Part shown: in pieces, positions 1 through 64,000 of the stretch | Layout: every line of letters starts with the position of its first letter | Position numbering within the stretch: the stretch's first letter is position 1 | DNA from: Actinomycetota bacterium | GTDB taxonomy: Bacteria > Actinomycetota > Thermoleophilia > Solirubrobacterales > Solirubrobacteraceae | Reading direction: 5' to 3' | NCBI GenBank assembly: GCA_009699245.1 | Contig: WLOQ01000007.1 | Location: 1 to 64,000, forward strand | Length of the DNA stretch: 64,000 bases | Notes under the pieces: model-generated | The model's input: the letters and a program-made list of their open reading frames with translations, nothing else | What the model was told of the DNA's origin: nothing | The model's database searches: none | Program-made: the position numbers and the translations under genes

Positions 1-294
1 TAAAACCCCGGCAAAACCATATGTGCGGACTCTCACGAGTACGCCCTCGCCGCCTAGTTCATAGCTAGGTCGTGAGGTCTGGGCCCCGGCCTGCCGGCCG
101 TCGGGATGTCCTGGATCAGAATGCCGGCTCACCCGTCGAGGTCCGCCTTCGCCGGAACGGGGACATCTTCAGAGGGCTGGCTTCCCGGAACCCCGTCCGC
201 AAGGCGACCGGGAGGCGAGATCAGAGTGCGGACTACGCTCGTAGAAGCTGTCACTACGCGGTCATGGACGCGGGTTCGATTCCCGCCGTCTCCA
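1..294 (+). ncRNA. ssrA: tmRNA (transfer-messenger RNA), 3' part
   Basis: Rescues stalled ribosomes by acting first as a tRNA and then as a short mRNA that adds a degradation tag. An open frame at 25-57 reads ADSHEYALAA followed by TAG, which matches the usual tmRNA tag ending (YALAA) and the ADSH start known from mycobacteria. The 3' end (about 266-294) has a tRNA-like T arm (GCGGG, loop TTCGATT, CCCGC), the acceptor strand GTCTCC and discriminator A. CCA is not encoded. The 5' part, including the matching acceptor strand, lies outside the window. The tag is short at ten residues including the resume alanine. Confidence 0.93.
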
Positions 295-305
295 TGTTCG
301 TCGGA

Positions 306-311
306 TAGACT
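306..311 (+). promoter_or_regulatory. -10 hexamer of a probable leaderless promoter
   Basis: TAGACT lies 7 bases before the GTG of the flavoprotein gene and 11 bases after the tmRNA end. It has the same arrangement as many other starts in this window. No Shine-Dalgarno sequence is visible. Confidence 0.5.
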
Positions 312-318
312 CGCCACC

Positions 319-1662
319 GTGCGGTCGTCCGCTTTGGGTCTATGGCTCGAGATGGAGCCGGAAGTGTCTGCCGCCCCGCCGCTCGTCGGCGACGTGCGCG
401 CCGATGTGGCCATTGTCGGCGGGGGGTTTCTCGGTCTGTGGACCGCGCTTCAGGTCAAGCGCCGCGACCCGTCGTCGGTGGTCGTCGTGCTTGAGCGGAC
501 CCGCTGCGGGCACGGCCCGAGCGGCCGCAGCGGTGGCTTCGTCAACCATTACGGGGACCGCTTGGCCGCGATGACCGCGGCGTTCGGCGCCGATGATGCG
601 CGGGCGATCGTCGACGCATCAGTGCGCGCCCTCGCGCAGTTCGAGGACTGGTGCCTCGCTGAGGCGCCCGGGGCCTGCTTCACGCACGCCGCCCAACTCG
701 AGGTGGCCACGGGGCCCTCGCAGGAAGCGTCGCGCGACCTTGAGCTCAGCGCAGAAGAGGTGCGCGAGATCTGCGACTCGCCGACGTTCCGCTCAGGCAC
801 GCTCACCACCGACTCAGCGACCGTCAACCCGGCGGGGCTCGTCGGCGCGCTCCGAGCGAAGGCGCTCGCCGCCGGCGTGCAGCTCTACGAGCACACGCGC
901 GTCAACGGTCTGCGCGACGGCCCCGGCCACGTGGCCCTCCACACCGACCATGGATCCATCCGCGCCCGCCGGGCGGTCCTCGCGATCGGCTGCCAGACGG
1001 CGGCCGTGCAGCACCTGCGGCGGAAGCTCAGCGTCGCGTCGAGCCACATCGTCGCGACAGCGCCGGTTCCCGAGGTTCTCGCCGACTGCGGCTGGTCGCC
1101 CGCCTATTCGATCTGCGACCTCCAGGCGATGCTCCACTACACCCGCCTGACAGCCGATGGCCGCATCCTCTTCGGCTGGGGCGGGGGTCGCATGGCGCTC
1201 GGGGCGCGCCAGCACCCCGCGCTCTTCGAGGACCGCAGGGTGCAGGCCACCCTCGGCCGGCGACTCCTTGAAACGTTTCCGGCGCTCACCGCCTCCCATC
1301 TCGATGTGGCATGGGGAGGCCCGATCGACGTCTCGGCCGACCACCTTCCGCACTTCGGCACCTCCGGCCGGGTGTCATTCGGCTTCGGGTTCACCGGCAA
1401 CGGCGTCCTCCCGAGCTTCATGGGCGGGGAGATCCTCGCGGCCATGGTGACGGACGGTGACTCGCCGCTCTTGCGCCTGGCGCTCGTCGAGCGGCGCGCC
1501 CGCTCATTCCCTCCAGCGCCGCTCGCCTATGCGGGCGGGACGCTCCTGCGGCGCTGCATGCTGCGCGCGGACCGCCGCGATGAGCTGGGGGAGCACATCA
1601 ATCCCTTGCTGGCCTCCGCGATCGGCGTCCCGCGGCGCCTGGGCTTTCAGCTGCCGCGCTGA
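319..1662 (+). CDS. FAD-dependent oxidoreductase (DadA/PuuB-like amine oxidase family)
   Basis: Probable flavoprotein that oxidises an amino acid or amine; the substrate is unknown. The 447-residue protein has an N-terminal Rossmann FAD site (VGGGFLGLWTA, about residues 32-42) with an acidic residue ending the second strand, then the GRSGG segment typical of the PuuB/DadA group. A C-terminal GFGFTGNGV region belongs to the FAD-closing part of the fold. The GTG start was chosen because TAGACT lies 7 bases upstream and because the reading (SALGLWLE, then PPLVGDVRADV) matches the usual start of this family. An ATG at 352 is the alternative. It lies just after tmRNA and forms no operon. Confidence 0.85.
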   Translation: MRSSALGLWLEMEPEVSAAPPLVGDVRADVAIVGGGFLGLWTALQVKRRDPSSVVVVLERTRCGHGPSGRSGGFVNHYGDRLAAMTAAFGADDARAIVDASVRALAQFEDWCLAEAPGACFTHAAQLEVATGPSQEASRDLELSAEEVREICDSPTFRSGTLTTDSATVNPAGLVGALRAKALAAGVQLYEHTRVNGLRDGPGHVALHTDHGSIRARRAVLAIGCQTAAVQHLRRKLSVASSHIVATAPVPEVLADCGWSPAYSICDLQAMLHYTRLTADGRILFGWGGGRMALGARQHPALFEDRRVQATLGRRLLETFPALTASHLDVAWGGPIDVSADHLPHFGTSGRVSFGFGFTGNGVLPSFMGGEILAAMVTDGDSPLLRLALVERRARSFPPAPLAYAGGTLLRRCMLRADRRDELGEHINPLLASAIGVPRRLGFQLPR

Positions 1663-1666
1663 AGCG

Positions 1667-2071
1667 CTAGGTGACGATCGCCGACTGGTGCGTCAGCGTC
1701 CAGATCCAGCAGAGAGCGCAAGCCGCCATCGTCAGTGCGACTGAGCGTCCGGAGACCAATGCCGAAAGGCGGCGGCGGAAGGTTGTGCTTGAGAGCCCAG
1801 CCACTGCTGTGATGAGGAGCACGGTGGCGATGACGACCGCAGGCGCGTTGTAGCGAAACGTCTCCGGTGACCCGTGTACGGCAAGCACGAACGATCGTGT
1901 CGACCCGCACCAGGGGCAGGGAATACCGGTCACCTCGCGCAGCAGGCATGGGGGCCCAAGGCTGGACGCCGTTCCGGCCGCAGACGTAACGGCCGCAAGG
2001 AGGAATGGCGCGCTCGCAGCGGCGCCGCCAGTCGGGCCGCCGACTGGTATCCCGATCCGCAGGGGCTTCAT
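1667..2071 (-). CDS. DUF2752 membrane protein
   Basis: Small integral membrane protein of about 134 residues with no known function. The DUF2752 signature is visible as GIPCPWCGSTRSF, with a C-P-W-C pair, followed by two or three hydrophobic segments. One hydrophobic helix precedes the motif. The first ATG was taken as the start; a TTG at 2140 would add 23 residues but would cover a DUF2510-like motif coded on the other strand. It converges on the flavoprotein gene, with only 4 bases between the stops. Confidence 0.7.
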   Translation of the reverse strand: MKPLRIGIPVGGPTGGAAASAPFLLAAVTSAAGTASSLGPPCLLREVTGIPCPWCGSTRSFVLAVHGSPETFRYNAPAVVIATVLLITAVAGLSSTTFRRRLSALVSGRSVALTMAACALCWIWTLTHQSAIVT

Positions 2072-2122
2072 CGCCTGCGCTATTGGGATGGCACAGCCTG
2101 GACCGACCACATCGCCAACTGA
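2039..2122 (+). pseudogene. DUF2510-like motif, fragment or very short gene
   Basis: This frame reads DWYPDPQGLHRLRYWDG and then TAWTDHIAN before a stop, a near-complete DUF2510 motif (WYPDP...RYWDG..WT.H). Upstream in the same frame the sequence looks non-coding, and the only ribosome-site-like stretch (AAGGAGG at 1997-2003) precedes an ATG in another frame. It overlaps the 5' part of the DUF2752 gene on the opposite strand. It may be a decayed remnant or a short gene with an unrecognised start. Confidence 0.4.
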
Positions 2123-2157
2123 GGCCTGCTCCAGGCTCAAGGAGAGAATGAATTCAC

Positions 2158-2787
2158 ATGCGCAACGCTGGCCTTCTGCTGCTGGTCGTCGCCTCGCTCG
2201 CCGCCGTCGGGTGTGGCAGCTCAGACATGCGAACGGTCGTGAAGACGGTCACCGCTGAGCCCACCGCAGCCACCACCGAAGAAGCGAGCATCGATGCCGC
2301 TCCCAGCTCTGGCAAGGCGGTTGACGCTGCCGAGCCCGAGTCACCGTCCGGGGTGACAGAGACCGGTGTCCCGGGTGTCGGGGTCGACGATGACGTGACT
2401 TTCCGCGTTTCGTCGATCGAAGCTGTGAGCAGTCTCCCAACCGATGGCTTCGAGGACGGACCTATGGTTGCGGCCAAGGGTGCCAAGCTGATCGCGGCTG
2501 TCGTCACGTGGAAGAACAACATGAACAGCGGGCAGGACATCTTCTGCGGTGGCAACAGCACGGTTCTCCTTGATGACAAGGGTCGTCAGTTCGATCCGGT
2601 CGACGATCAGATCTGGATTGTGGGGAACGACATCTGCGGTGACGAGGTCCAGCCCGGCTTCAAGCAGACCGTCACTCTCGCCTTCCAGATTCCGTCTGAT
2701 GCCGAGATCGGTGGTCTCGTCCTCTGGAACTCCGACAGCGAAGACGACGACGACGGAGAGTCGAGCTCCCTGCTCTTCAGGAAGTGA
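2158..2787 (+). CDS. Secreted lipoprotein with DUF4352-like domain
   Basis: Predicted lipoprotein of 209 residues anchored outside the cytoplasmic membrane. A signal peptide ends in the lipobox AAVGC with Cys19. An acidic, Thr/Ser-rich linker (about 25-80) leads to an immunoglobulin-like beta domain resembling DUF4352 (VTFRVSSIEAV, VTWKNNM, GRQFDPVDDQ, LAFQIPSDAEI) containing two cysteines that may form a disulfide. The tail is Asp/Glu/Ser-rich. AAGGAGAG about 12 bases upstream is a plausible ribosome site. Function unknown. Confidence 0.8.
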   Translation: MRNAGLLLLVVASLAAVGCGSSDMRTVVKTVTAEPTAATTEEASIDAAPSSGKAVDAAEPESPSGVTETGVPGVGVDDDVTFRVSSIEAVSSLPTDGFEDGPMVAAKGAKLIAAVVTWKNNMNSGQDIFCGGNSTVLLDDKGRQFDPVDDQIWIVGNDICGDEVQPGFKQTVTLAFQIPSDAEIGGLVLWNSDSEDDDDGESSSLLFRK

Positions 2788-2788
2788 C

Positions 2789-2823
2789 GGCGGGGCCTAC
2801 GTTCGCCGTCGCGACGCCCCGCC
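2789..2823 (+). terminator. Candidate hairpin terminator after the DUF4352-like gene
   Basis: GGCGGGGC (2789-2796) can pair with GCCCCGCC (2816-2823) just after the stop codon. The loop is long (19 bases) and no T run follows, so this is only a candidate. The remaining bases to 2938 show no convincing gene. Confidence 0.35.
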
Positions 2824-2938
2824 CACCACCAGCCGGTACAGCCACAGCAGGAGCATCACGCCGACGATGGCGCCATCATGGCTGATCCGTCCAGGGGGCT
2901 CCACCGTGCCGCGCCGGCTTGCGCCGTGCGATGGCCGC

Positions 2939-3418
2939 TCAGCTCTGGAGGCGGCGGCGCTCTTCGAGGCGCCCGTCACGGCGTAGCTGCGCCGCCTGGG
3001 CGCGCCGCTCATCGTCTGCATCGACGAACTGAATCGGCGGGACGGCGGTGGGGCGCCCGGTGACGTCGAGTGAGACCATCGTGAGAAACGCCGAGGCGAC
3101 GCGGCGCTGTTCGCCGGTGCTCAGATCCTCGGCCCAGACGCGCACGCCGCACTCGAGCGAGGTGTTCCAGGTCTGATTGACCTGTGCCTCGACGACGAGC
3201 AGATCGCCGACCTTGACCGGAGCGTCGAAGGTCATGCGATCGACGCCGGCGGTGACGACGCGGCGGCGGCAGTGGCGGTGCGCGGCGATGCCCGCGGACT
3301 CGTCGATGTGCCGGAGGATGACGCCGCCGTGCACGTCGCCCTCGAGGTTCGCGTGCATCTGCTGCATGAGGAGCGTCAGGACGACGCGGGATGCCTGAGG
3401 CGTATGGGCGATGGTCAC
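2939..3418 (-). CDS. Acyl-CoA thioesterase, hotdog fold (YciA/BACH type)
   Basis: Hydrolyses acyl-CoA thioesters in the cytoplasm; the chain-length preference cannot be read from the sequence. The 159-residue protein carries the hotdog-helix signature GDVHGGVILRHIDESAG (about residues 27-43), followed by strands DRMTFDAPVKVGDLLVVEA and a hydrophobic strand FLTMVSLD. The C-terminus is Arg/Glu-rich. The start is GTG, with TACGAT 6 bases upstream on the minus strand. The DMT transporter lies upstream on the same strand, 17 bases away, but the -10-like site suggests separate transcription. Confidence 0.87.
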   Translation of the reverse strand: MTIAHTPQASRVVLTLLMQQMHANLEGDVHGGVILRHIDESAGIAAHRHCRRRVVTAGVDRMTFDAPVKVGDLLVVEAQVNQTWNTSLECGVRVWAEDLSTGEQRRVASAFLTMVSLDVTGRPTAVPPIQFVDADDERRAQAAQLRRDGRLEERRRLQS

Positions 3419-3435
3419 CCCGCCATCGTACGCGC

Positions 3436-4431
3436 TCAGGCGGGGACCTTCGGGCGTCGTCGCACGGTCACGCTGACGGTCACCGCGACGAAGGTCAGCA
3501 GGACGCTGAGGATCGTCCGCGCGGTGATCGACTGACCGCTCGCGGGCGAAACCGCGTCGATGACGAGGCCGCCGAGCGACTGGCCCGCGACGAGCGCGAG
3601 GGTCGCGATGAGCACGCCGAGCGCGCCGACCGTGCGGCCGATCGCAGCGGTGACGAGCACGCCGATGAGCCCGCCGAGCACCCACTGCGGGGCCGGGGCC
3701 GACCACCCGCCGGGCGCCTCGGGGCCGACGAGGATGAGCCACCCGGCGATGCAGCCGGGGAGACCGATGGCGAAGACAATCCCGGTCGCCGTGATCGGGT
3801 CGCCGATCGCGGCGGTCAGGTGCCCGAGCGCCGCCTGCACGAGCCCGACGGTCATGCCCGCCGCGACGGTGAGCAGCACGAGTCCGACATTGAGGTCCCC
3901 GCCGCTCTGGAAGCTGCCGATCGCCACCGCGGCGAGGGCGATGACGACGCCCGCCACGCGCGGCACGGTCGGCGGCCGGCGCCCGCCCGGCCCGAGGCCG
4001 ATCGCATCGACGATGAGGCTGCCGGTCGTCTGGCCGCACACGAGCGCGACAGTCAGCAGGGCGATGCCGATCTCGGGGGCCGCCTTGGCGGGGACGATGA
4101 CGGAGACGGCCGCGAGGACGCAGGCGCCGTAGTGCCACCAGCGTGGACGCACGCCGCCGCGCAGGTGCTCGCGGGCGCGCCCATAACGCCCGGTCGTTGC
4201 GATGATCGCGATCGAAATCACGAGTCCCACGGCGTAGTTGATGGTGCCCGCGAGCTCCGCCGAGCCGAGGTTCGCCCCTAGCCGGCCATTGATGAACGAC
4301 TGCAGCGAGAGCGCCGCGCCGGAGAGACAGACGACGAGCAGCGGGATCGCGGCGTGGGAGCGCACGGGATGGCTCGCCCACCGAGCCGGTGCGTCGTGCC
4401 CGGCATCACCACTGTGGACGTGCGATCCCAC
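3436..4431 (-). CDS. DMT-superfamily membrane transporter (YdcZ/DUF606 type, tandem)
   Basis: Integral membrane protein of about 331 residues with roughly ten hydrophobic helices. The two halves resemble each other: each begins with a helix ending in QSFINGRLGA-like or QAALGHL-like sequence and each has a GQ(T/S)xGxLxxDA motif (GQTTGSLIVDAIG and GQSLGGLVIDAVS). This fits two fused copies of the five-helix YdcZ/DUF606 unit. The substrate is unknown. The GTG start was chosen because TAGTGT lies 9 bases upstream; a GTG at 4365 just before the first helix is also possible. Confidence 0.8.
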   Translation of the reverse strand: MGSHVHSGDAGHDAPARWASHPVRSHAAIPLLVVCLSGAALSLQSFINGRLGANLGSAELAGTINYAVGLVISIAIIATTGRYGRAREHLRGGVRPRWWHYGACVLAAVSVIVPAKAAPEIGIALLTVALVCGQTTGSLIVDAIGLGPGGRRPPTVPRVAGVVIALAAVAIGSFQSGGDLNVGLVLLTVAAGMTVGLVQAALGHLTAAIGDPITATGIVFAIGLPGCIAGWLILVGPEAPGGWSAPAPQWVLGGLIGVLVTAAIGRTVGALGVLIATLALVAGQSLGGLVIDAVSPASGQSITARTILSVLLTFVAVTVSVTVRRRPKVPA

Positions 4432-4470
4432 TCGTGGCAAACACTATCCGGCCGCGCGGGCGTCGGCCAG

Positions 4471-5778
4471 TCAGCGGTCGTCGTAGACCCGGATCGACCC
4501 GCCGTAACAGGCGACCCACACCCGCTTTGTCGTCGGCTCGTAGGTGATGCCGATCGGGTGCTCGCACGCCTGGATCGTCTGGAGTGGCTGCATGTCGCGC
4601 GCACGCAGCTTCGTCACCGTGCCGCTCTCGTAGTTCACGACGTAGAGCGCCGTGCCGTCGGATGACAGGGCGAGGCTGCGTGGCTGGCTGCCGGTGTTCA
4701 GGCTGTAGCGCACCGTGTGGGACTTCGTGTCGAACTTCGCGACGCGCCCGGCGGCGTTCAGCGACACGAAGATGGACTTGCCCGACGGCGCGAAGACGAG
4801 GGCGCGCGGGCCGGCGCCGACCTCCATGCGCTTGGTCTTCCAGGTGTGGAGATCGACGCGCACGAGCTCGGAGCCGCCCATCACCGCAACGTACGCGACC
4901 TTGCCGCTCGGCGAGACGGCGATCCCGCGCGGGTAGCGCCCGATCGGGACGTTGCGCAGGACGCGCCCCTGCTTCACCGAGATGACGCTCATCGTCCACG
5001 AGCACCAGTTGGCCACGAGGACGTACTGGTCGTTCGGGGTGACGGCGACGACCTTGGGCACGGCGCCGACGCGGAAGGCCTTGTCGACCTTCAGCCACTT
5101 CATGTCAATCCGGTAGACGAAGCTGCGCTCGGTGCCGTCACCGGCCGAGCACGTGTCCTGGCCCTCAGGACCGAACTTCGGCCCGTACATCGCATAGTTC
5201 GACACGTACGCGTAGCGCCCACCAGGGGAGAAGGCCGCCTCGACCGGGGCGCCGCGCACGAGACCGGGGTACTGCGGATATCCGAGCCGTGCGAGGTTCA
5301 CCTGATCCGAAATCGCCTTGACGAGCTTCAGCGTCTTCGCGTTGTAGACCGTGACGGTGTGGCTGTACATCATGTTCTGCGCGGTCACAAAGCCAGCGCC
5401 GGACGAGGCCACGGACTTCGGCGAGATGCCGCCGGTGATCACGCCCTTCAGTGCGAGCCGAGCGGTGTCGGACCGACGGGCCTTCACCGTCGCCGGGCGT
5501 GCTGTCCAGGCCGTTGGGCCGTTCGAGGGCGGGTCGGACTGCTCGCCGACGGCGGTCGTCGTCGAGGGCACGGCGGCCGTCGCTTCGGCGCTGAGCGACG
5601 CGCCGGACTGGGTGCGCGGTGTGACGGCCCACGCAACCGAGCCGCCGATCGCGAGCAGGACGACCAGCAGCACGAGGCGCCGTCGCCGGACCTGCCTGCG
5701 GCGCCGCTCACGCCGTGCTGCCGCATCGCCGCGCGAGCGGCGGGCCTGGTCGTCGTGTCCGGGCGAGTCGGCGCGCAT
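4471..5778 (-). CDS. Membrane-anchored YVTN-type beta-propeller protein
   Basis: Extracytoplasmic repeat protein of 435 residues, probably a binding or surface protein rather than an enzyme. A very basic N-terminus (RRERRRRQVRRRR) precedes one membrane helix (about 33-51) and a Ser/Thr/Pro-rich linker. From about residue 100 onwards there are repeated blades with endings like AYVSNYAM, YVLVANWCS, VAYVAVMGG, IFVSLNAAG, LYVVNYESG and VWVACYGG, the pattern of the 40-residue YVTN/Lactonase family. It lies 32 bases downstream of mscL on the same strand and may be co-transcribed. Confidence 0.83.
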   Translation of the reverse strand: MRADSPGHDDQARRSRGDAAARRERRRRQVRRRRLVLLVVLLAIGGSVAWAVTPRTQSGASLSAEATAAVPSTTTAVGEQSDPPSNGPTAWTARPATVKARRSDTARLALKGVITGGISPKSVASSGAGFVTAQNMMYSHTVTVYNAKTLKLVKAISDQVNLARLGYPQYPGLVRGAPVEAAFSPGGRYAYVSNYAMYGPKFGPEGQDTCSAGDGTERSFVYRIDMKWLKVDKAFRVGAVPKVVAVTPNDQYVLVANWCSWTMSVISVKQGRVLRNVPIGRYPRGIAVSPSGKVAYVAVMGGSELVRVDLHTWKTKRMEVGAGPRALVFAPSGKSIFVSLNAAGRVAKFDTKSHTVRYSLNTGSQPRSLALSSDGTALYVVNYESGTVTKLRARDMQPLQTIQACEHPIGITYEPTTKRVWVACYGGSIRVYDDR

Positions 5779-5810
5779 CAGGGTGGATTTCGGTGCCGCG
5801 GGGCGCGGTC

Positions 5811-6188
5811 CTACGCGCTCCTGCTGCCGAGCAGGTCGCGGATCTCCTCGAGCACACGGACTTCCTCCGAGCGCGTGTCGCCCGGCTCGATCCCGCGGCG
5901 CGCCTGCAGGGCCTGCAGCGGCTTGACGACGAGGAAGAAGATCGCCGCGACGACCGACACGAAGGTGACCACCGCGTTGAGGAAGCTGCCGTAGCGGAAG
6001 ACCGACCCGTTGATCGTGAAGGTGAGCGCCGAGAAGTCCGGCTTCCCGAGGATCGCCGCGATGATCGGCGTGATCAGATTGGCCACGAGCGAGCCGATGA
6101 GGGCGGCGAACGCGGTGCCGACGACCACGGCGATGGCCAGGTCGACGATGTTGCCGCGCATGAGGAACGCGCGAAAGTCCTTGAGCAC
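5811..6188 (-). CDS. mscL: Large-conductance mechanosensitive channel
   Basis: Forms a homopentameric channel in the cytoplasmic membrane that opens on osmotic downshock. The 125-residue length and layout fit MscL: the amphipathic N-terminus KDFRAFLMRGNIVDLA, the pore helix VVVGTAFAALIGSLV, a periplasmic loop, a second helix (FVSVVAAIFFLVVK) and a charged C-terminal helix (EEVRVLEEIRDLL). The GTG start has a strong ribosome site (GGAGGAGG) at proper spacing. Confidence 0.95.
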   Translation of the reverse strand: MLKDFRAFLMRGNIVDLAIAVVVGTAFAALIGSLVANLITPIIAAILGKPDFSALTFTINGSVFRYGSFLNAVVTFVSVVAAIFFLVVKPLQALQARRGIEPGDTRSEEVRVLEEIRDLLGSRSA

Positions 6189-6284
6189 TGCAGCCTCCTC
6201 CGGTGGTCGGGTGGGGGACCCGGATCGGTACGCTACATCGCGCGGCGGGTGTGCGCGCAGCACGGCGCTGCGCCCCTGCTCGGA

Positions 6285-6290
6285 TAGCAT
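6285..6290 (+). promoter_or_regulatory. -10 hexamer of a probable leaderless promoter
   Basis: TAGCAT lies 6 bases before the ATG of the alcohol dehydrogenase gene, and no Shine-Dalgarno sequence is visible in between. Confidence 0.5.
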
Positions 6291-6296
6291 CGGCGC

Positions 6297-7349
6297 ATGC
6301 GCGCAACCGTCATCCACGGCACCCACGACATCCGGGTCGACGACGTTCCGGACCCCTCAATCATCAAGCCCACCGATGCGATCGTGAAGATCACCGCGTC
6401 GTGCGTGTGCGGCTCTGATCTCTGGTCCTACCGCGGCATCACGCCGGTCGAGGAGCCCAAGCGCATCGGCCACGAGCTCGTCGGCGTGATCGAGGAGGTC
6501 GGCAGCGAGGTCAAGACGCTGAAGCCCGGCGACTTCGTCATCGCGCCGTTCGCGACGAGCGACGGCACGTGCGTTAACTGCCAGCACGGCATGCACACCT
6601 CCTGCGTCAACGGGAGCTTCTTCAGCGCGGCCGACAAGGACGGGCTGATCGACGGCGGCCAGGGCGAGTGGGCGCGCGCGCCGTGGGCCGACGGGACCCT
6701 CGTGAAGGTCCCCGAGATGCCCGACGCGGACATGATCCCGAGCCTGCTGACGCTCTCCGACGTCATGGGGACCGGCCACCATGCGGCCATCGCGGCCGGC
6801 GTGAAGCCCGGCGATCGCGTCGTCGTCGTCGGTGACGGCGCCGTCGGCCTCAGCGCCGTGCTCGCCGCCTCGCGCCTCGGCGCCGAGCGCATCATCCTCA
6901 TGTCGCGTCACGCCGACCGGCAGGCGATCGGCAAGCGGTTCGGCGCGACCGACATCGTCGAGGAGCGCGGCCCCGACGGCATCGCGCGCATCCAGGAGCT
7001 GCTCGGCGGACCCGGTGCGGACGCGGCGCTCGAGTGCGTCGGGACGCAGGAGTCGCTCGAGCAGGCCGTCGGCGCCACGCGCCCCGGCGGGCGCGTCGGC
7101 TACGTCGGCCTTCCGCACGCGGTCTCGCAGGTGCCGATCTTCCAGATGTTCCTGACGAACGTCTCGCTCTCGGGCGGCATCGCACCGGTGCGCTCGTACC
7201 TCGACGAGCTGCTCAAGGACGTCCTCGACGGGACGATCGAGCCGGGCCTCGTCTTCGACCTCCAGCTCCCGCTGGGCGAGGTCGCTGACGCGTACGCCGC
7301 GATGGACGAGCGCCGCTCGATCAAGACGCTGCTCTGGCCGGGACGCTGA
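6297..7349 (+). CDS. Zinc-dependent alcohol dehydrogenase (MDR family)
   Basis: Cytoplasmic NAD(P)-linked dehydrogenase, 350 residues. The catalytic zinc site is seen as CVCGSD (about residue 37) and GHE (about 61). A structural-zinc-like loop near residue 95 holds only three cysteines ([12 protein letters not shown]). The Rossmann motif [11 protein letters not shown] (about 180) precedes the cofactor domain. The substrate is unknown. The start ATG follows TAGCAT by 6 bases. The 3' end overlaps the convergent P-type ATPase gene by 29 bases. Confidence 0.88.
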
Positions 7350-9312
7350 CGGCGCTGCGCCGCCGCGCCAGCGCCCGGCGCAGCTCGTCGCTCCCCCAGA
7401 CGATCGGAGGGAAGGCGAGCAGGACGAGGAGGTCGGTGGGGCTCAGCGCCGCCGTGCCGAAGACGGGCTGTAGGAACGGCAGGTAGATCACGGCTGCCGC
7501 GAACGCGAGCTCGAAGGCGATCCCCCAGAGCAGCAGGCGGTTGGTCCACGGACCGATCGACCGCAGGGACGCGCGGGAGGTTCGTGCCGCAAAGGCCGTC
7601 CCGACCTGACACGCCGTGATCCCCGCGAACGTCATCGTCGTCGCGACGACGTACGCGTGGTGGAGCGGATCGCCCTCGCCGGTCGGATCGCCGGGCGACC
7701 AGCCGGCTCGCAGCAGCACCCACAGGAAGCCGCCGCAGACGAGCACCGCCTCGATGAGCCCGATCTTCAGCCAGGCGCGCACGAGCATCTCCCGGCTGAG
7801 GATGCCCTCGCTGCGTCGCCGTGGCGGGCGCTCCATTACGCCGGGCTCCTCCGGCTCGCGGCCCAGTGCGAGCGCCGGCAGGGTCTCCGTGCCGAGGTCG
7901 ATCGCGAGGATCTGCATGACCGTGAGCGGCAGCGGGATCGCCCCGCCGGAGAGTGCGAAGAGCAGGAACGGCACGACCTCCGGGGTCGCGTGGGCGAAGA
8001 TGTACAGGACGAACTTGCGGATGTTGTCGAAGACGACGCGCCCCTCCCGCACCGCCGCGACGATCGAGGCGAAGCTGTCGTCGGTGAGCACCATCGTCGC
8101 GGCCTCGCGGGCCACGTCGGTGCCGCTGCGGCCCATCGCGACGCCGATGTCGGCGCGGCGCAGCGCGGGGGCGTCGTTCACGCCGTCGCCGGTCATCGCG
8201 ACGACGTGGCCGGCCGCGCGCAGGGCGTCGACGACGCGCAGCTTGGTCTCCGGTGAGGAGCGCGCGATGAGCAGCTCCGGGCGGTCGAGTGCGCGGCCGA
8301 GCTCCGCGTCGGTCATCGCGTCAAGCTCGGCCCCGGTGAGGATCGCCGCCGACGGCCCCGCGATGCCCACCTCGTGGGCGATCGCCCGCACGGTGAGGCC
8401 GTGGTCGCCGGAGATGACGATGATGCGGATGGCGGCGCGGCGGCAGGCCGCCACGGCGTCGCGCACCTCCGCGCGCGGCGGGTCCTCGAGCGTGGCGAGG
8501 CCGACGAAGGTCAGCTCGGATTCAGCCTCGTCGCGGTCCTGGGGCGGCCCGCCGGTGATGGCGCGCTCGGCGAAGGCGAGCACGCGCAGCCCCTGCGAGG
8601 CGTACTGCGTGAACGCGTCGGCGATCGCCGTGCGGTCGCCCGCGCCGAGCGGGCGGTCGCCGTCCGCTCGGCGCACCGCAGCGCAGCGCTCGAGCAGCTC
8701 GAGCGGGGCGCCCTTCGCGTGCAGCCAGCGTGAGCCGTCGGCCTCAACATCGGCGGTCGTCATGCGCTTGAGGTGCGGGTCGAAGCTGAAGACCGCTAGG
8801 CGGTCTGCGTCACGGCGGGCGAGCAGCCCGTCGAGGTCCTCACCGAGCTCCGCCGCAGCCACGAGCAGGGCGCTCTCGCCCCGGTCGCCGCGGTGCTCCC
8901 ACCCATCAGCGCCGCGATGGATCGCCGCGTTGTTGCAGCGCACGGCGGTGCGCAGCAGGGCGCTGAACGGCTCGCCCAGGGGTGCCCCGCCGTCGTGCGC
9001 CGGGCGCAGTTCGCGTCCGTCGGCCCAGAGGCGCGTCACGGTCATGCGCCCGGTCGTGATCGTCCCGGTCTTGTCGGTGCAGATCACGTCGGTCGAGCCG
9101 AGCGTCTCCACGGCGGTGAGCCGTTTGATCAGCGCCTGGCGACGGGCCATCAGGCGCACGCCTGCCGCGAGCGCGAGCGTGATCGTGGGGAGCAGCCCCT
9201 CCGGGACGTTGGCGACGATCAGCCCAATCGAGAAGAGGGCGGCGTCGCTCACCGGCAGCCCGGCCAGCGTCGTCCCGATGATGAGGAAGACGATGCCGAA
9301 CGCGACCGCCAC
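7321..9312 (-). pseudogene. P-type cation-transporting ATPase, C-terminal part (interrupted gene)
   Basis: Carries the catalytic half of a P2-type ATPase: membrane helix 4 with [11 protein letters not shown], the phosphorylation site [10 protein letters not shown], the nucleotide-binding domain ([13 protein letters not shown]), the hinge [16 protein letters not shown] and six C-terminal helices including [17 protein letters not shown]. The PEGLL and IDLGTE patterns resemble the Na+/K+ or Ca2+ group rather than heavy-metal pumps. The frame is continuous with the upstream fragment apart from one TAG. A GTG at 9312 could in principle restart translation, but it would yield a protein lacking helices 1-2 and the actuator domain. 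Confidence 0.85.
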
Positions 9313-9324
9313 CGCCGCGATGAG

Positions 9325-10104
9325 CTACGTCGCGCGGCGCACCTCGCGCTGGAGCGGACTGGAGGTCTCGCGCACCCGCTGGGACAGCGCGGCGATCCGC
9401 CCGAGCTGCGTGAGCATGCCCGTGGCATAGACGACGCCGACCGCGCGCCCCGCGGTGCACGACGTCCCCGCGAAGACGAGGTCCTCGGACTCGAGCGGCG
9501 GGACGGCGGCGCTGTCGCGGGTCGCGCCGCGCCGCACGGGCTCCGCCTCGCCGGTCAGCGGCGACATGTCCATCTCAACGCTGCCGTCGAAGAGCCGCAC
9601 GTCGGCGGAGAGGCGATCGCCCTCCTCAATCACGAGCACATCGCCCGGCACGAGGTCACGGGCGTCGATCTCGACTTCGGCGCCGTTGCGCCGCACCCGC
9701 GCCCGCAGTGGCAGGAACTCGCGCAGCGCCTCGGTCGCGTGCTCGGCCTGGAGCTCCTGGACGAAGGCGAAGACCGCATTGAGGATGATCACCGCGACGA
9801 TCGCGATGGCGAGCGCCCCGAGGCCCGCCGGGACGGCGAGTGCGGCGGCGACCCAGAGGAGGAGCGCGAGCGGGTTCGTGAACTGGCGTGCCAGGGCAGC
9901 GAGGTGGCCCGGCCCACGGTGGCGCCGGATCTCGTTCAGCCCGTGTTGCTCCAGGCGCCTGCGCGCCTCGGAGTCCGTCAGGCCGCCGGCCTTGGTCCCG
10001 AGGTGACGCAGCAGCAGCCCGATGCGCTCCTCGGGGTCGACGGGGGTGTCGGGTGCCCTATCGGTGGTCTCGGCGCGCAGGTGCCGGGAGCTTCTCCCGG
10101 GCAC
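9325..10104 (-). pseudogene. P-type cation-transporting ATPase, N-terminal part ending at an in-frame TAG
   Basis: Contains the cation-ATPase N-terminal domain (GLTDSEARRRLEQHGLNEI), membrane helices 1 and 2, and the actuator domain with its catalytic loop SPLTGEAEPV. It stops at TAG in ...REVRRAT, exactly where homologues continue with a charged residue and then LIA. The bases after the TAG keep the same frame (L-I-A-A-V-A) into the C-terminal part, so one codon separates the halves. The start is uncertain; GTG at 10104 or 10164 are candidates. This is a nonsense mutation, a sequencing error or a readthrough site. Confidence 0.8.
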
Positions 10105-10141
10105 CGTGCGCCGAAACCCCCGCCGGCAACGCGCCAAGGGG

Positions 10142-10147
10142 TAGGCT
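10142..10147 (+). promoter_or_regulatory. -10 hexamer for the cupin gene
   Basis: TAGGCT lies 31 bases upstream of the cupin ATG, which itself has a good ribosome site (GGGAGGAG). This is therefore a leadered promoter, unlike the leaderless ones nearby. Confidence 0.4.
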
Positions 10148-10178
10148 CGCGCCGCCATCGCCACGGGAGGAGCACCGC

Positions 10179-10733
10179 ATGGAGCAGTACCGCAGGGTCG
10201 TCACAGGCGTCGATGACGCCGGAAAGTCGGTCTTCATCAGCGACGAGGCGCTCACGCCCGTCCAGCCGCCGCTGCTCGGCGGGGTGAAGGTCCTGCAGCT
10301 CTTCGGCGAGGACGCGATCCCCACCGTCCCGAACGACGGAACCTTCCCCGACGACCTGCGCTTCTTCGCGTCCGGGCGCGAGAGCTACCGCTTCATGATC
10401 TGCAGCTACCCGCCGGCGAGCGAGGTGACGCCGCCGGAGGACATCGAGGCGGCGACCGCCGAGACCGAGCGCCTCGCTCCGGGGATCCTCGATCTCGGCC
10501 CGCAGGCGTACGGCCTGCACTACACGCCGTCGGTGGACTTCATCTACGTCCTCGGCGGCGAGGTGACGATCACGCTCGACGACGGCGCGACGACCGTGCT
10601 GCGGCAAGGGGACAGCCTCATGCAGTGCGGGGCGCGTCACGCCTGGGCGAACAACGGCGACACGTGGGCCACGTTCCTCTGTGGGACGCTCGGCGCCGAC
10701 CTCGACGAGACCCGGCACGCGCCCGCCGCGTGA
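10179..10733 (+). CDS. Cupin-domain protein
   Basis: Small cytoplasmic beta-barrel protein of 184 residues. The C-terminal half holds a cupin core: VDFIYVLGGEVTITLDDG followed by LRQGDSLMQCGARHAWAN. The second metal-binding motif keeps its histidine, while the first lacks the usual HxH pair, so metal binding is doubtful. The ATG has GGGAGGAG at proper spacing. It is 37 bases upstream of an SDR gene, and the two probably share a transcript. The reaction is unknown. Confidence 0.82.
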   Translation: MEQYRRVVTGVDDAGKSVFISDEALTPVQPPLLGGVKVLQLFGEDAIPTVPNDGTFPDDLRFFASGRESYRFMICSYPPASEVTPPEDIEAATAETERLAPGILDLGPQAYGLHYTPSVDFIYVLGGEVTITLDDGATTVLRQGDSLMQCGARHAWANNGDTWATFLCGTLGADLDETRHAPAA

Positions 10734-10770
10734 CCACCGCACACCACACCACCACCACTCCGGAGAAGAC

Positions 10771-11577
10771 ATGTCGAATCTGAACGGGAAGGTCGCGATC
10801 GTCACCGGTGCCGCATCCGGCATCGGCAAGGCCACCGCGATGCTCCTGGCGCAGCGCGGGGCGGCGGTCGTCGTCGCGGACCGTCACGGCGATGCGGCGG
10901 CGGAGGTCGCGGCGGCGATCGAGGCCGTGGGCGGCAGCGCCGCCGCCGTCACGACCGACGTCGCGCACGAGGACCAGATCGAGGCGATGGTCGCCACCGC
11001 GGTGGACCGCTTCGGCGGCCTCGACATCCTCCACAACAACGCGGCGATCCTTGACCCCGAGGTCGTCTCGCAGGACATCGATGTGACGCAGATCGACGCC
11101 GACGTCTTCGCGCGCGTCCTGCAGGTGAACGTCGGGGGCTACCTGCTCGGCGCAAAGCACGCGATCCCGCACATGATCGCCCGCGGCGGCGGCGCGATCA
11201 TCAACACGGCCTCGTCCGCCGGCGTGCAGGCGGAGTACGTGCGCCCGATGTACGGGACCTCGAAGGCGGCGGTGATCGGCATGACGCGCAACATCGCCAC
11301 CCGCTACGGCAAGGACGGCATCCGCTGCATCGCCGTGTCACCTGGGCTGATCATGACCGAGGCTGCCGTGGCGGCTTTTCCGCAGGAGATCGTCGATGGC
11401 TTCGTGCGCCACTCGCTCGCAAACCGGGCGGGCGTGCCCGAGGACGTGGCGCACCTTGTCGCGTTCCTCGCCTCCGATGAGGCGGCGTACATCAACGGCA
11501 TCAACATCTCGATCGACGGCGGTCTCTCGGTGCACTTCCCGAACTACGCCGACGATCGCGACGCGATGGGCGGCTGA
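10771..11577 (+). CDS. Short-chain dehydrogenase/reductase
   Basis: Classical SDR oxidoreductase of 268 residues using NAD(P). Visible are the cofactor loop TGAASGIG (about residues 12-19), the D-V segment after strand 4 (TTDVAHE), NNAA, the catalytic Ser in INTASSAG, Tyr-x-x-x-Lys in YGTSK, and the C-terminal NGINISIDGG block typical of the family. ATG preceded by GGAGAAG. It probably forms an operon with the cupin gene. The substrate cannot be assigned. Confidence 0.9.
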   Translation: MSNLNGKVAIVTGAASGIGKATAMLLAQRGAAVVVADRHGDAAAEVAAAIEAVGGSAAAVTTDVAHEDQIEAMVATAVDRFGGLDILHNNAAILDPEVVSQDIDVTQIDADVFARVLQVNVGGYLLGAKHAIPHMIARGGGAIINTASSAGVQAEYVRPMYGTSKAAVIGMTRNIATRYGKDGIRCIAVSPGLIMTEAAVAAFPQEIVDGFVRHSLANRAGVPEDVAHLVAFLASDEAAYINGINISIDGGLSVHFPNYADDRDAMGG

Positions 11578-11595
11578 GCGCCGGGTTCGCCCCGG

Positions 11596-11617
11596 CTGTC
11601 GGGTGGGTATCCGACAG
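11596..11617 (+). terminator. Inverted repeat between the SDR and CBS genes
   Basis: CTGTCGG pairs with CCGACAG around an 8-base loop, located 18 bases after the SDR stop. It could end the SDR transcript. No T run follows. Confidence 0.35.
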
Positions 11618-11648
11618 GGAGTCCCAACCTTCTCCCAGGAGCCTTCCC

Positions 11649-12068
11649 ATGCACCAGTTCGTCAACGAGATCATGAGCACCGACCTGCACACGTGCGAGA
11701 CGTCGGCGCCGCTGGCCGAGGCCGCGCAGATGATGCGTGACTGCGACGTCGGCGCCGTCCTCGCGATGGAGGACGGGTCGTGCTGCGGGATCCTCACCGA
11801 CCGCGACATCGTCGTGCGCGGGCTCGCGACCGGCGGGGAGCTCGAGATGCTCCACGTCGGCGACCTCTGCACCACCGAGGTCGCGACGCTTGGGCCGGAG
11901 GACTCCATCGACCGGGCGGTCGAGATGGTCCGCCAGCGCGGGATCCGCCGCATTCCCGTGATGGATCACGGGAAGCCGGTCGGCATGGTGTCGATCGGCG
12001 ACCTCGCGATCGACCGCGACCCCGGCTCGGCGCTCGGACAGATCAGCGCCGCACCGGCGACCCACTAG
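11649..12068 (+). CDS. CBS-domain protein
   Basis: Protein of 139 residues made only of a pair of CBS motifs, a fold that binds adenosine nucleotides and senses energy or ligand state. Each repeat ends in the usual form: ILTDRDIVVRG (about residues 50-60) and MVSIGDLAID (about 116-125), preceded by the helix SIDRAVEMVRQRGIRRIPV. Two cysteines (DGSCCG) precede the first of these. It has a ribosome site, CCAGGAG. Its stop shares the palindrome CTAG with the convergent gene. Confidence 0.88.
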   Translation: MHQFVNEIMSTDLHTCETSAPLAEAAQMMRDCDVGAVLAMEDGSCCGILTDRDIVVRGLATGGELEMLHVGDLCTTEVATLGPEDSIDRAVEMVRQRGIRRIPVMDHGKPVGMVSIGDLAIDRDPGSALGQISAAPATH

Positions 12069-12724
12069 GGGGTCTCGGCGGCGGCGCGCTCCTTTGCGGT
12101 CTCCACGCGATCGGCCGCGGCGCTTGCGTGGTCGGCGGCCGCGGCAAGGCGGTCGGTCATGGCCGCCTGTCGGTCGCGCGCCGCCTGTCGGCGCATCTCC
12201 CCGCCGGGCTCACCGCGGCGCAGGAAGTCGCGGACCCCGGCCTTCAGGTCCCGCGCGACGGCGTCCGCGTTACGCGTGTCGGCCGCTGCGTCTCGTATGG
12301 CGTCCCCGTCGGCGCCGGATGGGTCCTCGGCACGGGGGCTGTCCGGTCCCTGGTCGCGCTCATCGGAGGTCAGTGCACGCAGGTCGGACGCCTCGCGGCG
12401 TTCGCGGGCCGCGGCGCCACGTTCGACGGCGGCACTGGAGCGCTCCGCTGCCGCTGCATCACGATCGTCGGCTGCGTCCTCGCGGTCGAACCGGGCGTCG
12501 GTCCGCTGGCCGGCAGCAGTGGCGCGCTCGGGCTCGCCGGCCGTGTCGCGCAGGCGCCGGTCCATGAGGTCGGCGCGCATGTCGCACTCGCGCGCGGCGA
12601 CGTCACGGGCGTTGGCGGGCGCATCACGCTCGTTGGCCGCTGCGTCACGCAGATTCGCGGCCTCATCACGGAGGTTTGCCGCCTCGTCACGGGGATCCAG
12701 CACAGCGTCGTCGATGGAGCCCAT
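12065..12724 (-). CDS. Arg-Asp heptad-repeat protein, unknown function
   Basis: About 219 residues, almost entirely low-complexity and charged. The N-terminal third is a near-perfect seven-residue repeat (RDEAANL, RDEAANL, RDAAANE, RDAPANA), continuing less regularly as RDAAAAE- and ERGAAAR-type units to the end. It should form long alpha-helix or coiled coil. No enzyme motif, signal peptide or membrane segment is visible. The ATG follows TACCGT by 7 bases on the minus strand. Similar repeats occur in actinobacterial proteins of unclear role, so no function is proposed. Confidence 0.65.
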   Translation of the reverse strand: MGSIDDAVLDPRDEAANLRDEAANLRDAAANERDAPANARDVAARECDMRADLMDRRLRDTAGEPERATAAGQRTDARFDREDAADDRDAAAAERSSAAVERGAAARERREASDLRALTSDERDQGPDSPRAEDPSGADGDAIRDAAADTRNADAVARDLKAGVRDFLRRGEPGGEMRRQAARDRQAAMTDRLAAAADHASAAADRVETAKERAAAETP

Positions 12725-12778
12725 GCCCAGCACGGTACCCGTCCGTCTGGGAATGACACCTCGGACGGTCTGTGCGGC

Positions 12779-13351
12779 CTACCGCAGCGCGCCCGGCCCC
12801 CAGGGCGTGTAGGGCGCCTCCTGGGGGGACTGGAAGCGCTCGTGCAGGTGGTCGTGGAGCTGCCAGGTGGCCGCCAGACGGCCCATGCCGACGTACTGCC
12901 CGCAGTGCATGCCCAGCTCGACGATCTCACCCTCGGTGAAGTGCTCGCGCAGCTCGTTGTAGAGGGCGTCGTCGATGGCGAGGTGGTCGGTCGCCATCAG
13001 ATCGGCGAAGCGCAGCGCGACGCGCTCGGCCGGCGAGAGGTCGTCGGCCTCCTCCGGGCGCTCGAGCGAGCAGACGAGATCCTCGCTGACGGCGTCCGGG
13101 TCGTAGCGCACGGACATGCAGCTGCGGCACTGGTTCCAGAAGGCGATGCGCAGCCGCACGAGCTCCGTCAGGCGGCGGGGCAGCGTGCCCTTGTCGTCCT
13201 CCTGGAGGGAGCCGGCCCAGCGCAGCAGCGCCTCGGCGAGCTCGGGACGATGGGAGATGACGCCGATCGTCTGACGGTCGAGACGCTCGGCGGCGGTGAG
13301 ACCCTCGAGCTCCTCGTCGGGGATCGGATGGGCTGGTGCGATGCGGGCCAT
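12779..13351 (-). CDS. Carboxymuconolactone decarboxylase / AhpD-like family protein
   Basis: Cytoplasmic protein of 190 residues with the AhpD fold. The signature is LVRLRIAFWNQCRSCMS (about 66-82), with the redox pair CRSC, followed by the helical core. In this family the Cys pair supports peroxidase or thiol-disulfide activity, which is the likely role here rather than true decarboxylation. A histidine (ELGMHCGQYVG, about 147) fits the conserved C-terminal helix. The start ATG has GAGGAG at proper spacing. Confidence 0.83.
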   Translation of the reverse strand: MARIAPAHPIPDEELEGLTAAERLDRQTIGVISHRPELAEALLRWAGSLQEDDKGTLPRRLTELVRLRIAFWNQCRSCMSVRYDPDAVSEDLVCSLERPEEADDLSPAERVALRFADLMATDHLAIDDALYNELREHFTEGEIVELGMHCGQYVGMGRLAATWQLHDHLHERFQSPQEAPYTPWGPGALR

Positions 13352-13417
13352 GGGACGCTCCTCGGGCTGGGGGCGGCCCGGGACCGGGTCGCTGCGCGAC
13401 TCTACCGCACCAGCAGG

Positions 13418-13433
13418 GCCCCTGAAAAGGGGC
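13418..13433 (-). terminator. Candidate terminator of the bolA-grxD operon
   Basis: GCCCCT, loop GAAA, AGGGGC forms a perfect six-pair hairpin 8 bases beyond the grxD stop. It lacks a clear T run. Confidence 0.4.
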
Positions 13434-13441
13434 GCGCCCGC

Positions 13442-13840
13442 TCAGTCGAGGCGGTTCTCGATCTGCAGCGGAGCGGCCGGAGCGGCCTGCGCCTCGGCCT
13501 GCGGCGCAGCGGCAGGCGGGGCGTCGATGCCGAGGACGGCGGCGAGCTCGCCGGTGTCGTGCATCTCCATGACGATGTCGCACCCGCCGACGAGTTCACC
13601 CTTGACGAAGAGCTGGGGGATCGTCGGCCAGTTCGAGATGGCCGAGAGCTCCTGCCGGATGCGCGGATCGGGGAGGACGTCGACCGCCGCGAAGACGGCG
13701 CCGAGCTCCTTGAGCGCCCCGGACGTGCGCGCGGAGAAGCCGCACATCGGCTGCTCCGGCGAGCCCTTCATGAAGAGGATGACCTCGTTCTTCTCGATCG
13801 CCTCGGCGATCGCGTCACGCAGCTCGTTGGTCTCGCTCAT
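13442..13840 (-). CDS. grxD: Monothiol glutaredoxin, Grx4/GrxD family
   Basis: Handles iron-sulfur clusters, usually together with BolA, in the cytoplasm. The 132-residue protein has VILFMKGSPEQPMCGFS with the monothiol CGFS active site (about residue 33), then WPTIPQLFVKGELVGGCDI, the glutathione-binding part of the fold. The C-terminus has an extra Ala/Pro-rich tail (about 107-132) not needed for the fold. The ATG overlaps the bolA stop by 4 bases (ATGA), so the two are translationally coupled. Confidence 0.93.
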   Translation of the reverse strand: MSETNELRDAIAEAIEKNEVILFMKGSPEQPMCGFSARTSGALKELGAVFAAVDVLPDPRIRQELSAISNWPTIPQLFVKGELVGGCDIVMEMHDTGELAAVLGIDAPPAAAPQAEAQAAPAAPLQIENRLD

Positions 13841-14061
13841 GGGGTCTCCGTCCGCAGGGAAAGGGCGTGGATGGGGCCACCGATCTCGCCCTCGGCGAAG
13901 ATCCCGTAGACGAGTCGATGCTGCTCGATGCGGCCGATTCCGGCGAATGCATCGGCGATGACATGCGCCGTGAAATGTACGTTGTCATCGCTCTGGACAT
14001 CGGCGCGCGAGCCCGGGATCCCGGTCTCGATTCGCGCCTTGATCTCGTCTGGGGTGGCCAT
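13837..14061 (-). CDS. bolA: BolA-family protein
   Basis: Small (74 residues) partner of CGFS glutaredoxins in iron-sulfur cluster handling. The BolA fold is seen as the start IKARIETGIPGSRADVQSDD, then VHFTAHVIADAFAGIGRIEQHRLVYG and a final strand with HALSLRT. The conserved C-terminal histidine is present. First gene of the bolA-grxD operon and divergent from the erpA-like gene. TAACCT lies 8 bases upstream of the ATG on its strand. Confidence 0.9.
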   Translation of the reverse strand: MATPDEIKARIETGIPGSRADVQSDDNVHFTAHVIADAFAGIGRIEQHRLVYGIFAEGEIGGPIHALSLRTETP

Positions 14062-14100
14062 CCCCACACAGGTTAGAGGGTCGCTATACTTCGTGAAGTC
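14062..14100. promoter_or_regulatory. Divergent promoter region of bolA-grxD and the IscA/ErpA-type gene
   Basis: This 39-base interval must drive both directions. On the plus strand TATACT (14085-14090) lies 10 bases before the ATG; on the minus strand TAACCT (14075-14070) lies 8 bases before the bolA ATG. An inverted repeat ACTTC-GT-GAAGT (14088-14099) overlaps the plus -10 end and the start region. It could be a repressor site, for example for an iron-sulfur regulator, but no consensus was matched. Confidence 0.45.
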
Positions 14101-14490
14101 ATGGGTATCGATATCACCTTCAAGGCCAACGGCGTGACCCTCACCGAGCTCGGTGCGGAGAAGGTCCGCGAGTACCTCACGGCGCAGGGTTCCGACGTCG
14201 CCGTCGCCGGACTGCGTGTCGGCGTCAAGGGCGGCGGCTGCTCCGGCTTCCAGTATCAACTGGCCTTCGATGAGCAGCGCGAGGACGACGTCGTCTTCGA
14301 GGACCATGGCCTCAAGCTCCTCGTCGATCTGCAGAGCATCTCGTACGTCGACGGGTCACAGATCGACTACGTCGACTCGCTCACTGGCGCCGGGTTCCAG
14401 GTGAACAACCCGAATGTCGTCGCCGCCTGCGGCTGCGGCTCCTCGTTCCAGGTCAGGGACGAGGAAGCAGAGCCCGTCTCCGCCGTCTAG
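14101..14490 (+). CDS. erpA: Iron-sulfur cluster insertion/assembly protein (ErpA/IscA, A-type carrier)
   Basis: A-type carrier that passes iron-sulfur clusters to target proteins. The 129-residue protein has the three conserved cysteines in context: GGGCSGFQYQL (about residue 48) and AACGCGSSF near residues 113-115. The N-terminal ITFKANGVTLTELGAEKV fits the family. The tail after the last cysteine is short and acidic. It is divergent from bolA-grxD, which supports a shared role. Naming it ErpA rather than IscA/SufA is by similarity only. Confidence 0.9.
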   Translation: MGIDITFKANGVTLTELGAEKVREYLTAQGSDVAVAGLRVGVKGGGCSGFQYQLAFDEQREDDVVFEDHGLKLLVDLQSISYVDGSQIDYVDSLTGAGFQVNNPNVVAACGCGSSFQVRDEEAEPVSAV

Positions 14491-14505
14491 AGCAGCGCAG
14501 GCGCG

Positions 14506-15138
14506 TCAGCGCCGGGTGTTCTCGAGCCACCACCAGAGCACGCGGCACGCCGCGGTCCGGTACGGCTGCCATGGCTGCGCGATGGCCGTGAGCTCCGCCG
14601 GGCTGGGGAGGTCCTCGAGCGTCCACGCGATCTGCACGGCGCGCCGCACCCCCAGGTCGCCGACGGCGAGGACGTCGGGCCGGCCGAGCTGGAACATGAG
14701 GAACATGTGCGCCGACCACTCGCCGATGCCCTTCACGGCGGTCAGCTCGCGGATGAGCTCCTCATCGGGGAGGGTGGAGGCGTGGTCGAGGTCGAGTTGA
14801 CCGGACTCGATGTGCTCGGCGAGCGAGCGCAGGTAGGAGACCTTCCCTTTGGAGAGCCCGGCGGCCGCCCGCAGGACCTCCGGATCGGCGTCCAGGATCT
14901 CGAGCGGCGTCGGCGGGCGCCCGTCGAATTGCGCGAGCAGCCGCCGGTGGATCGAATGTGCTGCTGCGACGGAGAGCTGCTGCCCGACGATCGCGCGCAA
15001 CAGAGCGGCGTAGTGGCTGCGCTCCGGGAGTCGCGCCGGGAGCACCTGCTCCGCCGGGACGGTGTCGATCAACCCCGCGAGGATGGGATCCGCGGACCGC
15101 AGATGAGCGAGCGCCGCAGCAGCCGCCTCGCCGGTCAC
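14506..15138 (-). CDS. DNA-3-methyladenine glycosylase II-like (AlkA/HhH-GPD)
   Basis: Removes alkylated bases from DNA. About 210 residues, without the N-terminal domain of E. coli AlkA, like the short bacterial and yeast Mag1 forms. The family core is visible: AIVGQQLSVAAAHSIHRRL, then the helix-hairpin-helix LTAVKGIGEWSAHMFLMF and the catalytic aspartate in RPDVLAVGDLGVRRAV. A GTG 7 bases after the hemQ-like stop was used as start; GTG at 15177 would overlap that gene. Likely one transcript with it. Confidence 0.87.
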   Translation of the reverse strand: MTGEAAAAALAHLRSADPILAGLIDTVPAEQVLPARLPERSHYAALLRAIVGQQLSVAAAHSIHRRLLAQFDGRPPTPLEILDADPEVLRAAAGLSKGKVSYLRSLAEHIESGQLDLDHASTLPDEELIRELTAVKGIGEWSAHMFLMFQLGRPDVLAVGDLGVRRAVQIAWTLEDLPSPAELTAIAQPWQPYRTAACRVLWWWLENTRR

Positions 15139-15145
15139 ACCATGC

Positions 15146-15838
15146 TCAGCGGATCTCGCCGGCGGCGACCGGCTCACCGTCGAGCGCTGCGAGCGCGCGC
15201 TCGACGGACATCCGGATGCACGTGAAGCTCGGGGTGTCGCGCTCGGTGTACGCCGACGCCTCGGTCGGGCGCAGCGCGTGGACGAGATCCATGAACGCGC
15301 CCGGATCGTCCGTGTCGAAGGCGACGACGAACTCCTGATCGTCGAGGCCGAACGAGTACGTCGTGTGGTTGTCGACCATCGGCCACTCCTTCGCCTTCTC
15401 GATGTGGCCCTGCATGATCCGCCAGCGCTCCTTCGGGTCCATCCCGTACCAGGCGCGGGTCTTGACGAAGGGGTAGACGAAGACGTATTTGCCGCGGAAG
15501 GGCCGCGGGACGAGGCGCTCCTCGTCGGAGTACTCCGACCCCTTGCGCATCCCGAGATAGCTGTACGGGACGTCGCACCACTGCATCAGGCCGCTCTGGT
15601 TGAGGACCACCCCGAACTCGTGGATGCGTTCAAGGTTCTCGACCTCGAGGGAGAGCATGATGTCCGCGTCGCCGCGGATGCCGACGAGCGAGAAGGCCTG
15701 CAGGAGATGGTCGGCGCCGATGTCGCCGCACGCAGCGAGGAACTCGAGCTTGTGCTCCTGGCGGGTCGCCTCGTCGAGCCGCCGCCAGGCGGGATCGAGC
15801 TTGAGGAAACGATAGGAGACGAAGTGACGCTCGGGCAT
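15146..15838 (-). CDS. hemQ: Chlorite dismutase-family heme protein (HemQ-like)
   Basis: In actinobacteria this family mainly comprises HemQ, which decarboxylates coproheme to heme b at the end of the coproporphyrin-dependent pathway. The 230-residue protein has FVYPFVKTRAWYGMDPKERW and HTTYSFGLDDQEFVVAF, strongly typical of the group, plus the N-terminal FVSYRFLKLDPAWRRL. The ATG has GGAGG about 11 bases upstream. No other heme gene is nearby, so the role rests on family knowledge. Confidence 0.83.
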   Translation of the reverse strand: MPERHFVSYRFLKLDPAWRRLDEATRQEHKLEFLAACGDIGADHLLQAFSLVGIRGDADIMLSLEVENLERIHEFGVVLNQSGLMQWCDVPYSYLGMRKGSEYSDEERLVPRPFRGKYVFVYPFVKTRAWYGMDPKERWRIMQGHIEKAKEWPMVDNHTTYSFGLDDQEFVVAFDTDDPGAFMDLVHALRPTEASAYTERDTPSFTCIRMSVERALAALDGEPVAAGEIR

Positions 15839-15913
15839 GGCTGCGATACCTCCGGGGGTGCTGCGGGACGCGTCGTGCAGGTGCGCGCCGCTCGTGCCGT
15901 CAGAATACCCCCG

Positions 15914-17935
15914 ATGCTCGCCCGGCTCCGCTGCCAGGCGCGCGCGCTCGCGGCGCTCGCCGTGCTCGCCGTGTGCGCCCTCATCTTCCTGCCCGGGGCC
16001 GCGCATGCCCAGTCGCAGGCGCGTGGCGCCGAGCAGGGGCGCGTCGTGATCGCCTTCCTTCCGCTGCCCGACGTCTTCACCGTGGAGGAGGGCGCTGAGC
16101 CGCCGCCCGCGGAGGGCCCGGTCCTCGACCGTCTCGACCTGATCTCCCAACTCTCACTCGGACTGAGCAGCGCGGCGCAGGGGTCCTACGACGCGATGCA
16201 GGCCCTGCTCGACATCGGCCAGGGGACGCGCGTCTCCTTGGCGACGTACGAGCCGCGCCGCCCGCCCGAGCTCCAGCTCGGCCGCAGCGCCCGGGGTGGC
16301 TGGCAGATCGATGGGTGGGATCTCGCGCGCCTGCGAGCCGCCGGCGCACCGGCGGAGCTCACGCCCGGGCTGCTCGGCAGCCTCGTCCCCGGCGGCATCG
16401 CCTACGCCGGCGTGAGCGGTCGCGGCCAGCGCGAGGCGATCGCCGCGGCCGACATGCAGGGCGCGATCGCGAGCGTCTCGCTGGGGCGCGCCGCCGACAT
16501 CGCTGCGCGCACCGGCGCCCTGCTCGCGACCTATCGCGTCGTCGTCGCAGGGCTCCCGACAGGGAAGGCCGGCAACATCGCCGTGCGGCAGCTCGTCGAG
16601 GCGCGCCGGCCGTCCGACCTGCTGATCGTCATGCAGACGCCGCCGCTGACCGGGCGCGCGCAGCTCCTGCCGACCGGCGTCGCCGGACTCGCCGGCGGCA
16701 TCGGCGCGCTCACGTCGTCGACGACGCACCTGCAGGGGATCGTCGCGGGGATCGACGTGCTGCCGACCGTGCTCCAGCGCGTCGGTGTCCGGGTTCCGGA
16801 CACCGTCAAGGGGCAGCCGATCCGCGTCGAGGGCGCCCGTGATGCAGTGGCGCTCACGAGCCTCGCCGACCGACTGCGCGTCGTCCTGCCGCGGCGCCTT
16901 GCGGGGTTCTGGACCTTCCTCGGCGGCTGGCTCATCCTCCTGCTCGTCGCGCTGCTCGTCTCCGAGCGCGGTGGGCGCCGCTGGGCGATGCGGGTCGGCG
17001 CGCTCGGGGTGTTCTGGCTGCCGACCGTCGCGTTCCTCAACGCCGTGCTGCGGCCATCGCGGCTCGTCGAGCTCCTCCTCATGGCGGTGCTCGCGCTCGG
17101 CCTGGGAGCACTCACCGACCGGCTGGTGCGCTTCCCGCGCGCCCCGGCGGTGCCGGCGCTCGCCGCCCTGATCCTGGCGACGATCGATCTGGCGCTCGGG
17201 TCGCCGCTGATCATCCGGTCGGTGCTCGGACCGAACCCGCTGTTCGGTTCACGCTTCTACGGGATCGGCAACGAGCTCGAGTCGGCACTCGCCGCACTGC
17301 TGCTCGTCGCGCTCGCCGCGCTGCTGCACGGCCGCGGTCGCTCGCTGCGCGCGGTCGCGACGTTCGCGGGCGGCGGTGCGGCGCTCGCACTCGTCATCGG
17401 GGCGGGACGCCTCGGTGCGGACGTCGGCGGCGTCATCACGGTCCTCGGCGGGGCGGCGGTCGCGGCACTGCTGATGCTCCCCGGCGGCGTGACGAAGCGG
17501 GCGCTCACCGTCGCGATCGCCGCGCCCGTCCTCGGCCTCGCGGCGCTCGCCGCCATCGACCTCGCCGGCGGAGGCGACTCGCACTTCACGCGCACCGTGC
17601 TGCGCGCCGACGGCTCGGGGGCGCTCTGGGACATCGTCGCGCGCCGCTACGAACTCGCGGGTCGGCAGGCGATCCGCGGCTTCATGCCGGTCGTGACGCT
17701 CGTCGCCGGGCTGTCGATCGCGGTCGCGATCCGCCGCCGCGGGATGATCCTCGCGCCGGTCGGGGGCGATCCGGCGTGGCGCGCAGGGCTCTTCGGCATC
17801 GTCGGTGTCGGTGTCGCCGGCGCGCTCTTCAACGATTCGGGCCCGGTTCTCCTGCTGTTCGCGACGTTCATCGGCGCGTGCCTCGTGACGTATCTGCGCG
17901 GGGACGCCCGGCTGAGCGCCGCCGCGGACGGGTAG
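15914..17935 (+). CDS. Large membrane protein with an alkaline-phosphatase-like outer domain
   Basis: 673 residues. A signal peptide (about 1-32, ending AHAQ) leads into an extracytoplasmic domain of roughly 300 residues. Its last part (GIVAGIDVLPTVLQRVGVRVPDTVKGQPI) looks like the end of alkaline phosphatase/sulfatase-fold enzymes, where the phrase normally reads D-L-A-P-T-I. The metal ligands of the active enzymes could not be identified, so it may be inactive. From about residue 330 there are about nine or ten membrane helices. The next gene follows 12 bases later, so the two are probably co-expressed. Function unknown. Confidence 0.72.
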   Translation: MLARLRCQARALAALAVLAVCALIFLPGAAHAQSQARGAEQGRVVIAFLPLPDVFTVEEGAEPPPAEGPVLDRLDLISQLSLGLSSAAQGSYDAMQALLDIGQGTRVSLATYEPRRPPELQLGRSARGGWQIDGWDLARLRAAGAPAELTPGLLGSLVPGGIAYAGVSGRGQREAIAAADMQGAIASVSLGRAADIAARTGALLATYRVVVAGLPTGKAGNIAVRQLVEARRPSDLLIVMQTPPLTGRAQLLPTGVAGLAGGIGALTSSTTHLQGIVAGIDVLPTVLQRVGVRVPDTVKGQPIRVEGARDAVALTSLADRLRVVLPRRLAGFWTFLGGWLILLLVALLVSERGGRRWAMRVGALGVFWLPTVAFLNAVLRPSRLVELLLMAVLALGLGALTDRLVRFPRAPAVPALAALILATIDLALGSPLIIRSVLGPNPLFGSRFYGIGNELESALAALLLVALAALLHGRGRSLRAVATFAGGGAALALVIGAGRLGADVGGVITVLGGAAVAALLMLPGGVTKRALTVAIAAPVLGLAALAAIDLAGGGDSHFTRTVLRADGSGALWDIVARRYELAGRQAIRGFMPVVTLVAGLSIAVAIRRRGMILAPVGGDPAWRAGLFGIVGVGVAGALFNDSGPVLLLFATFIGACLVTYLRGDARLSAAADG

Positions 17936-17947
17936 GATTCAGAGGCC

Positions 17948-20287
17948 ATGCGCATCGCCCTGGTATCGCCCTATTCATGGACGTATCCGGGCGGCGTCAC
18001 GCGGCATATCGAGGCGCTTGCGGAGCAGTTCTCCGGGAACGGTCACGAGGTCCGCGTCCTCGCGCCGTTCGACCCTCCGGATGCGCAGAGCGCCCGGCTC
18101 CATCGCGGCGCGCTCCCGCAGGAGCGCGACGTTCCGGACTGGCTCGTGCCGCTCGGCCGCACCATCGGCCTGCCGATGAACGGCGCCGTGTCCAACCTCT
18201 CCGTCACGCCGGAGGCGATCAGGGCGCTGCGGCGCGAGCTTGAAGAGGGCGACTTCGACGTCGTCCATATGCACGAGCCGGTGGCGCCCGCGATCTGCTG
18301 GGACGCGCTGACCTTCCGTGGCGCACCGCTCGTCGGCACGTTCCACACGTACTCGACGAACGCGACGAGCAACACGATCGCCCGCGCGCTCGGCGCCGGT
18401 CGGCGGATGAACGCCCTCCATGCGCGGATCGCCGTCTCCGAGGCGGCTGCGTGGACGGCGCGCCGGTTCTACGGGGGGCGTTACACGATCGTCCCGAACG
18501 GTGTGCACCTTCCCGAGCAGCTCGAGCGGGCCGCTGCGTCGCCGGCAGGGCGCCTGCGCATCGCCTTCGTCGGACAGGCCGTCGAGCGCAAGGGGCTCCC
18601 GGTCCTGCTCAGCGCGTTCGAGGGCCTGCGCGACCACGTCGACGCCGAGCTCGTCATCGTCGGCGCGGTGGCCGAGGAGGTCGAGCCGCTGCTGCTCGAC
18701 CCGCGCGGCGTCACGATCCTCGGCCGTGTGTCCGACGCCGAGAAGTACCGCGTCCTGCGCGAAGCCGACGTGCTCTGCGCGCCGTCGCTCGGCGGCGAGA
18801 GCTTCGGCATGGTGCTCACCGAGGGCTTCGCCCAGGGCACGCCCGTGGTGGCGAGCGACATCGCGGGCTATCGCGACGTCGTCGCCGACGGGCGCAGCGG
18901 TCTGCTCGTCCCGCACGCCGACCCGGTCGCGCTCGCGGAGGCGCTGCGCGACCTCGCGCTCGATCCCGCGCGTCGGGAGCGCCTTGCGCGCGGTGCCGCC
19001 GACGCTGCTGGGCGCTACGGCTGGTCGCGCGTCTCCGACGACATCCTCGGCGTCTACCAGCAGGCGATCGTCGCTCGCGAGCGCGTCCGCGCGCCGCAGA
19101 GCGCGTCGGAGCGCGTGATCCAGCGGCTCGCGCTCGTACCCGCCGACGGCCAGGAGGCGGTCCCGCCCGCGCGGATCCCGAGCATGGAGCCCCCGCCGCC
19201 GGGCGGGCGACGCGGTCAGGTCCGTGCGCATCTGCGCCGCGGCGCCATGGTCGCCGCGGGCGTCGGTGCGCTCGGGCTCACGGCGCTCGCGCTCGAGCGG
19301 ATCGGCCTCGACAAGGTCGCCACGAGCCTCGTGCGCTCAAGCCCGTCGTGGGTGATCGCGGCGCTCGTCGTCATGTGCCTGTCGATGGTGTGGCGCGCGA
19401 TCTCCTGGCACGCGATCCTGCGCGCCGCGCTCCCCGACCGCCCGATCACGCGGCGGGCGGCCTTCCAGGGCACCGCGATCGGCGTGCTGATGAGCGCCAC
19501 GCTGCCGGCCCGCCTCGGCGAGCCGGCGCGCGCCCTCGTCGTCTCCCGTCGTGCGGGCAGGCCGCGCGAGACGATGCCCACGGTGGTCGGCACGATGGTG
19601 TCGCAGACGCTGCTCAACCTCCTCGCGCTCGTCCTCCTCGCCGTCGTCGCCTTCTCGAGCGTGCGCATCTTCGACCAGCACCACGGCGCGCTCGTCGCGC
19701 TCGCCGTCGCACCGCTCGCGGTCCTGCTGGCGGTGCTCGTGGCCCCCGCCATCCTGCAGACGGCCGGCAGCGAGCGCTTCGGGCGCCTCCACGCGTTCAT
19801 GCGCGCGGCGCGCGGCGCGCTCGCCCAGGTCCGTGAGGGCCTGCGCGTGTTCCGTCACCCGCGCGCCGCCGCGATCGCGACAGCGGCGCAGCTCACCGCC
19901 TGGGCCTTCCAGCTGCTCTCCTGTTACCTGCTGCTCAAGGCGCTGGGGATCGATGGACAGGCCGACCTCGCCGCCGCCGCGGGCGTGCTGCTCGCCGTCA
20001 ACGTCACGGCGGTCCTCCCGGCGACTCCGTCGAACCTCGGCGTCTTCCAGGCGGCGTGCGTCGCCGTCCTCACCGGGGCCTTCGGCGTGTCCACCGCCGA
20101 CGCCCTCGGCTACGGCATCGTCCTGCAGGCCGTCGAGGTGGCCGCGGCGATCATCATGGGCGTCCCGGCGCTGCTGCGCGAGGGCCTCAGCTGGCGCGAC
20201 GTGCGCATGCGCGCGCTGCACTCGACGCCCGTGCGTCTGCCGCCGCTCGCCGGCTCCGTGTCGCACGCCGACACGTTCGACCGCTAG
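17948..20287 (+). CDS. Glycosyltransferase family 4 fused to a flippase-like membrane domain
   Basis: 779-residue fusion. Residues 1 to about 375 form a GT4 enzyme like the PimA phosphatidylinositol mannosyltransferases: N-terminal SPYSWTYPGGVTRHIEALAE, acceptor-side HMHEPVAP, the donor-binding LGGESFGMVLTEGFAQG and ASDIAGYRDVV. Residues from about 430 to 770 hold seven to eight membrane helices of the UPF0104/lysylphosphatidylglycerol synthetase TM (flippase-like) family, with ATLPARLGEPARALVVSR and VLPATPSNLGVFQAA. The obvious inference is synthesis of a glycolipid coupled to its movement across the membrane. TAGGAT 9 bases upstream overlaps the previous stop codon. Confidence 0.88.
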   Translation: MRIALVSPYSWTYPGGVTRHIEALAEQFSGNGHEVRVLAPFDPPDAQSARLHRGALPQERDVPDWLVPLGRTIGLPMNGAVSNLSVTPEAIRALRRELEEGDFDVVHMHEPVAPAICWDALTFRGAPLVGTFHTYSTNATSNTIARALGAGRRMNALHARIAVSEAAAWTARRFYGGRYTIVPNGVHLPEQLERAAASPAGRLRIAFVGQAVERKGLPVLLSAFEGLRDHVDAELVIVGAVAEEVEPLLLDPRGVTILGRVSDAEKYRVLREADVLCAPSLGGESFGMVLTEGFAQGTPVVASDIAGYRDVVADGRSGLLVPHADPVALAEALRDLALDPARRERLARGAADAAGRYGWSRVSDDILGVYQQAIVARERVRAPQSASERVIQRLALVPADGQEAVPPARIPSMEPPPPGGRRGQVRAHLRRGAMVAAGVGALGLTALALERIGLDKVATSLVRSSPSWVIAALVVMCLSMVWRAISWHAILRAALPDRPITRRAAFQGTAIGVLMSATLPARLGEPARALVVSRRAGRPRETMPTVVGTMVSQTLLNLLALVLLAVVAFSSVRIFDQHHGALVALAVAPLAVLLAVLVAPAILQTAGSERFGRLHAFMRAARGALAQVREGLRVFRHPRAAAIATAAQLTAWAFQLLSCYLLLKALGIDGQADLAAAAGVLLAVNVTAVLPATPSNLGVFQAACVAVLTGAFGVSTADALGYGIVLQAVEVAAAIIMGVPALLREGLSWRDVRMRALHSTPVRLPPLAGSVSHADTFDR

Positions 20288-20300
20288 CGCGAGGCGACCG

Positions 20301-20549
20301 GTGCCCGGCCCCTGGGTCTACATGCTGCGCTGCGCCGATGGCAGTCTCTACACGGGGTGGACGAGCGATCTCGAGCGGCGCCTCGCCGCGCACGCCGCCG
20401 GGACAGCGAGCCGCTACACGCGCAGTCGCCTGCCAATCGAGCTCGCGGCGTCCTGGGAGCTCGAGGACCGCACGGCCGCGCGGCGCGAGGAGGCGCGCAT
20501 CAAGCGGCTCGACCGCGACGCGAAGCTGCGCCTGATCGCCGGGGACTGA
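20301..20549 (+). CDS. GIY-YIG domain protein (UPF0213/YhbQ-like)
   Basis: Single-domain protein of 82 residues. Motifs are WVYMLRCADGSLYTGWTSD (the GIY-YIG core in the YML...YTG form), LERRLAAHAAG, and a conserved Glu in RREEARIKRLDRDAKLRLI. Proteins of this size are common in bacteria; nuclease action on DNA is shown for a few. GTG start 13 bases after the GT fusion gene. Its stop lies 3 bases from the convergent metH stop. Confidence 0.87.
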   Translation: MPGPWVYMLRCADGSLYTGWTSDLERRLAAHAAGTASRYTRSRLPIELAASWELEDRTAARREEARIKRLDRDAKLRLIAGD

Positions 20550-20552
20550 CGC

Positions 20553-23500
20553 TCAGGACCCGGCGTCGGCTGAGACGGCCTGCGCCTCGGCGACGTCGTC
20601 CGGATCCTCGTCGGTGATCTCCGCGAGGCGGGCGGGATCGCGGTCGCTGCCGGCGATCACGTCGTCCGCGCGCTGGCGATCCTCCGTGGGCAGGCGGCCG
20701 GACTTCATGCCGAAGTACGTCGCATCAGGGTGGTGGGCGATCACGGCGAGGGTCGACTGCTCCGGCTCCGGTGCGAACCCGGGGGAGATCGACATGCCGA
20801 TCTGCGCGAGGTCGAGGAGCGCCTCGACCTTCAGGTGCTCGGACTGGTCCGGAACAGCCGGGTAGCCCCACGAGTAGCGGCGGCCCTGCGTGCGCTCGAT
20901 GCCGAGGTCGGCGCGCACGCGCGAGTGAAGCCACTCCGCGAGGCCCTCGGCGGTCTGGACGCCGAGGCCATGAACGAAGAGCTGCTCGGCGAACTCGCCG
21001 TCGGCCTCAAGGCGCGCCATGAGCTCGGTGACCTCGCTGCCGGAGGTGACCGCCGTGATCGCGACGACGTCGAGCTTGCCGCTGTCCTTCGGGCGGTAGA
21101 AGTCGGCGAGGCACAGCCGGTCGTGGCCCGGCTGGCGCGGGCAGGTGAAGCGCGTGAGCTCGCGCGTGTGATCCTCGGGGTCGAGAAGCACGATGTCGTT
21201 CCCCTCCGAGTAGCAGGGGAAGTAGCCGAGCAGAGCGCGCGGCTGCAGGTAGTCCTGCTCACGCCACATCCGCTCAAGGCGCGGCTGGAAGTCGTCGCGC
21301 AGAAGCTCGCGCCAGGCCTCGCCCTTGACGCCGCGTCCGCCCCAATGCAGCTTGAAGAGCACGTGCGTGTCGAGGTGGTGGTAGAGCTCGTCGAGGTCGA
21401 CGGGGATCTCGCGCACACCCCAGAACGGCGGGGCGGGGACCGGATTGTCGGCGCGCGCCGGTGAGCGCACGGTGTCGTCGTCGGTCGGGAGCTCCTCGGG
21501 CTCGGGGCCCTGCTGGCGCAGGCGCAGGGCGTCCTGCGCGACCTGCGCCTTGAGCGCTGCGCGCGCCTCCGGGTCGACGAGCTGATCCATGACGCCGAGC
21601 CCCTCGAAGGCGTCCTTGCAGTAGAAGACGCCGCCGCCGTAGAGGTCGTCGTCGGCGGTGCCGTGCGGGAAGGACGCGCGCAGGCTGAAGACGCGGTTGA
21701 TCGCCGCGCCGCCGATGAGCACGGGGTAGTCGAGCCCCTGTTCGTGGAGCTCCTGGACGCAGAGCGGCATCTGCTTCGAGGTGGAGACGAGCAGGGCGCT
21801 GAGGCCGATCGCCGTCGCGTCGTGCTCCTTGGCCGCATCGATCACCGTCTGGACCGGCACCTGCTTGCCGAGGTCGATGACGGTGTATCCGTTGTTCGTG
21901 AGGATCGTGTTGACGAGCGACTTGCCGATGTCGTGCACGTCGCCGAAGACGGTGGCGAGGACCACGGTGCCCTTCGTGTAGCCCTCGATGCGATCGAGGT
22001 AGCGCTCAAGGCGCGCGACCGCGCGCTTCATCACCTCGGCCGACTGGAGGACGAACGGCAGGATGAGCTCGCCGGCGCCGAACTTGTCGCCGACCTCCTT
22101 CATCGCCGGGAGGAGGACGTCGTTGAGGGTCGGCACGGCGCCGAGCTTCTCGACGGCGCGGTCGACCCAGTCCTCGACGCCGTCCTTGCGGCGGCGCAGG
22201 ATATGGAAGTGCAGCGCCTCCTCGGGCTCCATGCCCTCGGTGGGATCGGCGCTGCCGGCCTCCTCCTCCTCGGCGCCCTTCGACTCGAAGTGCCCGATGA
22301 ACCGCTCAAGCGCGTCCTCGCGCCGGTTGAGCACGAGGTCGTCGGCGAGTTCGCGCTCCTCCTCACTGATCTCGCCGTAGGGCGTGATGTGGTTCGGGTT
22401 GACCATCGCGAGGTCGAGCCCGGCGTCGACGCAGTGATGCAGGAAGACGGAGTTCAGGACGGCGCGCGCGCGGGGCGAGATGCCGAAGGAGACGTTGGAG
22501 ACGCCGAGGGACGTCAGGACCCCGGGGATCTGCGCCTTGATCTGACGGATGCCCTCGATCGTCTCGACCGCCGAGGGCCGCCATTCCTCGTCGCCCGTGG
22601 TGAGCGTGAAGGTCAGCGCGTCGAAGATCAGCGCCTCGCGCTCGAGGCCGTGCGCGGCGCAGAGGTCGGTGATGCGCTGGGCGATCTCCACCTTGCGCTC
22701 GGCGGTCTTCGCCATCCCGACCTCGTCGATCGTCAGCGCGATCACGGCGGCGCCGTGGGCGACCGCGAGCGGGACGACCTCGTCGAGCTTGCCCGACCCG
22801 GCCTCGAGGTTGACGGAGTTCACGATGGCCCGGCCCGAGGAGGCTTCAAGCGCTGCGCGGATGACCACGGGCTCGGTCGAGTCGATCTGGATCGGCGACG
22901 GCTGCGATAGCGAGACGCGCTTGACGACCTCGCGCATCTGCTCGTCCTCGTCGGTGCGCTCGGTCAGCGCGACACAGAGGTCGAGCACGTGCGCGCCGCC
23001 CTCGACCTGGTCCTCGGCGATCTGCACGAGCCCGTCGTAGTCATCGGCGAGGAGCAGCTCCTTCGCCTTGCGCGAGCCCTGCGAGTTGACGCGCTCGCCG
23101 ACGATCGTCGGCGTCGGATCCTGGACGAGCGCCGTGGCCGTCATCAGCGAGCTGACGCGCGCCGGGCGGCGGGCCGGGCGGGGGGCGGGGGTGCGCCCGC
23201 CGCAGCGCTCGGCGATCGCGCGGATGTGGTCGGGCGTCGTGCCGCAGCAGCCGCCGACGATCCCGACGCCGTAGCGCTCGACGAATTCGCCGAGGACGCT
23301 TGCGAGCTGCTCGGGGCCCTCGGGGAAGATCGTCTCGCCGTCGGCGCCCTGCTGTGGGAGCCCGGCGTTGGGGATGCAGTGGACGGGGACGCTCGCGAAC
23401 TCGCCGAGGAAGCGGATCGCGTCGCGCATGTCCTCGGGGCCGGTCGAGCAGTTCAGCCCGATGACGTCGACCTTCAGCGACTCGAGCGTCGTGAGGACGG

Positions 23501-24119
23501 CGTCGATGTCGGTGCCGAGGAGCATCTTGCCGCCGTTGGGCAGCAGGGAGACGGAGACCTGGATCGGCACGCGGCGGCCGGTGGCGGTGAACGCCTCGCG
23601 CGTGCCGAAGATCGCGGCCTTCACCTCAAGGATGTCCTGTGCCGTCTCGATGATGATGAGGTCGGCGCCGCCCTCGACGAGGCCGCGGGCCTGCTCCTCG
23701 AAGACGGTCACGAGCTCGCCGAAGCGGATCGCGCCGAGCGTCGGGTCGTCGGAGGCGGGGAGGTGGCCGGTCGGGCCGATTGACCCGGCGACGAAGCGGT
23801 GCTCGCCGACCGCCTTGCGCGCGATCTCGACGGCGCGGCGGTTGATCTCGAGCGTGTGCTCGGCGAGGCCCCACTCCTCGAGCTTCAGGCGGCTCGCCTG
23901 GAAGGTATCCGTCTCGACGACCTCGGCCCCCGCCTCGACCATCGTGGCGTGGACGCCCTCGATCACGTCGGGGCGGTTGAGGATCAGCGCCTCGTGGCAC
24001 TTCCCCTGGAGTCCGCCGTAATCCTCAGCGGTCAGCTCGAACTGCTCGAGCGTCGCGCCCATGCCCCCGTCGAAGATGACGACGTGGTCGCGGACGGCGG
24101 CGAGGTAATCACGGGGCAT
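20553..24119 (-). CDS. metH: Cobalamin-dependent methionine synthase
   Basis: Transfers methyl from 5-methyltetrahydrofolate to homocysteine through B12. All four domains are present in 1188 residues. The homocysteine domain (1 to about 310) has zinc cysteines in VIGLNCSTGPED and VGGCCGTTPDH. The folate domain (about 330-600) begins IVGERVNSQGS. The cobalamin domain contains GDVHDIGKSL with the cobalt-binding histidine at about 729 and the cap before it. The AdoMet reactivation domain fills the C-terminus. TAGCCT is 6 bases before the ATG, so it is probably leaderless. No cobalamin riboswitch fits in the short upstream space. Confidence 0.96.
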   Translation of the reverse strand: MPRDYLAAVRDHVVIFDGGMGATLEQFELTAEDYGGLQGKCHEALILNRPDVIEGVHATMVEAGAEVVETDTFQASRLKLEEWGLAEHTLEINRRAVEIARKAVGEHRFVAGSIGPTGHLPASDDPTLGAIRFGELVTVFEEQARGLVEGGADLIIIETAQDILEVKAAIFGTREAFTATGRRVPIQVSVSLLPNGGKMLLGTDIDAVLTTLESLKVDVIGLNCSTGPEDMRDAIRFLGEFASVPVHCIPNAGLPQQGADGETIFPEGPEQLASVLGEFVERYGVGIVGGCCGTTPDHIRAIAERCGGRTPAPRPARRPARVSSLMTATALVQDPTPTIVGERVNSQGSRKAKELLLADDYDGLVQIAEDQVEGGAHVLDLCVALTERTDEDEQMREVVKRVSLSQPSPIQIDSTEPVVIRAALEASSGRAIVNSVNLEAGSGKLDEVVPLAVAHGAAVIALTIDEVGMAKTAERKVEIAQRITDLCAAHGLEREALIFDALTFTLTTGDEEWRPSAVETIEGIRQIKAQIPGVLTSLGVSNVSFGISPRARAVLNSVFLHHCVDAGLDLAMVNPNHITPYGEISEEERELADDLVLNRREDALERFIGHFESKGAEEEEAGSADPTEGMEPEEALHFHILRRRKDGVEDWVDRAVEKLGAVPTLNDVLLPAMKEVGDKFGAGELILPFVLQSAEVMKRAVARLERYLDRIEGYTKGTVVLATVFGDVHDIGKSLVNTILTNNGYTVIDLGKQVPVQTVIDAAKEHDATAIGLSALLVSTSKQMPLCVQELHEQGLDYPVLIGGAAINRVFSLRASFPHGTADDDLYGGGVFYCKDAFEGLGVMDQLVDPEARAALKAQVAQDALRLRQQGPEPEELPTDDDTVRSPARADNPVPAPPFWGVREIPVDLDELYHHLDTHVLFKLHWGGRGVKGEAWRELLRDDFQPRLERMWREQDYLQPRALLGYFPCYSEGNDIVLLDPEDHTRELTRFTCPRQPGHDRLCLADFYRPKDSGKLDVVAITAVTSGSEVTELMARLEADGEFAEQLFVHGLGVQTAEGLAEWLHSRVRADLGIERTQGRRYSWGYPAVPDQSEHLKVEALLDLAQIGMSISPGFAPEPEQSTLAVIAHHPDATYFGMKSGRLPTEDRQRADDVIAGSDRDPARLAEITDEDPDDVAEAQAVSADAGS

Positions 24120-24140
24120 CGTCCGAGGCTATCAGGGAAA

Positions 24141-24176
24141 GCAGGAACCTTGACACGACGGTGTCAAGGTTCCTGC
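24141..24176 (-). terminator. Intrinsic terminator of glnN
   Basis: A perfect 16-pair stem (GCAGGAACCTTGACAC and its complement) with a 4-base loop lies 14 bases beyond the glnN stop. Read on the minus strand it is followed by TTTCCCT. It separates glnN from the metH promoter. The TTGACAC/GTGTCAA core could also serve as a protein site. Confidence 0.8.
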
Positions 24177-24190
24177 CGCCATGCCAAGCG

Positions 24191-26338
24191 CTACTTGATG
24201 AACAGCATCTCGCTGTACTTGGGCAGCGGCCACAGGTCGTCCGCGACGAGCTTCTCGAGCCGGTCAGCGACCTCGCGCGTGGCATTCATCGCGGGGATGA
24301 CCTTGTCGCGCATGTACTTCGCGTGGGTCAGGCCCTCCTCGGAGGGATGGTTCGCGTTGACCTTCTCGAGCACCTTGATCTGCTTGAGGAACTCGTCGGC
24401 GGTGCTCTTGAGCTCCGTCGCGGCCGGGGTCAGGCCGGCGGCCTTGAGCTCCGTGAGGTAGCGCACCGCGGCGGGGAGGATCATCGTGCGGGCCATCGAT
24501 GCGGCGGTCTCCGCCTCGATGTTGAGCTTCGTCGAGTACTGCTCGACGGCCACCTCGTAGCGGGACTCGAGCTCGCGCTCGGAGAGCACTTCGTAGCGCT
24601 CGAATGCACGGATGGTGGCCTTCTCGACGAGCCACGGAAGGGCGTCCGGCGTTGTCGGCAGGTTGGCGAGGCCGCGCTTGGCAGCCTCCTTGTGCCAGGC
24701 GTCGGAGTAGCCGTCGCCGCCGAAGACGATGCGCTTGTGCTTCTTCCAGGCGCCCTTGACGACCTCGAGGACCGCCTCGTCGCGCGACTTGCCCTTCGCC
24801 TGCAGCGCCTCGATCTTGTCGACGAAGGCATCGATCGCCTCGGCGACGATCGTGTTGAGCGTCGTGTTGATGAGGCCGATCGACATGCTCGAGCCCGGTG
24901 CGCGGAACTCGAACTTGTTGCCCGTGAAGGCGAACGGCGAGGTGCGGTTGCGGTCGCCGCCGTGGAGCGGCAGCGGCGGCAGGACCGGCGTGCCGAGCCC
25001 GAGGAAGTTCCCCTTGTTGCTCTCTGAGCCCTTGCCGGCCGCGACGGCGTCGAACGCCCGCTCGAGCTCGCCGCCCAGGAAGACCGAGATGATCGCGGGC
25101 GGCGCCTCATTGGCCCCGAGGCGGTGATCCTGGCCGGCCGTGGCCACGGTCGCGCGCAGGAGTTGCTGGTGGGTGTCGACCGCCGAGAGGACGGCGGCGC
25201 AGAAGAACAGGAACTGGATGTTGTCGGCCGGCGTGTCGCCCGGATCGAGCAGGTTGTGGCCGCTGTCGGTGCCCATCGACCAGTTGTTGTGCTTGCCCGA
25301 GCCGTTGACGCCGGCGAAGGGCTTCTCGTGGAGCAGGCAGACGAGGCCGTAGCGACGCGCGACGTTCTGCAGCACCTGCATCGTCAGCTGCTGATGGTCG
25401 GAGCCGACGTTCGAGCTCTCGAACATCGGGGCCAGCTCGTACTGCGCCGGCGCGACCTCGTTGTGGCGGGTCTTGATCGGGACGCCGAGGCGCTGGAGCT
25501 CACGCTCGACCTCGAGCATGTAGGCGAGCACGCGCTCGGGGATCGAGCCGAAGTAGTGCTCGTCGAGCTCGTGACCCTTCGGCGGCTTGGCGCCGAAGAG
25601 CGTGCGGCCCGTCGTGTAGAGGTCGGGGCGCTCGTAGTAGTACTGCTCGTCGATCAGGAAGTACTCCTGCTCCGGGCCGACGGTCGTGAAGATCCGGGTC
25701 GTCGTCTTGTCGCCGAAGACCTTCAGCGCGCGCAGGGCGACCCTCGAGAGCGCATCCATCGAGCGCAGGAGCGGGATCTTCTGGTCGAGCGCCTCGCCGG
25801 TCCACGACACGAAGGCCGTCGGGATGCAGAGGAAGCTGCCGTTCGGGTTCTCGAGGATGAACGCCGGGGACGTGGGGTCCCACGCGGTGTAGCCGCGCGC
25901 CTCGAAGGTCGCGCGGATGCCGCCCGTGGGGAACGACGAGGCGTCCGGCTCGCCCTGGATCAGCTCCTTGCCGGAGAACTCGGCGATCGCGGTGCCGTCA
26001 CCGGAAGGATTGAAGAAGGAGTCGTGCTTCTCGGCGGTCAGCCCGGTCAGCGGCTGGAACCAGTGCGTGTAGTGCGTCGCGCCGCGCTCCATCGCCCATT
26101 CGCGCATCTCCTTGGCGACGACGTCGGCGAGGGCTGGGTCGAGCGGCGCGCCGGCCGAGAGCGTGGCCTCGAGCTTGCGGTAGACCTCCTTGGGGAGGCG
26201 CTGACGCTGCACAGCCGTGCTGAAGACGTTCTCGCCGTAGACGTTCGCCGCGAGCTTGCTCAGATCGACGGTGCCGTCCCCGCCGACGCTGCTCCACTGC
26301 GCCGCGTTGACGTTGGCATGACGGTTCTTCGTGGCCAT
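24191..26338 (-). CDS. glnN: Glutamine synthetase, type III
   Basis: ATP-dependent ligation of ammonia to glutamate. The length of 715 residues fits GSIII (about 700-730) and not GSI (about 470). Characteristic parts are the N-terminal extension with ENVFS (about 34-38), [12 protein letters not shown], the metal and ATP residues in PEQEYFLID, the ammonia/substrate site [18 protein letters not shown], and the long C-terminal helical tail. GSI-type adenylylation is not expected. Divergent from amt-glnK, separated by 224 bases that contain paired dyads. AAGGA lies about 6 bases before the ATG. Confidence 0.96.
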
Positions 26339-26422
26339 GGGGTCCTTGGATTCCTCTCGACGGTGACGCACTGACGGCGCGCATGACACTAGGCGCGCGG
26401 GTCGCACCAGACCTTATCCCGA

Positions 26423-26453
26423 TGTCCAAAGTCGCAGCCGGTCCATTTGGACA
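26423..26453. promoter_or_regulatory. Dyad 1 in the glnN-amt control region
   Basis: TGTCCAAA (26423-26430) and TTTGGACA (26446-26453) are perfect inverted copies separated by 15 bases. The arm sequence matches that of dyad 2, which suggests one dimeric regulator binding both. Confidence 0.6.
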
Positions 26454-26464
26454 CGCGGTGGAGG

Positions 26465-26494
26465 TGTCGAAACGCCGCCTCCAAACCTTCGACA
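26465..26494. promoter_or_regulatory. Dyad 2 in the glnN-amt control region
   Basis: TGTCGAAA (26465-26472) and CTTCGACA (26487-26494) are inverted with 14 bases between; seven of eight arm positions pair. Together with dyad 1 the consensus is TGTCSAAA...YTTSGACA. The centres are about 41-42 bases apart, close to four helical turns. Confidence 0.6.
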
Positions 26495-26562
26495 TGGGGC
26501 CAATGGAGGACGCGCGAGCACAACGCAGACTGCGCTGCACACCCCGACCCCATGGAGGATCC

Positions 26563-28020
26563 ATGAGACGTTCACTCGGCCTACGGGCCATGTGCGTGGT
26601 ACTTGCGTTGTCGCTGCTCGCTCCGGCGGCGGCGAGCGCTGATGTCTGGCAGGCCAAGGGCGTGCCGGAATCCGTCGGCATCAACACCCTCTGGGTGGTG
26701 ATCGCCGCCGTCCTCGTGATCTTCATGCAGGTCGGCTTCATGTTCCTCGAGATCGGCTTCTCCCGCGGGAAGAACGCCGGCACGATCGTCGCGAAGATCT
26801 TCACGAACTTCTCGATCGCCGCGATCCTCTACTGGGCGGTCGGATTCGCGTTCGCCTTCGGCGGAGGCCTCGGCCACGTGATCGGCACGGAGGGCTTCTT
26901 CCTGCGTGACTTCGGGAACCCGACGGATGCGTTCCCGATCATGGGCTTCTCCGACGCCACGATCGAGGCGAAGTGGCTGTTCCAGTTCTCATTCTGCGCC
27001 GTCTCGCTGGCGATCGTCTGGGGCACGACGCTCGAGCGCATCAAGTTCGGCGTCTACGTCATCTACGCGATCTTCTTCGCGGCGCTGATCTACCCGATCT
27101 TCTCGGGCTGGGTCTTCGGCGGCGGCTGGCTGCAGGCGAACGTCGGCATGCAGGACTTCGCCGGTTCGACGGCGGTCCACCTCATCGGCGCCACCGGCGG
27201 TCTCGCGGTCCTGCTGCTGCTCGGAGCCCGCAAGGGCAAGTACGGCCCTGACGGCAAGCCGCGGGCGATCCCCGGCCACAACATGCCGCTGTTCGGCCTG
27301 AGCGTCGGCATCCTGCTCATCGGCTGGTTCGGGTTCAACCCGGGCTCGACCCTCAACGCGCTCGACACCCGCTTTGCGGAGGTCGCCGTCGTGACGCTCC
27401 TCGCCGCGGGCGCCGGTGCGCTCGGTGCGCTCGTCACCTCGTGGAGGATCACGAAGACGATCGACATCGGCATGGTCGGCAACGGCGTGATCGGTGCACT
27501 CGTCGCGATCACGGCCCCGTCGGGCTACGTCGTCCCCTGGGCCGGCGTCGTCATCGGCCTCGTGGCCGGCGTGATCGTGCCGCTCGGCGTCTACGCGATC
27601 GACAAGAAGCTCGACGACCCGGTGGGTGCGCTCACCGCGCACGGCCTCTGCGGCATCTGGGGGACGCTCTCGTGCGGCCTCTTCACCCTCCCGGCACTGG
27701 CGGAGTTCAACACCGTCGGCAAGGGCGGGCTCCTCTACACCGGTTCCTTCTCGCAGCTCGGGAACCAGGCGCTCGGTGTGGTGGTCGTGTTCGTGGGCGT
27801 CTTCGTGACCAGCTACCTCGTGTTCTGGCTCATCAAGAAGACCTACGGCCTGCGCGTCACCGAGGAGGAGGAGTTCCAGGGACTCGACATCTCCGAGCAC
27901 GGGATGTACGGGTACCCGGAGCAGTTCATTCCCGCATCCGAGCTCGTGGGCTACGGTGCGGCACCCCAGCATGGCGCAGCGGTCTCCGCCGGCGCTGCAA
28001 CGACGGAGGTCACGGCATGA
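26563..28020 (+). CDS. amtB: Ammonium transporter (Amt/AmtB)
   Basis: Trimeric membrane channel for ammonium. 485 residues, with a signal peptide (about 1-26, ending ASAD) and eleven membrane helices. The twin-histidine pore is supported by DFAGSTAVHLIGATGG and LTAHGLCGIWG. GWFGFNPGSTLNAL is a highly conserved family block. The cytoplasmic tail (from about 430) is longer than usual. The ATG has a strong GGAGGA site. It overlaps glnK by 4 bases (ATGA), so the pair is translationally coupled. Confidence 0.95.
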   Translation: MRRSLGLRAMCVVLALSLLAPAAASADVWQAKGVPESVGINTLWVVIAAVLVIFMQVGFMFLEIGFSRGKNAGTIVAKIFTNFSIAAILYWAVGFAFAFGGGLGHVIGTEGFFLRDFGNPTDAFPIMGFSDATIEAKWLFQFSFCAVSLAIVWGTTLERIKFGVYVIYAIFFAALIYPIFSGWVFGGGWLQANVGMQDFAGSTAVHLIGATGGLAVLLLLGARKGKYGPDGKPRAIPGHNMPLFGLSVGILLIGWFGFNPGSTLNALDTRFAEVAVVTLLAAGAGALGALVTSWRITKTIDIGMVGNGVIGALVAITAPSGYVVPWAGVVIGLVAGVIVPLGVYAIDKKLDDPVGALTAHGLCGIWGTLSCGLFTLPALAEFNTVGKGGLLYTGSFSQLGNQALGVVVVFVGVFVTSYLVFWLIKKTYGLRVTEEEEFQGLDISEHGMYGYPEQFIPASELVGYGAAPQHGAAVSAGAATTEVTA

Positions 28021-28385
28021 AGAAGGTGGAGGCATACATTCGCCACGAGGCTTTCGAGCCGATCCGGATGGAGCTGCTCGAGCTCGGATTCCCCTCGCTG
28101 ACGGTCAGCGAGGTCAAGGGCTCCGGCCGGCAGAAGGGGATCGTCGAGACGTACCGCGGCGCATCTCTCACGAACTACCTGCGCCCGAAGATCAAGATCG
28201 AGTGCGTGGTGGCGGCGGCAGACGTGAAGACGATCGTCGACACGATCCTGAAGTACGCACAGACAGGATCGGTCGGCGACGGGAAGATCTTCGTGATGCC
28301 CGTCGATCAGGCGTATCGGGTGCGCACAGGAGAGTCGGGGGACGAAGTTCTCCAGACGCATCCTGGTGCGGCGGCGGAGGCCTAA
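28017..28385 (+). CDS. glnK: PII signal-transduction protein with altered T-loop
   Basis: Nitrogen and energy sensor that plugs the ammonium channel. The 122-residue protein shows the PII fold: MKKVEAYIRHEAFEPIRMEL, the B-loop region TGSVGDGKIFVMPV, and GRQKGIVETYRGASLTNYLRPKIKIE around the T-loop. At the residue usually modified (Tyr51 in YRGAEY) it has Leu in YRGASL, so uridylylation or adenylylation there is not possible. The C-terminal tail (about 105-122) is longer than usual. Linkage to amt and glnN supports the assignment. Confidence 0.94.
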   Translation: MKKVEAYIRHEAFEPIRMELLELGFPSLTVSEVKGSGRQKGIVETYRGASLTNYLRPKIKIECVVAAADVKTIVDTILKYAQTGSVGDGKIFVMPVDQAYRVRTGESGDEVLQTHPGAAAEA

Positions 28386-28397
28386 GGCCGTAGGACC

Positions 28398-28430
28398 GCG
28401 CGGGGCGGCTTAGGATGAGCCGCCCCGCGC
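28398..28430. terminator. Bidirectional terminator between glnK and a convergent lipoprotein gene
   Basis: A perfect 13-pair GC-rich stem (GCGCGGGGCGGCT and its complement) with a 7-base loop. It lies 12 bases after the glnK stop and 9 bases from the convergent stop, so it can serve both. Confidence 0.75.
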
Positions 28431-28439
28431 CCGCTGCGG

Positions 28440-29036
28440 TCAGGGGGCGCGGTGGATGACCGCGCCGGTGCGCGGGTTCACCGAGGACACGCGCGGACGG
28501 CGCGTGATGCGGACCGTGAAGGAGCCCTCTGGCACCGTGTCGGCCGGCGTACGGGCGATGGCGTTGCCGTTGAGGCCCGCGCCGACCCGGTAGCGCACGA
28601 GGTGCGTGCCGGCCGTCATGGCCGTCAGGACGAAGGTGAAGGTGCGCTCGCGCCCGGCGGCCAGCGGCCCGAGCGCCCAGGTGTTGACGTAGGCGGTCTT
28701 GCCGCCGACGGGGCCCAGGTCGATGACCCAGATCGGTCGGGAGGCGTCCATCGCGTCGGGCTGCGCCTCGCGCGCGGCCAGGCCGTCGACGGTCAGCGCG
28801 ACGTCGGGAATCGTCTCCCGGCCCGCGTTGCGCACGGTCACGCGCATGCGCGACGTCTGCCCGAGGCCCTGGAGTGGCGGGAACGACGCCTGCGTGATCT
28901 CGGCGGTGTATGTGCCGCGAGGCTCGTCCGCATCCTGTGAGGCACCACCGCCGCAGCCCGCGAGCGCGATGAGCGCGGCGATCACTGGGGCGGCGCCCAG
29001 CACCCGCCGAAGCCCGCTGGAACCGCTGCTCGTCAC
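28440..29036 (-). CDS. Lipoprotein with CARDB-like beta domain, unknown function
   Basis: About 198 residues. The signal peptide ends in the lipobox IALAGCG, giving a lipid-anchored protein. The mature part looks like an immunoglobulin-like domain of the CARDB type: MRVTVRNAGRETIPDVALTV, then YVNTWALGPLAAGRERTFTF and GTHLVRYRVGAGLNG. The GTG at 29036 was chosen because TAGCGT lies 8 bases upstream; GTG at 29054 is in frame but covers that promoter. It faces away from the Mce operon. Confidence 0.75.
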   Translation of the reverse strand: MTSSGSSGLRRVLGAAPVIAALIALAGCGGGASQDADEPRGTYTAEITQASFPPLQGLGQTSRMRVTVRNAGRETIPDVALTVDGLAAREAQPDAMDASRPIWVIDLGPVGGKTAYVNTWALGPLAAGRERTFTFVLTAMTAGTHLVRYRVGAGLNGNAIARTPADTVPEGSFTVRITRRPRVSSVNPRTGAVIHRAP

Positions 29037-29109
29037 GACTCGCGACGCTACCACAGGGCCCGGTGCGCGCCCGCAGCTGGAGGGCCGATGCGCCCACTCC
29101 CGATGGGGT

Positions 29110-29139
29110 TTGCGACCGATCCGCAGGCTCGCATAGAGT
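29110..29139 (+). promoter_or_regulatory. Promoter of the Mce operon
   Basis: TTGCGA (29110-29115), an 18-base spacer and TAGAGT (29134-29139) lie about 50 bases upstream of the first permease gene. A strong ribosome site (GGGGGAGGAGG) follows. This is a leadered promoter, fitting a well-translated operon. Confidence 0.5.
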
Positions 29140-29188
29140 CCACCGGCACCAGTCGGGTCGATCCAGCGAGCAGGGGGAGGAGGTGCAC

Positions 29189-29995
29189 GTGGTCCGCAGC
29201 GCCGCAGACCGGGCCACCGCGCCCGCCAGGAGCTTCTTCGAGGAGATCGGCGACATGATGATCCTCACGGGTCGCACGCTCGTCTCCGCGGTCCGGCCGC
29301 CGTATCCCTATGGCGGCGAGTTCGTCGCGCAGTTCCTCTTCGCGATGCGGCTCTGCTGGTTCCCGCTGCTCGTTTCGACCGTGGCGTTCGGCTACGCCGC
29401 CCCGGGCCTGCAGGCCGCGAACTTCCTCGTCCTCTTCGGCGCGCTCGATCGGCTCGGCGGGTTCTTCGTGCTCGCCTCGATCCGCGAGTTCGCGCCCTTC
29501 GTGACGGCGATCGTGCTCGCCGGCGTCGCCGGGACGGCGATCACGGCCGATCTCGGCGCCCGCAAGATCCGCGAGGAGCTCGATGCGCTCCAGGTCCTCG
29601 GCGTCGATCCGGTGAAGAACCTCGTCGTCCCGCGCTTCCTCGCCCTGATGCTCGTCACGGGCCTCTTCGACATCTACGCCCTGCTCTTCGGCATCCTCGG
29701 CGGCATCATGACAACGCTCGTGAACCACGCCCCGCTCGGGCCGTTCTGGGCGACGTTCTTCACCAACGCCTCGGTCACCGACCTCTGGGGGTCGGTGCTC
29801 AAGTGCACGCTCTTCGGGGCGATCATCGCGGTCGTCTGCTGTTACAAGGGGATGACGGCCTCCGGTGGCGCCGCGGGGGTCGGGCGCGCCGTGAACCAGG
29901 CAGTCGTCATCGCGTTCCTCGGGGTCTTCGCGTTCAACTACGTGTTCACGCAGACGCTGCTCGCGACCCATCCCGAGATCAACGTCATCCGGTAG
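29189..29995 (+). CDS. yrbEA: Mce-system permease YrbE-A (MlaE family)
   Basis: One of two integral membrane subunits of the Mce lipid importer. 268 residues with about six hydrophobic segments. The MlaE signature is clear: AIVLAGVAGTAITADLGARKIREELDALQVLGVDPVK, where the E-x-D-A-L motif contacts the ATPase. GTG start with GGGGGAGG at good spacing; GTG at 29183 is an alternative. The second permease follows after 8 bases. Confidence 0.92.
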   Translation: MVRSAADRATAPARSFFEEIGDMMILTGRTLVSAVRPPYPYGGEFVAQFLFAMRLCWFPLLVSTVAFGYAAPGLQAANFLVLFGALDRLGGFFVLASIREFAPFVTAIVLAGVAGTAITADLGARKIREELDALQVLGVDPVKNLVVPRFLALMLVTGLFDIYALLFGILGGIMTTLVNHAPLGPFWATFFTNASVTDLWGSVLKCTLFGAIIAVVCCYKGMTASGGAAGVGRAVNQAVVIAFLGVFAFNYVFTQTLLATHPEINVIR

Positions 29996-30003
29996 ACGCA
30001 GCC

Positions 30004-30807
30004 GTGCAACCGAACAGCTGGCTGAGCGTCCCACGCGACTGGATCGCCTCCTTCGGAGAGATCTCGAAGTTCGCCGGGCGCATGCTGCGCGACGTCCTCA
30101 CGCTGCGCGTCCTGCGCTTCTTCGGCGAGACGCTGCGCCAGGCGGGCATCCTCATCGTCTCCTCGACGCTCGTCATCTGGGGCCTCGTCTTCATCATCGG
30201 CCTGCAGTGCGGGATCGAGGGCGCGTACTTCAACCGCTCGGTCGGCGCGCCGGCCTACGCGGGCGTCTTCGCCGCGTGGTGCGACCTGCGCGAGCTCGTG
30301 CCCTACGCGTTCGGGTACATGATGGCCGCGAAGGTCGGCACGGGCATCGTCGCCGAGCTCGGTTCGATGCGGATTTCGGAGGAGATCGACGCCCTCGAAG
30401 TGATGGGGTTCGACTCGATGCTCTTCCTCTGCGCGACGCGCCTGCTGGCGGCGTGGATGGTGCTGCCCTTCATGTACGTTGCCGCTGTGGGAGCCGGTTT
30501 CCTGGCGAGTTATCTGGCGGTGGTGGTCCAGATCGGCGAGGTGTCGCAGGGCGGCTACTCGCTGATCTTCTGGCAATTCCAGAACCCGCCCGACCTCCTC
30601 TTCAGCGCGGCGAAGGCGATGACGATGGCGACGATCATCGTGCTCGTGGGCTGTTACTACGGCTACACGGCGCGCGGGGGACCGGTGGGCGTCGGGACGG
30701 CCACCGCGAAATCGATGGTGCTGAACATCGTGCTCGTGCATCTCATCGGGATGCTCGGCACACAGGTCTTCTGGGGCGCGAACCCGCGCGCACCGATCGG
30801 AGGATGA
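30004..30807 (+). CDS. yrbEB: Mce-system permease YrbE-B (MlaE family)
   Basis: Second permease subunit, 267 residues. It has the same motif as its partner, here VGTGIVAELGSMRISEEIDALEVMGFDSM, and a C-terminal GCYYGYTARGGPVGVGTATAKSMV block typical of YrbE proteins. The N-terminus (about 1-40) is an amphipathic segment. GTG start. The stop overlaps the next ATG (ATGA), linking it to the ATPase gene. Confidence 0.92.
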   Translation: MQPNSWLSVPRDWIASFGEISKFAGRMLRDVLTLRVLRFFGETLRQAGILIVSSTLVIWGLVFIIGLQCGIEGAYFNRSVGAPAYAGVFAAWCDLRELVPYAFGYMMAAKVGTGIVAELGSMRISEEIDALEVMGFDSMLFLCATRLLAAWMVLPFMYVAAVGAGFLASYLAVVVQIGEVSQGGYSLIFWQFQNPPDLLFSAAKAMTMATIIVLVGCYYGYTARGGPVGVGTATAKSMVLNIVLVHLIGMLGTQVFWGANPRAPIGG

Positions 30808-31670
30808 GCATGAGCGGCGATCTGCAGAGCAGCGGTCCCGACGTCGTCGACGAGGTGCAGCCCCCGCGCGAGGACGAGTACCACTGGCATACGGGCCTCA
30901 ACCGCCCGACCGGCGTGCCGGATGCCGTCGAGTTCCTCGGCGTGCACAAGGCGTTCGGCAGCAATCAGATCCTGCGCGGACTCAACATGGGGCTGCCCGA
31001 GGGCAAGATCTCGATGATCCTCGGGCCGTCGGGCACCGGCAAATCGGTCTGCATCAAGCACATGGTCGGTCTGCTCTATCCGGACGACGGCGACGTCCTC
31101 GTCCACGGACAGTCGGTCCCGTCGATGCGCGACCACGAGCTGTTCGAGATGCGCAAGAAGTTCGGCGTGCTCTTCCAGGACGGCGCGCTCTTCGGGTCGA
31201 TGAACCTCTATGACAACGTCGCCTTCCCGCTGCGGCAGCACACCGACAAGGGCGAGGACGAGATCCGTGACATCGTCAGCGGCCGCCTGCGCGAGGTCGG
31301 TCTCGGCGACTCCGGCGAGAAGATGCCGAACGAGCTCTCCGGCGGCATGCGCAAGCGCGCCGGGTTCGCGCGGGCGCTCGTCCTCGACCCGGACATCGTC
31401 CTCTTCGACGAGCCGGACTCGGGCCTCGACCCGGTCCGCACCGCGCTGCTCTGCGAGCTGATCCAGGAGATCCACGCGGAGAACGGCGGCGCCTACACGG
31501 TCATCACCCACGACATCATGAGCGCCCGCCGCGTGGCCGAGTACATCGCGGTGCTCTGGCGCGGGCGGATCGTCGAGGCCGGTCCCGCCGAGGAGCTCTT
31601 CAACTCCGAGAACGCCTTCGTCCGTCAGTTTCTCTCCGGCGCGGCCCAGGGCCCGCTCGGGATGGAGTGA
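30804..31670 (+). CDS. mceG: Mce-system ATPase (MceG/MlaF-like)
   Basis: Energises lipid uptake by the YrbE permeases. 288 residues with an extra N-terminal stretch of about 45. Walker A is GPSGTGKS, the Q loop is LFQDGALFGSM, the signature is LSGGMRKRAGFARAL, Walker B is IVLFDEPDSGLDP and the switch is THDIMSARR. The LSGGMRKR form and the FQDGAL phrase are typical of MlaF/Mkl ATPases. In mycobacteria mceG is unlinked to mce operons; here it sits inside one. Confidence 0.93.
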   Translation: MSMSGDLQSSGPDVVDEVQPPREDEYHWHTGLNRPTGVPDAVEFLGVHKAFGSNQILRGLNMGLPEGKISMILGPSGTGKSVCIKHMVGLLYPDDGDVLVHGQSVPSMRDHELFEMRKKFGVLFQDGALFGSMNLYDNVAFPLRQHTDKGEDEIRDIVSGRLREVGLGDSGEKMPNELSGGMRKRAGFARALVLDPDIVLFDEPDSGLDPVRTALLCELIQEIHAENGGAYTVITHDIMSARRVAEYIAVLWRGRIVEAGPAEELFNSENAFVRQFLSGAAQGPLGME

Positions 31671-31724
31671 GCCGGACCTCCGCTCGATGCCGACGACCGT
31701 CCATCAGACCGCGCCGGGGTGCGC

Positions 31725-33068
31725 ATGAGTCCCGCGAGGGGAATCGTCGCGGGGCTCTTCGCCGTCGCCGCGGTGCTGCTGGCGGTCGTGCTCCTGACGG
31801 GGGACTCGACGCGCGAGTATCGGATCGTCTTCCAGACGGCCGGGCAGCTCGTCAACGACAACGACGTCCAGATCGGCGGCCGGCGGATCGGCGCGGTCAA
31901 GGACATCCGCCTGACCGACGACAACCTCGCCGAGGTCACGGTCTCGGTGAAGAAGCCGTACGCGCCGCTGCACCGCGGCACGACGGCCACGATCCGCGCG
32001 ACGTCGATCTCCGGCGTCGCCAACCGCTACGTCGAGCTCTCGCCCGGGCCGACGAGCGCACCCGCGCTCGGGGACAACGCGATCATCGGTGAGGACCGCA
32101 CGACCACGATCGTCGACCTCGACCAGATCTTCAACAGCCTCGACGAGGAGACGAGCAAGGGCCTGCAGGAGGTCATCCGCGGCTTCGGGACGTGGTACGC
32201 CGGCAAGGGCGCGGAGGGGAACGCCGCAGCCAAGTACTTCTCGCCCGCGCTGACGCAGACCCGCCTCCTCGTCGAGCAGCTCAATGCCGACCGGCCCGCG
32301 CTGGAGACGGTGCTCACCGAGACGTCGAAGGTCGTCGCGACGCTCGCCTCGCAGGCGCCGACGCTCACGGACATGGTGTCGAACGCCAACACGACGCTCG
32401 GCGCAATCGCCGATGAGAATCGGTCGCTCGCGCAGGCGCTCGACTACCTGCCGCAGACCCTGCGCCGTGGCAGCACGACCTTCGTCAACCTGCGCAACGC
32501 GCTCGATGACGTCGACAAGCTCGTCGCCGCCTCGGGTCCGGCGACCGAGGACCTCGCTCCGTTTCTCGCCGAGCTGCGCCCGCTCCTTGAGACGGCGACG
32601 CCGACCTTCACCGACCTCTCGCGACTCGTGCGCACCCCCGGCGCCAACAACGACCTCACCGAGTTGCTGCGCACCGCGCCGTCGCTCGCCGCCCAAGGAT
32701 CGAAGACCTTCCCCGACTCGGTCAAGGCGCTCAACGCCTCGCTGCCGGTGCTGAGCTTCATCCGCCCGTACACCCCCGACCTCGTCGGCTGGCTGCGCGA
32801 CTTCGGGCAGTCGACGGCGAACTACGACGCCAACGGCCATTTCGCCCGCGTCGCCCCGGTCTTCAACGCCTTCAGCTACGACTCCGGGTCGAACACGCTG
32901 GTCCCCGTCGCGCCGGCGAACCGCAAGCCGGGCCTGCAGAACGGTCTCCAGTACATCCAGCGCTGCCCGGGCGCCGCGAGCCAGGCGCCGGCGGACGGCA
33001 GCGCGCCGTGGCGTGATGTGAGCGGCACACTCGACTGCGACTCCTCGATCGTCCTTCCAGGGCCGTGA
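31725..33068 (+). CDS. mceA: MCE-domain protein 1 of 6
   Basis: 447 residues with one N-terminal membrane helix (about 6-24) and then the MCE/MlaD domain (about 30-110: FQTAGQLVNDNDVQIGGRRIG). This is followed by a long helical region and a C-terminal part with two cysteines (RCPG and TLDCDSS). MCE proteins assemble as hexamers or stacked rings that shuttle lipids. It lies 54 bases after the ATPase. ATG was chosen; a GTG two codons earlier is also possible. No lipobox. Confidence 0.9.
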   Translation: MSPARGIVAGLFAVAAVLLAVVLLTGDSTREYRIVFQTAGQLVNDNDVQIGGRRIGAVKDIRLTDDNLAEVTVSVKKPYAPLHRGTTATIRATSISGVANRYVELSPGPTSAPALGDNAIIGEDRTTTIVDLDQIFNSLDEETSKGLQEVIRGFGTWYAGKGAEGNAAAKYFSPALTQTRLLVEQLNADRPALETVLTETSKVVATLASQAPTLTDMVSNANTTLGAIADENRSLAQALDYLPQTLRRGSTTFVNLRNALDDVDKLVAASGPATEDLAPFLAELRPLLETATPTFTDLSRLVRTPGANNDLTELLRTAPSLAAQGSKTFPDSVKALNASLPVLSFIRPYTPDLVGWLRDFGQSTANYDANGHFARVAPVFNAFSYDSGSNTLVPVAPANRKPGLQNGLQYIQRCPGAASQAPADGSAPWRDVSGTLDCDSSIVLPGP

Positions 33069-33075
33069 TCGGACG

Positions 33076-34488
33076 ATGAAGCGTCTTCTGGCCATCGCCG
33101 CCGTCCTGCTCTGCGCCGCCGCGCTCATCGTCTTCGCCGTGGGCGCCGGGAACGGCTCCGGCGGCTACAAGGTCCGCGCGATCTTCGACAACGCCGCATT
33201 CGTGATCCCCGGCATGGACGTGAAGATCGCCGGGGTCGTCGTCGGCGACGTCGACTCGATCGACCTCACCCCGCAGAAGCAGGCCGCGATGGTCCTCAAC
33301 ATCACCGATCCGGGGTACCGCGACTTCCGCGCCGACGCGTTCTGCACGATCCGCCCGCAGTCGCTGATCGGCGAACGCTACGTCGAGTGCAGCCCGTCGC
33401 GTCCCGGCGCCGTCGCGGCCCCGTCGCTGCAGCAGATCGCCGACGGCCCGGGCAAGGGTCAGTACCTGCTGCCGTCGAGCCAGACGAGCCGCTCGGTCGA
33501 CCTCGACCTGCTCAACAACATCATGCGGCTGCCGTTCCGCGAGCGCCTCACGATCTTTCTGAACGAGTTCGGAACAGGGCTCGCCGGCAACGGCGCCAAC
33601 CTGCAGGAGGCGCTGACGAAGTCGAGCCCGGCGCTGCGCGAACTCGACGAGGTGCTCAAGGTCCTCGCCTCCGAGAACCGGCGTCTCGCGCAGCTCGCCG
33701 TCGACGGCGATCGGGTCCTCGCCCCGCTCGCCCGCGAGCGCGCAAGCCTCGCCGGCTTCATCAACGCGTCCGCGGCGACCGCGCAGGCGACAGCCGAGCG
33801 CAGCGACGCGCTCGCGCAGGATCTGCGGTTGCTCCCCGGCTTCCTCAAGGAGGTCCAGCCGACCATGGACCAGCTCGGGGCGTTCGCGACGCAGTTCACG
33901 CCGATCGTCCAGGACCTGCAGGGCGTGACCTCGTCGCTCAACACGGTCGTGACGGGCGGCCCGCAGTTCACGAAGAACGCGACGATCGCGCTGGAGTCGC
34001 TCGGCGACACGGCCGACGTCACCGGCCCGCAGATCCAGAACTCGCTCGGCATGGTCCAGCAGGTCGGTGAGCTCACCCGTCAGGCGGCGCCGCTCTCGAC
34101 GAACCTCTCCTTGCTGCTGCGCTCGACCGACATGAAGGGCGGCATCAACCGCCTGCTCGACTTCGTCTTCTACGGCTCGGGCGGTGTCAACGCGTACGAC
34201 GAGTACGGCCACTACCTGCGCGCCCGGCTCATCCTCAACACCTGCCAGACGTACGCGACCGTCCAGCGCTCCGGCGACGGGTGCAGCTCGAACTTCCAGA
34301 AGGACTTCGGCGCCGTCACCACTCCGGCCGTGCCGAAGGGCGAGCCGACGAGCGTCCCGATTCCGTCGTCCCGCGCCACCCAGACGACCGTCCCGCGCGC
34401 CGTGACCCGCCGCAGCGCGACGAAGCCGGCGACGCCGGTCGAGACGCGCGACGCCCTGCCCCTCCTCGACTACCTCCTCGGCTCATGA
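33076..34488 (+). CDS. mceB: MCE-domain protein 2 of 6
   Basis: 470 residues: membrane helix (about 6-22), MCE domain (IFDNAAFVIPGMDVKIAGVVVGDV, with QSLIGERYVECSP), a helical middle with predicted coiled-coil character and a Pro/Thr-rich C-terminal tail with cysteines (NTCQTY and GDGCSS). The ECSP form after the domain is unusual beside the ELSPG/ELTPG of its neighbours. The stop overlaps the next ATG by 4 bases. Confidence 0.9.
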   Translation: MKRLLAIAAVLLCAAALIVFAVGAGNGSGGYKVRAIFDNAAFVIPGMDVKIAGVVVGDVDSIDLTPQKQAAMVLNITDPGYRDFRADAFCTIRPQSLIGERYVECSPSRPGAVAAPSLQQIADGPGKGQYLLPSSQTSRSVDLDLLNNIMRLPFRERLTIFLNEFGTGLAGNGANLQEALTKSSPALRELDEVLKVLASENRRLAQLAVDGDRVLAPLARERASLAGFINASAATAQATAERSDALAQDLRLLPGFLKEVQPTMDQLGAFATQFTPIVQDLQGVTSSLNTVVTGGPQFTKNATIALESLGDTADVTGPQIQNSLGMVQQVGELTRQAAPLSTNLSLLLRSTDMKGGINRLLDFVFYGSGGVNAYDEYGHYLRARLILNTCQTYATVQRSGDGCSSNFQKDFGAVTTPAVPKGEPTSVPIPSSRATQTTVPRAVTRRSATKPATPVETRDALPLLDYLLGS

Positions 34489-35924
34489 GCGGCGCGCGCC
34501 GGACAGCCTCGATCGCGGCGAACCCGATCCTCATCGGGGCGATCACAGCGCTCGTCGTCGTCGTCGCCGTCTTCCTCGCCTACAACGCGAACTCCGGCCT
34601 GCCGTTCGTCCCCACGTACGCCGTCAACGTCCAGGTGCCCAACGCCGCCGGCCTCGTGCGCGGCAACGACGTGCGCATCGGCGGCACGCGCGTAGGGACG
34701 GTCTCGAGCATCAAGGCGCAGACGCTGAAGTCGGGCCGGGTCATCGCCGTCCTCGGGCTGAAGCTCGAGACGGTCGTGAAGCCCCTGCCGACCGACACGC
34801 AGGTCCTGATCCGCCCGCGCTCGGCGCTCGGCCTGAAGTACGTCGAGCTGACCCGCGGGACGCGTGACAGCCAGCTCGCCGAGGGGGCGACGATCCCGCT
34901 GCGCAATGCGACGCCGCAGCCGGTCGAGCTCGACGAGTTCCTCGACACGTTCAGCACCCCGACGCGCCGCGCGATCCAGCAGAACCTCCTGACCGCCGGC
35001 ACCGCGTTCGCCGGACGCGGCCAGGATCTGAACTTCGCCGTTCAGGACCTCGCCCCGCTGCTCGACGAGCTCACGCCGGTGATGGCGAACCTCGCATCGG
35101 CGAAGACCGACCTGCGCGGCATGATCCGCGGGCTCGCCCAGAGCGCCGCTGTCGTGGCGCCGGTGGCCGGGGTCCAGGGCGACCTCGTGCGCCATCTCGA
35201 CGTGACGATGTCGGCGCTCGAGTCGGTCGCGCGCCCCTACCTCCAGGAGTCGATCTCCGAGGGCCCCGCGACGCTCACGGCCGCGACCCGCGACCTGCCG
35301 AAGCTGCGCCCGTTCCTCGCCGACGCCACAACCCTCATGCGCGAGCTCCAGCCGGGCGTCGCCGCGCTCGCGAGCGCCGCTCCGGACCTCGCGACCACCG
35401 TGCGCGTCGGGACGCCGGTCCTCGCCGACTCGCCGGCGTTCAATGCGCGCCTTGAGGACACGATCCAGACGCTCGAGACGTTCAGCACCGACGCGCTCGT
35501 GAAGGCCGGCGTGCGCGACCTCACCCAGACGACGGTGCTGCTCAACCCGACGGTCCTGCAGCTCACCCCGGCACAGACGGTCTGCAACTACGTCGCGCTG
35601 TGGTTCCGCAACGTCGCGAGCCTCCTCAGCGAGGGCGGCACCAACGGCACGATGCAGCGGTTCGCCGTCATCACCGCGCCCGGCAGTCTCCTGAACGCCC
35701 CGAACAATGAGGGCGGCCCGTCGTCGGCCCCGGCGAACGGGCCGACCGGCCCGGGCTATGACCCGAAGAACTTCCTCCACGCGAATCCCTATCCGTACAC
35801 GGCGGCCTCCGGCCAGCCCAAGACGTGTGCGGCGGGCAACGAGAAGTTCATCGGCGGGAAGACGGTGATCGGGAACGTCCCGGGCCAGCGGTCCACCACC
35901 CTCCACGACGACTCGGCCCCGTGA
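34485..35924 (+). CDS. mceC: MCE-domain protein 3 of 6
   Basis: 479 residues: helix at about 16-37, MCE domain (VQVPNAAGLVRGNDVRIGGTRVGTV, then RSALGLKYVELTRG), and a long helical region. The C-terminal tail is Asn/Gly/Pro-rich (NAPNNEGGPSSAP) and probably disordered. Two cysteines lie in the last third. The stop and next start overlap as TGATG. Confidence 0.9.
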   Translation: MSGARRTASIAANPILIGAITALVVVVAVFLAYNANSGLPFVPTYAVNVQVPNAAGLVRGNDVRIGGTRVGTVSSIKAQTLKSGRVIAVLGLKLETVVKPLPTDTQVLIRPRSALGLKYVELTRGTRDSQLAEGATIPLRNATPQPVELDEFLDTFSTPTRRAIQQNLLTAGTAFAGRGQDLNFAVQDLAPLLDELTPVMANLASAKTDLRGMIRGLAQSAAVVAPVAGVQGDLVRHLDVTMSALESVARPYLQESISEGPATLTAATRDLPKLRPFLADATTLMRELQPGVAALASAAPDLATTVRVGTPVLADSPAFNARLEDTIQTLETFSTDALVKAGVRDLTQTTVLLNPTVLQLTPAQTVCNYVALWFRNVASLLSEGGTNGTMQRFAVITAPGSLLNAPNNEGGPSSAPANGPTGPGYDPKNFLHANPYPYTAASGQPKTCAAGNEKFIGGKTVIGNVPGQRSTTLHDDSAP

Positions 35925-37426
35925 TGACGCTGCGGCGCACACCCAGGGCCGAGCGCCCGCGCATCCTGCGCAAGGACCGCCGCGGGGCGAACCCTGTGAC
36001 GGTCGGGCTGCTGATGCTGCTCGCCGTCGCGCTGATCGGCTACTTCGGGTTCACGAAGGACTGGCCGTTCTCGCGCGGCTTCGAGTTCCAGGCCGTCTTC
36101 AAGACCTCCAACTCGATCCGTCTCGACTCGCCCGTGCGCATCGCGGGCGTCAACGTCGGCAAGGTCAAGAAGATCGACGGCCAGGCAGGGACGAACAACG
36201 CCGTCATCACGATGGAGATCAAAAAGGACGGCCTGCCGATCCACAAGGACGCGCGCCTGAAGATTCGGCCGCGCATCTTCCTCGAGGGCAACTTCTTCGT
36301 GGACCTCCAGCCCGGGACTCCGGAGGCGCCGCGCCTGTCAGACGGCGACACGATTCCGGTCACGCAGACCGCCGGTCCGGTCCAGATCGATCAGATCCTG
36401 ACGGCACTCCAGCAGGACACCCGTAAGAGCCTGCAGACGACGCTCGTCGAGCTCGGCACGGCGCTGACGGCCAAGCCCACCGCCGAGCAGGATGCGAGCC
36501 AGGAGCCGGTCGTCCGTGGCCTCACCGCCGCCGATGCGCTGAACTCCGCACTGACCTACGGCGGCCCGGCGCTCGAGTCGACGGCCGTCGTCAATGAGGC
36601 GCTGCGCGGCCTCGCGGCCGATGACCTCTCCTCGCTCGTCGGCGGCCTCGCGCGCGTCGGGCGCAAGCTCAGCGGCAGCGAAGAGTCGCTCGTCACGCTC
36701 GTCCAGGGGTTCAACACGACGATGGCCGCGATGGCGGCCGAACAGGCGTCGCTGCGCACCGCTGTCGGCGAGCTCGGCCCGACCGTGAAGACGGCGTACA
36801 CGTCGCTCGGATCGCTCAACGCTGCGCTGCCGTCGGTGCGCGAGTTCTCGCTCGCGGTGATCCCCGGCGTGGAGGAGACGCCGGCGACGATCGCCGCGCT
36901 GACGCCGTGGATCGGGCCGACGAAGGCGCTGCTCTCGCCGGATGAGCTCGGGGGCCTCGTCGCAGATCTGCGGCCGGCGACCGCGAACCTCGCCTCTGCC
37001 GGGGCGAGCGGGGTCGGGCTGCTGCGCCAGGGCGATCTCCTGGCGCGCTGCATCGACCGCGTGATCCTCCCGGCCGGGAACGCCGTGATGCCCGACGGCC
37101 CGCTGACGACGGGCAAGGAGAACTACAAGGAGTTCTGGTACGCGATGGTCGGCCTCGCGGGTGAGGCGCAGAACTTCGACGGCAACGGGAACTACGTGCG
37201 CTTCCAGACCGGTGGCGGCGCCTATCCGGTCGCGCTCAAGGGCGGCAACCTCCAGAACAACCTGACGATGTACGGCAACTCCGCCGGCAAGCCCCTGGGC
37301 ACGAAGCCCAAGTGGTACGGCGTCACCGCGCGGCCGCCCTACGTCTTCAACAAGGCGTGTTACACCCAGGCGCTGCCGGAGTTCTCGAAGACGGCCACGG
37401 GCCCATCGGACGCGCAGACACCCTGA
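35924..37426 (+). CDS. mceD: MCE-domain protein 4 of 6
   Basis: 500 residues. A basic cytoplasmic N-terminus of about 25 residues (RRTPRAERPRILRKDRR) precedes the helix, then the MCE domain (KTSNSIRLDSPVRIAGVNVGKVKKI, RIFLEGNFFVDLQPG). The FVDLQPG ending differs from the other members. The C-terminal part is rich in Gly/Asn near a conserved KPLGTKPKWYG segment. The stop and next ATG overlap as TGATG. Confidence 0.9.
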   Translation: MTLRRTPRAERPRILRKDRRGANPVTVGLLMLLAVALIGYFGFTKDWPFSRGFEFQAVFKTSNSIRLDSPVRIAGVNVGKVKKIDGQAGTNNAVITMEIKKDGLPIHKDARLKIRPRIFLEGNFFVDLQPGTPEAPRLSDGDTIPVTQTAGPVQIDQILTALQQDTRKSLQTTLVELGTALTAKPTAEQDASQEPVVRGLTAADALNSALTYGGPALESTAVVNEALRGLAADDLSSLVGGLARVGRKLSGSEESLVTLVQGFNTTMAAMAAEQASLRTAVGELGPTVKTAYTSLGSLNAALPSVREFSLAVIPGVEETPATIAALTPWIGPTKALLSPDELGGLVADLRPATANLASAGASGVGLLRQGDLLARCIDRVILPAGNAVMPDGPLTTGKENYKEFWYAMVGLAGEAQNFDGNGNYVRFQTGGGAYPVALKGGNLQNNLTMYGNSAGKPLGTKPKWYGVTARPPYVFNKACYTQALPEFSKTATGPSDAQTP

Positions 37427-38763
37427 TGCGCCTCGTCCGCAAGCACCTCCGGGATCTCATCGCGCTCGCCGCCGTCGCGGTGATCGGCATCCTCGTGGGG
37501 GCGTACATCCTCTCCAACCAGCGCTTCTACGCCCCGTCGTGGGTGCCGGTGATCGGCAGTGACTTCGTCGACTACCAGGCGGAGTTCTCGACGGCGCAGG
37601 CCTTCACCGCCGGCCAGGGGCAGACAGTCATGATCGCGGGCGTCAACGTCGGCGAGATCGGCGCGGTCCACCTCGACGGCGGCCGCGCGCGCATCACGCT
37701 AAAGATCCGCAAGAAGTACACGCCGATCTACCGCGACGCGACGGCGCTCTCGCGTCCGAAGACGGGCCTCAACGACATGGTCGTCGAGCTGAACCCCGGC
37801 ACCGCGGCCGCCGGACGGATCGCATCCGGCGGCGTGATTCCGATCTCGCGCACGCTGCCGAACGTCAACCCGGATGAGATCCTTGCGGGGCTCGACGTCG
37901 ACACGCAGCGCTACCTGCAGCTCCTGCTCGGCGCAGCGGGGGAGGGCCTCGACGGCAACGCCGGCAACCTCTCCGCGACGCTCAAGCGGTTCGACCCGAC
38001 GGCGCGCTACATGGCCCAGATCGGCGAGCAGCTCATCGTGCGCCAACGCAACATCAAGCGCGCGGTCCATAACTTCCGCCTGATCGCCGATGCGCTCGGC
38101 GATCGCAACACGCAGCTCGCCGAGTTCGTCGGCTCCTCGAGCGAGGTCTTCAGCGTCTTCGCGGCCCAGCAGGCGGACCTGCGCGCCGCGTTGCGCCTGC
38201 TCCCGAGCGCGCTGGCGAGCACGAACACCGCGCTTGCGAGCTCCCAGACGCTCACCTCGAGCCTCGGGCCGACGCTCGAGGCGCTGCTTCCGGCAGCGAA
38301 CGGCCTCAAGGACGCGCAGACGGGCCTGCAGTCGCTCGCTGCCGACACGACGCCGGTGATCGAGAACCAGCTGCGGCCGTTCGTGCCCAAGGCCGCGCCG
38401 ACGGTCACGGCGCTGAGGCCCGCTGCGCGCGACCTCGCGACCGCGACGCCGCAGCTCGGCCAGGCCGTGACGGTCGTCAACAAGCTCCTCAACGGGCTCG
38501 CCTACAACCCGTCGGGGAAGAACCCGGACGGCACGCCGAAGGAGGGCTTCCTCTTCTGGCTCGCCTGGGCGAACCATGCGACCGCGTCGATGTTCGCCTC
38601 GCAGGATGCGATGGGTCCGATCCGCCGCGGCATCGTCTTCGGCAACTGCACGACGCTGCAGACGCTCGAAGTGGTCGGGACGGCCAACCCGGTGCTCGGC
38701 ACGATCGCATCGCTGCTGAATCCCCCGACGTCGGGGGAGGCCTGCCCCACCGGCGGGCGGTAG
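37426..38763 (+). CDS. mceE: MCE-domain protein 5 of 6
   Basis: 445 residues: helix about 10-29, MCE domain (AFTAGQGQTVMIAGVNVGEIGAV, with TGLNDMVVELNPG). In mycobacteria the fifth Mce protein is a lipoprotein; here no lipobox is present, so it stays helix-anchored. The C-terminal region has a FLFWLAWANHATASMF segment and a final cysteine (EACPTGGR). Confidence 0.88.
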   Translation: MRLVRKHLRDLIALAAVAVIGILVGAYILSNQRFYAPSWVPVIGSDFVDYQAEFSTAQAFTAGQGQTVMIAGVNVGEIGAVHLDGGRARITLKIRKKYTPIYRDATALSRPKTGLNDMVVELNPGTAAAGRIASGGVIPISRTLPNVNPDEILAGLDVDTQRYLQLLLGAAGEGLDGNAGNLSATLKRFDPTARYMAQIGEQLIVRQRNIKRAVHNFRLIADALGDRNTQLAEFVGSSSEVFSVFAAQQADLRAALRLLPSALASTNTALASSQTLTSSLGPTLEALLPAANGLKDAQTGLQSLAADTTPVIENQLRPFVPKAAPTVTALRPAARDLATATPQLGQAVTVVNKLLNGLAYNPSGKNPDGTPKEGFLFWLAWANHATASMFASQDAMGPIRRGIVFGNCTTLQTLEVVGTANPVLGTIASLLNPPTSGEACPTGGR

Positions 38764-38770
38764 CTGCCCC

Positions 38771-40282
38771 ATGAACAAGCAGGGGCCCAGCACCGGCCGG
38801 CTACTCGCGATGGCGCTGTTCACGCTGTCGTGCTTCGGTCTGCTGCTCTTCCTCTGGACCGCCTTCGGCGGTTCGACACCGCTGCGCGCCGGCGGCTACC
38901 GGGTGACGATCCCCTTCCGCGAGTCCGGGCAGCTCGCGCAGGAGGCCGACGTGCGGATCTCGGGGATCCGCGTGGGCAAGGTCAAGTCGATCACGGCCGA
39001 TCCGCGCACCGGCGACTCGAGCGTCGTGGTCGAGATCGAGCCCGACTTCGCGCCGCTTCCGAGCGACTCGCGCGTGACGCTCAGGCAGAAGACGCTGCTC
39101 GGAGAGACATATGTCGAGCTCACCCCGGGGACGCCCGGCTCCGCGAGCCTTGAGGATGGCGGGACGCTCCCGCAGGGGAACATCGCGAAGACCGTCGAGC
39201 TCGACGAGATCCTGCGGACCTTCGACGCGCCGACGCGGCGTGCCTTCCAGGTGTGGCAGGAGCAGATGGCGCTCGCGGGCGCCGGTCACGGCCGCGACTT
39301 CAACGACGCGCTCGCCCAGCTTCCGGCGCTCGAGGAGCAGGCGACCGCCTTGCTCGGGGTGCTGCGCTCGCAAGATGGCGGCCTGAGCACACTCGTGCGG
39401 GATACGGGCGTCGTGAGCAGTGCGCTGAGCGCCCGCGGGACGGAGCTCGCGCAGCTCATCACGAACGCCGATGCGGTCTTCGCGACCACGGCGTCGCGCG
39501 ACGAGCAGCTCTCCGCGACGATCGAGGCGCTCCCGGCCTTCCAGCGCGAGTCGCGGGCGACGCTCGATCGCCTTGTGACCTTTGCGGACACGACCGACCC
39601 GCTGGTGCGCCAGCTCCAGCCGGTCGCGCGCGAGCTCGGGCCCACCATGGCCGCGCTCGACCGGCTCGCGCCGCAGCTCAGCGGCCTCATGCGCGGGCTC
39701 GGCTCCGCACAGGACGCGTCGGTCAAGGGCCTCCCGGCGGTCGACACGTTCCTCACGGACGCCACGCCCTTCGTCCAGGACCTGACTCCGGCGCTCACGC
39801 AGCTCAACCCACTGGCGCAGTTCATCGGCGCCTACCCGAGTGAGCTCACCGCCTTCTTCGCGAACACGGTGGCCTCCACGAACGCGGAGTCCGAGGTCCG
39901 CGGTGCGACGCTGAAGTACCTGCGCCTGACGAACCCGCTCTCACCGGTGAATCTGGCGCCGTACCCGCGTCGGGTGACGGCGGATCGCACGAACGCCTAC
40001 GCCCTGCCGCGGATCGCTGACCGGCTGGCGACGGCGGACATGCCGGTGTACGACAGCCGCGGGTGCACCGGCGGGATCACGCCGACGCTCTCCCCGAGCA
40101 CACCAAGCCTCGTCGGTCAGCTGCTGACGGACCGCATCGTGAAGTACGTCTTCGGCGGATCGCAGACGTCGGTGCCCGCACCCGGGTGCACCCAGCAGGG
40201 GCTCTTCACGGCGGGCGGCGTGACCACGCAGTTCCCGCACGTCGGGCCCGCTGCGCAGCCTTCCCCGCTGGGTCTCCCGTGA
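38771..40282 (+). CDS. mceF: MCE-domain protein 6 of 6
   Basis: 503 residues: helix about 11-31, MCE domain (PFRESGQLAQEADVRISGIRVGKVKSI, with QKTLLGETYVELTPG), and a long helical stretch. A Cys in the helix (LSCFG) lacks proper lipobox context. C-terminal cysteines (SRGCTGG, PGCTQQG) may pair. The stop overlaps the GTG of the MMPL gene by 4 bases, so the transporter is translationally tied to the Mce set. Confidence 0.9.
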   Translation: MNKQGPSTGRLLAMALFTLSCFGLLLFLWTAFGGSTPLRAGGYRVTIPFRESGQLAQEADVRISGIRVGKVKSITADPRTGDSSVVVEIEPDFAPLPSDSRVTLRQKTLLGETYVELTPGTPGSASLEDGGTLPQGNIAKTVELDEILRTFDAPTRRAFQVWQEQMALAGAGHGRDFNDALAQLPALEEQATALLGVLRSQDGGLSTLVRDTGVVSSALSARGTELAQLITNADAVFATTASRDEQLSATIEALPAFQRESRATLDRLVTFADTTDPLVRQLQPVARELGPTMAALDRLAPQLSGLMRGLGSAQDASVKGLPAVDTFLTDATPFVQDLTPALTQLNPLAQFIGAYPSELTAFFANTVASTNAESEVRGATLKYLRLTNPLSPVNLAPYPRRVTADRTNAYALPRIADRLATADMPVYDSRGCTGGITPTLSPSTPSLVGQLLTDRIVKYVFGGSQTSVPAPGCTQQGLFTAGGVTTQFPHVGPAAQPSPLGLP

Positions 40283-42918
40283 TCGGGGGGCTGCTCAGCG
40301 CGATCATGGCCCTCGCGGTCCGGCGGCCCCTGATGGTGGCTGCCGGCGTGCTCGTCCTCGCGCTCGGGGGCGGTGTGCTCGCGCTGCGGCTCGAGCCGAG
40401 CGCCGACATCGAGACCCTCGTCGGGTCGTCGACGCCGGGGTTCGCAGCCACGCAGGAGCTTCAGCGCCGCTTCGGTGACGACGCCGTCTACGTCGTCGTC
40501 CGCGAGCCGGTCTCCGAGGTGGTGCTCACCGCGGACCTTGCGCGCGTGCTCGGGCTGGAGGGGTGCCTCTCCGGCAACGTCCCGGCGGGCGCGACGCCGC
40601 CGGGCGGGCGCGCCGGCCCATGCGGCCGCCTTGCGCGCACGCGCCCGGCGAAGGTCGTGTTCGGCCCCGGGACCTTTCTCAACACCGCCGTCACGCAGAT
40701 CGGCGAGCAGTTGACGGCCACCGTCGCAGCGCAGCAGCGCAAGTCGGCCGCCGCGGGAAACGCCGCGGAGCGGCTGGCGCGGGCGCAGGGGAAGACGCCA
40801 CAGGAGGCGCAGCAGCTCGCAGCCCAGGCGCGCAAGCTCGTCGAGGCGCAGTTCGTGCGCGATCTGCTCGCCATCGCGCTGCGTTACGGCATCACCTCGG
40901 CGCCCCGGCTCGACGACCCGACCTTCATCCAGCGCCTCGTCTTCGATCCGGCGCGGCCGGCGGGCACGCCGAAGACCCGCTTCGCGTCGATCTTCCCGAG
41001 CAGCAGCGGCGCACTCATCCAGGTGCGGCTGCGCAGCGGCCTGACGGAGGAGCAGCGACGCCGGGCGATCGCGGACATCCGGGCGGCCGCTGCCATGCCG
41101 CGATGGGGGCTGTCGAAGGGTGACTACGCCGTGACCGGCGCACCCGTGGTGATCCAAGAGCTCTCGCGCTCGATCTCGCGGTCGATCATCGTGCTGCTCG
41201 GCGCGGCGCTGCTCATCATGGCGCTCACGCTGCTGCTCGTCTTCCGCGCGCGGCTGCGACTCCTGCCCCTGGTCGTCGCGCTCGCGGCGCTGGCGCTCAC
41301 CTTCGGGCTCATGGAGCTCCTCGGGATCGCGCTCACGATGGCGGCGGTCGCGGTGATTCCCATCCTCATCGGGCTCGCCGTCGACTACGCGATCCAGCTC
41401 CAGGCGCGCCTGCAGGAGACCGGCCTCCCGCTCGCCGCTGCCGCGCCCACAGCAGCGCGGCGCGGCGCGCCGACGATCGTCCTCGCCGCCGCGGCCACCG
41501 CGGCCGGGTTCCTCATCCTCGCCGCCTCGCCTGTTCCGATGGTCCGCAACTTCGGGATCCTGCTCGTCGCGGGGATCGCCTTCGCCCTCGCCTGCGCCCT
41601 GACGCTCGGGGTGGCGCTGCAGACCCTCGCCGAGCGCCGCGCCGCCCGTCGTGCCGCAGGTGGGCGCGCCCGAGCGCTCATCGCACCCGTCGCGGCCGCA
41701 TGGCGCGGCGCGGAGGCGATCGTCGCGGGCTCGCGGCCGTGGCGGTTCCTACGGAGCGCCGGTCGCCGCACCTGCGCCCGCGCCCTGCGCGCCGCCCTCA
41801 CGCGGCCGGCCGTGACGCTCGCGGTCGCGGCGACGCTCGCCGTCGGCGGCTGGGCGCTCGAGCCCGCCACCCGCGTCGAGTCGGACATCCAGCGCCTCGT
41901 GCCGCAGGGGCTGCCCGCCCTGCGGGACCTCCAGGACCTGCAGCGCGTGAGCGGCATCGGCGGCGAGGTGACCGTGCTCATCGAGGGGCAGAACATCACC
42001 GACCCGAAGGTCGTCACCTGGATGACCGACTATCAGCGCCGGATTCTGCGCGCGCTGCGCTACTCCGAGCAGGCCGGGTGCGGCCGGTCGGACATCTGCC
42101 CCGCATTCTCGCTGCCGGACCTCTTCACGACCAAGGCGTCGCTCGCTTCGCAGGAGCGGATCGAGGGGCTCCTCGACGCGGTCCCGGCGTACTTCTCGCA
42201 GAACGTCATCACGCCGGATCGCCGCGCCGCCGCGCTGTCGTTCGGGCTGCGGCTCATGCCGCTTGAGCGCCAGCTGGGCGTGCTGCAGCGGATGGAGCGC
42301 GAGCTCGACCCGCCCGTCGGCGTGCGGGCACGCCTCGCGGGGCTCCCGGTCCTCGCTGCGCAGGCGAACGACCGCATCGCCTCGCCGTGGCGGCGTCTGG
42401 CGACCCTCCTCGGCGGCCTGCTGCTCGTGGCGGTCGTCCTGCTCGCCGCGCTGCGCAGCCTGCGTCGCGCCCTGCTGCCGCTCGTGCCGATCGTCCTCGC
42501 GACCGGGTGGGCGGCGCTCGCCGTGTTCCTCACGCGCATCCCACTCAATCCGCTCTCCGTGATGCTCTCGGCCCTCGTGATCGCGATTGCGACCGAGTTC
42601 TCCGTCCTCCTCAGCGAGCGCTACCGCGCTGAGCGGGCCGGGGGGTACGGAGTCCATGATGCGCTGCAGCGCACCTACAGCTCCACCGGTGCGGCGGTCG
42701 CCGCGTCGGGTGTCACGGCGATCGCCGGCTTCGCCGTCCTGATCGTCTCCGACATTCGCATGCTGCGGGACTTCGGGATCGTCACGGTCCTCGACCTCGC
42801 GGTGGCGCTCGTCGGCGTGCTCCTCGTCCTGCCCGCGGTGCTCGTCCTCGCCGAGCGCCTCCCCGCGGTCAAGCGGCGCCAGGCCGCCGCGACATCACGG
42901 GGCGTCCCCAGCGCATGA
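40279..42918 (+). CDS. MMPL-type RND transporter
   Basis: Proton-driven lipid or hydrophobic-compound transporter of 879 residues. There are two halves, each with one helix, a large extracytoplasmic loop and five more helices (twelve in total). The first half has LIGLAVDYAIQLQARL, the family's conserved Asp-Tyr in helix 4; the second has IAIATEFSVLLSERYR. The first loop includes a Gln/Ala-rich helical stretch (EEAQQLAAQARK). Being the tail of an Mce operon, it likely handles the same lipids, moving them outward or supplying the Mce bridge; direction is unknown. GTG start. Confidence 0.87.
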   Translation: MIGGLLSAIMALAVRRPLMVAAGVLVLALGGGVLALRLEPSADIETLVGSSTPGFAATQELQRRFGDDAVYVVVREPVSEVVLTADLARVLGLEGCLSGNVPAGATPPGGRAGPCGRLARTRPAKVVFGPGTFLNTAVTQIGEQLTATVAAQQRKSAAAGNAAERLARAQGKTPQEAQQLAAQARKLVEAQFVRDLLAIALRYGITSAPRLDDPTFIQRLVFDPARPAGTPKTRFASIFPSSSGALIQVRLRSGLTEEQRRRAIADIRAAAAMPRWGLSKGDYAVTGAPVVIQELSRSISRSIIVLLGAALLIMALTLLLVFRARLRLLPLVVALAALALTFGLMELLGIALTMAAVAVIPILIGLAVDYAIQLQARLQETGLPLAAAAPTAARRGAPTIVLAAAATAAGFLILAASPVPMVRNFGILLVAGIAFALACALTLGVALQTLAERRAARRAAGGRARALIAPVAAAWRGAEAIVAGSRPWRFLRSAGRRTCARALRAALTRPAVTLAVAATLAVGGWALEPATRVESDIQRLVPQGLPALRDLQDLQRVSGIGGEVTVLIEGQNITDPKVVTWMTDYQRRILRALRYSEQAGCGRSDICPAFSLPDLFTTKASLASQERIEGLLDAVPAYFSQNVITPDRRAAALSFGLRLMPLERQLGVLQRMERELDPPVGVRARLAGLPVLAAQANDRIASPWRRLATLLGGLLLVAVVLLAALRSLRRALLPLVPIVLATGWAALAVFLTRIPLNPLSVMLSALVIAIATEFSVLLSERYRAERAGGYGVHDALQRTYSSTGAAVAASGVTAIAGFAVLIVSDIRMLRDFGIVTVLDLAVALVGVLLVLPAVLVLAERLPAVKRRQAAATSRGVPSA

Positions 42919-43640
42919 GCGACGACCCGCGCGGCCCGCTGAGCTTCGGCGACGAGCGCCCGATCGCGGGCGGGACAGGGGAGCCCCAGGGCCCCGGTGA
43001 GCCTGCGCACGCCGCGCCGGCCGCCCAGCGGCGTCTCCCGCGGATCCTGCTCGCGGTCGCGGGCCTCGCGCTCCTCGCGCTGGTGACGGTCAACACGCTG
43101 CGGACCGACGGCGCCTCATCGACCGGCCCGCCGCCGGGGAGCGTGATGACCCCGTTCGCCGCGCCCCTGGCGACCTCCTCGCTCGTCGGCGACGTGAACG
43201 TCGCGCGCCGCGCGGGCCAGGGACCCGCAGGGGCGGTCGCTGCCTGCGACGTGCGCGGCGCTGCGGTGCTCAACTCGTGCGACCTCGTCGATGGACGGCC
43301 GGCGGTCCTCGTCTTCTTCACGGCATCCAAGGCGCGCTGCGTCGCGCAGGTCGATCGGCTCGCGGCAGCCGCCGTCGGCCAGCCGGGCGTGCGGGTCGCG
43401 GCGATCGCCCTCGGTGGCGATCGCCGCACCCTGCGCGAGCTCGTGCTCGCCCATGACTGGACGATCCCCGTCGCGCACGACCGTGACGCGGTGCTCGGCA
43501 ACCTCTACGGCGTCGTCGTGTGCCCGCAGATCACCGAGCTGCGGGCGGGCGGGCGGGTCGGCGCCACCACGGTCGGTGAGCTCTCGCAGGCGGCGCTGGA
43601 CCAACGGCTCGCGACACTCGCGGCCGGCGGGAGCCGCTGA
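42915..43640 (+). CDS. Membrane-anchored thioredoxin-fold protein with an incomplete active site
   Basis: 241 residues: a cytoplasmic Pro/Gly-rich N-terminus, one helix (about 44-62), then a redoxin-like domain (PAVLVFFTASKARCVAQVDRL). At the active site the usual W-C-x-x-C reads S-K-A-R-C: only the second Cys is kept. Other cysteines flank the domain (ACDVRG, NSCDL, VVCPQI) and might replace it. GGDRRTLRELV and NLYGVVVCP match actinobacterial TlpA/ResA-like proteins. Last-but-one gene of the Mce operon; the ATG overlaps the MMPL stop. Confidence 0.72.
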   Translation: MSDDPRGPLSFGDERPIAGGTGEPQGPGEPAHAAPAAQRRLPRILLAVAGLALLALVTVNTLRTDGASSTGPPPGSVMTPFAAPLATSSLVGDVNVARRAGQGPAGAVAACDVRGAAVLNSCDLVDGRPAVLVFFTASKARCVAQVDRLAAAAVGQPGVRVAAIALGGDRRTLRELVLAHDWTIPVAHDRDAVLGNLYGVVVCPQITELRAGGRVGATTVGELSQAALDQRLATLAAGGSR

Positions 43641-43641
43641 C

Positions 43642-44028
43642 GTGTCACGGCCGCGCCGCGAAGATGCGCCGCGCCCGCCGTGGCACCCGGTCCCGCTGAC
43701 GGAGCTCTGCCTGCTCGTCGGGATCATCGTGCTGCTCGTCGGCCTCTTCGGCAGCGGCTCGCGCGGTCTCCTGATCGCGTTCGGCCTCGCCCTCGTGTCG
43801 GCTGCGACGGTCGAGCTGACGCTGCGTGAACACCTCGCCGGCCACCGCTCGCACAGCCTCCTGCTCGCGGGTGTCGCGGCGGCCGTGGTCGCCGCACCCG
43901 TCGCAGCGTTGGCACACCCGGACAAGGCGGTCGTCCTGCTCATGGCCGCCGTGGTGTTTGCCGTCGCCTTCGCGGGTCTGCGGGCGGTCTTTCGCCGGCG
44001 GTCGGGCGGCGCGGGCTGGCGTGCGTGA
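43642..44028 (+). CDS. Small membrane protein at the end of the Mce operon
   Basis: 128 residues with four hydrophobic helices (from about 18, 43, 73 and 93) and a basic C-terminus (FRRRSGG). No family was recognised. The GTG start lies one base after the preceding stop, so it is in the same transcript. Confidence 0.7.
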   Translation: MSRPRREDAPRPPWHPVPLTELCLLVGIIVLLVGLFGSGSRGLLIAFGLALVSAATVELTLREHLAGHRSHSLLLAGVAAAVVAAPVAALAHPDKAVVLLMAAVVFAVAFAGLRAVFRRRSGGAGWRA

Positions 44029-44063
44029 CCCGGACGCCGGGCCATGATCTTTCATATGATGCC

Positions 44064-44510
44064 ATGAGCGCGCTCGACCAGACTCCCGGGGGCCCCGCGC
44101 CGCGCATGCGCATCTCGGGGCTCCACCACGTCACGATGATCAGTGCGGACCTGGAGCGCACGACGGCCTTCTACCGCGACACGCTCGGTCTCGCCCTGTG
44201 GCGGCAGGGATCGAACGACGACGATCCGGGAGCGCGGCACTTCTGGTTCTCCGCCGACGCGCAGGGGACACCCGGGACCGTGATCTCGTTCCTCGAGTAT
44301 CCGCAGATGGGGCGCGCGACCGAAGGCACGGGCGCCACGCACCACCTCGCGCTCGCGGTCGCGTCGGCGCAGGAGCTCGACGCCTGGCGCGCCTACCTCC
44401 AGTCGCGCGATGTCGCGACGACGGACGTGCTCGTACGCGGCGGCCTCGCGTCGCTCTACCTGCGCGACCCGGACGGCCACATCCTCGAGCTCTGCGCCCC
44501 GCCCGGCTGA
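44064..44510 (+). CDS. VOC (glyoxalase/dioxygenase) family protein
   Basis: Metal-dependent enzyme of the vicinal-oxygen-chelate fold, about 148 residues. The signature start ISGLHHVTMISADLERTTAFYRDTLGL holds the first metal His; a second in THHLALAV and a Glu in GHILELCAP fit the remaining ligands. The substrate is unknown. TATGAT lies 3 bases before this ATG, too near for normal initiation, so the real start may be ATG 44106 (MRISGLHH). Confidence 0.85.
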   Translation: MSALDQTPGGPAPRMRISGLHHVTMISADLERTTAFYRDTLGLALWRQGSNDDDPGARHFWFSADAQGTPGTVISFLEYPQMGRATEGTGATHHLALAVASAQELDAWRAYLQSRDVATTDVLVRGGLASLYLRDPDGHILELCAPPG

Positions 44511-44543
44511 GCGTCGGGCGCAGGCTCACCCTCAGGTGGAGGC

Positions 44544-44900
44544 TTAGGCAGCGACCAATGCGGGGCGGGTGCCGAGCAGTTCGGCGACCGCTGCCCGCTG
44601 GCGATCCGTAAGCGTTCCGATGGTCTTCGCCTCGGACATCGGGATCGCCTGCAGGAAGCGACGCACGCGCGTCACGCCCCACCGGCGCTGGCTCGCCAGC
44701 AGATCGGCGACCGTCATCGACTCGGCCTCCCACGGGCAGGTGAGCACCACCTGTGCGACGTCGAGCTCACCGGCGGCGACGGCGCGCTTGAGCGCGGCGC
44801 GCGCGAGCCGCACGGCGTTCGCGCGCTCGAGCGCCTGGAGGTGCTGCGGAGCGATGGAGGAGGGCATCAGGGCGATTGCTGGCAGGGCGATGGGCGTCAT
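44544..44900 (-). CDS. mihF: Integration host factor, actinobacterial type
   Basis: Nucleoid protein unrelated to E. coli IHF; binds and bends DNA without sequence preference. 118 residues. The core matches mycobacterial mIHF: RAALKRAVAAGELDVAQVV, then TVADLLASQRRWGVTRVRRFLQAIPMSEAKTIGTL, the helix-two-turn-helix with its Lys-Thr-Ile-Gly-like loop, and LTDRQRAAVAELL. The ATG has GGAGAAC upstream. A long leader with its own promoter precedes it. Confidence 0.85.
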   Translation of the reverse strand: MTPIALPAIALMPSSIAPQHLQALERANAVRLARAALKRAVAAGELDVAQVVLTCPWEAESMTVADLLASQRRWGVTRVRRFLQAIPMSEAKTIGTLTDRQRAAVAELLGTRPALVAA

Positions 44901-45079
44901 GAGTTCTCCATCCGCCCGGGCAGGGGCGGTCGTTCAAGGGCTAAAGAGATGGTCGTACAACCGTCGATGTGGGGGGACCCAAAGGCCTCATGCGGTGGGA
45001 GCGATCCGGTGCGCGGTGCCCTCGTTCGGGGGGCCGCGCTGACCTCGATCGTCCCGACTTCGGGCACCTCGTCGGCTGT
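44901..45079 (-). promoter_or_regulatory. Long leader of mihF
   Basis: No gene is supported in this stretch. Near its 3' end, just before the ribosome site, CCGCCC and GGGCGG can pair (44911-44928), which could hide or expose the site. No known riboswitch was matched. Confidence 0.4.
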
Positions 45080-45085
45080 GGGACC

Positions 45086-45115
45086 ACGCTACGAAAGAGA
45101 GGCCCGGATCGTCAA
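45086..45115 (-). promoter_or_regulatory. Promoter of mihF
   Basis: On the minus strand TTGACG (45115-45110), an 18-base spacer and TAGCGT (45091-45086) make the best sigma-70-type promoter in the window. A second TTGACG lies 11 bases further upstream. It predicts a transcript start near 45079 and a leader of about 180 bases. Confidence 0.6.
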
Positions 45116-45144
45116 CGCCGCGTCAACGCAAATCGCCGCTCAGA

Positions 45145-45165
45145 GCGCGCAAATCATCTGCGCGC
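45145..45165 (-). terminator. Hairpin after the alpha-oxoamine synthase gene
   Basis: GCGCGCA, a 7-base loop and TGCGCGC form a perfect stem 14 bases beyond the synthase stop. No T run follows, so confidence is moderate. Confidence 0.45.
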
Positions 45166-45179
45166 CGCGGCGGCCGGGG

Positions 45180-46484
45180 TCAGTGCGCGCCCGGTCCGGG
45201 CAGAGGGCCGTGCTCGGCCTCGAAGCTGCGCTTGACGTCCGCGAAGATCTCGAGTGCGCGGCCGATCGTCGTCGCGTCGTGCGTCGCCATGACACTCGTG
45301 CGCAGCAGCGCCCCGCCCGGCGGGACGGCCGGGTGCAGCGCGGTGTTGACGAAGACGCCGGCATCCCAGAGTGCGCGCCAGAGGAGCACGGCCTTCCAGT
45401 CGTCGCCGACGACGATCGGGATGATCGGCGTGACGATCGCGCCATCACGCACGCCCGGCGCATCGAGCTGCGCATCGGGCCCGGAGAGCTGCTGCGGCTG
45501 GACGACGCAGTAGCCGAGCTCCTCAAGGCCATCGCGCAGCGCCCAGGCGTTATCGAGGACGGCCGAGAGGAGGCCCGGGCCCTCGTCGGAGCGCAGGATC
45601 CGCAGCGCGGCGAGCGTGGCGCCCACGGCCGCGGGGACCGCCGATGCGGTGAAGAGGTAGGCGCGCGACTGGACGCGCAGGAAGTCGATGACGTCCGCCG
45701 GTCCGCCGACGAAGCCGCCGCACGCCGCGAGCGACTTGCTGAAGGTGCCGACGCGCAGATCCGTGCGGTCCTCGATGCCGAGGAGCTCAGCCGCCCCGGC
45801 GCCGCGGTGGCCGAGCACGCCCGAGCCGTGCGCCTCGTCGACGAGGAGGCGCGCCCCGTAGCTGGCGCAGAGGTCCGCGATCGCGGGGAGCGGCGCGACG
45901 TCACCCTCCATGGAGAAGACGCCGTCGACGACAACGAGCACGCCGCCGCCGTCACCCTGGGCGCGATCGAGCGCCTTCTCGAGCTTCTCCATCCGGTTGT
46001 GCCGGAAGGGACGCAGCTTGGCGCGTGAGAGCAGGCAGCCGTCGAGGATCGACGCGTGATCGCCCGAGTCCGCGATCACGGTGTCGCCGGGGGCGAGGAT
46101 GGTGCCGAGCACCCCGAGATTCGCCTGGTGCCCCGTGGTGAAGACGAGCGCGTCCTCGGTCCCGAGCCACTGCGCGAGCTCGCGCTCGAGCTCGAGGTGG
46201 AGCGGGATCGTCCCGTTCAGCAGGCGCGAGCCCGTGAGGCCGGTCCCGTAGGTCTCCAGCGCATCAGCGGCGCCGCGCATCACGCGCTCGTCGGCCGTCA
46301 GTCCGAGGTAGTTGTTCGAGCCGAGCATGATCCGCTCGGCACCCTCCATCTCGACGACCGGGCGGGCCGGGCCTTCGAGCACGCGGAAGTACGGCAGGAG
46401 GTCGGCCTCGCGGGCGGCGCGCAGCTGCTCCAGCCGCTCGTGGGTGCGGGCCTTCTCGAAGACGTCGGTGCGAGTCTCGGACAT
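45180..46484 (-). CDS. PLP-dependent alpha-oxoamine synthase (BioF/KBL/SPT family)
   Basis: Condenses an amino acid with an acyl-CoA, releasing CO2. The family includes 8-amino-7-oxononanoate synthase, 2-amino-3-ketobutyrate CoA ligase and serine palmitoyltransferase. 434 residues. Substrate-pocket SNNYLGLT (about 55-62), GTGLTGSRLLNGT, DEAHGSGVLGHRG and the PLP lysine in GTFSKSLAACGGF are all present. No biotin or threonine genes are near. The neighbour on the other side of the 15-base gap is GNAT-like, as found for bacterial ceramide pathways, so an SPT role is possible but not proven. Confidence 0.9.
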   Translation of the reverse strand: MSETRTDVFEKARTHERLEQLRAAREADLLPYFRVLEGPARPVVEMEGAERIMLGSNNYLGLTADERVMRGAADALETYGTGLTGSRLLNGTIPLHLELERELAQWLGTEDALVFTTGHQANLGVLGTILAPGDTVIADSGDHASILDGCLLSRAKLRPFRHNRMEKLEKALDRAQGDGGGVLVVVDGVFSMEGDVAPLPAIADLCASYGARLLVDEAHGSGVLGHRGAGAAELLGIEDRTDLRVGTFSKSLAACGGFVGGPADVIDFLRVQSRAYLFTASAVPAAVGATLAALRILRSDEGPGLLSAVLDNAWALRDGLEELGYCVVQPQQLSGPDAQLDAPGVRDGAIVTPIIPIVVGDDWKAVLLWRALWDAGVFVNTALHPAVPPGGALLRTSVMATHDATTIGRALEIFADVKRSFEAEHGPLPGPGAH

Positions 46485-46499
46485 ATAGGGTGGGCTCTC

Positions 46500-47705
46500 G
46501 TGAGCGTCGCGGTCAGCCCTGTCGAATCGCGCTGCGACCGGCGCGCATTCGTGAACCTCCCGTTCCGGCTGCATGCTACCGAGCCGCAGTGGATCCCTCC
46601 GCTCAAGCTCGAGCGTCATCTCTTTCTGAGCCGTCGCGTCAACGCGTATTTCAAGCATGCGGAGGCGCAGCTCTTCCTCGCCCGGCGCGACGGACGCGTC
46701 GTCGGGCGCATCAGTGCGCAGATCGATCACGCCTTCAACGCCCATCACGGGAACCGCTGGGGGATGTTCGGGTTCCTCGAGTTCGAGAACGACCAGGAGA
46801 TCCTCGACGCGCTGCTCGCGACGGCTGAGGACTGGCTGAAGGCGCGGGGGCGCGACCGGATGGTCGGCCCGATGGACTTTGCGATGAACGACGAGAGCGG
46901 CGTGATCGTCGAGGGCGGCGATCGTGAGCCGCTGATCCGCCAGCCGTGGCAGCCGCCCTACTACCTCGAGCGGTCCGAGCAGGCCGGGCTCGAGAAGGCC
47001 GTCGATCTCCTGATGTGGGAGCTCTACGTCGGCGACCGCTCGAAGATGCTGCCGGTCATCGGAGACCTCGCGCAGACTGCGCAGACCGATCACGGCATCC
47101 GCATCCGTCACATGACGCGCCGCTCCCTGCGCCGCGATCTCGACGTCTTCGGCGAGATCTACAACGAGGCGTGGAAGCGCAACTGGGGCTTCGTCCCGTA
47201 TTCCAAGAGGGACCTCGACGCATACGCGCAAGAGCTCCAGCTCGTCTTTGACCCCGCCTGGTTTATGGTCGCCGAGCGCGAGAGCGACGGCAAGCCGGTG
47301 GGGATCGCCATCACGATCCCGGACATCAACCAGGTGCTCCAGCGGATGAATGGGCGCCTGCTCCCGCTCGGGTGGCTCGCGTTCCTGCGCCGGCGCCGCA
47401 TCATGGACCGCCTGCGGGTCGGGTTTCTCGGCGTCCTGCCCGAGTTCCAGCACGCCGGCGTCGCCGCGCTGCTCTACGTCGCGCACTTCGACATGGCCGC
47501 CGTGCATCGGATCTCCGGGGGCGAGATGGGGTGGATCTTGGAGACGAACACCGCGATGAACCGCGGCATGGAGGCGATGGGCGGCCGGGTGGTCAAGCGC
47601 TACCGCGTCTTCGAGCGCCGCTTCGAGGCCGATGCCGAGCCTGCGTGGCCGCGCGACGCGAAGGTCTGGAAGCCGCGCCGCACCGACCACTCCACACAGG
47701 GCTGA
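46500..47705 (+). CDS. GNAT-like acyltransferase, large form
   Basis: 401 residues. The N-terminus (FVNLPFRLHATEPQWIPPLKLE) and the AQLFLARRDGRVVGRISAQ strand recur in a family of long GNAT-fold proteins often found near serine palmitoyltransferase-like genes. A second GNAT-like half has the acyl-CoA loop VGFLGVLPEFQHAGVAALLY. Bacterial ceramide synthase is reported to be GNAT-related, so N-acylation of a sphingoid base is one hypothesis. GTG start; TAGGGT lies 8 bases upstream. Divergent from the synthase gene. Confidence 0.75.
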   Translation: MSVAVSPVESRCDRRAFVNLPFRLHATEPQWIPPLKLERHLFLSRRVNAYFKHAEAQLFLARRDGRVVGRISAQIDHAFNAHHGNRWGMFGFLEFENDQEILDALLATAEDWLKARGRDRMVGPMDFAMNDESGVIVEGGDREPLIRQPWQPPYYLERSEQAGLEKAVDLLMWELYVGDRSKMLPVIGDLAQTAQTDHGIRIRHMTRRSLRRDLDVFGEIYNEAWKRNWGFVPYSKRDLDAYAQELQLVFDPAWFMVAERESDGKPVGIAITIPDINQVLQRMNGRLLPLGWLAFLRRRRIMDRLRVGFLGVLPEFQHAGVAALLYVAHFDMAAVHRISGGEMGWILETNTAMNRGMEAMGGRVVKRYRVFERRFEADAEPAWPRDAKVWKPRRTDHSTQG

Positions 47706-47725
47706 CGGCGCGGTAGCCTCCGACG

Positions 47726-48016
47726 ATGGCCGAGCGCGCACCACTCGAGCAGGACTCCGAGGTCGTCGACGGAATCGTCGTGGCAGCGGCGCGTCCGCTC
47801 CCCGAGCGCCGCGTCACCGGCCGGCTCGTCCGCACGCAGGCCGCCGTCGTCGCGGGATCCTTCGCGATCGGCGCGGCGACCGCCGTCGTCGTCGCACAGC
47901 GCCGCGCGCGCGCCCTCCCCGCCGGACGCAAGCGCCGCGGCAAGGCCTCAGCGCAGCGCGTCGCCGCCTCGCGCTCGTTCCTGGTCGACGTGCACCTGCT
48001 CGACCGCGGGCGCTGA
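47726..48016 (+). CDS. Small protein with one membrane segment, unknown function
   Basis: 96 residues. One short hydrophobic stretch (about 38-57, AAVVAGSFAIGAATAVVVA) sits between an acidic N-terminus and a very basic segment (AQRRARALPAGRKRRGK), so the C-terminus is probably cytoplasmic. TAGCCT lies 6 bases before the ATG. No family was recognised. Confidence 0.65.
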   Translation: MAERAPLEQDSEVVDGIVVAAARPLPERRVTGRLVRTQAAVVAGSFAIGAATAVVVAQRRARALPAGRKRRGKASAQRVAASRSFLVDVHLLDRGR

Positions 48017-48041
48017 GCACCCGCGGCCTGCAGGGCGGCGA

Positions 48042-49082
48042 TCAGGTCGCGAGCGGCGTCGAGCCGGCGTCGCCGACGCCCTCGCCGGGAAGGAACTCGT
48101 TGCTCAGCGCCTGCTGGACGCCGGTCGGCCGCGCGAGCAGGTCGTTGCGGCGCATCCAGTCCGCAAACGTCTGCCAGCGCCCGTAGCTCATCCAGCCGAA
48201 CGGGACCTTCGGGTCGTCCGGGACGAGGACGGGCAGCGTCGCCGCGACGCTGGCGGTGGTGAAGGTGCGCTTCAGGTCCGGGACTGCGGCGAGCAGTGCG
48301 TCGACACCCACGCTGGGGGTGTCGCGGGCGGCGAGCGTGCCGCGATAGAGCGCCTGGATGAATCGCCGCAGCATCGCGCCGTCCTCGCGTGCCGTCGCCT
48401 CACGTGTGACGAGCACGAGTTCGTCGTAGGTCGGGACGCCCGCCTCGTCGACGGGCATGATGCGCGGGCGACGCTTCTGGAGCTTCAGCTGGACACCCTC
48501 GATGTTCCAGAACGCGCCGAGGGTCGCGTCGACCTTCTTCGAGAGCATCGCCGGGATAAGGTTGAAGCCGACGTTGATCTTCGTCACCGATGCCGGATCA
48601 ACTCCGGCCTTGTCGAGGATCGTGTCGAGGTAGGCGTCCTGATAGGGGATCCCGGCGGTCCCGATCCGCGCCCCCGCGAGCTTGCGCGGGTCCACGGGAC
48701 GGTCGCCGGTGCTCATCAGCGAGGTCAGCGGACGCTGCGCGAGTGCGGCGATGCTCAGAAGCTCGGCGCCCTTGTCACGCGCGAGCAGGACCTCCGGCTG
48801 GTAGGAGATCGCGAGGTCCGCCTTGCCCGCGGCGAGGAGCTTGAGCGGGGAAGCGGGATCGCTGGGCGTCTGGATCTCGACGTCGAGCCCGGCCTTGCGG
48901 AAGTCCCCGCGTGCCATCGCGGTGTAGAGCCCGACGTGGTCGGCGTTCGGGAGGTAGTCGAGGATGATCGAGACTTTGCGCAGCTGCGGCGGGGCGGTCG
49001 AATCCTCCTTCGACGCGCAGGCGCTCAGGGCGAGCGCGGCGATGGCGGCGAGGAGGAGGGCGGCGAGCGGACGGCGGGTCAT
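48042..49082 (-). CDS. thiY: Thiamine-precursor ABC transporter, substrate-binding lipoprotein (ThiY/NMT1 family)
   Basis: Captures a pyrimidine precursor of thiamine outside the membrane. 346 residues with a lipobox (ALSACAS, Cys at about 21). The NMT1/ThiY core is clear: ILDYLPNADHVGLYTAMARGDF, AAGKADLAISYQPEVL and a C-terminal GWMSYGRWQTFADWM. Last gene of a three-gene operon; its ATG overlaps the permease stop. The TPP riboswitch upstream of the operon identifies the pathway. Confidence 0.88.
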   Translation of the reverse strand: MTRRPLAALLLAAIAALALSACASKEDSTAPPQLRKVSIILDYLPNADHVGLYTAMARGDFRKAGLDVEIQTPSDPASPLKLLAAGKADLAISYQPEVLLARDKGAELLSIAALAQRPLTSLMSTGDRPVDPRKLAGARIGTAGIPYQDAYLDTILDKAGVDPASVTKINVGFNLIPAMLSKKVDATLGAFWNIEGVQLKLQKRRPRIMPVDEAGVPTYDELVLVTREATAREDGAMLRRFIQALYRGTLAARDTPSVGVDALLAAVPDLKRTFTTASVAATLPVLVPDDPKVPFGWMSYGRWQTFADWMRRNDLLARPTGVQQALSNEFLPGEGVGDAGSTPLAT

Positions 49083-49831
49083 AGGGTGCTCCGGTCGGGG
49101 TCGGTGCGCGTCCATGGGACGAGCAGGCGTTCGGCGAGGCCCAGCAGGGCGAAGAGGAGGACGGCGAAGAGCGCGAGCAGCACGACGGCTGCGTAGGCGC
49201 GGGCGGTCTCGAGCTGCGGGATCGCCTGAAGAATCACGTTCCCGAGGCCCGCGCTCGACCCGGCGTACTCCGCGAACACGGCGCCGATCACGGCGATGGC
49301 GACGGCGATCCGCGCTCCGGAGATCGCCCCTGGGAGGGCGGCGGGGAGCTCGACCCAGCGCAGCTCCTGCATGCGGGAGGCGTCGAGGGTGCGCAGTAGG
49401 CGGCGCTGGTCAGGATCGACGCGCCGCAGCGCGTCGAGGGTCGTCACGACGACCGGGAAGAAGCACACGAGCGTGATGATCGCGAGCTTCGGCGCGAGGC
49501 CGAACCCGAACCACACGACGAGCAGCGGCGCGACAATGACGATGGGGACGGCCTGCGAGCCGACGAGCAGCGGGTAGATCGCGCGGCGCAGCGTGGGCGA
49601 GAGGTGGATGAGGATCGCGAGCGCCAGTCCGGTGATCAGGGCGGCGAGGATCCCGAGGCCGACCTCCTGCGCCGTCACGCCGAGGTTGTCGGCGAGCAGG
49701 GCGCGGTCATCCCAGAGCGCCGTGGCGACGTCGCTCGGCGCCGGCAGGATGAAGTCGTCGACATGGCCGAGGCGCGCGTAGAGCTCCCATGCGCCACCCA
49801 GCGCGATGACGATGAGGACCGCGTAGATCAT
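49079..49831 (-). CDS. thiX: Thiamine-precursor ABC transporter, permease
   Basis: Membrane subunit, 250 residues, about six helices. The family EAA loop is seen as AALPGAISGARIAVAIAVIGAVFAEY, and VPIVIVAPLLVVWFGFG is typical of the SsuC/ThiX/TauC group. It overlaps both neighbours by 4 bases (ATGA), so all three genes are translationally coupled. Confidence 0.88.
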   Translation of the reverse strand: MIYAVLIVIALGGAWELYARLGHVDDFILPAPSDVATALWDDRALLADNLGVTAQEVGLGILAALITGLALAILIHLSPTLRRAIYPLLVGSQAVPIVIVAPLLVVWFGFGLAPKLAIITLVCFFPVVVTTLDALRRVDPDQRRLLRTLDASRMQELRWVELPAALPGAISGARIAVAIAVIGAVFAEYAGSSAGLGNVILQAIPQLETARAYAAVVLLALFAVLLFALLGLAERLLVPWTRTDPDRSTL

Positions 49832-50601
49832 CCGCGGAGCGCATCGGTGACACGGCGGCGGAGGGCGACGACATCGGCCTGTGTCGCCTCTCGTGGGCGG
49901 GGGAGCGCGGCCTCGATGACCGCCGCGACGCGGGCGGGGCGCGGGGTGAGGACGACGATCCGGTCGGCGAGGACGGCGGCCTCCTCGACGTCGTGGGTGA
50001 CCAGCAGGACCGTCCGGGGCTCCTGCGCGAGCGTGTCCGCGAGCCACCGGCGCATCTCATCGCGGGTGATCGCGTCGAGCGCGGCGAAGGGCTCATCGAG
50101 GCAGAGGACCGGCTTGCCGCTCAGGAGCGTGCGCAGGAAGGCGACGCGCTGGCGCATCCCGCCCGAAAGTTCCGCCGGCCTCGCGGTCTCGAAGCCCGCG
50201 AGGCCGAAGCGCTCGAAGAGCGGCGCCGCGGCGGCCCGTGCGCTGTCGCGCCCGTCGCCGTGAAGCCGCAGGGCGAGCGCGGCATTCCCGAGCGCGTCGA
50301 GCCAGGGGAGCAGGAGGTCGCGCTGCGGCATGAGCACCGCCGGGTCGGCCGCCACCGCTCCGCCGGTGGGCAGCCGCAGCCCGCAGACGAGTTCGAGCAG
50401 GGTGCTCTTCCCGCATCCGGAGGGGCCGACGAGTGCGACGACCTCGCCGGGCGCAGCGCTGAACGTCACGTCGGCGACGGCCTCGACGGCGAGTCCACGA
50501 CGACCACGGGGCGGGTACGTGAGGGAGGCGGCATCGAGCCGCACTGCGCCGATCGCTCCACGCTCCGGCGCACCTGGAGGTGCCTCGAGGCTCGTCGTCA
50601 T
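49828..50601 (-). CDS. thiZ: Thiamine-precursor ABC transporter, ATP-binding protein
   Basis: 257 residues. Walker A GPSGCGKST (about 60), a Q loop with LMPQRDLLLPWLD, signature LSGGMRQRVAF, Walker B LCLDEPFAALD and the switch THDVEEA. The ATG is 2 bases after the riboswitch, whose last stem strand (GAAGGGAG) doubles as the ribosome site. ATG at 50619 lies inside the riboswitch and is not the start. Confidence 0.92.
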   Translation of the reverse strand: MTTSLEAPPGAPERGAIGAVRLDAASLTYPPRGRRGLAVEAVADVTFSAAPGEVVALVGPSGCGKSTLLELVCGLRLPTGGAVAADPAVLMPQRDLLLPWLDALGNAALALRLHGDGRDSARAAAAPLFERFGLAGFETARPAELSGGMRQRVAFLRTLLSGKPVLCLDEPFAALDAITRDEMRRWLADTLAQEPRTVLLVTHDVEEAAVLADRIVVLTPRPARVAAVIEAALPRPREATQADVVALRRRVTDALRG

Positions 50602-50602
50602 C

Positions 50603-50694
50603 ACTCCCTTCGCGGGCATTACCCCACAGGTTCTGCGGGTCCGCACCGGATGGGTGCGATCTCAGCCGGCCTGCCGCCAGCTCCCCGGGTGGTC
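50603..50694 (-). promoter_or_regulatory. TPP riboswitch (THI element)
   Basis: The minus strand carries the diagnostic blocks in order: CGGGGAGC, GGCTGAGA, an internal hairpin CGCACC/GGTGCG, GAACCTGTGGGGTAATG and CCCGCGAAGGGAG. The outer stem pairs CACCC with GGGAGTG. Its last strand contains the ribosome site of the ATPase gene, so thiamine pyrophosphate binding should block translation. This defines the operon as thiamine-related. Confidence 0.95.
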
Positions 50695-50706
50695 TGATCC
50701 TCGTGG

Positions 50707-50712
50707 ATGCTA
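50707..50712 (-). promoter_or_regulatory. -10 hexamer of the thiamine operon
   Basis: TAGCAT on the minus strand lies 12 bases before the riboswitch and includes the stop codon of the cyclic-nucleotide-binding gene. Confidence 0.5.
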
Positions 50713-51168
50713 CTCGGCGACGCCGCCGCCGCGGCTCGCATCGTCGGCGAGCCTGCGCACGAGCTGGCTCTGGATGCGCTCCGCCAGATGCGGCTGCTCG
50801 GTGAGGAGCCGGGGGAAGTGGCGCTGCGCGATGACGAGGAGCTCGAGCTCGGTGATCGCCGTGACCGTCGCGGTGCGCGGCACGGCGGCGACGAGGGAGA
50901 TCTCCCCGAAGAAGTCGCCCGCGGTGAGCACCGAGAGCGGCGAGCCGCCGCGCGAGACCTGAGCCGTGCCGCCGGTGATGACGAAGAAGTCGCTCGCGAT
51001 CGCCCCTTCAGCGACGAGGATGCGCCCAGCGGGGGCCGTCGTCTCGCGGCAGAGGTCGGCCGCGCGACGCAGCTCGCGCCGCGACGAACCCGCGAAGAGC
51101 GGGATGCGGCGCAGGCCGCGCACGCGCGAGTCAGCGCGCACGACATCGAGGATCGAGGTCCACAACAC
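50710..51168 (-). CDS. Cyclic nucleotide-binding domain protein
   Basis: 152 residues with one cNMP domain and no DNA-binding domain. Strands ILVAEGAIASDFFVITGGTAQV and GDFFGEISLVAAVPRTATVTAI contain the phosphate-binding cassette: FGEISL and the Arg in PRTATV. The last part is a short helix (HLAERIQSQLVRRL). It could act as an adaptor or sensor. The GTG at 51168 has TACTTT 6 bases upstream. Divergent from the carbonic anhydrase gene. Confidence 0.83.
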   Translation of the reverse strand: MLWTSILDVVRADSRVRGLRRIPLFAGSSRRELRRAADLCRETTAPAGRILVAEGAIASDFFVITGGTAQVSRGGSPLSVLTAGDFFGEISLVAAVPRTATVTAITELELLVIAQRHFPRLLTEQPHLAERIQSQLVRRLADDASRGGGVAE

Positions 51169-51200
51169 ACGACGAAAGTAACAGGTATGCTCGGTCCTCA

Positions 51201-51707
51201 ATGGGTGCCATCGACGATCTTCTCCCGAGCGCCGCGTCCTACCACCGCACGTTCGACCGCAGCACCCTCCAGCGCCCCCCTGCGCGCCGCCTGGCGGTCG
51301 TCACCTGCATGGACTCGCGCATCAACCTCTTCACGATGCTCGGGTTGCGTGAGGGCGATGCGCACATCATCCGCAACGCGGGCGGCGTGATCACAGACGA
51401 CGAGATCCGCTCACTGGCGATCTCTCAGCGCATCATGGGCACGCGTGAGGTCCTGCTGATCCATCACACCGACTGTGGGATGCAGGCCTTCAACGACGAG
51501 GACTTCCGTCGCGAGCTCGAGGCCGAGACCGGCATCCCGGTCCCGTGGGACACGGAGGCCTTCAGCGACCTTGATCTCGACGTGCGCGAGTCGGCGCGCC
51601 GGATCATCGAGAGTCCGTTCATTCCCCACAGCGACGGGGTGCGCGGCTTCGTCTACGACGTCGTCACCGGCGAGCTGCGTGAGGTCGAGCTCGACCGCGC
51701 GATCTGA
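51201..51707 (+). CDS. Beta-class carbonic anhydrase
   Basis: Interconverts CO2 and bicarbonate. 168 residues, a short beta form. Zinc ligands: Cys in VVTCMDSRI (about 36) and His/Cys in LIHHTDCGMQ (about 88-91); the Asp-Arg pair of CMDSR is also conserved. IRNAGG (about 58) is typical. Its ATG follows TATGCT by 9 bases. The stop nearly meets the VWA gene stop (7 bases). Confidence 0.92.
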   Translation: MGAIDDLLPSAASYHRTFDRSTLQRPPARRLAVVTCMDSRINLFTMLGLREGDAHIIRNAGGVITDDEIRSLAISQRIMGTREVLLIHHTDCGMQAFNDEDFRRELEAETGIPVPWDTEAFSDLDLDVRESARRIIESPFIPHSDGVRGFVYDVVTGELREVELDRAI

Positions 51708-51714
51708 CCGCGCT

Positions 51715-53178
51715 TCAGCGCTTCATCGCGTGCGGCGCGGTGAGCGCCTTGACGAACTCCTCGAGCTGCGCGGTCGTCCAGCACTCGAAGGTCTCGCAGT
51801 ACGGCGCGTACGCGCCGATTACGCTGTCGCCGTAGTTCCAGTACAGCCGCGGCTCGGGGTTGAGCCAGTACGTGCGGCCGGCGCGCGCGGCGATCTGCGC
51901 GAACACATCCACCGCCGGGTCGCGTCCGTTCGTCCGGGCGTCCCCGAGCACGATGACCGTCGAGCGCGGCTGCAGCTCGTCCTCGACCTGCTCGAGGAAC
52001 TCGCGCCACACGCGTCCATAGTCGGTGTAGCCGGTGATGTCGGCGACGCCGGCGTCGCGGCCGATCGCGGCGCTCGCGGCCTTGAAGTCGCGCTCGCGCT
52101 GGAGGATCTCGGTCACCTCGCTGATGCGCTCGATGAACACGAACGAGCGCATCCGGCGGAAGGAGTCGTGGAGCGCATGGAGCACGCTGAGGAAGAAGAC
52201 GGAGGCGCTCGTGACCGACGTCGAGACGTCGCAGAGGACGAAGAGCTCGGGGCGGCGCGGGCGCAGCGGGCGGTATTTCAGGACCACGGGGACGCCGCCG
52301 GTCTCCAGCGAGGCGCGCATCGTGCGCCGCACGTCCACGTGGGCATGGCGCCGCGACCCGCGTTGCTCGAGCCCCTGGGTCTTGAGCCGGCGCTTGAGCT
52401 GCGCGACGACCCGGTGGACGTTCGCGAGGTCCGCGAGCGGCCCGCTCGGGAGGGCGCGCGAGAGGTCGCTCAGCGGTCGCGCAGGCGGCAGCGCGCCGGT
52501 GCGGGCGATCTGCCGGCGCTCGAGCTCCTGGCGCAGGACCTGCTCGAAGCGGCGCAGGCCCGCCCGCGGCAGCCCGCCGTGGCGTGGATCCTCCGGTGGG
52601 AACTCCGGCTGGGGATCGGTGCGCAGCTCGAGCCGTCGCCGGATGCGCTGGACGTCGACGCCGACCACGCCGGAGCCCTCGCCCTGCTGACCGAAGGCGA
52701 AGATCGCCAGGCGCGCGAGGTCGCGCAGCGCGTCATCGTCGCCCGCGTCGATCATGGCGGCGATCTGCCGGCGCAGATCGTCGAGGTCGACCTCGTCGGG
52801 GGACCCCTCGCGGCCCGCGGCCATGGCGCCCTCATCGACGCCTTCCTCAACGGCCGCGAGCTCGCTGGCGCGGAAGAAGAACCGGTCGAAGACGAGGTCG
52901 AAGGTGCGGCGGTCGTCCGGCGACTTGGCGAGCGTCGTCGCCAGCGTCTCGCGGAAGATCGACTGCTCCTCCCACGGCACCTGGGGGAGGGCCGCGAACG
53001 CATCGAGGAGCTCGCTCGTCCCGACGGCGACGCCCTCGCCGCGCAGCTCCTCCCCGAACTCGAGGATGTGCGCGACGAGGCCCTCCGGCGGCCCTGTGCG
53101 GTCCGCCGCGAAGAGCGCCGCGCGCCGCGAGGCGGGGACTGCGGGGCGCCCCGAGCGATCAGGCCGCGGGGGCGCCAC
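51715..53178 (-). CDS. VWA-domain protein (CoxE-like), partner of MoxR ATPase
   Basis: 487 residues. The C-terminal third is a von Willebrand A domain with the metal site D-x-S-x-S in LFVLCDVSTSVTSASVFFL and conserved strands ITGYTDYGRVWREFL and TVIVLGDARTNGRD. The rest is helical with acidic stretches. MoxR-VWA pairs act as chaperones that insert metals or assemble complexes; the client is unknown here. The GTG start overlaps the upstream MoxR stop by 20 bases. Confidence 0.85.
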   Translation of the reverse strand: MAPPRPDRSGRPAVPASRRAALFAADRTGPPEGLVAHILEFGEELRGEGVAVGTSELLDAFAALPQVPWEEQSIFRETLATTLAKSPDDRRTFDLVFDRFFFRASELAAVEEGVDEGAMAAGREGSPDEVDLDDLRRQIAAMIDAGDDDALRDLARLAIFAFGQQGEGSGVVGVDVQRIRRRLELRTDPQPEFPPEDPRHGGLPRAGLRRFEQVLRQELERRQIARTGALPPARPLSDLSRALPSGPLADLANVHRVVAQLKRRLKTQGLEQRGSRRHAHVDVRRTMRASLETGGVPVVLKYRPLRPRRPELFVLCDVSTSVTSASVFFLSVLHALHDSFRRMRSFVFIERISEVTEILQRERDFKAASAAIGRDAGVADITGYTDYGRVWREFLEQVEDELQPRSTVIVLGDARTNGRDPAVDVFAQIAARAGRTYWLNPEPRLYWNYGDSVIGAYAPYCETFECWTTAQLEEFVKALTAPHAMKR

Positions 53179-54064
53179 CGGGCGCCTCCTGGGCCGAGCT
53201 GAGCTTGACGCCGACGCGCTCTGCGACGAGGTCGAGGTCGGTGCGGTGCTTGACGATCACGGACATCGTCTCGCGGAAGATCTGCTCGTCGATGTCCTGG
53301 ACGCCGAGCAGGAGGAGCGCGCGCGCCCAGTCGATCGACTCGGCGATCGACGGCGGCTTCTTCAGGTCGAGCTCGCGCACCATCGCGACGACTTCGACGA
53401 GACGGCGCGCGACCTGCTCGCCGAGGCCGGGAACCTGCAGGCGCACGATCGCGAGCTCGTGCTCGAGCTCCGGGTAGTCGAGCCAGAGGTACAGGCAGCG
53501 GCGCTTGAGCGCCTCAGTCAGCTCGCGCGAGTTGTTCGATGTGAGCAGCACGAGCGGCATCGACGACGCCTCGATGCGGCCCATCTCCGGGATCGTGATC
53601 TGAAAGTCGGAGAGGAGCTCGAGCAGCATCGCCTCGAACTCCTGGTCGGTCTTGTCGATCTCGTCGATCAGCAGGACGACGGGCTCGGGGCTCGCGATCG
53701 CCCGCAGCAGCGGCCGCTCGAGCAGGAACTCGGGGCCGAAGATGTCGTCCTGGACGTCGTCCCAGCCGGTGCCGTCGGCTTCCGCCTGGATGCGCAGGAG
53801 CTGCTTGCGGTAGTTCCACTCGTAGAGGGCCTTCGCCTCATCGAGTCCCTCGTAACACTGCAGGCGCACGAGCGTGCGGCCGGTCGCCTGCGCGAGCGAC
53901 TTGGCCAGCTGCGTCTTGCCGACGCCGGCGGGGCCCTCGACGAGGATCGGCTTGCCCAGCTGCGCAGCGAGGTAGGCGACGAGCGCGGTGGCGTCGTCGG
54001 CGAGGTAGCCGACGTCGCGCAGTCCCTGTGCGACGTCCTGCGCGCTTGCGAGCTCGGCGGCCAT
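53159..54064 (-). CDS. MoxR-family AAA+ ATPase
   Basis: 301 residues. Walker A GPAGVGKTQLAKSL (about 44-57), Walker B VVLLIDEIDKTD (about 131-142), sensor-1 Asn in LLTSNNSREL and the arginine segment KRRC. AAA+ chaperone that works with VWA proteins, as its neighbour suggests. The ATG has TATCAT 9 bases upstream. It is divergent from a small membrane-protein gene. Confidence 0.9.
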   Translation of the reverse strand: MAAELASAQDVAQGLRDVGYLADDATALVAYLAAQLGKPILVEGPAGVGKTQLAKSLAQATGRTLVRLQCYEGLDEAKALYEWNYRKQLLRIQAEADGTGWDDVQDDIFGPEFLLERPLLRAIASPEPVVLLIDEIDKTDQEFEAMLLELLSDFQITIPEMGRIEASSMPLVLLTSNNSRELTEALKRRCLYLWLDYPELEHELAIVRLQVPGLGEQVARRLVEVVAMVRELDLKKPPSIAESIDWARALLLLGVQDIDEQIFRETMSVIVKHRTDLDLVAERVGVKLSSAQEAPGGAPAA

Positions 54065-54089
54065 GGTCTGCGAATGATAGGAAGGCCGG

Positions 54090-54290
54090 GTGCCCGCGCT
54101 CCTCACGCTCCTCGCCGCCGACGTCTTCGACCTGCAGCGCGAGGGGAACATCACGCCGTTTCTCGTGATCTTCCTCGTCGGCTTCGCGGTCGGCATCGCC
54201 GGTCACCTGACGGCGTCGGCGGACCTCGTCATCGCGGGCATCCTCATCGCCGGGCTCGCCGCGGCAGCCCCGATGGTGCTCTGGCTCTAA
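54090..54290 (+). CDS. Small membrane protein, unknown function
   Basis: 66 residues, mostly hydrophobic with two membrane helices (about 23-40 and 44-66, ending AAAAPMVLWL). GTG start just downstream of the divergent MoxR promoter. Its stop overlaps the convergent membrane-protein stop. Only composition supports it. Confidence 0.55.
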   Translation: MPALLTLLAADVFDLQREGNITPFLVIFLVGFAVGIAGHLTASADLVIAGILIAGLAAAAPMVLWL

Positions 54291-54967
54291 GGCTGCGGCG
54301 GGTCCTGCTCGTCGAAGCTCATCTGCTCCTCGAACTGCCCGTCAGCGCGGCGCGCGCGCCGTGTGGCGGGGGCGGCGGTGCTCGAGGATGACGGCGGCAC
54401 GGGACGCTCGATGCGGACGGTCCGCGGATCGTCGCCGTCGACGACGGGCTCGGGGCGCCGCGTGGCCTTCAGGTGCCAGCCGGCGTAGGTGATGACGGCG
54501 CCGCAGAGGAAGGCGAGGAAGATGCCCCAGCTCACGCCGACGGCGACGTTCGGGCCGCCGTCCGGGTGGTCCACCTGGCGGTAGAAGACGAGGAACATCA
54601 CCCAGCCGCCGGCAGCCATGAGCACGACGCCGTCACCGAACGGCAGATGGAAGGCGCGGCGGTCGGCGCGCGCCCAGATGAGGGCGAGGATCCCGATCGC
54701 GACGAGCAGGATCGACGCCTCGATGAAGCCCCAGGACTGGAAGGCCATCAGGGTGCGCGACCGCCCGGCGATCTCGACCGGGGTCTGCGTGTACCAGGGG
54801 AGGAACATCGTGATGAACAGGCCGAGGGCCGCCGCAGCCGCGAGGCGCTGCTCGCCGAAGAGCTCCGCCCAGCCGGAGCGTGCGCGTGCGCGGGGCGAGG
54901 GATGCTGACGCCGTGGCCGCTGCGGCTCGCGCGGCGGGGGGGCGTCCCACTCGGGGCGGGTGCTCAT
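54287..54967 (-). CDS. Membrane protein with four helices, unknown function
   Basis: 226 residues: a Pro/Arg-rich N-terminus, four hydrophobic helices between about 42 and 165 (LGLFITMFLPWYTQT and others), then a Ser/Thr/Pro-rich, mostly charged C-terminal tail (about 170-226). The WYTQ segment resembles small actinobacterial membrane proteins of no known role. The ATG overlaps the upstream EVE gene stop (ATGA). Confidence 0.75.
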   Translation of the reverse strand: MSTRPEWDAPPPREPQRPRRQHPSPRARARSGWAELFGEQRLAAAAALGLFITMFLPWYTQTPVEIAGRSRTLMAFQSWGFIEASILLVAIGILALIWARADRRAFHLPFGDGVVLMAAGGWVMFLVFYRQVDHPDGGPNVAVGVSWGIFLAFLCGAVITYAGWHLKATRRPEPVVDGDDPRTVRIERPVPPSSSSTAAPATRRARRADGQFEEQMSFDEQDPPQP

Positions 54968-55431
54968 GCCGGGACGCCCGCTGCCTGGCGCATGCGCCCC
55001 AGCAGGAGGTCGGCATCGGCGGGTGAGATCGTCCGCAGCTGCCCTTGAAACGCGAGGCGCCAGTGCTCGGCCGGCCACTTGCGAATGTGCTCGAGGTCGT
55101 CACGAACCTCGATTGCGGGAAGCATCCGCTCCTCGTCGAGGATGAGCTCCGGCACACAGTCGAACCGCCAGGGGTAGGCGTCGGGGTTGCCCGGCTTGCC
55201 GGGCCAGAGCGGCGTGCGGTCCTCGTACATGTCGGACGTCAGCACGACGCTGGCGCCGAAGGCCGCGATCCGCGTGAGGTAGAGGATGATCCGATTGCCG
55301 GGCACCATCTCGAGGGCCTGGCGGTGTCGGCGCTCCTTCATGCCGACCACGCGAAATCCGTGGTCGCGGGTGGCGGCGAAGTTCTCCGGCGAACCGGTGA
55401 GGATCCACGTCGTCGGCGGCGCATCCTCCAT
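54964..55431 (-). CDS. EVE-domain protein
   Basis: 155 residues. TTWILTGSPENF at the start, GNRIILYLTRIAAFGASVVL and YPWRFDCVPELIL match the EVE fold, related to PUA and YTH domains that bind modified nucleic-acid bases. EVE proteins often accompany restriction or antiviral systems, but none is next to it here. TACACT lies 6 bases before the ATG. It heads a two-gene operon with a membrane protein. Confidence 0.85.
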   Translation of the reverse strand: MEDAPPTTWILTGSPENFAATRDHGFRVVGMKERRHRQALEMVPGNRIILYLTRIAAFGASVVLTSDMYEDRTPLWPGKPGNPDAYPWRFDCVPELILDEERMLPAIEVRDDLEHIRKWPAEHWRLAFQGQLRTISPADADLLLGRMRQAAGVPA

Positions 55432-55485
55432 GGATGCAGTGTACGTCGGGCGAGCGACGGTCCCTGCCCGCGTGAGACCCCATCG

Positions 55486-56127
55486 CTATCGAGCAAGAAC
55501 TGGTCTGCGCGGCGCTCGGATCGTGATCTTGACGGTTTGGTCGCGCACCGATGCGACCAGCGCTTCGACCGTGGGACCGGCCGTTCGCTGAGCAAGCGTG
55601 CACGTACCGAAAAACAATGCGACGCTCGTGTGACGCAGATATCGGTTCTTGGCGAGTCGCGTGACCGCCGTAGCGACCGTGTGCTGACGCGGGTTCGTTG
55701 GCAGGTTCTCCTCCGCGATGATGACGTTCTCCTCGAAGGCGAGCCAGTACTCGCGAGCGCTGCTGACACCGAAGGCGATGGCGTGGGCATCGCGGGGCGG
55801 TCCGCTCGGAACCGTGAAGGTGAAGTCCGGACTGGGGATCCCGCCCATCGCGCTGTCCTTGATCGCGAGCAGAACCTCGCGTGTCGTGACCCGCGCCGTG
55901 CATCCGCCGCCGAGGTCCTCTGCCGAGTAGCGGTAGGAGGATGGCCACCAGGCCGTGCTCGCGTTCTTCCAGCGCGTCGGCCACGGGTAGCTCACCGTGC
56001 CGGAGAAGGTCTTGCCACCGAGCGTTTTGTTGATGACGTCTGTGCGCGTGGGGTCCGAGGCGGATGCTGCGGCCGGAACCGCGAGTACTGCCGCGAAAGC
56101 GAACAGCGTCGCCGTACGTCGTGACAT
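55486..56127 (-). CDS. Secreted protein of unknown function
   Basis: 213 residues with a cleavable signal peptide (about 1-23, ending ASA). The mature part has many beta-type strands and tryptophans (VSYPWPTRWKNAST, WWPSSYRYSAED) and two cysteines (GGCTARV, FGTCTLA) probably forming a disulfide. No family was recognised. TACGTT lies 7 bases before the ATG. Just upstream is an unusual run of eight A residues (56145-56152). Confidence 0.75.
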   Translation of the reverse strand: MSRRTATLFAFAAVLAVPAAASASDPTRTDVINKTLGGKTFSGTVSYPWPTRWKNASTAWWPSSYRYSAEDLGGGCTARVTTREVLLAIKDSAMGGIPSPDFTFTVPSGPPRDAHAIAFGVSSAREYWLAFEENVIIAEENLPTNPRQHTVATAVTRLAKNRYLRHTSVALFFGTCTLAQRTAGPTVEALVASVRDQTVKITIRAPRRPVLAR

Positions 56128-56188
56128 GAATCCCAACGTACCCGAAAAAAAATGGTGCAACTCGGGGTGAATATGCCCAAGCGCGGGC

Positions 56189-57538
56189 TCAGAACGACGG
56201 GGCGGGCAGGCCCGCGGCGCGCCGTCGCGCGTAGAGGTACTGCGTGAACTGCTGCGCCGTGAGGCAGTAGGGCTCTGGATCCGGCCAGCGGCCGAGGTCG
56301 CCGAGGACCGCTCCCGGGTCGCCCGTGATGTCGCGCAGCTCGAGCACGGCGCGCTGTCGGTCGCGATTGAGTCGCAGGCAGAGACCCTGCGCGAAGTCGC
56401 GCAGAACGGTGTGGTAGCCGAGGGAGGAGAGGATGCCTGGCTGGTAGAGACTCCAGGAACCGGTGTCGGCCTGCACGATCTCGCGTCGTGCTGCGCGCTC
56501 GCCGTCGAGCCAGAGTCCCAGCGCGAGCGGGTCGTTCGCGATCCCTGCGTAGTCATGGAGCCCGATGAGCGACTGGAGGAACGCGTTGTAGACGCGTTGT
56601 CCGGGGGCGAATGAGTAGATGAGGTAGTGGGCGCCGATCTCGCCCGTCGGGCTCGTCGTGGTGACGCGCACGCCCGTCGGCGGCGCTGTGCGGAAGACCC
56701 CCAGCGCGGACCGCGCGACGTGCAGCCAGCGCATCGTGTGCAGCCGAGCGCCGCTGCGCGCGAGTGCCTGGATCGCCGTCCCCTGCGTGAGACCGCTGAC
56801 CCATGGCGGGCGTCCGCCGCCGAAGCGGAAGAGCGACTCCCAGGCGATGCCGCCGGCACGCGGCGTCGCATAGCTGACGAGCTCGACGATCAGGGCTTCG
56901 AGGTCGGCGTCGCGGCCCTTCGCGAGGAAGAGCTGGTTGGCGCGGGCGAAGCTCGCGAGCCACTGGATCTGGATCCCCTGGCCGGGGTACGCCTGCCAGG
57001 TGAGGGCGCTGCCCTCGAACGCCAGCCGCTGACCGTAGGCGACAGGTCCCTTGGCGCCCCACCACTGCGCGTTGCGCCGCACCGTCTCCATCACGGGCTT
57101 CAGGCGCGGCGCCGTGAGCGTGCGGGCGGTTGCGAGGTCATCCGCCGTGCGCAGAACCGCGAGGAGCTCCTTGCGGCGCACCCCCTTGAGGCGCCGCGCG
57201 AGCCGGCGCGCGGCGAGATATTCGCGGCGCGCGGCGTCCGCGTCCGCGGGGGTGATGCTCCCTGCCTTGACGAGCGTCCGCAGGGCGTCGGTGACACGCA
57301 GGCGCCGGACCTTGGCGCGCGCTGCGCGGACATCGGCGCCTCCCGATGCGGTACTCGACAGCGCCAGCGCCAGCGCCGGCGCCGGAAGCTCGGTGCCCGT
57401 GCCGAGCGGCGTGTGGACCCGGTGCACACGGCCGCTCTCGTCCATGACGAGCACGTCGGCTGGCACTGCCGCGCGGGCCACCCCGGGGAAGGTGAAGAGG
57501 AGCACGATCAGGGCCGGGAGAAGTGGCATCCGGCGCAC
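56189..57538 (-). CDS. Secreted D-glucuronyl C5-epimerase-like protein
   Basis: About 449 residues, exported (signal peptide about 1-25, ending ARA). A charged, Arg/Ala-rich helical section (about 70-165) precedes a C-terminal domain like that of heparan/heparosan glucuronyl C5-epimerases (C5-epim_C): WQAYPGQGIQIQWLASF, GGGRPPWVSGLTQG, TGSWSLYQPGILSSLGYH with the conserved Tyr/Gly/His. In animals this changes D-glucuronate to L-iduronate in glycans; the bacterial glycan is unknown. GTG start with TAGCAT 7 bases upstream. Confidence 0.82.
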   Translation of the reverse strand: MRRMPLLPALIVLLFTFPGVARAAVPADVLVMDESGRVHRVHTPLGTGTELPAPALALALSSTASGGADVRAARAKVRRLRVTDALRTLVKAGSITPADADAARREYLAARRLARRLKGVRRKELLAVLRTADDLATARTLTAPRLKPVMETVRRNAQWWGAKGPVAYGQRLAFEGSALTWQAYPGQGIQIQWLASFARANQLFLAKGRDADLEALIVELVSYATPRAGGIAWESLFRFGGGRPPWVSGLTQGTAIQALARSGARLHTMRWLHVARSALGVFRTAPPTGVRVTTTSPTGEIGAHYLIYSFAPGQRVYNAFLQSLIGLHDYAGIANDPLALGLWLDGERAARREIVQADTGSWSLYQPGILSSLGYHTVLRDFAQGLCLRLNRDRQRAVLELRDITGDPGAVLGDLGRWPDPEPYCLTAQQFTQYLYARRRAAGLPAPSF

Positions 57539-57594
57539 CCCTCCGATGCTACGGTGACCGTCGCCTGCCGGTCGCACCACCGCTTGCATGAGCA

Positions 57595-58605
57595 ATGGCT
57601 CACCTGCACCGACTTCCGATATTCGTCGCGGCGCTCGCAGCGGTGATGCTCGCCCTGGCGGGCTGCGGGGCGTCAACGTCCGGGCAGGATCCGAAGCGGC
57701 TCCTCGAGGATGCCTTCGGAACCGGGCAGAAGCCCGTCACGAGCGGGCGCCTCGGCCTCGACGCGCGCGTGCGCGCTGCGGGCATCGAGGGGATCCCATC
57801 GCCGCTGCGGCTCACGCTCGACGGGCCGTTCCAGAGCCGTGCGGCGGGTGGCACGCCGAAGTTCGCCTTCACGATCGGGCTCGCGACCGCGGATGGCTCC
57901 GTGAAGCTCGGTGTGCTCTCGACCGGAACGCGCGGCTGGGTGACGCTGGGCCAGCGCGCCTACACGCTCTCGCCTGCGCAGTTCGCGCAGCTCGGCAAGG
58001 CCGGGTCGCCGTCGACTCCCGGCGGTTCGGGCGTCAGCCTCGCGACCCTCGGCGTCGATCCGCGCGCCTGGCTGCGCGACACCGAGGAGGTCGGAGTCGA
58101 GACGCTCGACGGTGTCCAGGTCGTCCACCTGCGCTCCGGCGTCGACACCGCCGTGATGCTTGAGGACCTCGGCCGCCTCCTCGATCGCGCCGGCGGCGTG
58201 GGGGCCGCAGCCGGCGTCGGATCGCTCTCGGCGCTCGATCGCACTGCTGCGCAGAAGGCGCTGAAGTCCGCGCAGGTCGATCTCTGGATCGGCGAGCGCG
58301 ATCACATCCTGCGCCGGCTGCTCGTCGTCGCGCGGGTCGACACGGCCGCCCAGCGGGGCGGGACCATGCGGCTCGACCTGACGCTCGAGGGCGTCGGCAA
58401 GGAGCAGGCGATCGGCCCGCCCGCGAATCCGCGACCGCTCTCCGAACTCGCCGCGGCGCTCGCACAGCTCGCACGCCTTCGCGCTCCCGGAGCGCAGAGC
58501 GACCAGGGTGCTGCCAGCGGCTCGAGCGACCTCTATGACAGCTGTGTGACGAACGCCGCCGGGAACGTCACGAAGGTGCAGGCGTGCTCCGCGCTGCTGC
58601 GCTGA
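57595..58605 (+). CDS. LppX/LprG-like lipoprotein
   Basis: 336 residues with a lipobox ALAGCG (Cys about 24). The mature protein alternates beta strands (KFAFTIGLATADGSVKLGVLS, GWVTLGQRAYTL) and helices in the manner of the LppX/LprG lipid-binding half-barrel of mycobacteria, with a C-terminal segment carrying two cysteines (YDSCVTN, QACSALL). Lipid or glycolipid carriage is inferred from the fold only. Confidence 0.72.
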   Translation: MAHLHRLPIFVAALAAVMLALAGCGASTSGQDPKRLLEDAFGTGQKPVTSGRLGLDARVRAAGIEGIPSPLRLTLDGPFQSRAAGGTPKFAFTIGLATADGSVKLGVLSTGTRGWVTLGQRAYTLSPAQFAQLGKAGSPSTPGGSGVSLATLGVDPRAWLRDTEEVGVETLDGVQVVHLRSGVDTAVMLEDLGRLLDRAGGVGAAAGVGSLSALDRTAAQKALKSAQVDLWIGERDHILRRLLVVARVDTAAQRGGTMRLDLTLEGVGKEQAIGPPANPRPLSELAAALAQLARLRAPGAQSDQGAASGSSDLYDSCVTNAAGNVTKVQACSALLR

Positions 58606-58633
58606 CGCGCAGACGGCGCCTATGCTCGGGCGC

Positions 58634-59764
58634 GTGACCGCCCAAAGCCCCATGCGCCCGTCGTCGCTGCTGACGTCCGACGGCTGGCCGTATCTGCTCG
58701 TTCCGTTCATCCCGCTCGCCGTCGTCCTCGATCTCGTCGGCGCGGGCGCAGTCGCGATCTTCACCGTCTCGGCGCTCGGCGTGATCCCCACGGCAGCGAT
58801 GATGGGCCGCGCGACCGAGGAGCTCGCAGCGCGCTCCGGCCCTGGGATCGGTGGTCTGCTGAACGTCACATTCGGCAACGCGCCGGAGCTCATCATCGCC
58901 CTCTTCGCGCTCGAGGCGGGCCTCCATGAGGTCGTCAAGGCCTCGATCGTCGGCTCGATCATCGGCAACGTGCTGCTCGTCCTCGGCGCATCGATGATCG
59001 CCGGCGGGGCCCGGCGTCGCGGAGAGATTCAGCAGTTCAACCGCAGCGCCGCGAGCTCGCAGGCATCGATGCTGCTGCTCGCGACGGTGGCCGTGATCAT
59101 GCCGGCGGTCTACGTGATGGTCGACGCGAACGGCCTCCCCTCGCCGACCGCGGAGCTCACGAACTTCACGCCGGAGGTCGAGCACCTCTCGCTGATCACG
59201 GCGATCGTGCTGATCGGTGCCTACCTCGCCGGCCTGCTCTTCTCGCTGCGCACGCACAGCAACCTCTTCAACCTCGAGGAGGGTGAGGAGCTGGCGGAGG
59301 ACGCGTGGAGCGTCAAGCGCTCGGTGACGATGCTCGCCATCGCCGGTGCCCTCGTCGCGGTGATGTCCGAGATCCTCGTCGGATCGATCAGCGAGACCGC
59401 CGAGAAGGCGGGGATCAGCGAGTTCTTCATCGGCGCGATCGTCGTCGCCATCGTCGGCAATGCGGCGGAACATTGGGTCGCCGTCCTCGTCGCGCGCAAG
59501 GGCAAGATGAACCTCGCCGTGAACATCTCGATCGGCTCGAGCGCGCAGGTCGCGTTGTTCGTCGCGCCGGTCCTCGTCCTCGCGAGCTATCTCATCGGCC
59601 CGGGCCCGATGCCGCTCGTCTTCAACGGCTTCGAGCTCGGCGCGCTGGTGCTCGCCGCGCTCATCGCCAACCAGATCACGAGCGATGGCGAATCGACCTG
59701 GTTCAAGGGCGTCCAGATGATCGCGGTGTACGTGATCATCGCGGTCGCCTTCTACGTCGCCTGA
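58634..59764 (+). CDS. cax: Calcium/proton antiporter (CaxA/ChaA family)
   Basis: 376 residues, about eleven helices. Both conserved alpha-repeats of the CaCA superfamily are present: NVTFGNAPELIIALFAL and IVGNAAEHWVAVLVARKG, whose Glu residues bind Ca2+. An acidic loop (EEGEELAEDAW) divides the halves. The GTG start was chosen because TATGCT ends 7 bases before it; the ATG at 58622 overlaps that hexamer. Confidence 0.9.
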   Translation: MTAQSPMRPSSLLTSDGWPYLLVPFIPLAVVLDLVGAGAVAIFTVSALGVIPTAAMMGRATEELAARSGPGIGGLLNVTFGNAPELIIALFALEAGLHEVVKASIVGSIIGNVLLVLGASMIAGGARRRGEIQQFNRSAASSQASMLLLATVAVIMPAVYVMVDANGLPSPTAELTNFTPEVEHLSLITAIVLIGAYLAGLLFSLRTHSNLFNLEEGEELAEDAWSVKRSVTMLAIAGALVAVMSEILVGSISETAEKAGISEFFIGAIVVAIVGNAAEHWVAVLVARKGKMNLAVNISIGSSAQVALFVAPVLVLASYLIGPGPMPLVFNGFELGALVLAALIANQITSDGESTWFKGVQMIAVYVIIAVAFYVA

Positions 59765-59796
59765 CCTGCGGATTCGGCTGCCGGAGCAGCGCCGGA

Positions 59797-59819
59797 TAGC
59801 CTGTTGACTGACGAGTCAA
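59797..59819 (+). promoter_or_regulatory. Promoter with overlapping operator upstream of acyl-CoA dehydrogenase
   Basis: TAGCCT (59797-59802) is a -10-like hexamer. Right after it lies a perfect dyad, TTGACT-GACG-AGTCAA (59804-59819), covering the expected transcript start. This arrangement is typical for a TetR-type repressor site, often used for fatty-acid genes in actinobacteria. The cognate regulator is not in the window. Confidence 0.55.
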
Positions 59820-59874
59820 TCGGGTGATCTGGCGCCGTGCCCGCGCCGCTCACCACCCCTTCAAGGAGAACCCT

Positions 59875-61023
59875 GTGGTCGACTTCAGCCTCACCGACGA
59901 GCAGCAGGCGCTGCGCGAGATGGCCCACGACTTCGCGGAGAAGGAGATCCGGCCCGTCGCCTGGGAGTTCGACGTCGATGGCACCTGGCCGCAGGAGATC
60001 ATCGAGAAGGCCTGGGAGCTCGGGCTGATGAACAGCCACATCCCCGAGGAGTACGGCGGTCCGGGCGCGTCGACCTTCGAAGGCGCGCTGATCGAGGAGG
60101 AGCTCGGCTGGGGCTGCTCGGGCATCGGGACGTCGATCTCGTGCAACGGGCTCGCCGCCGCCCCCGTGATGCTCGCGGGCTCCGAGGAGATCAAGCGCGA
60201 GTTCCTCGGCAGGCTCACCGAGGCGCCGAAGCTCGCGTCCTTCTGCCTCACCGAGCCGGACGCCGGCTCCGATGTCTCCGGCATGCGCACGACGGCGGTG
60301 CGCAAGGGCGACACGTACGTCCTCAACGGTTCGAAGTGCTTCATCACCAATGGCGGGCACGCCGATTGGTTCACGGTCTACGCGAAGACCGACAAGGACG
60401 CCGGTCACCGCGGGATCTCCGCCTTCGTCGTGCCGAAGGACGACACGGTCACGGTGGACAAGAAGGAAGACAAGATGGGGCAGCGCGCCTCGAACACGGC
60501 GACGATCACCTTCAACGACACGGAGGTCCCCGCGCGCAACCTCCTCGGTGAGGAGAACCACGGCTTCAAGCTCGCGATGATGACGCTCGACCGCACACGG
60601 CCGGGCGTCGCGTCCATGGCCGTCGGCATTGCACGGGCGGCATTCGAGATGGCCTGCGACTACTCCAAGGAGCGCGTCCAGTTCGGCGTGCCGATCGCGA
60701 TGCACCAGGGCATCCAGTTCCTCATCGCGGACATGGCGACGAAGATCCACCTCGCGCGCCTCGCGACCTGGAACTCCGCGGTCCTCCTCGATCAGGGGCG
60801 CCGCAACACCATCGAGTCCTCGCATGCGAAGCGCTTCGCCGCGGACACCGCGATGGAGGTCGCCACCGACGCGGTCCAGATCTTCGGGGGCTACGGCTTC
60901 ATCAAGGAGTACAAGGTCGAGAAGTTCATGCGCGACGCCAAGATCATGCAGCTCTACGAAGGCACCGCGCAGATCCAGCGGCTCGTCATCGCACGCGAGA
61001 CGCTCCTCCCGCGCAGCAGCTGA
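59875..61023 (+). CDS. Acyl-CoA dehydrogenase
   Basis: FAD enzyme of beta-oxidation or branched-chain amino-acid breakdown. 382 residues, the usual size. The N-terminal TDEQQALREMAHDFAEKEI, middle FCLTEPDAGSD and GSKCFITNGG flavin/substrate loops, and C-terminal DAVQIFGGYGFIKEYKVEKFMRDAKIMQLYEGTAQIQ with the catalytic Glu of YEGT are all intact. The GTG has AAGGAGAA at good spacing. First gene of a plus-strand run of five. Confidence 0.95.
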   Translation: MVDFSLTDEQQALREMAHDFAEKEIRPVAWEFDVDGTWPQEIIEKAWELGLMNSHIPEEYGGPGASTFEGALIEEELGWGCSGIGTSISCNGLAAAPVMLAGSEEIKREFLGRLTEAPKLASFCLTEPDAGSDVSGMRTTAVRKGDTYVLNGSKCFITNGGHADWFTVYAKTDKDAGHRGISAFVVPKDDTVTVDKKEDKMGQRASNTATITFNDTEVPARNLLGEENHGFKLAMMTLDRTRPGVASMAVGIARAAFEMACDYSKERVQFGVPIAMHQGIQFLIADMATKIHLARLATWNSAVLLDQGRRNTIESSHAKRFAADTAMEVATDAVQIFGGYGFIKEYKVEKFMRDAKIMQLYEGTAQIQRLVIARETLLPRSS

Positions 61024-61052
61024 CAACGCACGCCGTCCGCAGCCGCGCCATC

Positions 61053-61313
61053 ATGACCGGCGTGCGGCTCGACGGCATCGACCCAGGGGACATCGTCCGC
61101 GTCAGCGTGCGCGGGCGGCTGTTCCATGGGGTCGTGCGCGGAACGACGCCCGGTGGCCTTGAGGTCGAACCGATCGAGAAGGGCATCAGCTACCGCCAGG
61201 TCAAGGCGCGCGACGTCCTTGAGCATTGGGGGCGCCGCGGGCGTCCGCGCGCGCAGGCCGACCGCGAGGTCAACCCTGAGCAGCGCTCGCTCGACGACCT
61301 GCTCGATCGCTGA
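61053..61313 (+). CDS. Small conserved-looking protein, unknown function
   Basis: 86 residues. The first half (VRLDGIDPGDIVRVSVRGRLFHGVV) looks like a compact beta-barrel domain; the C-terminal third is charged and helical (EQRSLDDLLDR). It lies 29 bases after the acyl-CoA dehydrogenase and 8 bases before the next gene, so it is probably in the same transcript. No family was assigned. Confidence 0.65.
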   Translation: MTGVRLDGIDPGDIVRVSVRGRLFHGVVRGTTPGGLEVEPIEKGISYRQVKARDVLEHWGRRGRPRAQADREVNPEQRSLDDLLDR

Positions 61314-61321
61314 GGCGCGCA

Positions 61322-61783
61322 ATGAGCCGGGTTTCAGCCAGAGTCGAGCTGCCCACGGCTCGGATCCCGCAGGTCGAGGAGCTCTGGTACGACCGCGAGC
61401 GGTGGCCCGCCTTCATCGAGGGGCTGCGCAGCGTGGTCGTTCGCGAGGGTCCCTATCCCGAGCCGGGCGCGCGCACCGTGTGGGAATCGGTGAGCACCGG
61501 CCGCGGCCGCGTTGAGGAGGAGGTCGTCGCCTATGCGCCCGGCGCGAGCCAGGAGCTCGCCGTGAGTGACCCGCAGCTCACCGGCCGTCAGTGCGTGCGC
61601 TTTGAGGCGCGCCCGGGCGGCGGGCCGGGGGTGCGCGTCACGCTCGAGCTCGACTATCGCCTGCGCAAGCGCGGCCCGGTCGCCGCAGTCGTCGACCTGG
61701 TGTTCGTCCGCCGCGCCCAGGCCGCGGCGCTTGAGCGCACACTGCTGCGACTGCGCGCGGCGCTCAAGGACGGCGAGTGGTGA
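61322..61783 (+). CDS. SRPBCC/START-like domain protein
   Basis: 153 residues with the layout of polyketide-cyclase/START proteins, which bind hydrophobic ligands in one cavity. Key parts are WYDRERWPAFIEGLRSVVV, ARTVWESVSTGRGRVEEEVV and a long final helix (RAQAAALERTLLRLRAALK). Ends in TGATG, overlapping the sirtuin start. Confidence 0.78.
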   Translation: MSRVSARVELPTARIPQVEELWYDRERWPAFIEGLRSVVVREGPYPEPGARTVWESVSTGRGRVEEEVVAYAPGASQELAVSDPQLTGRQCVRFEARPGGGPGVRVTLELDYRLRKRGPVAAVVDLVFVRRAQAAALERTLLRLRAALKDGEW

Positions 61784-62544
61784 TGGAGCGCGCGCAGGCC
61801 ATCGAGCGGCTTGCGGACCTCGTCCGCGCAGCGAGGTCGGTCGTCGCGCTCACGGGTGCCGGAATCTCGGTGCCCTCCGGCATTCCGGACTTCCGTAGTC
61901 CTGCGACGGGGCTCTGGGCGAATGTCGACCCGATGGAGGTCGCGCACATCGAGGTGTGGCGCACCGACCCGGCACGCTTCTGGGAGTTCTACGGCAGCCG
62001 GTTCCAGACGCTCGGGGACACGCGCCCGAATGGCGCGCACGCGGTTCTCGTCGAGCTTGAGGAACGCGGGCTGCTCGACGCGGTCGTCACGCAGAACATC
62101 GACATGCTCCATCGCGCTGCAGGCACGCGCGACCTCATCGAGGTCCACGGCACGATCGAACATGCCTCGTGCCTCTCGTGCGGCGAGCGTCATCCGCTGG
62201 CGCAGACGCGGGTGCGGCTCGACGTCGACCCCGAGGGCATCCCGCGCTGCGACTGCGGGCGTCCGCTCAAGCCCGACGTCGTGCTCTTCGGCGAGATGCT
62301 GCCCGCCGAGGCGATCGACCGTGCCTTCGAACTCGCCGCGCGGGCCGACCTCCTCCTCTGCATCGGCAGCTCGCTTGAGGTCCACCCGGTCGCGCAGCTG
62401 CCCGGCATCACGCTGCGCGCCGGCGGGGAGATCGCGATCGTCACTCAGGGTCCGACGCCGTATGACCACCGGGCGGCTGTGAAGCTCGACGGCGACGTCG
62501 TGACGGAGCTCGAGGCGCTCCTCGCGGCGCTCGTCGTACCCTGA
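61783..62544 (+). CDS. NAD-dependent protein deacylase (sirtuin)
   Basis: 253 residues. The NAD site GAGISVPSGIPDFRS (about 26-40), TQNIDMLH, catalytic VHGTIEHASC, zinc cysteines C-x2-C ... C-x-C (CLSCGE and RCDCGR), VVLFGEMLP and LLCIGSSLEVHP are all conserved. Neighbouring acyl-CoA dehydrogenase fits removal of acyl groups from lysines. The ATG overlaps the previous stop by one base; two GTG codons directly upstream are alternatives. Confidence 0.93.
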   Translation: MERAQAIERLADLVRAARSVVALTGAGISVPSGIPDFRSPATGLWANVDPMEVAHIEVWRTDPARFWEFYGSRFQTLGDTRPNGAHAVLVELEERGLLDAVVTQNIDMLHRAAGTRDLIEVHGTIEHASCLSCGERHPLAQTRVRLDVDPEGIPRCDCGRPLKPDVVLFGEMLPAEAIDRAFELAARADLLLCIGSSLEVHPVAQLPGITLRAGGEIAIVTQGPTPYDHRAAVKLDGDVVTELEALLAALVVP

Positions 62545-62552
62545 GCAGCGCG

Positions 62553-63056
62553 ATGGACGATCGGCTCTTCTCCTTCCCGAACCCTGTCAACGAGGTCTCG
62601 GCCCGGCTCGTGGCCGGCGGGGTCGTCGTGCTCGCGCTCGCGACGATCGTGTTCGACCTCCCGTGGATGACCGTCGTGATCGCGCTCGGCTTCATCGCGC
62701 GCGTGCTCTCCGGCCCGAAGCTCTCACCCCTCGGGCTGCTGGTGACGAAGGTGCTCACGCCGCGACTGCCGTTCGACGAACGCCTCGTTCCCGGCCCACC
62801 GAAGCGCTTTGCGCAGGGGATCGGTGTGCTCTTCTCGGTGGCCGCCGCGGTGCTCGCCGTCGGCTTCAACGCCACCACTGCGGCCTACGTCGTGCTCGGG
62901 GTCCTTGCGTTCTTCGCCACGCTCGAGTCCGTCCTCGGCGTGTGTGTCGGGTGCAAGGTCTTTGCGCTCCTCATGCGGGTCGGCGTCATCCCCGCCGAGG
63001 TCTGCGAGGCGTGCAACGACATCTCGCTGCGGCGCTCCGCCACGACGGCGTCCTGA
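62553..63056 (+). CDS. DUF4395 membrane protein
   Basis: 167 residues: NPVNEVSARLVAG start, four membrane helices and a GVCVGCKVFALLMRVGVIP segment with a Cys pair that is typical of DUF4395. Another Cys pair is in EVCEACND. In other actinobacteria it often sits with thioredoxin or sulfurtransferase genes, but here it follows a sirtuin. Confidence 0.85.
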   Translation: MDDRLFSFPNPVNEVSARLVAGGVVVLALATIVFDLPWMTVVIALGFIARVLSGPKLSPLGLLVTKVLTPRLPFDERLVPGPPKRFAQGIGVLFSVAAAVLAVGFNATTAAYVVLGVLAFFATLESVLGVCVGCKVFALLMRVGVIPAEVCEACNDISLRRSATTAS

Positions 63057-63065
63057 ACAATCTGA

Positions 63066-63950
63066 TCAGGCGCAGGCGAGCGCGGCGCGCGAGCGCAGCG
63101 CCGACTCAAGGCGTTCGAGGACGTTGCGCGCTTGTCCGATCTGCGCGTCGTCCAGGCCGCGTTCCAGCGCGCCGTTCGCGAGCGCCCCGGTCGCCTCGCG
63201 CAGGCTGCGCAGTTCGCTGATGCGCGCGTCGATGTCGCCTTGCCCCGCCCAGGGCGCGAACTCCGCCAGCGCGGCCTCAAGGCCGACGCGCAGCTGAAAG
63301 GCCGCCTCCCGCCAGCGTCCCGCGTCGGCGTCCTCGCGGGCGCGCAGCACGAGCACCTCGCATGCGAGGACGACGTCGCGCCCGCCGAGGACGGCGGCGA
63401 GCCGCTGGGTGGGCTCGAGAGCGGTGCGTCCGCGCGCCGTCGGGGCCGGGGGCAGGGTCACGGCGTGATCCCAGCGTCCATCGGCGACGAGGTCACCCGC
63501 GCCGATCCCGACGCGTGTGACTGTCACCCGCGAGCGCGTGAGGGGGACGAGCGCCGGGTCGTCCGCGGCGATCCGGTGGACGCGAATGACGTCGTTCAAC
63601 ACGCCGAGCGCCCGCGTGACATCGGCCTCAAGGTCGCGATCCTCGACGAGCCGCTCGGGGACGCCCCCGACCGAGCGCGCATCGATCAGCGTGGCGCGCG
63701 TCACCGGGACCGGTGCGACGCCCGGCTCTGGGGCCGCGCGCCGCGCGCGCCGCAGCCGTAGGCGTCCGGGCAGTCGCGGTGGGGCTGTGACCGTCGCGAT
63801 GACGAGGATCCAACGCGGCTCGCCGGCGTGTCCGCGGATGACGTAGCGCCCGTCGCCGGGCCCGAGGACCCACGGGGCCTCGACCTGGACAAAGCGAAAA
63901 AGGGGCGATCCGGACAGGGTCCGCGGACCGTACCAACGGTTACGGACCAG
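63066..63950 (-). CDS. Protein of unknown function without a canonical start codon
   Basis: The frame is clearly coding far upstream of the first ATG/GTG/TTG-type codon (GTG 63704): it reads GGLVRNRWYGPRTLSG, FRFVQVEAPWVLGPGDG and RWILVIATVTAP before the rest. A TGA at 63969-63971 bounds it. The only possible start-like codon upstream is a CTG (63950), used here as a guess. The C-terminal half is helical (FQLRVGLEAALAEF, ISELRSLREATGAL). It may begin with a rare codon, or an indel may separate it from a start further upstream. No family was recognised. Confidence 0.55.
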   Translation of the reverse strand: MVRNRWYGPRTLSGSPLFRFVQVEAPWVLGPGDGRYVIRGHAGEPRWILVIATVTAPPRLPGRLRLRRARRAAPEPGVAPVPVTRATLIDARSVGGVPERLVEDRDLEADVTRALGVLNDVIRVHRIAADDPALVPLTRSRVTVTRVGIGAGDLVADGRWDHAVTLPPAPTARGRTALEPTQRLAAVLGGRDVVLACEVLVLRAREDADAGRWREAAFQLRVGLEAALAEFAPWAGQGDIDARISELRSLREATGALANGALERGLDDAQIGQARNVLERLESALRSRAALACA

Positions 63951-64000
63951 CCCGCCGATCTCATCCTCTCATTGAGACTGAGGGTTTGGGATGGCCACGG

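What the first reader, a model, noticed from the sequence alone, without database searches (positions are those of the whole stretch)
26423..26494. Two matching dyads between divergent glnN and amt-glnK
TGTCCAAA-N15-TTTGGACA and TGTCGAAA-N14-CTTCGACA share the consensus TGTCSAAA...YTTSGACA and are about four helical turns apart. They do not look like the known GlnR (GTNAC-n6-GAAAC) or AmtR sites. They are good candidates for an unrecognised nitrogen-regulator operator.
Basis: partly seen in the sequence, partly recalled or inferred. Interest (0 to 1): 0.65.

Follow-up and report, generated by a model that had tools for sequence, protein, structure and literature searches.

The report
Twin operators between glnN and amt

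Summary
The letters of both dyads are present and non-random, but the dyads are not the operators. Relatives show that the conserved unit is a 16-bp inverted repeat, TTNKMC-N4-GKMNAA, present twice: 26414-26429 (glnN promoter, minus strand) and 26488-26503 (amt-glnK promoter, plus strand). Each dyad joins one arm of a real operator to a stray half-site; dyad 1 is absent from every relative, dyad 2 survives only in the closest. The 16-mer lies upstream of glnN in 27 of 27 diverse Thermoleophilia (>=15/16; 1.4 expected), 21 of 22 divergent regions hold exactly two, and the -10 box follows at a fixed distance that puts the centre near -42, with no -35 box: an activator site. The genome's only three perfect sites are these two and a second glnK-amt promoter. 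There is no sigma54, no GlnR box in the window, no clear GlnR homologue. Best regulator candidate: a PucR-family protein. In many relatives pucR is the third gene of the amt-glnK operon or lies divergent from glnN; standalone copies carry the site in their own promoter; known PucR sites (MabR TTTTGT-N9-ACAAAA) are similar. This genome has a single, unlinked PucR. The operator is near certain; the regulator's identity is inferred.

The parts
26414..26429 (-). Operator 1 (glnN promoter): TTGGACATCGGGATAA on the minus strand; inverted repeat TTRKMC-N4-GKMYAA
   Evidence: Conserved in 27/27 diverse Thermoleophilia upstream of glnN at >=15/16; one of 3 perfect sites in the genome
26386..26391 (-). 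-10 box of the glnN promoter (TAGTGT), 22 bp after operator 1; no -35 box
   Evidence: TANNNT at this distance (+-1) in 29 of 30 scored relatives
26488..26503 (+). Operator 2 (amt-glnK promoter): TTCGACATGGGGCCAA
   Evidence: Same inverted repeat at the amt side of all divergent relatives but L099, where the best amt-side match is 14/16
26526..26531 (+). -10-like box of the amt promoter (CAGACT), 22 bp after operator 2
   Evidence: CAGACT/AAGACT/CAGAGT/GAGACT at the same distance in most relatives
26446..26453 (+).
   Evidence: in relatives only G036 keeps it, as TTTAGACA; role unknown
26465..26472 (-).
   Evidence: kept only in G036
24191..26338 (-). glnN, glutamine synthetase type III (715 aa)
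   Evidence: Pfam GSIII_N, Gln-synt_C, Gln-synt_C-ter
26563..28020 (+). amt, ammonium transporter (485 aa)
   Evidence: Pfam PF00909, NCBIfam TIGR00836
28017..28385 (+). glnK, PII signalling protein (122 aa), overlapping the end of amt by 4 bp
   Evidence: Pfam PF00543

Best explanation
The glnN/amt-glnK intergenic region carries two independent copies of one 16-bp palindromic operator, TTNKMC-N4-GKMNAA, each centred about 42 bp upstream of the start of its own operon's transcript and taking the place of a -35 box. A dimeric activator binds each copy when nitrogen is scarce and recruits RNA polymerase to glnN on one side and amt-glnK on the other; a third perfect copy does the same for a second glnK-amt operon. 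The activator is most likely a PucR-family protein (C-terminal HTH_30, GGDEF-like domain); in this genome the only candidate of that family is the 409-aa protein at contig C16, about 39.1-40.4 kb. Shown by sequence: the operator, its symmetry, position relative to -10 boxes, conservation and target genes. Inferred: activation, the nitrogen signal, and the PucR identity, which is weaker for this genome than for relatives.
For: Operator: 15/16 or better upstream of glnN in 27/27 diverse loci against 1.4 expected in dinucleotide shuffles, 16/16 in 21/27 against 0.05. Profile of 24 distinct sites is symmetric about one centre only (inverted score 8.97, next best 0.7; best direct repeat 3.5 at shift 8). 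-10 at fixed distance in 29/30. All three perfect genomic places are promoters of glnN, amt-glnK and glnK2-amt2. In 130 family genomes the strict form TTKKACANNNGGAYAANG gives 25 matches against 5 for the reversed control; 20 lie before glnN, 1 before glnK2-amt2 (L163), 1 before a pucR gene (L165). PucR: that protein's orthologues are the third gene of the amt-glnK operon in 15 loci, are divergent from glnN with the operator between in L195, L018, L068, and the standalone copies L165 and L200 carry the operator at their own start. Published PucR-family sites are mostly inverted repeats: MabR TTTTGT-N9-ACAAAA (PMC5541348), PutR 17 bp, GabR 21 bp just upstream of -35 (PMC7652997); nearly all studied members are activators. 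No sigma54 in this genome; one PucR protein in it.
Against: This genome and its genus lack the amt-linked pucR clade as far as searched; their PucR belongs to another clade, in an unrelated neighbourhood, without the operator at its promoter. Operators are identical in genomes with and without the linked pucR (TTGGACATCGGGATAA in G017/G113 and here), so a factor shared by all must recognise them. TTGT and ACAA are 8 apart here, 9 in MabR. Counts alone are not above chance in the genome (0.10 per 64 kb in shuffles, about 3 per genome): the strength lies in where the sites fall. No binding or expression data exist.
Confidence: 0.6

Rival explanations
1. The same operators are bound by the genome's single clear CRP/FNR-type protein (L156), acting as a class II activator at about -42.
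For: A 16-bp inverted repeat centred near -42 is the classic class II CRP/FNR arrangement; the genome has one clear Crp-type protein with a cyclic-nucleotide domain.
Against: Its recognition helix (SSRESASR) resembles that of E. coli CRP, whose half-site is TGTGA (own knowledge), absent from TTRKMC; its gene is not near nitrogen genes.
Confidence: 0.13
2. A diverged GlnR (OmpR-family) protein binds the sites as tandem direct repeats.
For: GlnR is the usual actinobacterial regulator of these genes (PMC10704036); in some sites two AC steps are 11 bp apart as in GlnR boxes; nine OmpR-type hits exist here.
Confidence: 0.1
3. Another unlinked dimeric regulator (LuxR/NarL, GntR, MarR or other) is the cognate factor and the linked PucR is an accessory.
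For: The operator is kept in genomes without the linked pucR.
Against: Only PucR-type genes were seen repeatedly next to these operons and operators in relatives.
Confidence: 0.15
4. The two dyads as the reader drew them are the operators.
For: Near-perfect arms, unique in the genome.
Against: Absent from all relatives except dyad 2 in one close relative, while the overlapping 16-mers are universal.
Confidence: 0.02

Closest known systems
PucR-family operators (MabR TTTTGT-N9-ACAAAA; PutR 17-bp and GabR 21-bp inverted repeats)
   Same: Inverted repeat of a TTGT-like half-site about one helical turn apart; sits just upstream of or over -35; regulators mostly activators, several of nitrogen-compound genes
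   Different: Spacing is one base shorter than MabR's; targets are core ammonium assimilation (GS III, Amt, PII), not a catabolic or lipid pathway
GlnR boxes of actinomycetes (gTnAc-n6-GaAAc)
   Same: Regulate GS and amtB-glnK genes in the same phylum
   Different: GlnR boxes are tandem direct repeats; the present site is an inverted repeat and no GlnR box is in the window
NtcA / CRP-FNR class II sites
   Same: 14-16 bp palindrome centred near -41.5 replacing -35; NtcA activates glnA and amt in cyanobacteria (own knowledge)
   Different: Half-site and spacing differ (NtcA GTA-N8-TAC; here at best GTA-N6-TAC)

Membership tests
PucR-family regulator and its operator | Candidate protein has HTH_30 (PF13556) | tested here: met
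   Own PucR (L208) and the G027 protein both above cut-off; only one in the genome
PucR-family regulator and its operator | Operator is an inverted repeat with half-sites about one turn apart | tested here: met
   Symmetry analysis, half-site centres 10 bp apart; MabR recognition helices about 34 A apart (PMC11617747)
PucR-family regulator and its operator | Regulator gene linked to its targets | tested here: inconclusive
   Met in 18 loci of relatives, not met in this genome
PucR-family regulator and its operator | Protein binds the operator | not testable with these tools
   Needs EMSA, DAP-seq or footprint
GlnR (OmpR-type) system | GTNAC-n6-GNAAC box in target promoters | tested here: not met
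   0 in the window; consensus from PMC10704036
GlnR (OmpR-type) system | GlnR homologue in the genome | tested here: inconclusive
   Nine OmpR-type hits, best 36%
NtrC/sigma54 system | RpoN present | tested here: not met
   No Sigma54_DBD in the genome
CRP/FNR class II activation | Palindrome centred near -41.5 with -10 at fixed distance | tested here: met
   (position inferred from the -10 box, no mapped start)
CRP/FNR class II activation | Half-site TGTGA or TTGAT | tested here: not met
   Half-site is TTRKMC
AmtR (TetR-type) system | AmtR box or AmtR homologue | not tested
   Judged by eye only; no AmtR search was run

The most novel reading that the evidence does not exclude
Solirubrobacterales (and probably most Thermoleophilia) control central ammonium assimilation not by GlnR, AmtR or NtrC but by a PucR-family activator, often encoded in the amt-glnK operon itself, acting on a lineage-wide TTNKMC-N4-GKMNAA operator near -42.
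Probability: 0.55. Interest if true: 0.65.

Novelty: new variant of a known kind. Interest (0 to 1): 0.5.

Why it matters
GlnR and AmtR are the textbook nitrogen regulators of Actinobacteria, known from one class of the phylum. A conserved operator with a named candidate regulator in a deep, mostly uncultured class makes nitrogen control there directly testable, and would be, as far as I know, a first case of a PucR protein running core ammonium assimilation. Searches of the open papers found nothing on nitrogen gene regulation in this class.

Tried and rejected
The directional reading TTTSGACAnnnGGNYAA: first noticed, then replaced by the inverted repeat because paired columns are symmetric down to their alternative letters. 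Extra matches to the loose motif in genus genomes (mostly inside coding regions such as lipB- and ribE-like genes): taken as chance. GlnR, sigma54/NtrC: see membership tests. Other conserved neighbours of glnN: none seen to be a recurring regulator (neighbours judged by recurrence and reading, not all scanned). A type I GS-like locus (L108) and the OmpR/Crp loci of this genome: no operator at the strength searched except 15/16 matches in L153 and L155. Plasmid records with similar DNA: none.

Full report
Observation. The window is contig C17 of a 99.4%-complete genome; its closest named relatives are Solirubrobacterales MAGs. The flanking genes are a type III glutamine synthetase (glnN, minus), and amt and glnK (plus), confirmed by Pfam.

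What is conserved. I took the upstream regions of glnN from 27 diverse Thermoleophilia (the window included) and 12 same-genus loci. The glnN proteins of the diverse set are 64-80% identical to the window's and the intergenic DNA looks unrelated outside short blocks, so short conserved blocks are informative. A profile seeded on the window settled on one element, TTTGKACANNNGGAYAANG, with TANNNT 18+-1 bases after the 24-column block in 29 of 30 well-scored loci. Seeding on the window is a bias; the control is the shuffle test: a 16-mer matching TTNKMC-N4-GKMNAA at 15/16 or better is in 27/27 upstream regions (1.4 expected) and at 16/16 in 21/27 (0.05 expected). The pattern was drawn from the same loci, so these numbers describe the set rather than test it independently; the genome scans below are the independent test.

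Symmetry. Columns 5-10 and 15-20 of the profile are reverse complements of each other, including the alternative letters (R with Y, K with M). Only one centre gives an inverted score of note (8.97 against 0.7 for the next), and an 11-bp direct repeat as in GlnR boxes is not among the best shifts. Hence a dimer on a 16-bp inverted repeat with half-site centres 10 bp apart. If the -10 hexamer is -12 to -7, the centre is at about -42; no -35 box can be read there. This is the position of an activator that replaces -35 contacts.

Two operators, one per operon. In 21 of 22 divergent glnN/amt regions there are exactly two such 16-mers (15/16 or better), one before each gene; on the amt side a -10-like hexamer (CAGACT, AAGACT, CAGAGT, GAGACT) follows 22 bp downstream in most. 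Their distance varies from 73 to 156 bp, so they do not form one fixed nucleoprotein unit. In the window they are 26414-26429 and 26488-26503, 74 bp apart. Only the nearest relative (G036) keeps dyad 2, and none keeps dyad 1. The stray halves may bind weakly; nothing here shows it.

Genome-wide. TTNKMC-N4-GKMNAA has three perfect places in the genome: the two here and one shortly before glnK of a second glnK-amt operon (L144), which has a 15/16 copy 32 bp further upstream. Shuffles of the window predict 0.10 per 64 kb, about three per genome, and the reversed control found one place, so the count is unremarkable; that all three fall on ammonium-assimilation promoters is not. In 130 family genomes a stricter form gave 25 matches against 5 reversed-control matches: 20 before glnN, one before glnK2-amt2, one before a pucR gene; three had no nitrogen gene next to them.

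The regulator. The pucR gene of G027 (L165) was a lead from that scan. Its orthologues turned out to be the third gene of amt-glnK-pucR operons in 15 loci, and to lie divergent from glnN with the operator in between in L195 and, as a separate clade, in the distant L018 and L068; the standalone copies L165 and L200 have the operator at their own start. Published PucR-family sites are mostly inverted repeats: MabR TTTTGT-N9-ACAAAA (PMC5541348), PutR 17 bp, GabR 21 bp immediately upstream of -35, AdeR 24 bp; B. subtilis PucR itself is an exception (PMC7652997). MabR's recognition helices are about one turn apart (PMC11617747). From memory, PutR's site is TTGTGG-N5-CCACAA, even closer; I could not verify it.

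The weak point. This genome and the searched members of its genus lack the amt-linked clade. The genome's single PucR protein belongs to a second clade found in other genomes too, in a neighbourhood without nitrogen genes and without an operator of its own. Its HTH (TAQRLFTHRHTVRYRLERVRELSGLD) is close to the linked ones (TAAAIYAHRHTVAYRLDRVKELTGLD). Since operators are the same with and without the linked clade, I take this second PucR as the likely factor here, at perhaps one chance in two, and keep Crp (L156), an OmpR protein, and an unknown factor as rivals.

Excluded or weakened: sigma54/NtrC (no RpoN); GlnR box (none in the window); clear GlnR homologue (best 36%); Crp by half-site and unlinked context. 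AmtR was not searched for.

Verdict.

Noticed in passing
L144 (G000 contig C1, around 67464): A second glnK-amt operon with the same operator; a permease-like gene (SbtA-like by eye) is divergent from it, so the region may serve both directions.
   Followed up: partly
window 29063-37426: Two MlaE/YrbE-like permeases, an ABC ATPase and several consecutive Mce-type proteins follow the amt-glnK operon, i.e. an mce-like lipid-transport cluster outside mycobacteria (by reading the ORFs, no family search).
   Followed up: no
window 20553-24119: A metH-like gene (cobalamin-dependent methionine synthase, by eye) directly downstream of glnN; an ORF of this family recurs next to glnN in several relatives.
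   Followed up: no
L003, L089-L097, between the two operators: Same-genus relatives have a third, degenerate site (TTATCCAGATTGGAGA type) between the two operators, roughly where the window has its two inner half-sites.
   Followed up: partly
L208:943-2169 (G000 contig C16, about 39.1-40.4 kb): The genome's only PucR-type protein, in a neighbourhood shared by relatives (PAP2-phosphatase-like and glmU-like genes by eye), unlinked to nitrogen genes.
   Followed up: partly
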